Shown: positions 1-36,578 of the stretch, in pieces | Position numbering within the stretch: the stretch's first letter is position 1 | How the letters are laid out: each line of letters opens with the position of its first letter | Assembly: GCA_029262115.1 (NCBI GenBank) | Contig: JAJCZZ010000060.1 | Span: forward strand, 1 to 36,578 | DNA length: 36,578 bases | From: Gemmatimonadota bacterium | GTDB lineage: Bacteria; Gemmatimonadota; Gemmatimonadetes; Longimicrobiales; Gaopeijiaceae | Direction of reading: 5' to 3' | Position numbers and translations under genes: made by a program | Notes under the pieces: model-generated | Databases searched by the model: none | What the model was told of the DNA's origin: nothing | Seen by the model: only the letters and a program-made list of their open reading frames with translations

Positions 1-167
1 CCGCCCCCCTCGAGCCCCGGCGCACACGCGGCTTCGCCCACCGGCCACCCGACGATCCGGAAAAACCCCAGCCCCCGCCCCGACCCAGATTCAGGCCAGA
101 GCGGAGCTGAGGAACCCCACCGGGGACGCCCCAACCACACACGCCCCCACCCACCCACAACAGAAAC
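1..167. other. Left-edge stretch without a gene
   Basis: I see no convincing gene here. The plus strand is C-rich. Read on the minus strand, four G runs (complement of 129-132, 144-148, 150-152 and 154-156) lie just past the terminator of the TPR lipoprotein gene and could form a G-quadruplex. The open frames that cross this stretch are antisense or out-of-frame extensions of the lipoprotein gene and have no start region or domain of their own. Confidence 0.5.
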
Positions 168-197
168 GGGCGACCCCTCCCAAAGGAGAGGCCGCCC
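158..197 (-). terminator. Probable intrinsic terminator after the TPR lipoprotein gene
   Basis: Arms 185-197 and 168-180 surround a 4-base loop and form a 13-bp stem. It is continuous only in minus-strand RNA, where two positions become G-U pairs; the plus-strand transcript would have A-C mismatches there. The stem is followed by GTTTCTGTTG, a modest U-rich tail. The site lies about 80 bases past the stop codon of the lipoprotein gene, as expected for its terminator. Confidence 0.6.
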
Positions 198-275
198 GCC
201 CCAAAACGCTCGACTTCAAACCGCTAGAAGCACGCCCAACCCCAGAGCCGAGCCCCGGACGGGAGTGCCCCCTGA

Positions 276-1706
276 TCACATGGTCTGAATCGTATACCCG
301 TACCCACCCACCTGCTCGGTCGAGTTGAACTCCACCTGGAACGACGCCGCCTGGTTCGCGGCGGGCGCCGTCATGGTGTGGTTCGCCGTACCCATGCTGT
401 TCCCGCGCATGTCGTAGAACGTGAACACGATGTTGATCCGCGCACCCGCCGCCAGCGAGGCGTTGGTCAGCGTTCCCTCGACCTGCGCCCCGCCGTTGGC
501 GAAGCGCCGCATGGCGAGGTCGTCCATCGTCACGGTAAGCGCCTCGATCCGGCGCACCGCGTCGCCTGCCGCAGCCGTGTTCCCGTTCTGCTGCTCCGCC
601 TGTGCCAGGATCAGCCAGGCGTTGCGGTTGTTGGGATCCAACTCGATCCAGCGCTCGGCAACGGGCGGAATGGCCGCGTACGCCGAGTCGATGACCAGCG
701 AGCGCGCCCACAGCTCCAGCGCGTCCCGGTCGTTGACGCTCACCCGCGCGGCATTCTCGAATGCGACCGCTGCCCGATCGTACGCGTTCGCCTGGTAGTA
801 GCCGACCCCGATTCCGTAGTAGTCGCCGGGGGTCAGGTCCGGCCCTGCCATCAACTGCTCGTAGACGACGAACGCCCCGTCGTTGTCACCCGTCTGGATG
901 AGCAGCGTCGCAAGATCGCGCTTGAGCGCCATGTTGTTCGGATCGGCCGCGGCGAGGGCGCGGAAGGCCTCCACGGCCTCTTCGAGGCGACCTGCGTCGG
1001 CAAGCACCTGGGCCCGCGTCAGCGGGATCCCCGCAGCCTGCTCGTGCCAGCTGGCGACCGTGGCCGAGTCCATCTCCATGACGACGTCGGAGTTGATGAC
1101 CTCCATCGCGCGGTCGAAGTTGGCCAACGCCTCGTCGTGCCGACGGAGCTGAGCATAGAGCTGACCCAGCGTGATCATCGCCTCGGGGCGGCGGTCGTAG
1201 ATGGCGTTCGCCTGCATAAAGAGCTCCGTAGCCTCTTCATAGTCGCCGGCGTTGACCATCGGGACGGCTTCCTGGTACAACCCGATCCAGGCGCGCTCCC
1301 GCATGCCATCCGTCTCGAAGGTGTAGATCGGGCGGAGTTCCTCGGCTCGATCGAGAAAGCGATCCGCCGCCACGTAGTCCCCGAGGCCCATGCTGGCCTC
1401 ACCCGCAAGGCGCCACGCACGCGGATTCGTCGCGTCCGCGGCGATGCCGGCCTCTGCGGCGGTCAAGGCCTGACGGTACAGAGCCTCGGCCGCAGCCTCG
1501 GTGGCGGCCTCATCGGCCTCTTCAATGGCGCGCTGGGCCGCGCGGGTGTTCTCATCATCCCGCGGGCGTTCGCCTTGAGCCAGGGTCTGAGCGCCCGGCA
1601 ACACTGCAGGCGCGGGTGAACCGCCGGAGGACGAGCCTCCACCAGCACAACCGGTCAGGCCGAGTCCCAGCGCCAGCACCGGGACGAATCCGTAACGGAT
1701 CTTCAT
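276..1706 (-). CDS. TPR-repeat lipoprotein
   Basis: Predicted lipoprotein of 476 aa. The chosen ATG (1706) follows a GGAGGA ribosome-binding site at 8 bases and starts a classic lipoprotein signal: MKIR, a hydrophobic stretch, then the lipobox LTGC with the modified cysteine near residue 19, followed by a Gly/Ser linker. The frame continues upstream to 1748, but those residues do not look like a signal peptide. The body is helical and Ala/Glu-rich, with repeated TPR-like units from about residue 70 to 390 (for example AWRLAGEASMGLGDYVAADR and DPNNRNAWLILAQAEQQNGN). The last 85 residues look like an all-beta domain resembling the FxLyD type (TNASLAAGARINIVFTFYD). Asp rather than a second Asp-Gly sorting signal is not seen after the Cys, so the side of the envelope is unknown. 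TPR lipoproteins often scaffold envelope complexes; no specific partner can be named. Confidence 0.85.
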   Translation of the reverse strand: MKIRYGFVPVLALGLGLTGCAGGGSSSGGSPAPAVLPGAQTLAQGERPRDDENTRAAQRAIEEADEAATEAAAEALYRQALTAAEAGIAADATNPRAWRLAGEASMGLGDYVAADRFLDRAEELRPIYTFETDGMRERAWIGLYQEAVPMVNAGDYEEATELFMQANAIYDRRPEAMITLGQLYAQLRRHDEALANFDRAMEVINSDVVMEMDSATVASWHEQAAGIPLTRAQVLADAGRLEEAVEAFRALAAADPNNMALKRDLATLLIQTGDNDGAFVVYEQLMAGPDLTPGDYYGIGVGYYQANAYDRAAVAFENAARVSVNDRDALELWARSLVIDSAYAAIPPVAERWIELDPNNRNAWLILAQAEQQNGNTAAAGDAVRRIEALTVTMDDLAMRRFANGGAQVEGTLTNASLAAGARINIVFTFYDMRGNSMGTANHTMTAPAANQAASFQVEFNSTEQVGGYGYTIQTM

Positions 1707-1753
1707 CCAGCGATCCTCCATGAGGGTCATTCTTGAGTTGGGGGACAAACCAC

Positions 1754-1782
1754 AAACTAAAAACGGCGGAAATCGCCGTCAA
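1754..1782 (-). promoter_or_regulatory. Candidate sigma70 promoter for the TPR lipoprotein gene, overlapping a terminator
   Basis: Minus-strand TTGACG (complement of 1777-1782), a 17-base spacer, then TAGTTT (complement of 1754-1759). The -35 differs from consensus by one base and the -10 fits TAnnnT. The spacer is almost exactly the hairpin of the gltX terminator. Transcription would begin near 1747, about 40 bases before the lipoprotein ATG. Confidence 0.5.
1759..1779 (-). terminator. Intrinsic terminator after gltX
   Basis: Minus-strand stem ACGGCG / CGCCGT with a 5-base loop, followed at once by a run of five U. It starts 11 bases past the gltX stop codon. The stem is short (6 bp) but GC-rich with a proper U tract. 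It marks the left end of the long gene run that ends with gltX. Confidence 0.65.
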
Positions 1783-1789
1783 ACCATCA

Positions 1790-3220
1790 TCAGCCGGATC
1801 CTACACCGAAACGGCGCAGGCTTTCCACGCGCCCGAGCGCAGCAAGAATCTTGCCGATATCAGGGCCCTTCTCCTCACCGATCAGGGCCTTCCGCACCGG
1901 ATGGAAGAGGGCGGCGCCCCTGACGCCCACGCGAGCTCCCGCCGAGCGAATGGTCGCTCCGGTGGCGTCCGCCGTCCACTCCCCGAGTGACGCGAGGTCG
2001 TCGCGGACCGCCGCGAGGACGCGCACAGCGTCCGGATCGTCCGCAAGGGCGGCACGGGCGGATCTCCATTCGGCGTCGTCCTCGGGAAACACCAGGGGTA
2101 GGTACTCCGCGATCTCGCCGTACGTGCCCATGCGGCTCCGCAGGAGGTCGACCAGGGCCGGGACGTCGACCCCGTCTGGAAGGCCCTCGACGGGAAGGAA
2201 CGGGCGGACGTGCTCCACCAGCTCGTCGAGGGGTTCCATGGCGAGATGCTGCGCCGTGACGTGGCGAAGTTTGTCGGGGTCCATCTGGGTGTCGCTACGC
2301 CCCACGCGGTCCAGCGAAATGGCCGCGATCAGTTCGCGCCGAGCCAGAACCTCCTTCTCCTCGGGGTGCGACCAGCCAAGAAGGCTCAGGTAGTTGACGA
2401 CTCCGTCGGGTGGATAGCCCTCCGCCCGCAACTCTGCCACGGCGGTCGCCCCATGTCGCTTCGAGAGCTTCTGGCCATCCGCGCCCAGGACGGTCGGGAG
2501 GTGCGCGAATACCGGGCGAGGGCGGTCCAACGCATCGAACAGAAGCGCTTGCTTCGGCGTGTTGGAGAGGTGTCCCGCGCCCCGGATCACGTGGGAGATC
2601 TCCATGTCGATGTCGTCGACCACAACCGCGAAATTATAGGTGACCCGTCCGTCGGCACGACGAACGATGAAGTCGTCCAAGTCACTGCGGGGAAAGTGGA
2701 TATCTCCATAGACCTCATCTCGTACCTCGATATCGTGTTTTCCTTCGGGGATGGCGAAGCGAAGGGCGTGGGGGTCCCCACGCTCCACCCGCGCCCGGCC
2801 CTCTCTGTCCGTTATCCCCCGGCAGCGGCCCGTGTATCGGTGCACCTCCCGTCCGTGCTTGCCCGCTTCCGCGTCCGTCGACAAATCCTCCTCCGAGCAG
2901 AAGCACGGATACACGCGACCCGAGGCGACGAGCGTCTCCACAGCCGTTGTGTACGTGGCGTCCCTCTCACTCTGCCTGTACGCGCCGTGGGGACCGCCGA
3001 TGTCAGGGCCTTCGTCCCACTGGAGGCCCAGCCAGGCGAGGTCCTCCAGAAGGGCCGCTTCCCCGCCCTCCACGTTGCGGGCCGTGTCGGTATCCTCCAC
3101 CCGGACGACGAACTGGCCTCCATGGCGACGGGCGAACAGCCAGTTGAAGACGGCGGCGCGGATGTTTCCGAGGTGGAGCCGCCCGGTCGGGCTGGGGGCG
3201 AATCGGGTGCGTACGGTCAT
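1790..3220 (-). CDS. gltX: Glutamate--tRNA ligase
   Basis: Charges tRNA-Glu with glutamate using ATP (class I synthetase, cytoplasm). 476 aa, the usual length. The N-terminus TRFAPSPTGRLHLGN carries the HIGH-type signature as HLGN (about residues 16-19), and KLSKRHGA is the KMSKS signature near residue 255. The insert CFCSEEDL...GRC, near residues 105-140, resembles the partial zinc site found in many GluRS. The C-terminal third is the helical anticodon-binding region. ATG at 3220 gives the canonical N-terminus. It lies 21 bases after uvrC, so the two are probably cotranscribed, and a terminator follows it. Whether it also charges tRNA-Gln cannot be judged from this window. Confidence 0.97.
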   Translation of the reverse strand: MTVRTRFAPSPTGRLHLGNIRAAVFNWLFARRHGGQFVVRVEDTDTARNVEGGEAALLEDLAWLGLQWDEGPDIGGPHGAYRQSERDATYTTAVETLVASGRVYPCFCSEEDLSTDAEAGKHGREVHRYTGRCRGITDREGRARVERGDPHALRFAIPEGKHDIEVRDEVYGDIHFPRSDLDDFIVRRADGRVTYNFAVVVDDIDMEISHVIRGAGHLSNTPKQALLFDALDRPRPVFAHLPTVLGADGQKLSKRHGATAVAELRAEGYPPDGVVNYLSLLGWSHPEEKEVLARRELIAAISLDRVGRSDTQMDPDKLRHVTAQHLAMEPLDELVEHVRPFLPVEGLPDGVDVPALVDLLRSRMGTYGEIAEYLPLVFPEDDAEWRSARAALADDPDAVRVLAAVRDDLASLGEWTADATGATIRSAGARVGVRGAALFHPVRKALIGEEKGPDIGKILAALGRVESLRRFGVGSG

Positions 3221-3241
3221 GGCTTGAGCATGGGCGGGGTG

Positions 3242-5077
3242 TCAGCGCCCTCCGGAGCCGAGATAGGTGAGAATGCGGCTGGCGAGAACTTCGGAGAATC
3301 CAGGGAGGCGCGCGATCTCCTCGGTCGACGCCGCGCGGACGCCCTTCACGGAGCCGAAACGGCGCAGGAGTTCCGTCTGGCGACTCGGACCGACCCCCGG
3401 GATGTCGCCGAGTTCCGAGCGGATCGTCCGTTTGCTCCGGAGCTTCCGGTTGTATCGGATCGCGAACCGGTGCGCCTCGTCCCGGATTCGCTGCAAGAGG
3501 TGGAGCGCTCGGTCGCGACGATCGAGGAGAACCGGCGTGGAACGACCCGGTAGGAAGACTTCCTCCTCGCGCTTGGCGAGCGCGATCACGGAAACGTGAG
3601 GCAACCCGATCGACACGAGCGCCTCCTTCGCGGCCGAGAGCTGCCCCTTCCCCCCATCGATCACGACCAGATCGGGAAGGGGCTTCTCCTCGTCGACCCT
3701 CCGACTGAAGTACCGCATGACCGCCTCCGCCATCGATCGGAAGTCGTCGTTGCCCCAGTCGCCCTTGATACGCATGTGGCGATATCCCGCCTTGCGGGGC
3801 TCGCCGTTCTCGAATGTGACGACGCTCGCCACGACCTCGGTGCCCTGGATATGGGAGATGTCGAAGCAGGCCATGAACCGGGGTACGACTTTCAGATCCA
3901 ACGAGTTCTGGAGGCTGTACAGCGCTCCCTCCGCTCGATCGTTGGCGTACGCCATGGAGGTGACCCGGTCCTCCAGGACGTGACGCGCATTCTCCGCGCC
4001 GAGGTCCACCAGCCGACGCTTGGTGCCCCGCTGGGGCACATGGAGGACAACCTTCGTGCCGGCCGCTTCCGACAACACCTCGGCGAACAGCTCCTGATCC
4101 TCGACGGCGGCCGGAAGGAGAACCTCTTTGGGCAGATCGTCGGTTCGCGCCTCCCCTCCGCCCAGATAGTAGCGCCCCAGAAGCGACGTGAGGAGATCTC
4201 GATCCGACTCATCGAGGATGTCCGTGAAGCGGACGGATTCTCGGCCAAGGAGGAGGCCCGAGCGGATCCGCATGACCACACCGGCGGCCATCGCCCCGTC
4301 TCGCGCCAGTCCGACCACGTCGAAGCTCCCGCCGGCCGCGCGTTGGACCCGCTGCTCCCGGGCCATGGTGTCGAGCCCCTGGATCACGTCCCGAAAACGG
4401 GCGGCGCGCTCGAAGTCGAGCGTGGCGGACGCCTCTCCCATCTGGACCTCGGCGTTCCGACGAAGCTCCTCGGTGTCCCCGTCGAGGATCTGGATGATCT
4501 GGTCGATCATGCCCCCGTAGTCGTCCTTCGTCTGAAGGCCCACACAGGGCGCCTTGCACCGTCCGATATGGTAATCCAGACACGGACGGGTGGGCGCCTC
4601 GCCAGGGAGGTCGTACCGGCACGAGCGGACCGTGTGCAGCCGCTTGATGACCTCCAGGGCCTGACGCATGGCGCCCACCTTGGTGAACGGCCCGAAGTAC
4701 CGTGCGCCGTCGTTCAGGACCCGCCGCGTAACGTACACGCGTGGGAACGGCTCCTGCACCGTCACCTTGATATAGGGAAACTGCTTGTCGTCCCGCAGCA
4801 GGATGTTGAAGCGCGGCTTGTGCGCCTTGATGAGGTTGGCTTCGAGGATCAGCGCTTCGGCCTCGGACGCGACGACGATCGTATCCAAGGAGGCGACGTG
4901 TCGCATGAGCTCCCGCGTCTTGGCTGGGTGCGACGGGTCTGGCCGGAAGTAGCTTCGCACCCTCGGCCTCAGCGCCTTCGCCTTTCCGACGTACAGGACG
5001 TCGTCGACCGCGTCCCGGAACAGGTAGACCCCGGGCTTCGTCGACAGATTGCTGAGGAGTTCCGGGTCTACAGCCAC
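3242..5077 (-). CDS. uvrC: Excinuclease ABC subunit C
   Basis: Nuclease subunit that makes both incisions in UvrABC nucleotide-excision repair. 611 aa, full length. Domain order: GIY-YIG nuclease at about residues 13-95 (KPGVYLFRD ... LYVGKAKALRPRVRSYF); a four-cysteine region at about 150-180 (C-x(12)-C-x(7)-C-x(3)-C) like the iron-sulfur-type cysteines of other UvrC; a UVR motif near 205-235 (ATLDFERAARFRDVIQGLD) for UvrB contact; an RNase-H-like second nuclease (FDISHIQGTEVVASVV, VVIDGGKGQLSAA); and tandem helix-hairpin-helix at the end (IPGVGPSRQTELLRRFGS). The start is GTG at 5077. It lies 24 bases after murJ and 21 before gltX, which suggests one transcript. Confidence 0.97.
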   Translation of the reverse strand: MAVDPELLSNLSTKPGVYLFRDAVDDVLYVGKAKALRPRVRSYFRPDPSHPAKTRELMRHVASLDTIVVASEAEALILEANLIKAHKPRFNILLRDDKQFPYIKVTVQEPFPRVYVTRRVLNDGARYFGPFTKVGAMRQALEVIKRLHTVRSCRYDLPGEAPTRPCLDYHIGRCKAPCVGLQTKDDYGGMIDQIIQILDGDTEELRRNAEVQMGEASATLDFERAARFRDVIQGLDTMAREQRVQRAAGGSFDVVGLARDGAMAAGVVMRIRSGLLLGRESVRFTDILDESDRDLLTSLLGRYYLGGGEARTDDLPKEVLLPAAVEDQELFAEVLSEAAGTKVVLHVPQRGTKRRLVDLGAENARHVLEDRVTSMAYANDRAEGALYSLQNSLDLKVVPRFMACFDISHIQGTEVVASVVTFENGEPRKAGYRHMRIKGDWGNDDFRSMAEAVMRYFSRRVDEEKPLPDLVVIDGGKGQLSAAKEALVSIGLPHVSVIALAKREEEVFLPGRSTPVLLDRRDRALHLLQRIRDEAHRFAIRYNRKLRSKRTIRSELGDIPGVGPSRQTELLRRFGSVKGVRAASTEEIARLPGFSEVLASRILTYLGSGGR

Positions 5078-5101
5078 GAAATGGGGTGGTTGGAAACGTC
5101 G

Positions 5102-6682
5102 TCAATCGGCGGCGACGCGCCGGATCTGGAGTGGCACGCCGAGGAGCGCGGCCAGCCCGACATACACCAGAACGAACGGGACGAGCGTTTCGAGCGCCAT
5201 GAGCGCAGGGTGGACCTTCGGCAACCAGACCTGCAGTCCCACGCCGACCACGGCCGCAACCACGGCCGCCGCGATCAGCCGGAGGAGTCGCTGGCTGTCG
5301 GGGCTATGGTCGCCCACGTGCTTGAACAAGGCGCGCCGCAACATGAGGTACTCCATCCACGCCCCCGCGGAGGCACCCAGCGCGAGTCCCGCCGCCCCCA
5401 GCCGCAGTTCCCGGAAGCCGAACGAATCCAGCGGGAACATCAGGGCAAGGCCGATCCCCGCGGAGGCGACAACCCGCATCGTCGCCACCCGGGCCGGGGT
5501 CTTGGTGTCGCGCAGCGCGTAGAACGCCGACGAGAGGACCCGTGACCGGGCCGACGCGCCGAGGCCGATGCTGTACGCGGCGAGCACTGCCCAGGTGACG
5601 AGCGTTTGGGCCTCACCGAACTGACCGGTCTGGAAGATCGCACCGACCACGACGTCACCGAGCGCCAGATACCCGATGACCGACGGGATCAGGAAGTACG
5701 ACACCTTGGCCAGCGCCGCGGACAGCCGCTCGGCCAGAACCTTCGTGCCATCGCCTCGCATCCGGGACAGCTCGGGAAGCTCGGACGCGGCAACGCTCAC
5801 CCCGAACAGCGAAATCGGCAGCACGTAGAGCGTCTGGGCGTACCCCAGGACCGCAACCGCGCCCTCCGCCAGGGTGGCAGCCAGAATCACGTCGGCCCAA
5901 CCGCTGAGATTCACGACACCCCGCGCGGCCACCACCGGCATGAAGTTCTTGATGGCCTCGCGAACACCCTCCACGCCTCGCCCGAACGAGAACTCGAATC
6001 CCTTCAGAGACTTCATCACCCACGGGATCTGGAACGCGAACTGGACAACCCCGCCGGCCAACGCCCCGAACGCGAGGGCCACGACCAGGTCGCGCTGGCC
6101 CATCCCGAAGTAGATGGCCCCCGTCAGCACCGCAATGATCTGGGTGAGGCTCCAGAACACCGGCGCGAAGTACGAAACGAAGAAGTGACGGTGGCTGTTC
6201 AGAACGCCGAGCGCCCACGCGCTGACCACGAGGACCGCCGTCATCGGGAAGAGGATCCGGACCAACTCGACGGTCAGCGCCTGCTTCTCCGCGTCCCACC
6301 GGGAGAAGAAGAGCTTCACCAGCCACGGCGCCACCAGGACGCCAAGGAGAGCCAGGCTGGAGGCCACGACGATGAGAATGCCCAAGGCTGCGCCCGCGAA
6401 ACGCCCCGCTTTCTCCTCCTCGCCGCGTTCCAGGAATTCGGAGTACACGGGAATGAACGAAGCGGACAGAGTTCCTTCACCGAGCAGGTTCTGGATCACG
6501 TTCGGAGTGCGCAGGGCGGCCCGCCACGCGTCGGCGAATTCGGACGTACCGAAATAGTGCGCCAAAACCCGGTCCCGGACGAACCCGAGAAGCCGGCTCA
6601 AGAAGATGCCGGCGCCGACCTTACCGGCGGCGCCCGACCCTTCCTCTGACTCGTTCTCCGGCGGCTCAGTCGTTCGGGTCAC
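5102..6682 (-). CDS. murJ: Lipid II flippase MurJ
   Basis: Integral membrane flippase of the MVF/MOP family that moves lipid II across the inner membrane for peptidoglycan synthesis. I place the start at GTG 6682 (VTRTTEPPENESEEG), giving 526 aa and 17 bases of overlap with the 94-aa gene. The frame stays open to 6838, but that part is the shadow of the upstream gene. The family N-terminus is clear: GAGIFLSRLLGFVRDRVLAHYFG, interrupted here only for display as GAGIFLSRLLGFVRD then RVLAHYFG, followed by the motif GEGTLSASFIPVY. Many hydrophobic segments follow, consistent with about 14 helices. The ribosome-binding site is poor, so translational coupling to the upstream gene is likely. It sits just upstream of uvrC. 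Confidence 0.93.
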   Translation of the reverse strand: MTRTTEPPENESEEGSGAAGKVGAGIFLSRLLGFVRDRVLAHYFGTSEFADAWRAALRTPNVIQNLLGEGTLSASFIPVYSEFLERGEEEKAGRFAGAALGILIVVASSLALLGVLVAPWLVKLFFSRWDAEKQALTVELVRILFPMTAVLVVSAWALGVLNSHRHFFVSYFAPVFWSLTQIIAVLTGAIYFGMGQRDLVVALAFGALAGGVVQFAFQIPWVMKSLKGFEFSFGRGVEGVREAIKNFMPVVAARGVVNLSGWADVILAATLAEGAVAVLGYAQTLYVLPISLFGVSVAASELPELSRMRGDGTKVLAERLSAALAKVSYFLIPSVIGYLALGDVVVGAIFQTGQFGEAQTLVTWAVLAAYSIGLGASARSRVLSSAFYALRDTKTPARVATMRVVASAGIGLALMFPLDSFGFRELRLGAAGLALGASAGAWMEYLMLRRALFKHVGDHSPDSQRLLRLIAAAVVAAVVGVGLQVWLPKVHPALMALETLVPFVLVYVGLAALLGVPLQIRRVAAD

Positions 6683-6950
6683 CAGGGGGCAGCGCAGCGT
6701 CCCTCTCGGGAGGCCGTTCGGCGAGGAGCTTGTGGAGGAACGCGCTTTCCTCGTCGAGACGACCGATCTCCTGCCCCAACCGCTCGACTTCGCTCTCCAG
6801 GAAGGCAATCCGCTCGGCGGACAGGTCCACCGGACCATCGATACCGCGCCGCTCCAGGCGGGATGCCAGGGCTCGTCCGACCTGCGAATCCAGCACGATG
6901 GCCAGAAGCGGGATCAGGACGACGAGCACGATGATGAGTTGGAGGAACAT
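6666..6950 (-). CDS. Small membrane-anchored coiled-coil protein, function unknown
   Basis: 94 aa. An N-terminal hydrophobic helix (residues 2-20, FLQLIIVLVVLIPLLAIVL) is followed by a short basic segment with VGRALASRLERRG, then a heptad-like stretch from about 45 to 78 (ERIAFLESEVERLGQEIGRL) and an acidic Pro-rich tail. This is the shape of a single-pass protein with a cytoplasmic or periplasmic coiled coil, like small divisome or stress proteins (FtsB/DivIC or PspB size class), but no family motif is recognisable. It lies 75 bases after bshC and overlaps the start of murJ by 17 bases, so coupling to MurJ is probable. The start at ATG 6950 has only a weak ribosome-binding site. Gene reality is supported by the overlap, the TM-plus-coil design and the lack of any other gene here. 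Confidence 0.72.
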   Translation of the reverse strand: MFLQLIIVLVVLIPLLAIVLDSQVGRALASRLERRGIDGPVDLSAERIAFLESEVERLGQEIGRLDEESAFLHKLLAERPPERDAALPPGDPND

Positions 6951-6986
6951 GGGCCAAGTTAGACCGCGCAGGCGGGGGAGATCAAC

Positions 6987-7013
6987 GGGGCCGGTCGGTC
7001 CGACCGACGCCCC
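6987..7013 (-). other. Hairpin in the gap after bshC
   Basis: GGGGCC-GGTCG and CGACCG-(AC)-GCCCC form an 11-bp stem with a 2-base bulge and a 3-base loop, 13 bases past the bshC stop codon. No U tract follows on the minus strand (GTTGATCT). It may slow polymerase or protect an RNA end rather than terminate fully. Confidence 0.4.
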
Positions 7014-7025
7014 CTCACGATGGCG

Positions 7026-8633
7026 TCAGTCGAGATCGGGTGTGAATCGGTCGAGCAATGTCGTGAGCAAGCCCTCACCGTAGCGCCACAGATAGTAGAA
7101 CGGATTCATCACCCGTTCCTGGGGTTTCCCGTTGGGAAAGAGATGGAGACGCGCCTTCTCCAGTTGTGCCAGCGCCACCTCGTTCTCCCGCTTCAGGGCT
7201 TGAGTGACCTTCCGCTCCGCTTCGTCGAGCGCCTGGAACGCCTGGCTGCGCACGTGCTGCACCGGCCCCTTCAGCGTCGGATCAATGCCCCGCGCCTCTT
7301 TCTCCAGCTCGGCGACGCCCTTCGCGATCGCGCCCCGGAGGCCACCGATCGCCTGCTTTACCCCCGGCGGAACCTCGTCCCGCGCGATCTCTCCCGCGAC
7401 CTCGTGAAACGGGCGACTCAGGCTCTCGATCTCGACCCCGAACTTATCCAGCACCTTCCGGATCTTCGTCTCGACGATCGTCGCTCCGAAGCGCGGGTGG
7501 ATCACGGGCATTCCGATCCCGAAGCATTCGAAGAAGTCGGCGAGCTGGGCGAAATACGCCGTCTCGCCCGGACCGCCGACGTACGACAGCGTGGGAAATA
7601 CGGCGCTCTCGACGACGGGGCGAAGCAGGACGTTCGGGCTGACGGCCGCCGCGTCCCGTTCCATCCGGTCCTCCACGTCATCGACCGAAAGCAGGCCGTC
7701 CATCGAGCGGACCCGGAAACCGTCGCCCTCCCGGTAGAGCCGCTCACGTCCGGCGCCGGTCTCGAGAAAGAGATTCACGCCCCCGGGCATCAACGTCACC
7801 TGAGATCCATATTCCGCCGCCGCCAGACGGGCAGCGGTCTCGGTCAGCGCCTCTTCGTGACGGGCACTGTCGGCGAGTTCCCGCCGCAGAACGTCGGCCG
7901 AGGCCGCCTTGAGGGAGGACGCCGCGGCATCCGTGAAATAGAGACCCAGTGGACCCAGAAGGCGATGCATCAGACGGTGGAAGCCGGCCGGAAGGGTCTG
8001 ATCCGCCCCACTGGCCTCGCGGACGAGCGCGGCGAACGGCTCTCCGAAGTCCGTCGGGGGCAACGCCCGGAGGAAGGCCTCGGCCACATCGGGGCCGGCG
8101 CTCCCGAGGGGAATACGGTGGAGCGCGGGCGTCACCGCGGGGTCGGGATCGTCCACAGAAAACCGGGTCAGCTCGTTGTCCGTGCCCACCAGCCACGTGT
8201 GGTTGGCCTCGTCCCAGTCGTGATCCTCCGACGCGACCCAGAACAGGGGAATGACGGGCTTGCCGAACTCGACTTCGAGGCGTCGTGCCAGGGCAATGGC
8301 GGTCAGGCCCTTGTAGACGGAGTAGAGCGGCCCGCCGAAAAGGCCGGGCTGCTGGCCCGTCGTGACCATGTAGCCGCCGTCCTCGACGAACGACCGGAGC
8401 CGCTCGGCATCGCCTCCCTCGGGCACGATCACGGCCGACACCGCGCGCTCGCGCGCCTCCCGGTCGAAACGCCCATCGACCTCCGACGCCTTGGCTCGGT
8501 ACGAAGCGAGCGATCCGTAGTGTGCTCCGTAGAACGCCACCGCTTCGGATTCTCCGGCGATGTAGTCCTGGACCACCTGCGCGCCAGATGGGACTCGCAC
8601 CAGGATTTCGAGATTCTTGGACGGATCGGACAC
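7026..8633 (-). CDS. bshC: Bacillithiol biosynthesis cysteine-adding enzyme BshC
   Basis: Putative last enzyme of bacillithiol synthesis, joining cysteine to GlcN-malate. 535 aa, the normal family length. The diagnostic block is at about residues 90-110 (TTGQQPGLFGGPLYSVYKG), then IPLFWVASEDHDWDEAN near 130-145. The C-terminal third contains a long helical, coiled-coil region (ALDEAERKVTQALKRENEVA) and the terminal family motif NPFYYLWRYG. Start GTG 8633 has GGGAG about 9 bases upstream. Only 4 bases separate it from rlmH. The other pathway genes (bshA, bshB) are not in the window. In vitro BshC activity has been hard to demonstrate in the family, so the reaction is an assignment by homology. 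Confidence 0.93.
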   Translation of the reverse strand: MSDPSKNLEILVRVPSGAQVVQDYIAGESEAVAFYGAHYGSLASYRAKASEVDGRFDREARERAVSAVIVPEGGDAERLRSFVEDGGYMVTTGQQPGLFGGPLYSVYKGLTAIALARRLEVEFGKPVIPLFWVASEDHDWDEANHTWLVGTDNELTRFSVDDPDPAVTPALHRIPLGSAGPDVAEAFLRALPPTDFGEPFAALVREASGADQTLPAGFHRLMHRLLGPLGLYFTDAAASSLKAASADVLRRELADSARHEEALTETAARLAAAEYGSQVTLMPGGVNLFLETGAGRERLYREGDGFRVRSMDGLLSVDDVEDRMERDAAAVSPNVLLRPVVESAVFPTLSYVGGPGETAYFAQLADFFECFGIGMPVIHPRFGATIVETKIRKVLDKFGVEIESLSRPFHEVAGEIARDEVPPGVKQAIGGLRGAIAKGVAELEKEARGIDPTLKGPVQHVRSQAFQALDEAERKVTQALKRENEVALAQLEKARLHLFPNGKPQERVMNPFYYLWRYGEGLLTTLLDRFTPDLD

Positions 8634-8637
8634 TCGG

Positions 8638-9108
8638 TCAGGCTCCCTTGTGATACGGCTCGTTTCTCAGGATCGTCCCCGCCCGATAGAGCTGCTCGGC
8701 AAGGACGAGACGCGCCATCTCGTGAGGCAACGTCATGGACGAAAGGGTGAGGCTTCGCACGGCCCGGTCGCGCACGGACCGATCGAGACCGAACGCGCCG
8801 CCGATGACGAAGGCCACGCCCGGAGACGCACGCACCATCGCGTCGGAGAGGTACTGCGCCAAGGCCGACGATCCCATCGCCTTGCCGCCTCGGGTCAGCG
8901 CGATCAGGTCGAAGGTCGTCGGCACGCGCGCGAGGATTCGCTCGGCCTCCACTCTCATGACGCGGTCGGAGGCGTGGTCCCGACCGCTGGCCCCTTCGAT
9001 CTCGATCACCTCGAGCTTCCAGTACCTCCCCGCCCGCCGCTCGTATTCCTCGACGGCCTCGGCAAGGGTGCCTCGAACCCTCCCGACGACCACGAGAAGG
9101 ACATTCAA
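8638..9108 (-). CDS. rlmH: 23S rRNA pseudouridine-1915 N3-methyltransferase RlmH
   Basis: SPOUT-class methyltransferase acting on pseudouridine 1915 in helix 69 of 23S rRNA in assembled 70S ribosomes. The C-terminal SAM knot is unmistakable: FVIGGAFGLDRSVRDRA, then LSSMTLPHEMARLVLAEQLY, and the terminal RNEPYHKG. I choose TTG 9108 (LNVLLVVVGRVRG) because it gives 156 aa, the family length, and the usual N-terminal strand. The frame is open further upstream to 9294, but that part overlaps nadB and looks like its shadow. GGAAGGGG lies just upstream. It sits between nadB (46 bases before it) and bshC (4 bases after it). Confidence 0.93.
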   Translation of the reverse strand: MNVLLVVVGRVRGTLAEAVEEYERRAGRYWKLEVIEIEGASGRDHASDRVMRVEAERILARVPTTFDLIALTRGGKAMGSSALAQYLSDAMVRASPGVAFVIGGAFGLDRSVRDRAVRSLTLSSMTLPHEMARLVLAEQLYRAGTILRNEPYHKGA

Positions 9109-9154
9109 GCCTCGGTACCCCTTCCCTGAACGACCCGGTCCCGAGTAAGGCCCG

Positions 9155-10744
9155 TCACGTTTCGAGGCCAGTTCGAGCGATGACGGTGTCCCGGAGGAAG
9201 AACTCATTGTCCCGCCACGGGTGGTCGACCGTGAAGTGCAACCCGCGGCTCTCTCCCCGTGACCGCGCACACCGCACGATGAGTCGGGCCACATCCAGCA
9301 GGTTCCTCACCTCGGCACCATCCGCCGACCAGGCCGCCCGCGCCCACACCGAATCATACGCGGACGCCATCTCGCGGAGCTCTGCCTCCGCCCGCGCCAT
9401 CCGCTCTCCGGAGCGGACGATCCCGGCGAAGTCCCACATGAGGTCACGGACCCGCCCGCGCGTCGCCGCCACCTCGGGGAGGTCGACCGGGTCGGGTCCT
9501 CCACTCGTCGAATGCGCTACCGGGGTGCGGGCGGGCTGAGGGGTCTTCAGAGCGGACACGACCGCCCGGGCCGCGCGGTCCGCGAAGACCACGGCTTCCA
9601 GGAGCGAGTTGGAGGCGAGTCGATTGGCTCCGTGGACGCCCGAGCACGCCACCTCACCCGTCGCGAACAGCCCCGGAAGCGAGCTGGAGCCCTCGGAGTC
9701 GATCACGACCCCGCCACAGACATAGTGTGCCGCGGGCACGACCGGAATCCCATCCGTCGGTTCGACACCGCGCGCCCGGCAGCCCGCCACCGCGTCCGGG
9801 AAGTGCCGCTCGAGCGTGGCTTCGGGAATCGGCGACGCGTCGAGGATCACATGGGGGGCGCCGCTCTTCTTGAGTTCGAAGTCGATGGCGCGGGCGACCA
9901 CGTCGCGGGGAGCGAGGGACGCGGCCCGGTGGTACCGATCCATGAAGGGGTCGCCGTCGAGCGTCCGGAGGATCGCGCCCTCACCGCGCATCGCCTCCGA
10001 CAGCAGGAAGGCCGGATCTTCGGTCGGGTGCAGCGCCGTCGGATGGAACTGGATGAACTCCATGTTCGCGACGGCCGCCCCCGCACGGTACGCCATGGCG
10101 ATGCCGTCTCCGGTCGCGATGCCCGGGTTGGTCGTATGGCGATACACCTGGCCACATCCTCCAGCAGCCAGCATCGTGGCCCGCGCCACGACCTCCTCGA
10201 CACGCCCATTCCGGTGATCGAACACCACCGCGCCACCACACACTCTTCGGCCGTCGGGACGGACCGATTCGATCAGGTCGATCGCGAGGTGGTCCTCGAG
10301 CACCTCGATGGCCGACTGATCCTCGACCGCCTTCAGAAGCGCGCTTTCGATCTCCCGGCCGGTGTGATCGCCCGCGTGCGCGATCCGGCGCCGTGAATGC
10401 CCCCCCTCCCGTCCGAGCGACAGGGCGCCTCCTTCCCCCCGGTCGAAGCGGGCGCCCCACTCCATCAGCTCCCGCACGCGCGCTGGGCCTTCCCGCACGA
10501 GCGCTTCGACAATGGGCTTGTGGCACAGCCCGGCCCCGGCAACGAGCGTGTCCTGCACGTGCAGGGTCACATCGTCGTCCTCGCCGAAGACCGATGCGAT
10601 GCCGCCCCGGGCGTAGTTCGTGGACGAGTCCGCGCGCTCCTTTTTCGTCACGAGGAGGACTCGCGCGTGCGGAGCCACCTTCAAAGCGAAGGTCAGCCCG
10701 GCGATTCCGGAGCCGATGACGAGAACCTCGACCTCCCGTGTCAT
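9155..10744 (-). CDS. nadB: L-aspartate oxidase
   Basis: FAD enzyme that oxidises L-aspartate to iminoaspartate, the first step of de novo NAD synthesis. 529 aa from ATG 10744, which overlaps the lpxK stop as ATGA. The frame runs on to 11083 but that part is the shadow of lpxK. The N-terminus VEVLVIGSGIAGLTFALKVA is the dinucleotide-binding fold. SSTNYARGGIASVF and the stretch REGGHSRRRIAHAGDHTG are the family's substrate/FAD blocks, followed by EFIQFHPTAL and GLFATGEVACSGVHGANRLA. The C-terminal helical domain is present. The partners nadA and nadC are not in the window. Placement inside a lipid A run is unusual but the 4-base overlap shows tight coupling to lpxK. Confidence 0.95.
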   Translation of the reverse strand: MTREVEVLVIGSGIAGLTFALKVAPHARVLLVTKKERADSSTNYARGGIASVFGEDDDVTLHVQDTLVAGAGLCHKPIVEALVREGPARVRELMEWGARFDRGEGGALSLGREGGHSRRRIAHAGDHTGREIESALLKAVEDQSAIEVLEDHLAIDLIESVRPDGRRVCGGAVVFDHRNGRVEEVVARATMLAAGGCGQVYRHTTNPGIATGDGIAMAYRAGAAVANMEFIQFHPTALHPTEDPAFLLSEAMRGEGAILRTLDGDPFMDRYHRAASLAPRDVVARAIDFELKKSGAPHVILDASPIPEATLERHFPDAVAGCRARGVEPTDGIPVVPAAHYVCGGVVIDSEGSSSLPGLFATGEVACSGVHGANRLASNSLLEAVVFADRAARAVVSALKTPQPARTPVAHSTSGGPDPVDLPEVAATRGRVRDLMWDFAGIVRSGERMARAEAELREMASAYDSVWARAAWSADGAEVRNLLDVARLIVRCARSRGESRGLHFTVDHPWRDNEFFLRDTVIARTGLET

Positions 10745-11745
10745 GGGCCGCCGCCGATCACCAGGTCTGTCACCTGCTCCTCCCCCTGTTCCCAGATCAT
10801 CGACTGAACCATTACCCGCACGGATGGAAGGTCCGCCGCATGGTGCTCGAGCTTCACCGCGTCCTTCTCGGTCACGATGATGACGCGAGACCCCGCCGCC
10901 CGGCGAATGGCCCGTACGTCGTCCTCCGAAAAGGCGTGGTGGTCCGGGTACGCCATCAACTCCATCCCCACACCCAACTCGCGCTCCGCCAGATCCATCA
11001 CCGTGCGCGGGCGCGCCACGCCCGTAACAACCAATGCCGACCCGTCGGGAGGGTCCGAAGGCGCCTGGTCGAGGCCTTCCCACCCCCCCAAGCCCAGCGA
11101 CAGTCGACCCACCACGAGGTGGGGGAATGTCTCGGACACGCGCTCCACGATGGCTCCGGCCACGTCGCGTGGTGCGCTCTTGCGCGTGACCACGACACCA
11201 TCGGCCCGCGCCAGGGACGCGACCGGCTCGCGATTCCGTCCAACCGGCAGGAGGCGCCCAGGGAAGGGGTCCTCCGCGGCCAGCAGAACCAGATCCACGT
11301 CACGGGTGAGCGCCCGGTGCTGAAAGCCGTCGTCCAGCACGACCGCGTCGGCGCCGTCCCGGCGGGCCGACTCGGCGCCCGCGATCCGGTCCGCACCCGG
11401 GACCACCGGAACCGATGGATTCCATCGGGCGTGCAGGAGCGTTTCGTCGCCTCCATACCCACGGAGGAGGAGCGCGGGGCGGTACCCGGCGCTCTCGAGC
11501 ACGCGCACCGTCCATCGTGCCACCGGCGTCTTTCCCGTCCCACCCAACGCGAGATTGCCGATTGACACCGCTCTCAGGCCGGAGACCACGTGCCCACCAT
11601 CCCGGTCGAAGGCACGGTTCCGCCGGCGAACAGCAGCAGCGTACACATGCTCGAGCGGAGATAGGACCGATCGGGCGATACGAGCGACGCCGCCGTCCGG
11701 CGCATCCCACAACGCCCCCAGCGCGGGCTCGACGAACGCCCTCAC
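10741..11745 (-). CDS. lpxK: Tetraacyldisaccharide 4'-kinase LpxK
   Basis: Inner-membrane kinase that phosphorylates the 4' position of tetraacyldisaccharide-1-phosphate to give lipid IVA. 334 aa from GTG 11745, which overlaps the stop of the DUF374 gene as GTGA. The upstream open frame is a shadow. The P-loop lies in SIGNLALGGTGKTPVARW (about residues 60-77); LLLRGYGG and VVLDDGFQHRALTRDVDLVL are the other family blocks, with the conserved DDGFQH. FPDHH-type motif appears as YPDHHAFS near residue 270, followed by VTEKDAVK. Its stop overlaps nadB. Confidence 0.96.
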   Translation of the reverse strand: MRAFVEPALGALWDAPDGGVARIARSVLSPLEHVYAAAVRRRNRAFDRDGGHVVSGLRAVSIGNLALGGTGKTPVARWTVRVLESAGYRPALLLRGYGGDETLLHARWNPSVPVVPGADRIAGAESARRDGADAVVLDDGFQHRALTRDVDLVLLAAEDPFPGRLLPVGRNREPVASLARADGVVVTRKSAPRDVAGAIVERVSETFPHLVVGRLSLGLGGWEGLDQAPSDPPDGSALVVTGVARPRTVMDLAERELGVGMELMAYPDHHAFSEDDVRAIRRAAGSRVIIVTEKDAVKLEHHAADLPSVRVMVQSMIWEQGEEQVTDLVIGGGP

Positions 11746-12389
11746 CCGTCGAGTTGGTGCTCGAGACGCGATGTCATCGCATTCAGCGTGTCCTGAACGT
11801 CCGAGCTGAGGCGATCCAGTTCGTCCCTTCCGGCGTGCCGCGGTACCACGACCGCGGGCGCATACGCGATCCGCAGTCGCGCGAACGGCTTCGGTATCAT
11901 GAATCGATCCCAACTCCGCATTCTCCAGGCGGAGGAAGCCGCAACGGCCAGCGGTATGATCGGGCACCCGGTCGCCTGCGCCACGGCCAAGGCGCCGGGC
12001 TTCATGACTCCTGTGGGCCCGCGTGGCCCGTCTGGCGTCAGAGCGAGGTCCCGACCGGCCCGGGCCGCCCGAATCAGCCCCTTCAATCCGCGGGTCGCCC
12101 CTCGTGTACTCGAGCCCCGGACGGTTCCAAAGCCGTGTCTCTGGATGATCCGAGTGATGTACTCTCCGTCCGCGTGCTCGCTGACCAGCACGACGATGTC
12201 CTCGCCCCGGTGGTAGTGCACGAGCGGAAGAAGCTGGCCGTGCCAGAAGACGAAGACGACCGGACGGCCACGGTCCCGGAACCGGGCGGGGTGCTCGACA
12301 CCCTCGCGCACCACCCGGGTGGTGGCGAAGAGCGCCCCGATCGTGCCCATTCCGAGAACTCCCGCCGTTTCGAACTTCAGTTCGGTCAT
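11742..12389 (-). CDS. DUF374-family lysophospholipid acyltransferase-like protein
   Basis: 215 aa, family DUF374 of the LPLAT superfamily. The signature is WHGQLLPLVHYH near residues 49-60, then LVSEHADGEYITRIIQRHGF, VRGSSTRGATRGLKGLI and ALTPDGPRGPTGVMKPG. The WHGQ histidine takes the place of the HX4D catalytic motif of other acyltransferases, and the TPDGPRGP loop is the acceptor-side block. An N-terminal hydrophobic segment could anchor it to the membrane. It overlaps lpxB (ATGA) at its start and lpxK (GTGA) at its stop, so a role in lipid A acylation is a sensible inference, perhaps doing the work of LpxL/LpxM, which are not in the window. The substrate is not known for the family. Confidence 0.88.
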   Translation of the reverse strand: MTELKFETAGVLGMGTIGALFATTRVVREGVEHPARFRDRGRPVVFVFWHGQLLPLVHYHRGEDIVVLVSEHADGEYITRIIQRHGFGTVRGSSTRGATRGLKGLIRAARAGRDLALTPDGPRGPTGVMKPGALAVAQATGCPIIPLAVAASSAWRMRSWDRFMIPKPFARLRIAYAPAVVVPRHAGRDELDRLSSDVQDTLNAMTSRLEHQLDG

Positions 12390-13513
12390 GCGTCGGCCCC
12401 AACGATGTCGAGCGCGAGGGCGGCAACCCGCTCCGCGGCACCCGGCGTACCGAGCGTCGCGCGGACCTGCGCCAATCCTTCGAGCTGTTCGTCGCGCTCA
12501 ACCGAAGCCTCGTCCAGTAGCGGTGCGAGCGCCTCGGCCATCCGCTCCGGGGTCACCGCGTCCTGCAGAAGTTCGGGAACGAGCCGCCGTCCGAGAACCA
12601 GATTCGGAAGCGCTACGTCCGGCACCCGCAGGAGTCGGTGGGCAACGGCCCACGTCATGCGACTCGTCCGGTACGCGACCACCATCGGCGTGCCCTCGAG
12701 CGCCGTTTCGAGGGTCGACGTGCCCGACTTCACGAGAACGGCGCGGCTGTGCCGCTGGAGGGCCCGAACCGATCGCGTCACCGGAAAGCCCGACGCGTCC
12801 AAGACGGCGTCCGGCACTCCGGGCGCCGCTCCCCACACAGGCTGCACTTCGGGGTCGCGCTGGGTCGCGAGCCGCGCGGCATCCTCGAATCGATCGAGAT
12901 GGTGGCGGAGTTCTTGCGCGCGCGAGCCGGGGAGGAGTCCAAGGATCGGACGAGCCGGGTCGACGCCGACGGAGGCCGAGAACTCGGACACGGCCTCCAC
13001 ATCGTCGGGCCGGTCCAGGAGGGGATTTCCGACGAACGTCACGGTGGCCCCCAACGCCTCCAGAAGATCGGCTTCGAACGGGAGGATCACCGCCACGTGC
13101 GTCGCCCCTCGAGCCAGCCGGCGACCACGCCCGGGCCGCCACGCCCAGAACTTCGGCGCGATGTACCACAGGAGCGGCGTGCCCGACGCGTTGGCCCGAT
13201 CCATGATCCGCATGTTGAACCCCGCGTAGTCGACCGCGATCACGAGGTCGATATCACCCTCGAGCTCGGCCGCCACCCGCCGTTCCAGGCCACGAAAGAA
13301 CCGGAGACGCCCGAGAACTTCCGTAAAACCCATGACCGCCAGGTCCCCGAGCGTTGCGAGAAGGCGGACACCAGCGTCCGCCATGGCGGGGCCTCCGGTG
13401 CCGATGAACGAAAGCTCCGGCACGACGCCCCGCATGGCGTGGACCACCGCCGCCCCGTGCAGGTCGCCGGACGTCTCGCCGGCGAGCATCAGCACGCGGG
13501 GAGCGCGCGTCAC
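12386..13513 (-). CDS. lpxB: Lipid-A-disaccharide synthase LpxB
   Basis: Family-19 glycosyltransferase joining UDP-diacylglucosamine and lipid X into the disaccharide of lipid A, at the inner membrane. 375 aa, typical. VLMLAGETSGDLHGA at the N-terminus, then DYAGFNMRI, LWYIAPKFWAWRPGRG, TFVGNPLLD, LGLLPGSRAQEL and VKSGTSTLETALEGTPMVV are the family blocks in order. GTG 13513 is the only start that leaves the N-terminal strand intact. It has no clear ribosome-binding site and lies 16 bases after the 44-aa gene, which suggests coupled translation. Its stop overlaps the DUF374 gene start. Confidence 0.96.
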   Translation of the reverse strand: MTRAPRVLMLAGETSGDLHGAAVVHAMRGVVPELSFIGTGGPAMADAGVRLLATLGDLAVMGFTEVLGRLRFFRGLERRVAAELEGDIDLVIAVDYAGFNMRIMDRANASGTPLLWYIAPKFWAWRPGRGRRLARGATHVAVILPFEADLLEALGATVTFVGNPLLDRPDDVEAVSEFSASVGVDPARPILGLLPGSRAQELRHHLDRFEDAARLATQRDPEVQPVWGAAPGVPDAVLDASGFPVTRSVRALQRHSRAVLVKSGTSTLETALEGTPMVVAYRTSRMTWAVAHRLLRVPDVALPNLVLGRRLVPELLQDAVTPERMAEALAPLLDEASVERDEQLEGLAQVRATLGTPGAAERVAALALDIVGADA

Positions 13514-13529
13514 TGGAGGGGGAAAGCGG

Positions 13530-13664
13530 TCAGTACCGCGAGTGCAGGTACCAGACCGCGACCAGCACCATGAACAGCAGGCCCATGAGCTTGCGGGCAG
13601 GCATTCCCTGCCTGGAATCCATCCATTGCTTCTTCCGTCGACGCCGCACGCGAATCAGGGACAT
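13530..13664 (-). CDS. 44-aa basic single-pass membrane protein, function unknown
   Basis: A small frame in the gap between lpxA and lpxB. ATG 13664 follows GGAAGGAGA at about 6-7 bases, one of the best ribosome-binding sites in the window. The product begins with a strongly basic stretch (MSLIRVRRRRKKQW, residues 1-14), continues with MDSRQGMPARK and then one hydrophobic helix (residues 26-40, LMGLLFMVLVAVWYL) and ends HSRY. The positive-inside rule predicts a cytoplasmic N-terminus. It lies 25 bases after lpxA and 16 before lpxB, so it belongs to the lipid A operon. No family is recognised. It could be a small regulator or anchor for LpxB or LpxA, by analogy with small lipid A-pathway membrane proteins; this is inference only. 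Confidence 0.7.
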   Translation of the reverse strand: MSLIRVRRRRKKQWMDSRQGMPARKLMGLLFMVLVAVWYLHSRY

Positions 13665-13689
13665 CGGGACTCTCCTTCCTCGACGACTC

Positions 13690-14490
13690 TCACTGGGTAA
13701 TGCCGCGCTCGCTCGCGCGGATGAAGCTGATCAGGTGTCCGACCTCCGGAAGGCTTGCCACATCGGCGTCCACCTCGTCGAGCGCGCGCGAAAGAACGAT
13801 CCTCGAATGAAACAGCGTCCGGTAGGCGCTCTTCAGTCCGGCCCGCACCTCCGCGCCAAAACCTCGTCGGTCCAACCCAACCGTATTGAGACCGTACAAC
13901 TTCGGAGGATTCCCGGCCACCCGGCAATATGGCGGAACGTCCTGGGGCACCCGGGAACCACCCCCCACGAACGCATGCGCGCCGATCCTCACGAACTGAT
14001 GGATGGCGGTGAGCCCCCCGACGATCGCGTAGTCCTCCATGACCACGTGGCCGGCCATGTTCACGGCGTTCGAGAGGATCACATGACTCCCCAGCTCACA
14101 GTCGTGCGCGACGTGGGCATAGGCCATCAGAAGGCAGTCCGAGCCGACCACCGTTTTCCCCGAGGCCGCCGTCCCTCGATTCAGGGTCGCGAATTCCCGA
14201 ACGACCGTGCGGTCTCCCACTTCGAGGGTGGTCACTTCGCCCTTGTACTTGAGATCCTGGGGGTCGGTCCCGAGAACCGCGCCGTGTCCGATCCGGCAGT
14301 CCCGCCCCAGCACCGTGTCCCGCTCGATGTACACGCGCGGCCCGAGCTCCGTCCCATCCCCCACCTGGACGTTCGGGCCGACGATCGCGAACGGGCCGAC
14401 CAGCACCCCCTCCCCCAATTCGGCCGACGGGTCCACCAGAGCGGTCGGATGGACCGACGTGCTCGCGCCCCCACTCACCGGCATCCCCAT
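13690..14490 (-). CDS. lpxA: UDP-N-acetylglucosamine acyltransferase LpxA
   Basis: First enzyme of lipid A synthesis; moves an R-3-hydroxyacyl chain from ACP to the 3-OH of UDP-GlcNAc. 266 aa, cytoplasmic trimer. The left-handed beta-helix hexapeptide repeats run from about residue 12 to 190 (VHPTALVDPSAELGEGVLVG, VVGPNVQVGDG-type units). AYAHVAHDCELGSHVI contains the catalytic-histidine block (equivalent to E. coli His125), and GGLTAIHQFVRIGAHAFVGG follows. The C-terminal helical domain is present. I choose ATG 14490, where the lpxC-fabZ stop and this start share a base (TGATG); GTG 14493 is an alternative that adds one residue. Confidence 0.96.
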   Translation of the reverse strand: MGMPVSGGASTSVHPTALVDPSAELGEGVLVGPFAIVGPNVQVGDGTELGPRVYIERDTVLGRDCRIGHGAVLGTDPQDLKYKGEVTTLEVGDRTVVREFATLNRGTAASGKTVVGSDCLLMAYAHVAHDCELGSHVILSNAVNMAGHVVMEDYAIVGGLTAIHQFVRIGAHAFVGGGSRVPQDVPPYCRVAGNPPKLYGLNTVGLDRRGFGAEVRAGLKSAYRTLFHSRIVLSRALDEVDADVASLPEVGHLISFIRASERGITQ

Positions 14491-15788
14491 CACGTATCCA
14501 CGATCTGGGCCATCAGATCGGCCTCGGCAACTCTCTTCCCGTCCACGAACGCCTCCCCCCTCATCTTGCAGATCTGTCTACGGAACTGGACCATCTCCAA
14601 CTCGAACACCAACGTGTCGCCCGGCGTAACCGGCTTCCGCCATTTGACGTTATCCACGGACATGAAATACACGACCTTGCTCGACGGGTCCTCGACCTGG
14701 TCCATCATGAGGAGTCCGCCGACCTGCGCCATGGCCTCGACGATCAATACCCCGGGCATGATCGGATGACCCGGATAGTGCCCCTGGAAGAACGGCTCGT
14801 TGATGGTCACGTTTTTGATTCCGACCACCCGGCGTCCGGACTCGAACGAAACGATCCGGTCCACGAGTAGCATCGGATACCGGTGTGGAAGGTACTCCAT
14901 GATCCGCCCGATATCCGCCACGGGGGCGCGCCCATTCCGTCGTGTCTGGACGTCGATCGCCCGGGCCAGCGCGACGTTGCCCTGGTGGCTCGGCCGCTCC
15001 GCGACCACGTGGGCCTGGAGCCGTCGACCGAGGAGCGCGAGATCGCCGATCACGTCGCCGATCTTGTGCCGAACGAACTCGTCGGCGAACCGGAGAGGAT
15101 CCGTGAGGACCTCGTCGTCATCGAGGACCACGGTGTTCTCGAGGTTGGCCCCGAGCGCCAGTCCGCGCTCGCGAAGTGCGTCCCAGTCGCCGACGAATCC
15201 GAAGGTCCGCGCCGGTCCGATCTCCGCCGCGAATGACTCCGGATCGATCAGAAACGAGGCGTACTGACGACCGATGGCCGGGTGGTCGAAATCGATCGCG
15301 CCCGAGACCGTCAGCCCATCCGAAGGCGTGGCCACGTAGAAGCTATCGCCGGCGCTCCCGGACGACACCGGCCCGTGCAGGTTGAGGACCTTCGCCTCGG
15401 CGTCCTGGTCTACGATACCCGACGCGCTCAGGGCACCCGCATAGTCGCGAAACGAGCCATCGCGGATGGGGATCTCCGGCCCGCTGACGTCGATCAGAAG
15501 GTTGTCCACCCGCATGGACGACACGGCGGCCATGAGGTGCTCGATGGTCAGAACACGGGCGTCACCGGCACCGACCGACGTGCCCAGATCCGTGGCCACG
15601 ACATGGTCCAGATTCGCCGGCACTTCCGGGCAGCCTTCCAGGTCGACACGGCGGAAGCGAACGCCATGATCGGGCGGGGCGGGATGGAACGTGAGCGACG
15701 CGGACTCGCCGGAGTGGATCCCAACTCCCTCGAGCGTGACCGAACCCGCCACCGTGCGCTGTGATTCATCCGACATCGCGTCCCACAT
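14490..15788 (-). CDS. lpxC-fabZ: Bifunctional UDP-3-O-acyl-GlcNAc deacetylase / 3-hydroxyacyl-ACP dehydratase (LpxC-FabZ fusion)
   Basis: 432 aa with two complete enzymes. LpxC covers about residues 8-280: it starts QRTVAGSVTLEGVGIHSG, has VLTIEHLMAAVSSMRVDN (zinc His84) and ADEFVRHKIGDVIGDLALLG (zinc His241 and Asp245). This is the zinc deacetylase that commits flux to lipid A. FabZ covers about 292-432: IMEYLPHRYPMLLVDRI, then FFQGHYPGHPIMPGVLIVEA with the catalytic His337 and Glu351, the dehydratase of fatty-acid elongation. Both compete for 3-hydroxyacyl-ACP-derived material, so the fusion ties the two fluxes together. Such fusions are known in Bacteroidota and Gemmatimonadota. Start: ATG 15788 with GGAAAAAGGA before it, or ATG 15776 (MSDESQ). 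The frame further upstream is the shadow of lpxD. Confidence 0.96.
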   Translation of the reverse strand: MWDAMSDESQRTVAGSVTLEGVGIHSGESASLTFHPAPPDHGVRFRRVDLEGCPEVPANLDHVVATDLGTSVGAGDARVLTIEHLMAAVSSMRVDNLLIDVSGPEIPIRDGSFRDYAGALSASGIVDQDAEAKVLNLHGPVSSGSAGDSFYVATPSDGLTVSGAIDFDHPAIGRQYASFLIDPESFAAEIGPARTFGFVGDWDALRERGLALGANLENTVVLDDDEVLTDPLRFADEFVRHKIGDVIGDLALLGRRLQAHVVAERPSHQGNVALARAIDVQTRRNGRAPVADIGRIMEYLPHRYPMLLVDRIVSFESGRRVVGIKNVTINEPFFQGHYPGHPIMPGVLIVEAMAQVGGLLMMDQVEDPSSKVVYFMSVDNVKWRKPVTPGDTLVFELEMVQFRRQICKMRGEAFVDGKRVAEADLMAQIVDT

Positions 15789-15823
15789 TCCTTTTTCCGA
15801 CGACCGTAATGGAAGCCCGGAAG

Positions 15824-16888
15824 TTAATCGGATCCGTTTCCCGATTCGAACGCATCGAGCCGCCGTTCGAGTTCTCGGACGCGCTCCACCAACTTCGGTA
15901 GACGCTCGACGTGCGCCAGGCGGCGCAGGTTGTCGCGGTTGGGGCGGGCGGGGCTGCCGGACACCACCTCTCCGTCGCGGAGGTCGCGGAGCACCACGCT
16001 GGCGGCCGCGAGTTGGACACCGTCGCCGAGCTCGAGGTGGTTGATGACGCCCGCCTGCCCCCCCATCTGAGCGCCCTTCCCGATCCGGGTGGAGCCCGCG
16101 ATCCCGACCATGGCCGCCAGTAGAGATGCCGCCCCCAGTCGGACGTTGTGGGCCAGATGCACCAGGTTGTCGAGCTTCGCGTGCGGACCGATTTCGGTGT
16201 CTCCGATCGACCCACGATCGACCGTGCTGTTGGCGCCGATCTCCACGTCGTCGCCAATGACGCACCCGCCGATGTGGGGCATCTTTTTCGGTACCCCGTC
16301 CACCAGGGCCCAGCCGAAGCCGTCCACTCCGATCCGCACGCCCGAATGGAGGACGACGCGGTCTCCGACGGAGGAGCGAGCATACAGGACGACATGGGGA
16401 TGGAGCACGCACTCCGACCCGACCCGCGACCCGCGGCCCACGACGCTGTGGCTCCCCACCCATGTATCCGCACCAATCGAGGCGCCGTCCTCGACCACGG
16501 CATACGGTCCCAGGCCCACCCCTTCGCCCAGCACCACATCCGCGCCGACGACCGCGGTCGAATGAATCCCACCGGGGTGCGTCTCGGTGGGGTACATGCG
16601 CAGGAGAAGGGTGCGCAGCGCCGCCCGAACGTCCCCGACCACCAGTCGGGCCCGATCAGGGTCGACGAGGTCCTCCAGATCGAGTGGGAGGAGCAGGACG
16701 GCATGGTCCGATCCGACCAGATATCGCCGGTACTTCCGGGAGGCAAACAGTGCGAGGTCATGGCTCCTCGCGGTCTCGAGCGGGGCGATCCCCCGGATGA
16801 GGCGCGATCCATCCACGCCCTCGAGCCGACCGTCCACCGCGTGGGCCGCTGCCTCCAGGGACATCCCCCGCGCTGAGTCGTCGTTCAT
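15824..16888 (-). CDS. lpxD: UDP-3-O-(3-hydroxyacyl)glucosamine N-acyltransferase LpxD
   Basis: Third lipid A step, adding the N-linked hydroxyacyl chain. 354 aa from ATG 16888 (MNDDSARGMSLEAAA); ATG 16864 (MSLEAAAHAVDG) is a possible later start. N-terminal uridine-binding domain to about 95 (IRGIAPLETARSHDLALFAS), hexapeptide-repeat beta-helix from about 105 to 305, and a C-terminal helix rich in Arg/Glu. LDNLVHLAHNVRLGAASLLA carries the catalytic-histidine block (E. coli His239 equivalent), and HSGVRIGVDGFGW is the family's uracil/Asn motif. It follows skp after a 120-base gap with two hairpins and precedes lpxC-fabZ by 35 bases. Confidence 0.95.
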   Translation of the reverse strand: MNDDSARGMSLEAAAHAVDGRLEGVDGSRLIRGIAPLETARSHDLALFASRKYRRYLVGSDHAVLLLPLDLEDLVDPDRARLVVGDVRAALRTLLLRMYPTETHPGGIHSTAVVGADVVLGEGVGLGPYAVVEDGASIGADTWVGSHSVVGRGSRVGSECVLHPHVVLYARSSVGDRVVLHSGVRIGVDGFGWALVDGVPKKMPHIGGCVIGDDVEIGANSTVDRGSIGDTEIGPHAKLDNLVHLAHNVRLGAASLLAAMVGIAGSTRIGKGAQMGGQAGVINHLELGDGVQLAAASVVLRDLRDGEVVSGSPARPNRDNLRRLAHVERLPKLVERVRELERRLDAFESGNGSD

Positions 16889-16918
16889 CCGTCCACGCGC
16901 GACGATTGAAAGGCGAAG

Positions 16919-16949
16919 GCCCACGGGCGCGGACCTCGCACCCGTGGGC
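16919..16949 (-). other. Strong hairpin in the skp-lpxD gap (distal)
   Basis: Perfect 9-base inverted repeat GCCCACGGG (919-927) and CCCGTGGGC (941-949), with a further 3-bp inner stem after one mismatch. It lies about 30 bases before the chosen lpxD start. The following minus-strand bases, CTTCGCCTTTCAA, are only weakly U-rich, so it could be a partial terminator, an attenuator or a processing site. Confidence 0.5.
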
Positions 16950-16974
16950 TCCAATACCGGATCACGCTGTCGAG

Positions 16975-16995
16975 CCCCGCCCGGTGACGGCGGGG
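16975..16995 (-). other. Strong hairpin in the skp-lpxD gap (proximal)
   Basis: Perfect 7-base arms CCCCGCC and GGCGGGG around a 7-base loop, 13 bases past the skp stop codon. No U tract follows. Together with the second hairpin 25 bases further on it makes a tandem structured spacer between skp and lpxD. Confidence 0.5.
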
Positions 16996-17008
16996 ACGTG
17001 GTACGACC

Positions 17009-17545
17009 TTACGCGCCTTCACCCGGACCGGCGGCCGTCGTCTGCAGGCGTCGCAGCACTTCGTCCGTCAGGTCGAGGTCGGGATCCGCGGCGATGATGG
17101 AGCCCGCGGCGACGTCCAGGATCAGCGCGTAGTTGCCCTCGCCACGAATCTGCTCGATGACCTCGGAGATCTGGTCCATGACCGGCTGAATCAGCTCCTG
17201 ACGACGCTGCTGAACCTGTTGGTCCATCTGAGCCATCCGAGCCTGGGCCGCCTGTGCCTTCTGCTGGATCTGTTGCTCGCGGTTGCGCTTGGCCTCCGGC
17301 GACAGCGTCAACTGCTGGCGCTCGAGGTCCTGCTGCATCCGGACCAACTCCTCCTCCAACTGGGTGGCTTCGGCTTCGAGCGCGGTGACTTCCTGCTGAA
17401 AGGCGTCGTTGGCAGAAGAGGCCCCCGGCGCGCTGGCCAGGATCTGCTGAGAATTGATGTATCCGAGCTTCAGAGTCTGGGCTTCGGCGGATACGGCTCC
17501 GACCGAAAGCGCCAACGCCAGCGCGAGAATCGCAGTGCGTCGCAT
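17009..17545 (-). CDS. skp: OmpH/Skp-family periplasmic chaperone
   Basis: Holdase that carries unfolded outer-membrane proteins through the periplasm to BamA. 178 aa. A clear signal peptide (residues 1-22, cleavage near SAEAQ) is followed by LKLGYINSQQILASAPGA, the conserved OmpH start, then a long charged coiled-coil hairpin from about 45 to 125 with many Gln and Glu (QQKAQAAQARMAQMDQQVQQ), and the conserved C-terminal part ending in the small trimer core (YALILDVAAGSIIAADPDLD). ATG 17545 has AGGAG at 9 bases. It lies between bamA and lpxD, the standard order in diderms. Confidence 0.93.
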   Translation of the reverse strand: MRRTAILALALALSVGAVSAEAQTLKLGYINSQQILASAPGASSANDAFQQEVTALEAEATQLEEELVRMQQDLERQQLTLSPEAKRNREQQIQQKAQAAQARMAQMDQQVQQRRQELIQPVMDQISEVIEQIRGEGNYALILDVAAGSIIAADPDLDLTDEVLRRLQTTAAGPGEGA

Positions 17546-17758
17546 GGGCCTACGCTCCTGGGGGTCGTTCTTCGAGTTCGTGGACAGTCGAGAGGCCGGA
17601 ACGAGCCGACGTCAGCGACCAGTTGATTGCTACGCGTATCGTAGTGCCGATGATCCCGACTTGTTCCGGGGTTCCCGACAAGGATCGATACAGCCGTGAA
17701 GAATGGCCGAATTATCGACCTGCGTCCACAGGTGCCGAAACGCGGATCGCCGCCTCCC
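17546..17758. other. 213-base gap between bamA and skp
   Basis: No gene is visible. Minus-strand TTTCGG, 18 bases, then GATAAT (complement of 17711-17716) is a weak promoter candidate for skp-lpxD. A CTACG/CGTAG inverted repeat lies at 17632-17646. There is no U-tailed hairpin, so I cannot tell whether bamA transcripts stop here or read through into skp. Confidence 0.35.
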
Positions 17759-20200
17759 CTAGAAGCCCGGACCCATCCGGAAGTGCAACTGCCAGCCCGG
17801 GTTGGCTCGGTCGAAGCCGTACGCGTAGTCGAGTCCGATCGGCCCGAACGGCGTGACCAACTGCATCCCGAAACCGGCACCGCGGAACAGCCGCGTCGGG
17901 TCGAAATCGCCCGGGTCGGTGAACACGTTCCCCGCATCGTAGAAGAGCCCGGTCGACACCTGGTCGTTGAGCCGCAGGGCGTACTCGGCCGTCAGCGAGA
18001 TGTACGCGTTGCCGAGCCGGCCGATGTCGCTGATCGCGTCCGAGTTCTCCGCGAAGAAGCCGCCGGGCGTGATCGTTCTTTCGTCGTAGCCGCGGAGTTG
18101 CTGGCCGAACTGGACTCCCCCCATCCAGAACCGGTCGAACGGGAAGGCCGACGCATCTCCGAACACGGCACCGGTCCGGAGCGTCAGACCCAGAGCGAAC
18201 CGGATCGGTCGCCCCCCACCCGACTGGTCTCCGAGCGTCCCGACCGGTGTCCACCACGAGCCTTCGCTCAGAATGCGAGTGAACTGCCCATCCCCTCCGA
18301 GCACGCCTCCGTTGAACTCGATGTTCAGGCTCTGTCGCGACCCCACCGTGGGGAAGAGCGGACTGTCGAGCGTCTGCCGGGTCACACCGACCGAGAGCTG
18401 GCTCTGCACGCCAGGAGGCCGACCGAACAGCGTGTTGTCTTCGGCGTTGTCGAACTGCTCGTACGTGGTTCGGGAGATCCCGTAGCCGGCAAAGATCCGG
18501 GTCGCCCGCGATCCCGGCCACGGAATGCCGAACCGGGTCGTGACGCCGATGCGGCGGCGGCGACCCGTCTGGAACTGTGCGAAGCGGTCACGCGAGTTGA
18601 ACAGAGACACCGTGCCGGACACGCGCCCCTGGAACATGGCGGGGTCGGAGTAGCTCAGCTCGAACGAGTTCAGGAAGCGGCCGAAGTCCCACCGGAGGTT
18701 CCCGGCCTTCGCCTGTCCGAAGAGGTTCGGCTGCTGGTAGCCGATGAAGCCCGAGAGGCCCACGCCTCCGCCCACGGACGTCCCGAAGTTGATCGACCCC
18801 GTCTGCTTCTCGATCACGTTGAAGGTGATATCCACGTCGCCGTTCTCTCGGGGCTGGATATCCGGCGCCGGCATGGGTGCTTCGAAGAAGCCCAACCCGG
18901 AGATCGCCTGATAGGAGCGCAGCACGCGGTCCTGACTGTACACGTCGCCGGGGAGGATCGAGATGCGGTCTCGTACCACCCACTCGTACGTGTACTCGTT
19001 GCCCACCACGGTCACGCGGTTCACGATGGCCGGAGTGGACTCCTGAATCCTCCACGTCGCGTCGACACGCGGAGGCTCCCCGGGAATCGAGTCGACTCGT
19101 GTCAGGACGGGTGTGATCTGCGCATAAAGGTAGCCTTCGTTGGCGTACCGTTCACGGATCGTGAAGATGGCTTCGTTGAAGGCCTCCGCGTCGAAGACCT
19201 GGCCCACCTGAGTGCCACTCGCCTCACCGCCCCGAAGTCCGAGCGTGCGCAGGATACCACCCTCGCTGCGCTGGAACGCCCGCGCCAACTCCTCGTCCGT
19301 GAACCTCGTGTTGCCCTCGATGGAAAAGGTGCCCAGCCGGTACTGGGGCCCCTCACTGACGGTGATCTCCGCGCGCGCCTTCCCTGTCGCCGGATCGATT
19401 ACGAGGCTGTCCGAGACGACCTGGAAGTCCAAGAAGCCCTGGGACCGGGCGAGAGCCGGCAAGCCCTGCCCCAGATCCGCGCGATACCGCTCCTCGTCGT
19501 ATGCGCCCGAGCGGAACCACAGAAAGCCCTCGGCCCGCGTCGCCATCGCCCCGGCCAGCGTCTCGTCCGCCAGCAATTCGTTTCCGAGGAACTCCACCTG
19601 GGCGATCGTGACCCTCTGCCCCTCGGTCACGTCGATGAAGACGTCGACCTGGTTCACCCCGTCCACCGGAACGACCCGCTCTTCGATGGTCGCGAAGGGG
19701 ATCCCCTCGCGGACGAGGCCGTTACGGATGTAGGCCTTCGCGTTCAGCACCTTCTGCTGATTGTACGGGAAGCTGGCTACGAGGTCGGTCGTGTCGCGCA
19801 CCTCCCGCTCCGACATGTGCTCCAGGCCCGTGATGATCACCGAGCGCATGGACGGCTGCTCGTCCACCTCGACGACCAGCGTGACGCCCCCCGCTCCCCG
19901 CGCCCGCACCCGCACGTCGCGGAACTGCTGGCTCGCGAAGAGCTGCTTGATGCCTCGCTGGATCTCGCGGCCCGTGACTTCCGCGCCGGGAGTCACGCCG
20001 AAGATGGCGATGATCGAGCCCTCCGCCACGCGCTCATTGCCTACCACCATGATCGAATCCACCCGTTGGGGACCCGTCCGCTGGGGCTGCGCCTGCGCCG
20101 ACAGCGATTCGAACGCCGCACTTCCCAGAAACGCCAAGAAGGCCGCCGCCAGGGCGAAGGCCTTCCCGGTTCTCTTCACATTTGGTTTCACAAACGTCAC
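17759..20200 (-). CDS. bamA: Outer-membrane beta-barrel assembly protein BamA
   Basis: Omp85-family insertase that folds beta-barrel proteins into the outer membrane. 813 aa. The signal region is residues 10-37 (KRTGKAFALAAAFLAFLGSA), followed by five POTRA domains to about residue 440: RVDSIMVVGNERVAEGSI, then PSMRSVIITGLEHMSEREV, VTIAQVEFLGNELLADETL, YRLGTFSIEGNTRFTDEEL and AIVNRVTVVGNEYTYEWVV begin them. The 16-strand barrel follows; QLRGYDERTITP is the loop-6 VRGF-type motif, and the chain ends in Phe. Start GTG 20200 overlaps the clpC stop by 4 bases (GTGA); a GTG nine codons later (VKRTGK) would also give a good signal peptide. Position before skp and lpxD is the usual one, position after clpC is not. 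Confidence 0.96.
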   Translation of the reverse strand: MTFVKPNVKRTGKAFALAAAFLAFLGSAAFESLSAQAQPQRTGPQRVDSIMVVGNERVAEGSIIAIFGVTPGAEVTGREIQRGIKQLFASQQFRDVRVRARGAGGVTLVVEVDEQPSMRSVIITGLEHMSEREVRDTTDLVASFPYNQQKVLNAKAYIRNGLVREGIPFATIEERVVPVDGVNQVDVFIDVTEGQRVTIAQVEFLGNELLADETLAGAMATRAEGFLWFRSGAYDEERYRADLGQGLPALARSQGFLDFQVVSDSLVIDPATGKARAEITVSEGPQYRLGTFSIEGNTRFTDEELARAFQRSEGGILRTLGLRGGEASGTQVGQVFDAEAFNEAIFTIRERYANEGYLYAQITPVLTRVDSIPGEPPRVDATWRIQESTPAIVNRVTVVGNEYTYEWVVRDRISILPGDVYSQDRVLRSYQAISGLGFFEAPMPAPDIQPRENGDVDITFNVIEKQTGSINFGTSVGGGVGLSGFIGYQQPNLFGQAKAGNLRWDFGRFLNSFELSYSDPAMFQGRVSGTVSLFNSRDRFAQFQTGRRRRIGVTTRFGIPWPGSRATRIFAGYGISRTTYEQFDNAEDNTLFGRPPGVQSQLSVGVTRQTLDSPLFPTVGSRQSLNIEFNGGVLGGDGQFTRILSEGSWWTPVGTLGDQSGGGRPIRFALGLTLRTGAVFGDASAFPFDRFWMGGVQFGQQLRGYDERTITPGGFFAENSDAISDIGRLGNAYISLTAEYALRLNDQVSTGLFYDAGNVFTDPGDFDPTRLFRGAGFGMQLVTPFGPIGLDYAYGFDRANPGWQLHFRMGPGF

Positions 20201-22680
20201 GTCTTGGTCGTGGACCCCACTCGAAGGATGAGCCCGTCCCCATCGGGGTCCGCGCCCGCCTCAATTTCATCGCCCGCCGAGAATTCCGCCGCGAGTATTC
20301 TCTCTGACAGCGGATCCTCGAGATACCGTTGTATGGCTCGCTTGAGCGGCCGGGCGCCGAACTTCTCGTCGTACCCCTTGTCGACCAGGAAGGCGACCGC
20401 TTCGTCGTTGAGCCGCAGCGTCAACTCCTCCTCTTCGAGCCGGCCTTTCACTTCGGCCAGGAGGATGTGCACGATCTCGGCAATCTCTTCCCGCGACAGC
20501 GGATGGAACACGATCACATCGTCGACCCGATTCAGGAACTCCGGGTTGAACGCGCGCTCGATTTCCGTCCGAACCTTGTCCTTCATGATGTCGTAGCTGG
20601 ACTGCGCATCCGCCGACTGGAAACCGAGCCCACCACCCTTCGTGATGTCCCGGGCGCCCAGGTTGGACGTCATGATCAGCACGGTGTTCTTGAAGTCGAT
20701 CACCCGGCCGTAGTTGTCGGTCAGATGCCCCTCGTCGAGAACCTGCAGCAGGATGTTGAACACGTCGGGGTGAGCCTTCTCGATCTCGTCGAGAAGCACC
20801 ACCGAGTACGGGCGACGGCGAACGGCCTTGGTCAACGCGCCGGAGTCCTCGTAGCCGACGTAACCGGGAGGCGCGCCGATCAGGCGTGAGACGGAGAACT
20901 TCTCCATGTACTCGCTCATGTCGACCCGGATCAGAGCCTCCCGGTCCGCAAACAGGAATTCGGCGAGGGCACGCGCGAGTTCCGTCTTACCGACACCGGT
21001 CGGGCCCGAAAAGATGAACGACCCGATCGGTCGACGGGGGTCCTTCAGACCGGCCCGGCTGCGACGGATGGCGCGGCTGATTGCTTCAATGGCGTCGTGC
21101 TGCCCCACGATCCGCTTATGAAGTTCATCCTCCATGTTCACCAGACGATCGGATTCCGTCTGCTGAATTCGCGTCACGGGAACGCCGGTCCAGCGACTGA
21201 CGATGAACGCGACCTCGTCCGCGGAGATCTCGGGGCGATGACGCTTACGCTCCTCCTCCCAGGCCTCCTGGACCTCCCGAATCTTCTGCGTCAGTTCGCG
21301 CTCCTCGTCGCGCAACTCGGCCGCCCGCTCGAAGTCCTGGTCCCCGATGGCCTCCTCCTTCTTCTGGCCGATCTCGACCAACCCGGCCTTGAGTTCGTCG
21401 ACCTCGGGGGGAGGCGTGGTGCTGGCGATCCGCGCCCGGGCTCCCGCCTCGTCGATGACGTCGATGGCTTTGTCGGGCAGAAAGCGGTCGGTAATGTACC
21501 GATTCGACAGCTTGGCCGCAGTCTCCAGCGCCTCATCGGGAATGACGATACGGTGGTGATCCTCATAGTGCGGACGAAGCCCCTTCAGGATCTCGACGGT
21601 CTCCTCGACCGCCGGCGGATCCACGATAACCGGCTGAAAGCGCCGTTCCAGCGCACCGTCCTTCTCGATGTACTTCCGGTACTCGTTGAGCGTCGACGCC
21701 CCGATGCATTGGAGTTCGCCCCGGGCGAGCGCCGGCTTCAGCATGTTGGACGCGTCGATGGCCCCTTCGGCCGCTCCCGCGCCGACGAGCGTGTGCAACT
21801 CGTCGATGAAGAGGATGACGTTCTTGTTCTGTTGGATCTCGTTCATGACGGCCTTGAGCCGCTCTTCGAACTGGCCGCGGTACTTGGTGCCGGCGATGAC
21901 CGCCGCCATGTCCAGGGCGAGCACTCGATACTGGTCGAGCGCCTCGGTCACTTCGTTTTTGGAGATGAGCTGCGCGAGTCCCTCGACGATGGCCGTCTTT
22001 CCTACGCCGGGCTCACCGATCAGCACCGGGTTGTTCTTCTTCCGGCGGCAGAGGATCTCCACCACCCGCTCGATCTCACTGGCTCGACCGATGGTCGGAT
22101 CCAGCTTCCCCTGACGGGCGAGCTCCGTGAGATCGCGGCAGAAGTGATCGAGCGCCGGGGTCTTGGACTTCTTGTCGCCCGATTTGCCCGACGACGGCGT
22201 CGCGCCGGAGCCGCCGATCCCGGCTGGCTCCGAGGGGGTGACGTCCGAACCGAGCACCTTGAGCGTCTCGGCACGGGCCTCCTCGAGCGTGACCCCAAGA
22301 GAGTTGAGGACCTGGGCCGCGATGCCCTTTTCCTCGCGTAACAGACCGAGCAGAAGGTGCTCTGTACCTACGTAGGAGTGCGTGAAGTCCCGCGCCTCCG
22401 CCATGGCGAACTCGAGCACCTTCTTCGCCCGGGACGTATAGGGAAGCTCCCCGAGCGCGATGGTAGCCTTGCCCTTGCGGACCGACTCTTCCACGCGCTC
22501 GTGGATCTTCTCGAGGTCGACGGACAGATTCGTGAGAACCGCCGCGGCCACGCCCTCACCCTCCCGGATGAGGCCCAACAAGATATGCTCGGTACCGACA
22601 TAGTCGTGCTGGAGCCGGATGGCCTCTTCGCGGGCCATCGCCAGCACTTTCCGAACTCGATCAGTGAAGTTGTAGTTCAT
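20197..22680 (-). CDS. clpC: ATP-dependent Clp protease ATP-binding subunit ClpC
   Basis: Hexameric AAA+ unfoldase that feeds ClpP. 827 aa from ATG 22680 ([20 protein letters not shown]); the frame upstream to 22788 is a shadow. Two N-terminal Clp repeats each carry YVGTEH (about residues 27-32 and 102-107), the region that binds phospho-arginine in Bacillus ClpC. AAA1 has GEPGVGKTA and [14 protein letters not shown]. The middle domain carries a UVR motif ([20 protein letters not shown]), the ClpC hallmark. AAA2 has [19 protein letters not shown] and [15 protein letters not shown]. mcsB ends 22 bases upstream, so ClpC is made with its kinase. Its stop overlaps the bamA start. ClpP is not in the window. 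Confidence 0.97.
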
Positions 22681-22702
22681 CTCGGCTCTCGCGGGGGTCG
22701 CA

Positions 22703-23827
22703 TCACGACCCTTCGTCGGAGGCACCGTCCCCTCGGGGGGCGGGGCCATCGGAAACGTCTCCCTCCGCGGCCAGGATGCGCCGGACATACGAAGCCCGGT
22801 GGGTGTCGCCTTCCATGGGAGGGAGGTCTCGACCGGCGGCCTGCTCCAGATGCGCCGCCTGTGTAAAGATCATGATCTTGTTGAGCGAATATACCCTGAG
22901 GCCGGGAAGTAGTTTCAGACTCACGCCGAGTCGAACCCCCGAAAGCAGGTTCATGAGCTCCTCGAACGACAGGTTCCGCGCGTAGCGCAGAAGCCCATAC
23001 GCCCGCCAGATCTTGTCCTCGGTCACACCGCGGGCGTCGCGAAGCAGCACCTGGCGAGCGTCGTTCTCATACTGGATGACTCGCGACACCATCTGCTCGA
23101 GGTGATCGACCAGATCCTCCTCGGACTTTCCGAGCGTGGTCTGGTTGGACACCTGGAAGAAATTCCCGACCACTTCGGACCCCTCTCCGTAGAGCCCCCG
23201 GAACGTCAGGCCCACCTGGGAGAGACCCTGAAGGACCCGCCCGATCTCTTTGGTCAGAACCAGTCCGGGCAGGTGCATGAGGACGGACGCCCGCAGCCCC
23301 GTTCCCACATTCGTCGGACAGCTCGTCAAGTATCCGAAGCGCGGATGGTAGGCGAACGGCAGATCGTGACCCAACTCCTCGTCCAGACGGTCCACCATCG
23401 CCCAAGCATCTTGCAGTCGGAGTCCAGAAACCAGGCTCTGAATCCGGAGATGATCCTCCTCGTTGACCATGACGCTCAGCGGATCGTGATCGGACAGAAG
23501 CACCGCTGCGCCTTTAGCCGGAGTGGCCTGTTCGTCGCCGAGCAGGTCGCGCGAGACGAGGCGTCGCTCCATCAGGATCCGCCGGGTCCGTCCGTCCACC
23601 TCCGAAAGCTCGAGCAGGGTCCCACGCGCGAGGCCCTGCGCCCGCTCGGACGTCGTGCGGAGGTGACCGAGAACAGCCTCTCGATCATTGACACGGGCGC
23701 GGGGACCGAATGCGTGCCCTTGAAGGTTTCGGGCCAGACGTACCCGCGTGGACAGCACGATGTCCGCGTGGGCCCCGCTGGCCTCCAACCAACTCAGGCC
23801 CGATTCGAGCGGTTCGATCTGGCTCAC
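22703..23827 (-). CDS. mcsB: Protein arginine kinase McsB
   Basis: Phosphagen-kinase-fold enzyme that phosphorylates arginines in misfolded proteins and marks them for ClpC-ClpP. 374 aa. Conserved blocks: IVLSTRVRLARNLQGHAFG (about residues 23-41), MVNEEDHLRIQSLVSG, YLTSCPTNVGTGLRASVLMH (guanidino/nucleotide site), and YGEGSEVVGNFFQVSNQTTL. In Bacillus McsB an RDxxRA motif near residue 337 binds phospho-arginine allosterically; here the matching place reads GDTHRA (340-345), so its first Arg is missing. GTG 23827 follows GGGGAG at 5 bases. It lies 61 bases after mcsA and 22 before clpC. No ctsR is present, unlike the Bacillus operon. Confidence 0.95.
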   Translation of the reverse strand: MSQIEPLESGLSWLEASGAHADIVLSTRVRLARNLQGHAFGPRARVNDREAVLGHLRTTSERAQGLARGTLLELSEVDGRTRRILMERRLVSRDLLGDEQATPAKGAAVLLSDHDPLSVMVNEEDHLRIQSLVSGLRLQDAWAMVDRLDEELGHDLPFAYHPRFGYLTSCPTNVGTGLRASVLMHLPGLVLTKEIGRVLQGLSQVGLTFRGLYGEGSEVVGNFFQVSNQTTLGKSEEDLVDHLEQMVSRVIQYENDARQVLLRDARGVTEDKIWRAYGLLRYARNLSFEELMNLLSGVRLGVSLKLLPGLRVYSLNKIMIFTQAAHLEQAAGRDLPPMEGDTHRASYVRRILAAEGDVSDGPAPRGDGASDEGS

Positions 23828-23888
23828 GATGACTCCCCGGACGAGAAGAGGGCGGGCGTCAGGACGAGGTGGGTCACCGGAAGTTCAC

Positions 23889-24398
23889 TCATCGTGCGGG
23901 CTCCAGCGTACGGATTTCGTCGCGGATCGCCGCGGCCCTCTCGAAGTCCTCGGAGTCCACGGCCCTGGCCAGGCGCCGTTTGAGGGTCTCCAGCCGCTTC
24001 TCCATCTGGGACGCGGACGGATCGGGGGGCAAATAGACCTTCCCGACGTGCTGAGTCCCTCCGTGCAGGCGGCGGAGAAGCCCGTTGAGATGGCCCCCGA
24101 ACGTCTCGTAGCACTGGGGACACCCCAGGCGTCCGATCTTCCGGAAGTCCCCGAACGTGAGCCCGCAGAACGCGCACGCCTCGTCACTCCCGGCCGAACC
24201 ACCCAACGACGTGTCGTCTCCCATCTGGGCGAGGAAGTCGGTGAGCGGGAAGTTGCCCATCTCGGGTGTCGCCTCGAGCCCCTTCTCTGCCGCACACCGC
24301 TCGCAGAGATCACACGTCGTCATCTCGTTGTTCACGATCTGGGTGAGATGCACGACCGCGTCGCCGGAGCCACAGTTGTCGCAGACCTTCTCGGGCAT
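23889..24398 (-). CDS. mcsA: McsA, zinc-binding activator of McsB
   Basis: 169 aa from ATG 24398; the open frame further upstream is a shadow of lolD. Two zinc-finger pairs at the N-terminus (CDNC at 6-9 and CDLCERC at 29-35) and two more CxxC pairs in the middle (CAFC and CPQC, about residues 75-98) fit the zinc domains of McsA. The C-terminus is a UVR motif (DFERAAAIRDEIRTLE), also seen in UvrB/UvrC and in ClpC here. In Bacillus McsA activates McsB and links it to ClpC substrates. Ribosome-binding GTGAGG lies 9 bases before the start. Gene order mcsA-mcsB-clpC is kept, but it follows lolD rather than ctsR. Confidence 0.94.
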   Translation of the reverse strand: MPEKVCDNCGSGDAVVHLTQIVNNEMTTCDLCERCAAEKGLEATPEMGNFPLTDFLAQMGDDTSLGGSAGSDEACAFCGLTFGDFRKIGRLGCPQCYETFGGHLNGLLRRLHGGTQHVGKVYLPPDPSASQMEKRLETLKRRLARAVDSEDFERAAAIRDEIRTLEPAR

Positions 24399-24421
24399 GG
24401 TGGTGGGCCTCACCTGTGGAG

Positions 24422-24439
24422 AGGCTCCCGGGGGAGCCT
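24422..24439 (-). other. Palindromic hairpin between lolD and mcsA
   Basis: AGGCTCCC and GGGAGCCT are perfect 8-base arms with a 2-base centre, in the 73-base gap before mcsA. No U tract follows on the minus strand, so it is not a standard terminator. It does not match the CtsR box or CIRCE. It could be an RNA hairpin that tunes mcsA-mcsB-clpC expression or a two-fold protein site. Confidence 0.45.
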
Positions 24440-24471
24440 GATGTCGAAGTCGCGTGCGGAGCCGGAGCCGG

Positions 24472-25167
24472 CTACTCGACCGTTCGCAGACCCGCGGCTT
24501 CGAGCAACAGCGTGCGATCCGCCCGGTGCGCCAACTCGCGGTTGTGCGTGACGATGACCATCGACAGGCCCCGCTCCTCCCGTAGACGAAACAGAAGATC
24601 GTGGAGCTGCTGGCTCGTCTGGTCGTCGAGATTTCCCGACGGCTCATCGGCTAGTAGTACCGACGGTTCGTTGATCAGTGCCCTCGCCACCGCCACCCGT
24701 TGTTGTTCGCCACCGGAGAGCTGTCGCGGTTTGTGGTCCTCCCGGTTGGCGACCCCCACCGCGTCCAGGAGTTCCCGCCCCCGGGACTTCGCCCGCTCGA
24801 ACGTCTCGCCGCCGATGAGCGCGGGCATCATCACGTTCTCCAGGGCGTTGAACTCCCTCAGCAGGTGGTGGAACTGAAACACGAAGCCCACATGGGAATT
24901 GCGCACCCGGGCCAGGGACTCGTCGTCCAGGCCCGCGACGGTCTGACCGTCGAGCCGCACCTCCCCTTCCGTGGGTCGATCCAGAGCGCCCAACAGGTGG
25001 AGGAGGGTCGACTTGCCCGCGCCGCTGGCCCCGACGATCGCCACGGCCCTGCCGGTCCCGAGCGAGAAGTCCACGCCCTCCAGCACGGGCAGCATGGAGC
25101 CGTCTCCAAGCGTGTATCGCTTGGCCAGGCCCTCGGCCTCCAACGGGAGGGGCGCCCCGTCAGTCAT
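24472..25167 (-). CDS. lolD: Lipoprotein-releasing ABC transporter ATPase LolD
   Basis: ATPase of LolCDE, which extracts lipoproteins from the inner membrane. 231 aa from ATG 25167 (MTDGAPLPLEAEGLAKRYTLG); ATG 25179 adds four residues. Walker A GASGAGKST near residue 46, Q-loop in FVFQFHHLLREFNALENV with the LLxEFxALENV block typical of LolD and MacB-like ATPases, ABC signature LSGGEQQRVAVARALI, Walker B VLLADEPSGNLD, and the H-loop VTHNRELA. The start overlaps the end of the permease gene by 8 bases, so the two are coupled. mcsA follows after 73 bases. Confidence 0.93.
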   Translation of the reverse strand: MTDGAPLPLEAEGLAKRYTLGDGSMLPVLEGVDFSLGTGRAVAIVGASGAGKSTLLHLLGALDRPTEGEVRLDGQTVAGLDDESLARVRNSHVGFVFQFHHLLREFNALENVMMPALIGGETFERAKSRGRELLDAVGVANREDHKPRQLSGGEQQRVAVARALINEPSVLLADEPSGNLDDQTSQQLHDLLFRLREERGLSMVIVTHNRELAHRADRTLLLEAAGLRTVE

Positions 25168-26416
25168 GTCGGATGGCATCCACGGGCTGGAGCCGCGACG
25201 CCTGAACGGCCGGATAGATCGTGGCCGCGAAGGAGACGATCACGCTGGCGGTGACGATCTTCAGGATGTCACCGACACGCATCGACACCGGGAGATGGTC
25301 GACGAAGTACACGTCCGGCGGGATCGGAATAAGCTCGTACGTGCCGAGCAGCCACCCCAGTAGAACGCCCAACGCGGTTCCGACGACCGTACCCGTAATG
25401 CCGATCCACGCGCCCTGGAGCACGAACACGCGCAGGATCCCCCCCTGCGTCATCCCCATGGCCTTGAGAATGCCGATCTCGCGCGTCCGATCGGCCACCA
25501 CCATCACGAGGGTGCTCACGATGTTGAACGCGGCCACCAGAACAATGAGGAAGAGGATGAGCCCCATGGCCAGCTTCTCCAGCTTCAGGGCGCTGAAAAG
25601 CGACCGGTTCGAGACCTCCCAACTCTCGACAACATACGGGAAGCCGAGTGCGCTCGTGATGTCAGCGCCTACGTCGGTAGCCAGTTCGGGGTCGGTGGTG
25701 CGCACGCCGATGCCCGATACCAGATCCTCCTCGACCAGTCCGAGCAGTTCCTGGGCGGCCGGCAGCGTGGTGTACACGTTTTCCGTGTCGTAGTCGTACA
25801 TCCCGGTGGAGAAGGTACCGGTGACCTCGAACTGGCGGAGTGCCGGAACGAGGCTCCCGAAGTTCGAACGGAGGTTTTCGAAAGCGACGATGATGACCGT
25901 GTCGCCGGCGAAGAGCCCCATCCGGTTCGCAATCCCACTCCCGAGGAGGAGAGGGTTGAGCCCCGACTGGGTCGACTCCAGGTCGAGCACGCCGTCCAGG
26001 ATGCGCCGCTCCATGTCGGTGGCGGGTGCGGCGACGGTGTCGATGTTGATCCCGTACAGCCGGGCCGGCTGGGAGTACCTCTGTCCGTTTCGCGTGATCA
26101 CGACCGCAACCTGCGACAGGACGAACGGCGCGGCCGCCGTGACGTTGTCGACCGTGAGAACGGAGTCTGCCACCCTCTGCCAGTCGTTCAGGTGCAGTGT
26201 GGCGCCGTGCTGCAGCACCAGCACATGGGCGGACGACTCGAGGATCTTCGACTTGAGGTCTTCCTGCATTCCCGTCATGACCGCCGTCACAACCACGAGG
26301 GCGGTCACCCCCACCGTCACGCCCCCGAGCGCGATCCAGGTGATCAGGGACAGGAGCCCACGGCCGCGGCCCCCGCCCAGGTAGTGGCGAGCAATGAACC
26401 AATGAAGACCCTTCAC
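25160..26416 (-). CDS. lolE: Lipoprotein-releasing system permease LolC/LolE family
   Basis: 418-aa MacB/FtsX-type permease. First TM helix at about 20-45 (LSLITWIALGGVTVGVTALV), then QEDLKSKILESSAHVLVL, a conserved LolC/E block, a periplasmic domain of about 220 residues, and three C-terminal helices (LAMGLILFLIVLVAAFNIVS; the second begins ILRVFVLQGAWIGITGTVVG). DRTREIGILKAMGMTQGGI is the coupling-helix motif that contacts LolD. Only one permease gene is present here, so the complex may use two copies of this subunit, as in bacteria with a single LolF-like protein. GTG 26416 has GGGAGA upstream. It follows lysS by 18 bases. Confidence 0.9.
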   Translation of the reverse strand: MKGLHWFIARHYLGGGRGRGLLSLITWIALGGVTVGVTALVVVTAVMTGMQEDLKSKILESSAHVLVLQHGATLHLNDWQRVADSVLTVDNVTAAAPFVLSQVAVVITRNGQRYSQPARLYGINIDTVAAPATDMERRILDGVLDLESTQSGLNPLLLGSGIANRMGLFAGDTVIIVAFENLRSNFGSLVPALRQFEVTGTFSTGMYDYDTENVYTTLPAAQELLGLVEEDLVSGIGVRTTDPELATDVGADITSALGFPYVVESWEVSNRSLFSALKLEKLAMGLILFLIVLVAAFNIVSTLVMVVADRTREIGILKAMGMTQGGILRVFVLQGAWIGITGTVVGTALGVLLGWLLGTYELIPIPPDVYFVDHLPVSMRVGDILKIVTASVIVSFAATIYPAVQASRLQPVDAIRHD

Positions 26417-26434
26417 GGGCGTTCTCCCACGCGT

Positions 26435-27985
26435 CTACTCGGTGTCGCGAAGCGTGGGGAACAGGATGACGTCGCGGATGGATGGCTGGTTCGTCATGAC
26501 CATCACGAGACGGTCCACGCCGAGCCCGACGCCCCCGGTCGGTGGCATGCCGTACTCGAGGGCGCGGAGGTAGTCCTCATCCAGTTGCTGGGCCTCGTCG
26601 TCACCGGCGGCGCGTAGACCCATCTGAGCCTGGAAGCGCTCGCGCTGGTCGAGCGGATCATTCAGCTCACTGAACGCGTTGAAGATCTCCATGCCGGCGA
26701 GGTACATCTCGAAGCGCTCGGTCAGATGAGGTTCTCCCCGCTTCTCCTTGGCCAGAGGCGAGAGTTCCTTGGGATGGTCCAGGACGAACGTCGGCTGAAT
26801 CAGACCCGGCTCGACCAACTCGCCGAAGAGCTTGTCGATGAGCTTCCCTCTCCCCGCGCCGTCCAACTCCGGAATCGACAGAGCCTCGGCCCGGTCGCGC
26901 AGATCGTCATCGGACAGGTCGTCGACGTCGGCATCGAGCGCCTCGCTGAGGCTGTCCACGAGCCGGATACGCCGAAAGGGTGGTTCAACGGAGATGTCGT
27001 GGTCGCCGAACGGGAGCGTCCGCGTTCCGGTCACGCGATCCACCACCTGCACCATCATCCGCTCGACCAGTTCCATCTGGTCCTCGTAGTCGGAGAAGGC
27101 CTGGTACCACTCCGCCATCGTGAACTCGGGGTTGTGCGACCGGTCGACCCCCTCGTTGCGAAAGTCCTTGGTGATTTCGTAGACCCGGTCCAGCCCACCC
27201 ACCACCAGCCGCTTGAGGTAGAGCTCGTCGGCAATGCGCAGATACATCGTCCGATCCAGCGTGTTGTGGCGCGTCACGAACGGGCGAGCCGTCGCGCCGC
27301 CGTACAGGGGCTGGAGCGCGGGCGTCTCGACTTCGAGAAAGCCCTCGTCGTCCAGAAACGTGCGGATCTCCCGGATGATGTGCGCGCGGGTGCGGAAGAC
27401 GTCGCGAACCTCAGGGTGCACCGCCAGATCGGCGTACCGTTGCCGGTATCGGGTTTCCTGGTCCGAAAAGCCGGAATGGTAGGTCCGCTCGCCCGTGTCG
27501 GCGTCGACTTCCACCTTCCCGAACGGAAGGGGTCGCAACGACTTCGACAGCAGGGTCCAGTTGGTAACCCGCACGGTCGACTCGCCCGTCCGGGTGCGGA
27601 ACAGCACACCCTCGATACCGATCCAGTCGCCCAAATCGATGAGATCGAGCGTGTCGAACGATTCGTCGCCAAGGACGTCCTTCTTGAGATAGAGCTGGAT
27701 ACTCCCGGACCCGTCTTCGATATGGGCGAACGCGCTCTTCCCATGGCCGCGCCAACTCACGATACGACCGGCCAACCGTACGGATTCACCATCCCCGCCC
27801 TCGTCCAGTCGTCCGCCTTCCTCGGCCGTAGCAAAGGATTCGGACGCTTGGACCGCGGTGGTCGATGAATCGAAGTTGTAGGCGTACGGCTCGATACCGC
27901 GGGACCGCAATTCGTCGAGCTTCTCGCGCCGAACCTGCATGACCTGGCTTAGCTCGTCCATTCTCGCGTCGGTATCCTGATCCAC
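26435..27985 (-). CDS. lysS: Lysine--tRNA ligase, class II
   Basis: Charges tRNA-Lys. 516 aa from GTG 27985, where the prfB stop and this start share a base (TAGTG); an ATG eight codons later (MDELSQVMQVRREKL) is an alternative. N-terminal OB-fold anticodon domain to about 180 (RIVSWRGHGKSAFAHIEDGS), then class II motif 2 (YEITKDFRNEGVDRSHNPEF, then TMAEWYQAFSDY) and motif 3 (GVGLGVDRLVMVMTNQPSIR, then DVILFPTLR). The order prfB-lysS is also that of E. coli, so translational coupling is probable. lolE starts 18 bases after it, joining translation genes to envelope genes. Confidence 0.96.
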   Translation of the reverse strand: MDQDTDARMDELSQVMQVRREKLDELRSRGIEPYAYNFDSSTTAVQASESFATAEEGGRLDEGGDGESVRLAGRIVSWRGHGKSAFAHIEDGSGSIQLYLKKDVLGDESFDTLDLIDLGDWIGIEGVLFRTRTGESTVRVTNWTLLSKSLRPLPFGKVEVDADTGERTYHSGFSDQETRYRQRYADLAVHPEVRDVFRTRAHIIREIRTFLDDEGFLEVETPALQPLYGGATARPFVTRHNTLDRTMYLRIADELYLKRLVVGGLDRVYEITKDFRNEGVDRSHNPEFTMAEWYQAFSDYEDQMELVERMMVQVVDRVTGTRTLPFGDHDISVEPPFRRIRLVDSLSEALDADVDDLSDDDLRDRAEALSIPELDGAGRGKLIDKLFGELVEPGLIQPTFVLDHPKELSPLAKEKRGEPHLTERFEMYLAGMEIFNAFSELNDPLDQRERFQAQMGLRAAGDDEAQQLDEDYLRALEYGMPPTGGVGLGVDRLVMVMTNQPSIRDVILFPTLRDTE

Positions 27986-29092
27986 TAGGCGGCTGATGGG
28001 GCGGACTGCTTGAGGAAGGCTTCAATGAAGGGATCCAGGTCGCCGTCCATGACGGCCTGAACGTCGGTCAACTTCAGATCCGTTCGGTGGTCGTTGACCA
28101 TCGTGTACGGCTGGAACACGTAGCTGCGGATCTGATTTCCCCACGCGATGTCCGTCTTCGTCGCCTCGATCTCGGCGCGTTCCTTATCGCGGATCTCCAT
28201 CTCGTGGCGATACAACGCGGCACGGAGCATCTTCATGGCCGTCGCCTTGTTCTTGTGCTGCGAACGCTCCTGCTGGCAGGCGACCACGATCCCGGTCGGG
28301 CCGTGCGTGAGGCGGACCGCCGAGTCCGTCTTGTTCACGTGCTGACCTCCGGCGCCCGAAGCCCGGTACGTATCAACCCGCAGATCCCCCTCGTCGATTT
28401 CGATCTCGATATCGTCCTCGATCATCGGGTAGACGAACACCGAGGCGAAGGACGTGTGCCTTCGTGACTGCGCGTCGAACGGCGAGATGCGGACCAGCCG
28501 GTGGACGCCGGTCTCCGCCTTCAGGAAGCCGAAGGCGCTCTCACCCTTGATCTCCAGCGTGGCACTTTTGATGCCGGCCTCGTCGCCGGGTTGCAGGTCC
28601 ATAACCCCCACCTGGAAGCCACGTCGCTCGGCCCACCGGGTGAACATGCGGACCAACATTTCCGCCCAATCCTGCGACTCCGTCCCGCCCGCGCCCGGGT
28701 GGATGGTGACGATGGCCTCGCGGTGATCGTCCTCCCCCTGGAGCATCGTCTTGAGTTCGAGGCTGGCGAGCCCGGACTGGAGAGAACGAAGCCCGCGGGT
28801 CAGCTCGCCGTCCAACTCCGCGTCGTCGCCTTCCTGGAGGAGCTCCACCAGAGTGCGCAGGTCGCCGGCCTGACTCCGAAGAGCGTCCCAGGGCTCTACC
28901 CATCCTTTCAGCCGGTTCGATTCGTCGATCGTGGCGCGAGCGCGCTCTGGATTGTCCCAGAAGCCGGGTTGCGCCATCTCCTGATCGAGGGCCTTCAGCC
29001 GATCCCTACGCTTCTCCAGGTCAAAGATACCCCCTGAGTTCGTCGACCTTCTGCTCGAGCTCGGACAGGGTGTTGAGCTGCTCCTTGTTCAT
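27985..29092 (-). CDS. prfB: Peptide chain release factor 2, with programmed +1 frameshift
   Basis: RF2 ends translation at UGA and UAA. The zero frame runs from ATG 29092 for 23 codons to an in-frame TGA at 29023-29021. The +1 frame, read by skipping the T at 29023, continues from GAC at 29022 to the stop at 27985, giving about 368 aa. The site AGGGGGTATCTTTGAC carries both classic elements: an internal Shine-Dalgarno-like AGGGGG and the slippery CTT TGA C. Low RF2 stalls at UGA and favours the shift, a self-regulating loop. The body has the GGQ motif (HPGAGGTES is the RF start block; YRASGAGGQHVNKTDSAVRL holds GAGGQ). The RF2-type specificity loop appears around SPFDAQSRRHTSFASV. A promoter lies just upstream, and lysS follows. 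Confidence 0.97.
29021..29035 (-). promoter_or_regulatory. RF2 +1 frameshift signal
   Basis: Minus strand AGG GGG TAT CTT TGA, followed by C. The purine-rich AGGGGG sits three bases before the CTT-TGA slip site, matching the well-known prfB recoding signal. The zero frame ends here with TGA; the +1 frame holds all conserved RF2 domains. Confidence 0.95.
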
Positions 29093-29120
29093 ACTCTCTA
29101 CATGGGTTGGGAGGGGGCGG

Positions 29121-29149
29121 AATATACCGGGCCGGTCCGCGGCCATCAA
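29121..29149 (-). promoter_or_regulatory. Candidate sigma70 promoter for prfB-lysS
   Basis: Minus-strand TTGATG (complement of 29144-29149), a 17-base spacer and TATATT (complement of 29121-29126). Four of six bases fit at each end or better, and the spacing is ideal. The start of transcription would be near 29114, about 22 bases before the prfB ATG. It lies just after the end of the zinc-ribbon gene. Confidence 0.6.
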
Positions 29150-29169
29150 CGGCGCGGAACCCGCCCAGA

Positions 29170-30078
29170 TCAGAACACCCGTTCGCCCTTGGCCAGCACG
29201 TCGTTGAGCGCTTCGGTCCAGAAGTCGGTGCTCTCGGCCATCTCGTCTCCGACCTGATCCACATACTCCTTCCACGACTTCGCGATCTCCTCCTCGAAGT
29301 CGTCGCGGAGCGTGCCGTTGGCGAGCGCTCGCTCGTGCCGATCCGGGTTGTACATGATCATGTCGGACACCAACACCCGAGCCAGCCGCTGAGCCTTCTC
29401 CCTGGGGTCACGCTGACCAAACGTGAAGCCCGTGACCGGAGGGGACGGCACCGGCTCCGCGGCCGCGGGCGGATCTGGGGACGGCTGGCTGTCGAAGGAC
29501 AGCGACTCCTCGGCGGCGCCGAACGCCGGCGGGTCTTGTGGCTCGACGACGTTACCGGTGTAGGCCGCCCCCCCGGATGAGGGGCGCCCGCCGAAGAACG
29601 ACGACTCGTCGCTGGCTTCCGACACCGTTTCCTCGACCGTGCCGACCGGATCGATGGTCAGGGCGTCCGGGTCCAGATCTTCGTCACGCTCGATCACCCA
29701 GTCCGATACCCCTGCTCCCGGGTCGGATGCCGCGGCCTCCGTCGCACCCGGCTCTTCAGCGCCCGCGTAGTCGGCCGCGTCCCCGTCACCGGCGCCTGCC
29801 GCCTGCGGGGCCTCGGACGCCGCCTCCGCTTCGGGCTGAGGGGCAAACGGCACTTCGTCCGCGACCGGCGCCTCCGGAGACTCAGGAGCGACGGGCGGTT
29901 CGTCCGCAACCGGCTGCTCCGCGAACTCGAGAGCGACCGGCGGTTCGTCCGCAACCGGCTCCACGCGGAAGATCGAGGCGCATGCGGAGCAGCGTACGCT
30001 TACGCCGCCCTCCGGGATCTTCTTCGAGTCGACGGGAAAGCCTGTATGGCAGGACGTGCACTCGACCGTGATGACCAT
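29170..30078 (-). CDS. MJ0042-type zinc-ribbon protein with acidic Ala/Pro-rich linker
   Basis: 302 aa, function unknown. The N-terminus is a zinc-ribbon of the MJ0042 kind: CTSC at 7-10 and CSAC at 30-33, with KKIPEGGVSVRC between. Residues 41-80 hold three units of a 15-residue repeat (PVADEPPVAL, PVADEPPVAP, PVADEVPFAP), and the acidic low-complexity linker continues to about 225. The C-terminal 75 residues form a folded-looking helical domain (REKAQRLARVLVSDMIMYNP, then DRHERALANGTLRDDFEEEI) that recurs, in my recollection, at the end of similar zinc-ribbon proteins of Gemmatimonadota and myxobacteria. It lies 18 bases after the GGDEF gene, so the two are probably one transcript. No signal peptide, so likely cytoplasmic. 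It may be a scaffold or adaptor; that is inference. Confidence 0.85.
   Translation of the reverse strand: MVITVECTSCHTGFPVDSKKIPEGGVSVRCSACASIFRVEPVADEPPVALEFAEQPVADEPPVAPESPEAPVADEVPFAPQPEAEAASEAPQAAGAGDGDAADYAGAEEPGATEAAASDPGAGVSDWVIERDEDLDPDALTIDPVGTVEETVSEASDESSFFGGRPSSGGAAYTGNVVEPQDPPAFGAAEESLSFDSQPSPDPPAAAEPVPSPPVTGFTFGQRDPREKAQRLARVLVSDMIMYNPDRHERALANGTLRDDFEEEIAKSWKEYVDQVGDEMAESTDFWTEALNDVLAKGERVF
29838..29958 (-). repeat. Degenerate 45-bp tandem repeat, three units, within the zinc-ribbon gene
   Basis: The repeats encode PVADEPPVAL, PVADEPPVAP and PVADEVPFAP, each 15 residues (45 bases) from the next. The period is a multiple of three, so copy-number change would not break the frame. 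The last unit is the most diverged. Confidence 0.75.
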
Positions 30079-30096
30079 GGATAGGCCCTGAGTTCG

Positions 30097-31119
30097 TTAG
30101 AGGTTTTCGTCGTGGTTGCCGAGCATCGAAATCGGGTCGGCCAGACTCTCGGCGTCGCGGGCGGCCGCCGTTTCGAGCGTGGGAAGTTGGTGCCGGCGGT
30201 CCACCACGTAAAGCGATCCGGGAAGGCTCTTTGCGTACGTTTTCATTTCCGCGGCCAGCTCCGAGATCTGCCCCGTATGCTCGAAGCGCGCGAACTGATT
30301 GGTGACCACGCCGACCGACAACGTCATCAAGGGGATTCGATGGATCTGTCCCCGCCGGTCCTTCCCGAGGAAGTAGCCAGCCTTTCGATCCTCCTCCGTG
30401 TACTGATACGGCACGAGCGTATCGAAGACCTTGATGACCTCGTCGCAGGTCTCCTCGAGGTGTTCGATCTGCACGTTGAAGATGAAGTCGTCTCCACCGA
30501 TGTGCCCAACGAAACCGCCGGGTGCCAACCCTCGAACCATGTCGCGCAGAATCCGGGACAACATGCGGATGACTCCGTCGCCGAACGCATACCCGTAGCG
30601 GTCGTTGAATTCCTTGAAGTGGTCGAGATCCGCGTAGCACACGGCGAACTTCTGGCCTTCCTCCAACCGCCGCTGCATGTCTCGGGCGATGTGGTTGGTG
30701 CCCGGCAACCGAGTAGTCGGATGAACGCTTACATCCCTGTCGGCACGCCGTAGTACCTGTTCCAGGCGAAGGTACTTCTCTTCCTGTGCCAAACCCTGAT
30801 TGATCACCTCGTCGGCGCCGGCTCCGAGGCAGTCGATCGACAGAGGCGCCCCTCCCTCATGCACGAGCACGACCACCGGCACGATGGCCGTGAAGGCATC
30901 ATCCTTCATCTCTCGGACCAGGTCGAGCACCTCGGTGCCGTCCTGGTCGGTCTCGAGCACGAGGCAGGCGGGGAAGGTCTGGTTGAGAAGCGCGCGGACT
31001 TCGGCACCCTGACGCACAGAATTGACCGCCAGCCTGGACCGCCGACCGAACTCCATCACCAGGTCCTCGCCCTCCGAACCCTCCGGCGCGAAATACAGGA
31101 TGGTTTTCTCAGATGCCAT
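30097..31119 (-). CDS. Degenerate response-regulator/GGDEF-domain protein
   Basis: 340 aa. Residues 5-125 resemble a receiver domain, but the paired N-terminal acidic residues are not evident and the usual phosphoacceptor place after the third strand reads CLVLETDQDG with Glu55 instead of Asp; it is probably not phosphorylated. Residues about 133-310 form a GGDEF domain: TTRLPGTNHIARDM (the DxLTGLPNR-like entry), YADLDHFKEFNDRYGYAFGD with the metal Asp, and HIGGDDF at 206-212. The fourth motif residue is Asp, not Glu, and no RxxD inhibitory site is seen upstream. It could make cyclic di-GMP weakly, bind GTP, or act only as a partner. A good promoter overlaps the end of rnr just upstream, and the zinc-ribbon gene follows after 18 bases. 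Confidence 0.88.
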   Translation of the reverse strand: MASEKTILYFAPEGSEGEDLVMEFGRRSRLAVNSVRQGAEVRALLNQTFPACLVLETDQDGTEVLDLVREMKDDAFTAIVPVVVLVHEGGAPLSIDCLGAGADEVINQGLAQEEKYLRLEQVLRRADRDVSVHPTTRLPGTNHIARDMQRRLEEGQKFAVCYADLDHFKEFNDRYGYAFGDGVIRMLSRILRDMVRGLAPGGFVGHIGGDDFIFNVQIEHLEETCDEVIKVFDTLVPYQYTEEDRKAGYFLGKDRRGQIHRIPLMTLSVGVVTNQFARFEHTGQISELAAEMKTYAKSLPGSLYVVDRRHQLPTLETAAARDAESLADPISMLGNHDENL

Positions 31120-31157
31120 GCTGGCTCGGCGTTGGGTACGGCTCGGGAAGGGCGCTC

Positions 31158-31187
31158 AGGGTACCGCCCGGGCGCCGAAGGTGTCAA
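31158..31187 (-). promoter_or_regulatory. Candidate sigma70 promoter for the GGDEF/zinc-ribbon pair
   Basis: Minus-strand TTGACA (complement of 31182-31187), an exact consensus -35 that spans the rnr stop codon, then 18 bases and TACCCT (complement of 31158-31163), fitting TAnnnT. Transcription would begin about 30 bases before the GGDEF start codon. Confidence 0.55.
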
Positions 31188-33313
31188 ACCTCGGGAGGAA
31201 GGGTCCGTACGAGAAGAAAGTCCACATGCTTGGCCTCCTTGTCGACCCGTGTAACCTGAACGCGAACACGGTCTCCAAGGCGATACCGCCTCCGTCCGTT
31301 GTCACCGATGAGAGCGTACTCCCCCTCCTGGAATCGATAGAAGTCGTCGCGGAGGCTGTTCACATGCACGAGCCCGTCGACGAAGTACGCGTCCAGAGTC
31401 ACGAAGAAACCGAACGCCTGCACGCCCGTTACCCGGCCGTCGAACTCGTCGCCCAGATGCCGCTCCATGAACTCGACCTTCTTGAGCGCTACGGACTCCC
31501 GCTCCGCGTCGGTAGCGGCCTTCTCCCGCTCGGACGTCCGCTCCGCAAGGCCGTCCAACTCGCCCTCCGCCCATTCGCGGGGCTCGCGGCCCTCGATGAT
31601 CGAGCGCACCAGGGCGCGGTGGACCACGAGATCGGGGTAACGCCGAATCGGTGACGTGAAGTGCAGGTACGCCCCGGATCCGAGTCCGAAGTGACCGAGG
31701 TTCTCCGCAGCGTACCGGGCACGCTTCATCGACCGGAGCACGACGGTGTTGATCAGGTGTTGCTCTCGCCGCCCGGCCACCGCTTTCAAGAGGCCTTGGA
31801 GGTCCGAGGGGCGCAGCGCGCGCTTGCGAGGGATCTTCAGCCCGAACCGGGCCAGAAACTCGCCGAGCTCTTCGGCGCGCTGGCGGGTCGGCGGCTCGTG
31901 GACCCGATACAGAACGGGAAGGCCACGTGCCTCGCATTCCCGTGCGATCACTTCGTTCGCCAGGATCATGAAATCCTCGACCAGGCGGTGGCTCGCGAGC
32001 CGTTCCACGCGCTGGATGTCCAGGGGGTAGCCCTCGGCATCCAACAGGACCTTCGCCTCGGGAAGGTCCAGATCCAGCGCGCCGCCCTCGAATCGCCGCA
32101 CCCGAACCAGACGGGCGACGTCGTCGAGCGTTCGGAGGACGGAATCGGTGGCCGGGTCGATCGAGCTGTTCCCGTCGAGTACCGCCTGAACCTGTTCATA
32201 GCTCAGGCGATGACGGCTCCGGATCGTCGTACGCTCCAGACGGTGCGCCACGGGTCGACCCATCTCGTCGAGGGTCACGAAGAGGGACAGCGCGAACCGA
32301 TCCACGCCCGACCTCAGCGAACACGCGTCACCCGAAAGCTGCTCCGGAAGCATGGGAATCGTCCGGTCCACAAGGTACACGCTCGTCCCGCGCGCCCTGG
32401 CCTCCAGATCGATCGGGCCGTTCTCGACGATGTAATGCGCGACGTCGGCAATGTGCACGCCCACCTCGTAGCGATCCCCGTCGGCACGAGCAATCGACAG
32501 CGCGTCGTCGTGGTCCTTCGCGTCGGCCGGATCGATCGTCATAACCATCAGATCCGTGCGGTCGATCCTTTCGGCGCCCGGGAACCTCTGCGCTTCCCGC
32601 GTGGCCTCCTCGGCGGCGAACAGGACGTCCGCCGGAAAGTCGATGGCCAGTCCGAACGAGTGGGCCAGGGCCAGAATATCCACGCCCGGCTCAGAGAGCC
32701 GACCGAGGACTGTCTCCACCGCCCCGGCCGGACCAACCGTGCCCTCCCCGTACGAGATATACCGGGCCACTACGACGTCCCCATCCTTCGCGCCACGCTG
32801 ATCGGAGTCGCCGATCAGGAGGTCGCGGGAAACCCGTCGATCGAGGGGCACGACATAGGCGAAGCGGCGCCCGTGGTGCAGCGTTCCCACCACCGTGTTG
32901 TGGGCCCGTTCGAGGATCTTGATGACCCGCCCCGCCGGGTTACGCCGCTTGGGCCTCGACTCGATCCGCGCGACCACATGGTCACCATCCATCGCGGTGG
33001 CGAGATTGACCGAAGCGATGAAAACGTCCTCGCCGGGCGAATCCGGTCGCACGAAGCCGTCTCCGGAGCGCGTCAGCGAAATCTTGCCGGGCACCAGATC
33101 CATCGAGGTGGGTGCTCCGTACCGATTCCCCTTGACCCGATAGATCTTTCCCGCCCGCTCCATGCCGGCAAGGGTCTTCTTGAAGCGTCGGTAGTCCGCT
33201 TCGGCGACCCCGACAGCCCGGGCGATTTCCTTGGGCTTGAGGGGCCCGTGATCCGAGCCCTCCAGCGCCGATATAACGCGTCCCTCCAGCCCTTTCGGGT
33301 CCGATCGAGCCAT
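31184..33313 (-). CDS. rnr: Ribonuclease R
   Basis: Processive 3'-5' exoribonuclease that degrades structured RNA. 709 aa from ATG 33313, which shares a base with the stop of the gene upstream (TGATG); the longer frame is a shadow. Domain order: an N-terminal helix-turn-helix (LKPKEIARAVGVAEADYRRF, about 26-45), cold-shock domains to about 210, the RNB nuclease with its acidic cluster TIDPADAKDHDDALSI near residue 265, the block YLHFTSPIRRYPDLVVHRAL near 555, and a C-terminal S1 domain (FDGRVTGVQAFGFFVTLDAY). The Lys-rich tail of E. coli RNase R is absent; the chain ends in RTLPPEV. It follows two exported-protein genes and ends the era transcript. Confidence 0.95.
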   Translation of the reverse strand: MARSDPKGLEGRVISALEGSDHGPLKPKEIARAVGVAEADYRRFKKTLAGMERAGKIYRVKGNRYGAPTSMDLVPGKISLTRSGDGFVRPDSPGEDVFIASVNLATAMDGDHVVARIESRPKRRNPAGRVIKILERAHNTVVGTLHHGRRFAYVVPLDRRVSRDLLIGDSDQRGAKDGDVVVARYISYGEGTVGPAGAVETVLGRLSEPGVDILALAHSFGLAIDFPADVLFAAEEATREAQRFPGAERIDRTDLMVMTIDPADAKDHDDALSIARADGDRYEVGVHIADVAHYIVENGPIDLEARARGTSVYLVDRTIPMLPEQLSGDACSLRSGVDRFALSLFVTLDEMGRPVAHRLERTTIRSRHRLSYEQVQAVLDGNSSIDPATDSVLRTLDDVARLVRVRRFEGGALDLDLPEAKVLLDAEGYPLDIQRVERLASHRLVEDFMILANEVIARECEARGLPVLYRVHEPPTRQRAEELGEFLARFGLKIPRKRALRPSDLQGLLKAVAGRREQHLINTVVLRSMKRARYAAENLGHFGLGSGAYLHFTSPIRRYPDLVVHRALVRSIIEGREPREWAEGELDGLAERTSEREKAATDAERESVALKKVEFMERHLGDEFDGRVTGVQAFGFFVTLDAYFVDGLVHVNSLRDDFYRFQEGEYALIGDNGRRRYRLGDRVRVQVTRVDKEAKHVDFLLVRTLPPEV

Positions 33314-34215
33314 CAGTTGGGCACCTTGAAGTGGGCCGATACCCCCAGGCGGCCCGCCACCGACGGATCGGGGCGCAGCCGCACGGAGCGGAGTGGTTGG
33401 CCGGGATGCGCCGACAGGTAGGCGTCGACGCCTGAGAGGATGTGGTTCACGATGACGACTCCAACGATATCCGTCGCCTGGCGAAACCGCCGGTCGCTCT
33501 CTGAGATCGTCGTGGAGAACTCGTTCTGCGCTCCCGGTGTCCTGGACCAGTCCCAGAGAAAGCGGTCGTCGTACGCGCGACCTCGATAATAGTCGATGGC
33601 CGCGTCCCACCCCGGATCCTCTGCGGTGGCTCCCGGATCGCCCGCCAGAAACAGACTCTGGGCCAACGACCAGATCGATCCATTGAAGGTTGCCGGGTCG
33701 AGCTCCGGCTGGATTCCCGGCGATGGACTCGCATCGAAAGCGCCCGACCGAGCCCACTTGCTGAGCGTCTCGTAGTACGCGAAGGAGGGATCCATCCTCG
33801 GACCAGACTGCACGCGGGCCCCGGTCCAGGCCAGATCGCGGTAGCGGTCGCGCAGTTCGGACCCGCGCGAGCGGCGTTCGAACCACCATCCCCAAAGCGA
33901 CGCTTCCGCAGCGAGGTACACCCACCCGCGAGCACGGCCCGAGCGGAGTTGACCGACCCCCGGGATCGCAAGGGAGAGCAGCGCGTTGGCGGCGCGGTCG
34001 CGCTCACCCTCAGCCTCAGCGGAGAGGGCGGCGAGAGACGTCCCCACGAAGACGGGTGGTTCCGAGCGGCGATCGGGCCACCGTCCGTGCGTCCCCACGT
34101 CGTCCATCCATCCGGTGGTCGTGACCTCAGTGACCTGAGCGGCGCACCACGGTGGCGCTGTCAGTGCTGTGACAGCGGGAACGCACACAACCGCTATCCA
34201 GCGGTCGCCCACCAT
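33313..34215 (-). CDS. Exported protein, function unknown (DUF5683-like)
   Basis: 300 aa. The first 26 residues look like a signal peptide (hydrophobic segment WIAVVCVPAVTALTA, likely cut near CAAQ). A first conserved-looking block is at about 75-105 (LLSLAIPGVGQLRSGRARGW, then VYLAAEASLWGWWFERRSRG), a helical hairpin style seen in DUF5683 proteins, which begin PGxGQ. A second block near the C-terminus has TDIVGVVIVNHILSGVDAYL, again as in DUF5683, where an N-H-x-x-S-x-x-D-A motif is typical. The family link is from memory of these motifs, not a search. It abuts the PorV-like gene (TAG then ATG without a gap) and overlaps rnr by one base, so it is made together with an outer-membrane protein. 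Probably envelope located. Confidence 0.82.
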   Translation of the reverse strand: MVGDRWIAVVCVPAVTALTAPPWCAAQVTEVTTTGWMDDVGTHGRWPDRRSEPPVFVGTSLAALSAEAEGERDRAANALLSLAIPGVGQLRSGRARGWVYLAAEASLWGWWFERRSRGSELRDRYRDLAWTGARVQSGPRMDPSFAYYETLSKWARSGAFDASPSPGIQPELDPATFNGSIWSLAQSLFLAGDPGATAEDPGWDAAIDYYRGRAYDDRFLWDWSRTPGAQNEFSTTISESDRRFRQATDIVGVVIVNHILSGVDAYLSAHPGQPLRSVRLRPDPSVAGRLGVSAHFKVPN

Positions 34216-35220
34216 CTAGAATCGAATGGCCAGTGACACGTGAGCGGGTTCGGTGTCACCCGTGAGCGTCGAGACGGCCAGGGATTTCGCCAGCGCAAAC
34301 TCGAAGCGCTGATAGCGAACACCCAACCCGACCCTGGCTCCATCCTCCTGATCGAGCTCAGAGAACACAAAACCGGCCCGGAGGAACAGAGCATCGGTCC
34401 GCCCCACTCCGACGTCCGTGCCAAGATACACGGACGGCGCAGACTTGCCGGGATCTCGCAGACGGTCTTCCAGTTCGATGGTGACCCAACCCTCCACGTC
34501 GCGCTCGCTGAGTGCGGAGAGAACATCATATGCCGCCGCGACACGGATTCTGGACGGAAGTGGGTCTGCCTGGTCTCGATTGAACACTTGCAGACGGGGC
34601 CCGACGTGCGCGACCATCGCCCCGAGCCGGAGCGGGAGGTCATCCGTTGGCCGGAGTTGCACGCCCGCGTCGACCGCGTAGGTCGTTGCAGTGGTACCCG
34701 CGTCGGGGCACTGCCCCCTGCAAGAGAGTTGGAAGCGCACCACCTTGAAGTTCAGGCCAGCGTCCACACGGTCGAACAGACGGGTGGCCCCCGTGATCAC
34801 ACCGAGGTGGTTCCGGACAGACACCGTTCCGAGCTTGTTCCCCGACTCGTCGGTGAGGTCCTGGTCGCCGATGTCGAGAAGAAGGTAGGAAGCCGCGGCC
34901 ACGCCAAGTCCCGGACGGGAGGCGATTCCGGAAATCGTCGTGCCCTTCCCTACCGCGTGGTCCCCTCTCATCACGACGACCTGATTGGACAGGACCGACG
35001 CAAGGCCCGCTGGATTCCAGAACGGCGACTCGGGTCCCTGCATCGTGGTCATCGCACGACCCATCGCCACCCCCTTCGCTCCCACGGGCAGCAACAGGAA
35101 CAGCGCCCCCTCCGTTGAGGACGCTCCCTCCTGGGAGACGAGGGCGCCCGGAAGGAGACCGGATAGAACTCCGGTCACCATAACGACCGCCCTCAGCAGT
35201 CTATTTCTGTCCACGGTCAT
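34216..35220 (-). CDS. PorV/PorQ-like outer-membrane protein
   Basis: 334 aa from ATG 35220 (MTVDRNRLLRAVVMVTGVLS), with a signal peptide cut near ALVSQ; the start overlaps the end of era by 20 bases. The N-terminal mature block LLLPVGAKGVAMGRAMTTMQ, followed by PESPFWNPAGLA, is the signature of the PorV/PorQ (UPF0164) branch of FadL-like barrels: G-A-K/R-x-x-x-M-G-x-A then xxxNPAGLA. The rest is beta-rich with alternating residues and ends in RF, as barrels do. In Bacteroidota PorV helps type IX secretion, but homologues occur in many phyla without it, and no other such gene is in the window. The next gene starts directly at its stop codon. Confidence 0.85.
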   Translation of the reverse strand: MTVDRNRLLRAVVMVTGVLSGLLPGALVSQEGASSTEGALFLLLPVGAKGVAMGRAMTTMQGPESPFWNPAGLASVLSNQVVVMRGDHAVGKGTTISGIASRPGLGVAAASYLLLDIGDQDLTDESGNKLGTVSVRNHLGVITGATRLFDRVDAGLNFKVVRFQLSCRGQCPDAGTTATTYAVDAGVQLRPTDDLPLRLGAMVAHVGPRLQVFNRDQADPLPSRIRVAAAYDVLSALSERDVEGWVTIELEDRLRDPGKSAPSVYLGTDVGVGRTDALFLRAGFVFSELDQEDGARVGLGVRYQRFEFALAKSLAVSTLTGDTEPAHVSLAIRF

Positions 35221-36160
35221 CCTCCGGTACGCGAAATCCGAACCGACCAAGATGAGCCCGGCTCTTCCGCCACGACTTCAGTGGTTTGACCCATAGGTCC
35301 AGATACACTCGTTGCCCGACAAAGTGCTCGATCTTCACGCGAGCCGCCTCACCGAGCGACCGGATCGCGTGGCCCTTGGAACCAATGATGATCCCTTTCT
35401 GTGACTCACGCTCCACCAGGATGTTGACCTGGATGTATAGAGGGTCCGATCCCTCCCGGAACTCCTCGACCTCGCACCATACCGAGTATGGAATTTCGTC
35501 CTGATACTGCTCCAGTATGGTCTCGCGGACGAGTTCAGCCACGAAGAACCGTACCGGCGCGGTCGCGATGTCGTCTTCCGGAAAGAAGAACGGGTGGGCG
35601 GGCAACTCAGTGACGAGGGAGGCAAGCAGTGAGTCGGTCCCCTCACTCTGTAGGGCAGCGATCCGATGCACCCCGCTCGCACGCCCATCGAACCACCGTT
35701 CCCAAGCGCCGACTTCGTCATGGCTGGCTTCATCGACCTTGTTCAAGGCCACATGGACGGGAGACTTCGCCACCTCCAGCGCCCGTTCCAGAGGTGCCGT
35801 CTCGCGTGCCGACGGCGCGTATCGGGCGTCCACGACGACCAGCACGACGTCCGCATCGTCCAACGCCTCGAAGGCGGCGGCCAGCATGCTCCGCTGAAAG
35901 AGGTCCTTCGCCTCGAGAAGCCCCGGCGTGTCGAGGAAGATCACCTGCGTATCGTCGGTCGTCAGTATGCCCGTCACGCGCTGCCAGGTCGTCTGCGCCT
36001 TGGCCGTCACGATCGAGAGGTGCTGCCCGATGAGCGCGTTCATCAGCGTGGATTTTCCGGCGTTGGGACGGCCCACCAAGGCGACGTAGCCAGCACGAGT
36101 GGAGGGCACATCGCCCCCCTCGCGCGGCCGACTCCACGTCGTCGTTGTTCCTTCGTTCAT
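35201..36160 (-). CDS. era: GTPase Era
   Basis: Ribosome-maturation GTPase that binds the 3' end of 16S rRNA and monitors 30S assembly. 319 aa from ATG 36160; ATG 36175 (MVPERMNEG) is possible, with GAGGG about 11 bases before it. The G domain has GYVALVGRPNAGKSTLMNAL (G1), TTWQRVTGILTTDDTQVIFL then DTPG (G3), and ALNKVD (G4). The KH domain near the C-terminus has IIGSKGHAIRSLGEAARVKI with its GxxG loop, and ends VYLDLWVKPLKSWRKS. It is the first protein gene after the rRNA operon, in the same direction. The PorV-like gene overlaps its last 20 bases. Confidence 0.95.
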   Translation of the reverse strand: MNEGTTTTWSRPREGGDVPSTRAGYVALVGRPNAGKSTLMNALIGQHLSIVTAKAQTTWQRVTGILTTDDTQVIFLDTPGLLEAKDLFQRSMLAAAFEALDDADVVLVVVDARYAPSARETAPLERALEVAKSPVHVALNKVDEASHDEVGAWERWFDGRASGVHRIAALQSEGTDSLLASLVTELPAHPFFFPEDDIATAPVRFFVAELVRETILEQYQDEIPYSVWCEVEEFREGSDPLYIQVNILVERESQKGIIIGSKGHAIRSLGEAARVKIEHFVGQRVYLDLWVKPLKSWRKSRAHLGRFGFRVPEDDRGQK

Positions 36161-36175
36161 TCGCTCGGGTACCAT

Positions 36176-36438
36176 ATGGCTGTTTCCCTCGATTCGGTTC
36201 CAGGCTTCGTACCACGGGAAGGCGATGGCGGTTCGCATCGCCCCCCCTGCGACCCTGAGCGCCCGATTGCTAACACCTGACGATCTGGAATAGTAGCCCG
36301 TACCACCTGCCCTAGCCGGCAGCACCTCGAGCTCCGGTATCATCGGTCGGGTGAGATAAGGCAGCGGGACGGCGCGACCCGGGGGCCCAACCGGTGGTGG
36401 GCAGGTAGGCGAGTGGGTGGAGTGGGTGAGTGGGTGGA
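36176..36438. other. Gap between the rRNA terminator and era
   Basis: About 260 bases without a convincing gene. An open frame continuous with era crosses it but has no domain and no conserved-looking start. On the minus strand TACTAT (near 36290) could be a -10 but has no matching -35. The right part (36400-36437) is a G-rich plus-strand run with repeated GTGGGTG units. No promoter can be assigned with confidence. Confidence 0.4.
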
Positions 36439-36475
36439 ACAGAAAACGCCCGTCCGGCGGGAGCCGAGACGGGCG
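36439..36475 (-). terminator. Terminator after the 5S rRNA gene
   Basis: Minus-strand CGCCCGTC / GACGGGCG arms (468-475 and 447-454) with an inner CGGC/GCCG stem around a 4-base loop, followed by TTTTCTGTT. A 12-bp stem with one bulge plus a U tract, located 13 bases past the 5S 3' end, ends the rRNA operon. Confidence 0.85.
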
Positions 36476-36488
36476 AATTCGAGAAGAG

Positions 36489-36578
36489 AAGCTGGCGGCG
36501 ACGTACTCTCCCACCGGGCAACCCCGGCAGTACCATCCGCGCTGCAGAGCTTAACGGCCGTGTTCGGGATGGGAACGG
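36489..36578 (-). rRNA. rrf: 5S ribosomal RNA, 3' part, cut by the window edge
   Basis: Reverse complement matches the bacterial 5S: CCCATCCCGAACACGG, then CCGTTAAGCTCTGCAGCGC, GATGGTACTG, GTGGGAGAGTACGTCGCCGC and a 3' end near CAGCTTC. About 90 of roughly 115 bases are present; the 5' part lies beyond 36578. The rest of an rRNA operon is expected further right. Confidence 0.95.

Follow-up and report, generated by a model that had tools for sequence, protein, structure and literature searches.

The window analysed here is a stretch of 36,578 nucleotides from a Gemmatimonadota bacterium, and on its minus strand a small gene lies between lpxA and lpxB. Upstream of it are lpxD, lpxC-fabZ, and lpxA, while lpxB, a DUF374 gene, lpxK, and a nadB-type gene are found downstream. 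The features of this locus, with their positions in the window, are as follows:

9155 to 11083, minus strand: open reading frame (ORF) with a nadB-type flavoprotein (PF00890, PF02910)
10741 to 12501, minus strand: ORF with lpxK, the true start being further in (PF02606)
11742 to 12389, minus strand: DUF374 acyltransferase-like gene, downstream of lpxB (PF04028)
12386 to 13513, minus strand: lpxB, with a GTG start and no Shine-Dalgarno (SD) sequence (PF02684, E 4.3e-74)
13664 to 13530, minus strand: small gene of 44 codons plus stop, with an ATG start and a TGA stop
13672 to 13679, minus strand: SD-like GGAAGGAG, 7 nt ahead of the small-gene ATG
13690 to 14493, minus strand: lpxA (hexapeptide and Acetyltransf_11)
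14490 to 16463, minus strand: upstream ORF with the lpxC-fabZ fusion gene, the true start being further in (PF03331, PF07977)
15824 to 16954, minus strand: lpxD (PF04613, Hexapep)

Within 14490 to 16463, a single reading frame joins lpxC and fabZ. The LpxA of the window is 54-77% identical to the copies of its relatives where these are full length.

A sequence-only reading of this DNA had claimed a 44-residue frame that fits the gap between the two genes, 25 bases after lpxA and 16 before lpxB. The frame was found as described, running from ATG to TGA on the minus strand, with its start 25 nt past the lpxA stop and its end 16 nt ahead of the lpxB GTG. Its product, translated from the minus strand of the window, is MSLIRVRRRRKKQWMDSRQGMPARKLMGLLFMVLVAVWYLHSRY (44 residues). 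The same reading held that the small gene has a strong ribosome-binding site and that lpxB has a GTG start without a clear one, both of which are borne out by the anti-SD duplex energies. The GGAAGGAG duplex has an energy of -9.4 kcal/mol, a value reached by 14 of 787 ATGs (1.8%) in a comparison confined to the ATGs of the window, whereas the lpxB GTG is SD-less in the window, with a duplex energy of +0.7. The description of the protein itself needed some correction. Its N-terminus is basic, with 10 R/K in residues 1-26, but residues 5-12 hold 7 of these rather than the nine that had been counted. The single transmembrane helix proposed by the earlier reading agrees with a predicted helix at residues 23-43, although the hydropathy of the window copy is modest, its best 19-residue mean of 1.54 being the minimum for a family with a median of 2.31.

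Across 80 loci, the protein is 44 residues long in 59, and its net charge has a median of +7 for the N-terminal part and 0 for the short C-terminus. AlphaFold2, supplied with 19 homologs, predicted a basic helix at residues 3-18 and the membrane helix at 23-43 (mean pLDDT 80, pTM 0.35), and the positive-inside rule predicts that the basic helix is cytoplasmic. M1, S2, L3, R10, and L26 are invariant in a wide alignment of the small protein; a few more diverged members, such as those of the Longimicrobium-like family f3, have no MSL start. Profile searches of Pfam, NCBIfam, PHROGs, and PDB returned no significant family match, only isolated weak hits, while a tblastn search of plasmids gave a single chance match (E 0.5) and phage records gave none. 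A suspected likeness to DUF5989 found no backing in the Pfam scans, and full-text searches on Gemmatimonadota lpx genes or small proteins yielded nothing on the small gene. Small single-span membrane proteins that are conserved and serve as accessory subunits are a known kind, with AcrZ, CydX, and KdpF as examples. The small protein resembles these in having fewer than 60 residues, one membrane helix, and no catalytic motif, and they too are often encoded beside pathway genes. Unlike them, it has no named family in Pfam or NCBIfam and is restricted to the Gemmatimonadota as far as tested. The kind is known, while the present family appears to be unnamed, though it may be listed in the catalogues of uncharacterised smORFs, GMSC (PMC11364881) and sORFdb (PMC11796252), whose families are of the same class, i.e. 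short, conserved, and mostly without domain annotation.

LpxB served to locate the first relatives, whose sequence ahead of lpxB was then read. In four of them, lpxA and lpxB are separated by a short gap, and this gap encodes the same protein at 44-46 residues and 50-66% identity. The frame is kept rather than broken in close relatives: within the window's own family, a profile search found homologs in 105 of 121 genomes, one copy each and mostly at E 1e-16 to 1e-24, with no internal stops, and the frame is likewise conserved across 80 distinct loci. One of the 105 (G097) has only a fragment, which lies at a contig end. Among the 16 genomes without a match, 9 also have no LpxB match, indicating that the locus is not assembled there, and in 3 lpxB is cut at the contig start. 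The real absences within the family amount to four genomes in two genera, namely three g28 genomes and G033 (g33). At the G033 locus (L010, L092), a start-like remnant of the small gene, MSLVRVR..., persists at the end of the neighbouring gfo gene, which suggests that the small gene was lost from this 1.6 Mb genome. It has also been lost in G036, and it is absent from the lpxB locus of the Gemmatimonadaceae-type genomes looked at, though LpxB is present in these. Such patchy losses (g28, g33, G036, and the Gemmatimonadaceae-type genomes looked at) say that the small gene is dispensable.

At the order level, homologs were present in 120 of 154 genomes, and a sample of the phylum, which included other families of the class, had them in 150 of 395. 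The latter count includes weaker matches in three genomes of another Gemmatimonadota class (E 2e-8 to 8e-4), where G156 and G159 have a 48-residue version directly ahead of lpxB; the homologs thus probably extend to a second class. Thirty genomes from other phyla gave no match to the small gene. In a contig scan, for which LpxA rather than the small protein served as the query, the closest LpxA records carry the names Gemmatimonadetes or Gemmatimonadota. As far as tested, then, the small protein is specific to the Gemmatimonadota.

In most relatives, lpxA is followed by a Gfo/Idh-type gene (gfo) of ~1 kb, then the small gene, and then lpxB. With or without gfo after lpxA, almost all of the loci read have the small gene immediately 5' of lpxB. 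Of the 64 gfo-bearing loci, 40 have the start of the small gene overlapping the 3' end of gfo by exactly 26 nt (loci with this type of overlap include L008, L012, L013, L014, and L018), and in another 16 the overlap is 29 or 32 nt. A gfo-type gene between lpxA and lpxB is also known from Leptospira, where it encodes GnnA. The Gfo/Idh/MocA gene of the relatives occupies this same interval (e.g. L008 377-1378) and usually has the 26-nt overlap with the small gene, but its product, unlike the small protein, is a 330-residue enzyme. It is missing from the window (13513-13690) and 15 other loci, where the small gene nevertheless stays. If the missing gfo is GnnA-like, the sugar chemistry of lipid A may differ between the lineages with and without it. 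A different arrangement is seen in G280 (family f8; L200 and L206), in which a diverged, weaker homolog is located between lpxA and the DUF374 gene and lpxB is on another contig.

Codon changes were counted outside the gfo overlap in genera g12 and g25; genus g101 has no such overlap. The pooled pN/pS of the small gene was 0.08 in g12, 0.33 in g25, and 0.24 in g101. Since within-genus pairs are not independent, single pairs were tested (binomial), which gave P values of 0.0054 (g12), 0.00044 (g25), and 2.3e-7 (g101), with some other pairs being weaker. The g101 value comes from the pair L244/L248, with 14 synonymous changes versus 1 non-synonymous change. The proposal that the frame is a genuine gene, encoding a basic membrane protein with a single span, has therefore held up, given its homologs, its conserved frame, and the purifying selection at the codon level. 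Judged from sequence comparison, the small frame is a real conserved gene, far beyond chance.

The genus g101 (family f7) is represented by five species, each with one genome (G240, G244, G278, G374, and G426). Whole-genome searches of these five genomes detected no LpxA, LpxB, or LpxK, and for LpxC they gave nothing but a C-terminal match of 64 residues in G244, adjacent to an assembly gap. The same searches matched normally in the sister genus g85 (G202), in G265, and, where it was included, in the genome of the window. All five g101 genomes keep the small gene right after fabZ; an additional match in G374 (C399) is a chance frame. At L244, L245, L248, and L249, it is located between fabZ and the nadB-type gene, with lpxA, gfo, lpxB, the DUF374 gene, and lpxK all gone from the surroundings. 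At L247, it is likewise preceded by fabZ, and the contig ends soon after. The g101 genomes are drafts of 82-90% completeness, and the absence of the lpx genes rests on the agreement of all five together with the contiguous fabZ-small gene-nadB junctions. Genes resembling bamA and skp, as judged by eye, are located just upstream at L247 and L248. There are thus hints, from gene content, that g101 is a candidate outer-membrane Gemmatimonadota lineage without lipid A. Because the small gene is kept under selection there without detectable lpxA, lpxB, or lpxK, the small protein has a role that does not depend on lipid A synthesis. The genus is in effect a natural experiment that separates the role of the small gene from LpxB.

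These observations bear upon several readings of the small gene. The sequence-only reading had proposed that its translation may control the synthesis of LpxB, and a leader ORF of this sort, in which ribosomes that complete the small frame start again at the lpxB GTG, with its missing SD, and the frame sets LpxB output, fits the contrast between the two ribosome-binding sites of the window as well as the close spacing of the two genes. In 40 of 80 loci, -4 to +7 nt separate the small-gene stop from the likely lpxB start; 14 loci have overlaps of -4 or -1, and the gap in the window is 16 nt. However, a coupler does not need a conserved peptide, yet five residues are invariant and selection acts on the protein; the five g101 genomes keep the peptide without lpxB; and among 58 lpxB starts that were scored, ~64% show some degree of SD pairing. 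We accordingly regard such a leader as improbable, and control of LpxB does not stand as the main function of the small gene. A secondary coupling of lpxB to the small frame is plausible, in light of the SD-less lpxB and the spacing. In the Gemmatimonadaceae-type genomes without the small gene, lpxB in most cases adjoins gfo or overlaps with it; any coupling therefore involves whatever gene happens to stand ahead of lpxB. An ORF that is spurious, and conserved merely through the gfo overlap or a conserved region, could be suspected from the first ~26 nt, which overlap gfo in most relatives, but it is scarcely credible, as the same protein is encoded in the window and the 15 other loci without gfo, and purifying selection acts on codons beyond the overlap and also in g101, where no overlap exists.

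A partner of the lipid A pathway would be a microprotein that tethers LpxB (or LpxA/Gfo) to the inner membrane or tunes its work there, and that g101 reused after the loss of lipid A. That the small gene immediately precedes lpxB at almost every locus, irrespective of gfo, speaks for this, and LpxB acts at the membrane face. Against it, five species without detectable LpxA, LpxB, or LpxK keep the small gene under purifying selection, whereas the Gemmatimonadaceae-type genomes have LpxB and do without the small gene. We consider this partnership unlikely, though a serious contender for lineages that have retained LpxB. A small hydrophobic peptide like a type I toxin would share the small size, single transmembrane helix, and basic character, but against it, each genome has one copy, always located at the same point of a housekeeping operon, and the searches gave just weak, isolated PHROGs hits, nothing in phage records, and the one chance plasmid match. 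A toxin of this kind is thus very improbable.

The explanation that we favour, and to which we give about an even chance of being correct, is that the small gene encodes a conserved 44-residue inner-membrane microprotein that serves as an accessory or adaptor on a larger envelope protein, in general envelope or membrane biogenesis rather than lipid A synthesis. In the predicted N-in topology, the strongly basic helix would be on the cytoplasmic face, and the single membrane helix would end near W-Y-L, leaving almost no periplasmic tail. The membrane helix would pack against the larger envelope protein, while the basic helix might attach to anionic lipid at the inner face, or else to a soluble partner there. 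The job of the small protein would then be one of general envelope or membrane biogenesis, and co-translation with lpxB in the lpx operon would only set its dosage. If the translation of lpxB is coupled to the small frame, this may be a side effect of how tightly the operon is packed. Against the favoured explanation stand the patchy losses of the small gene and its near-constant place at lpxB outside of g101 and G280, which one would hardly expect if it had nothing to do with lipid A or LpxB.

Under this favoured explanation, the lipid A operon houses a Gemmatimonadota-specific envelope microprotein that serves a lipid-A-independent step in inner-membrane or envelope biogenesis, a statement that we hold tentatively, with slightly less than even confidence. 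With the small gene, the core envelope locus of this little-studied phylum gains a protein family that is conserved and apparently without a name. If the explanation is true, a lineage that shed lipid A shows that the small protein was worth keeping.
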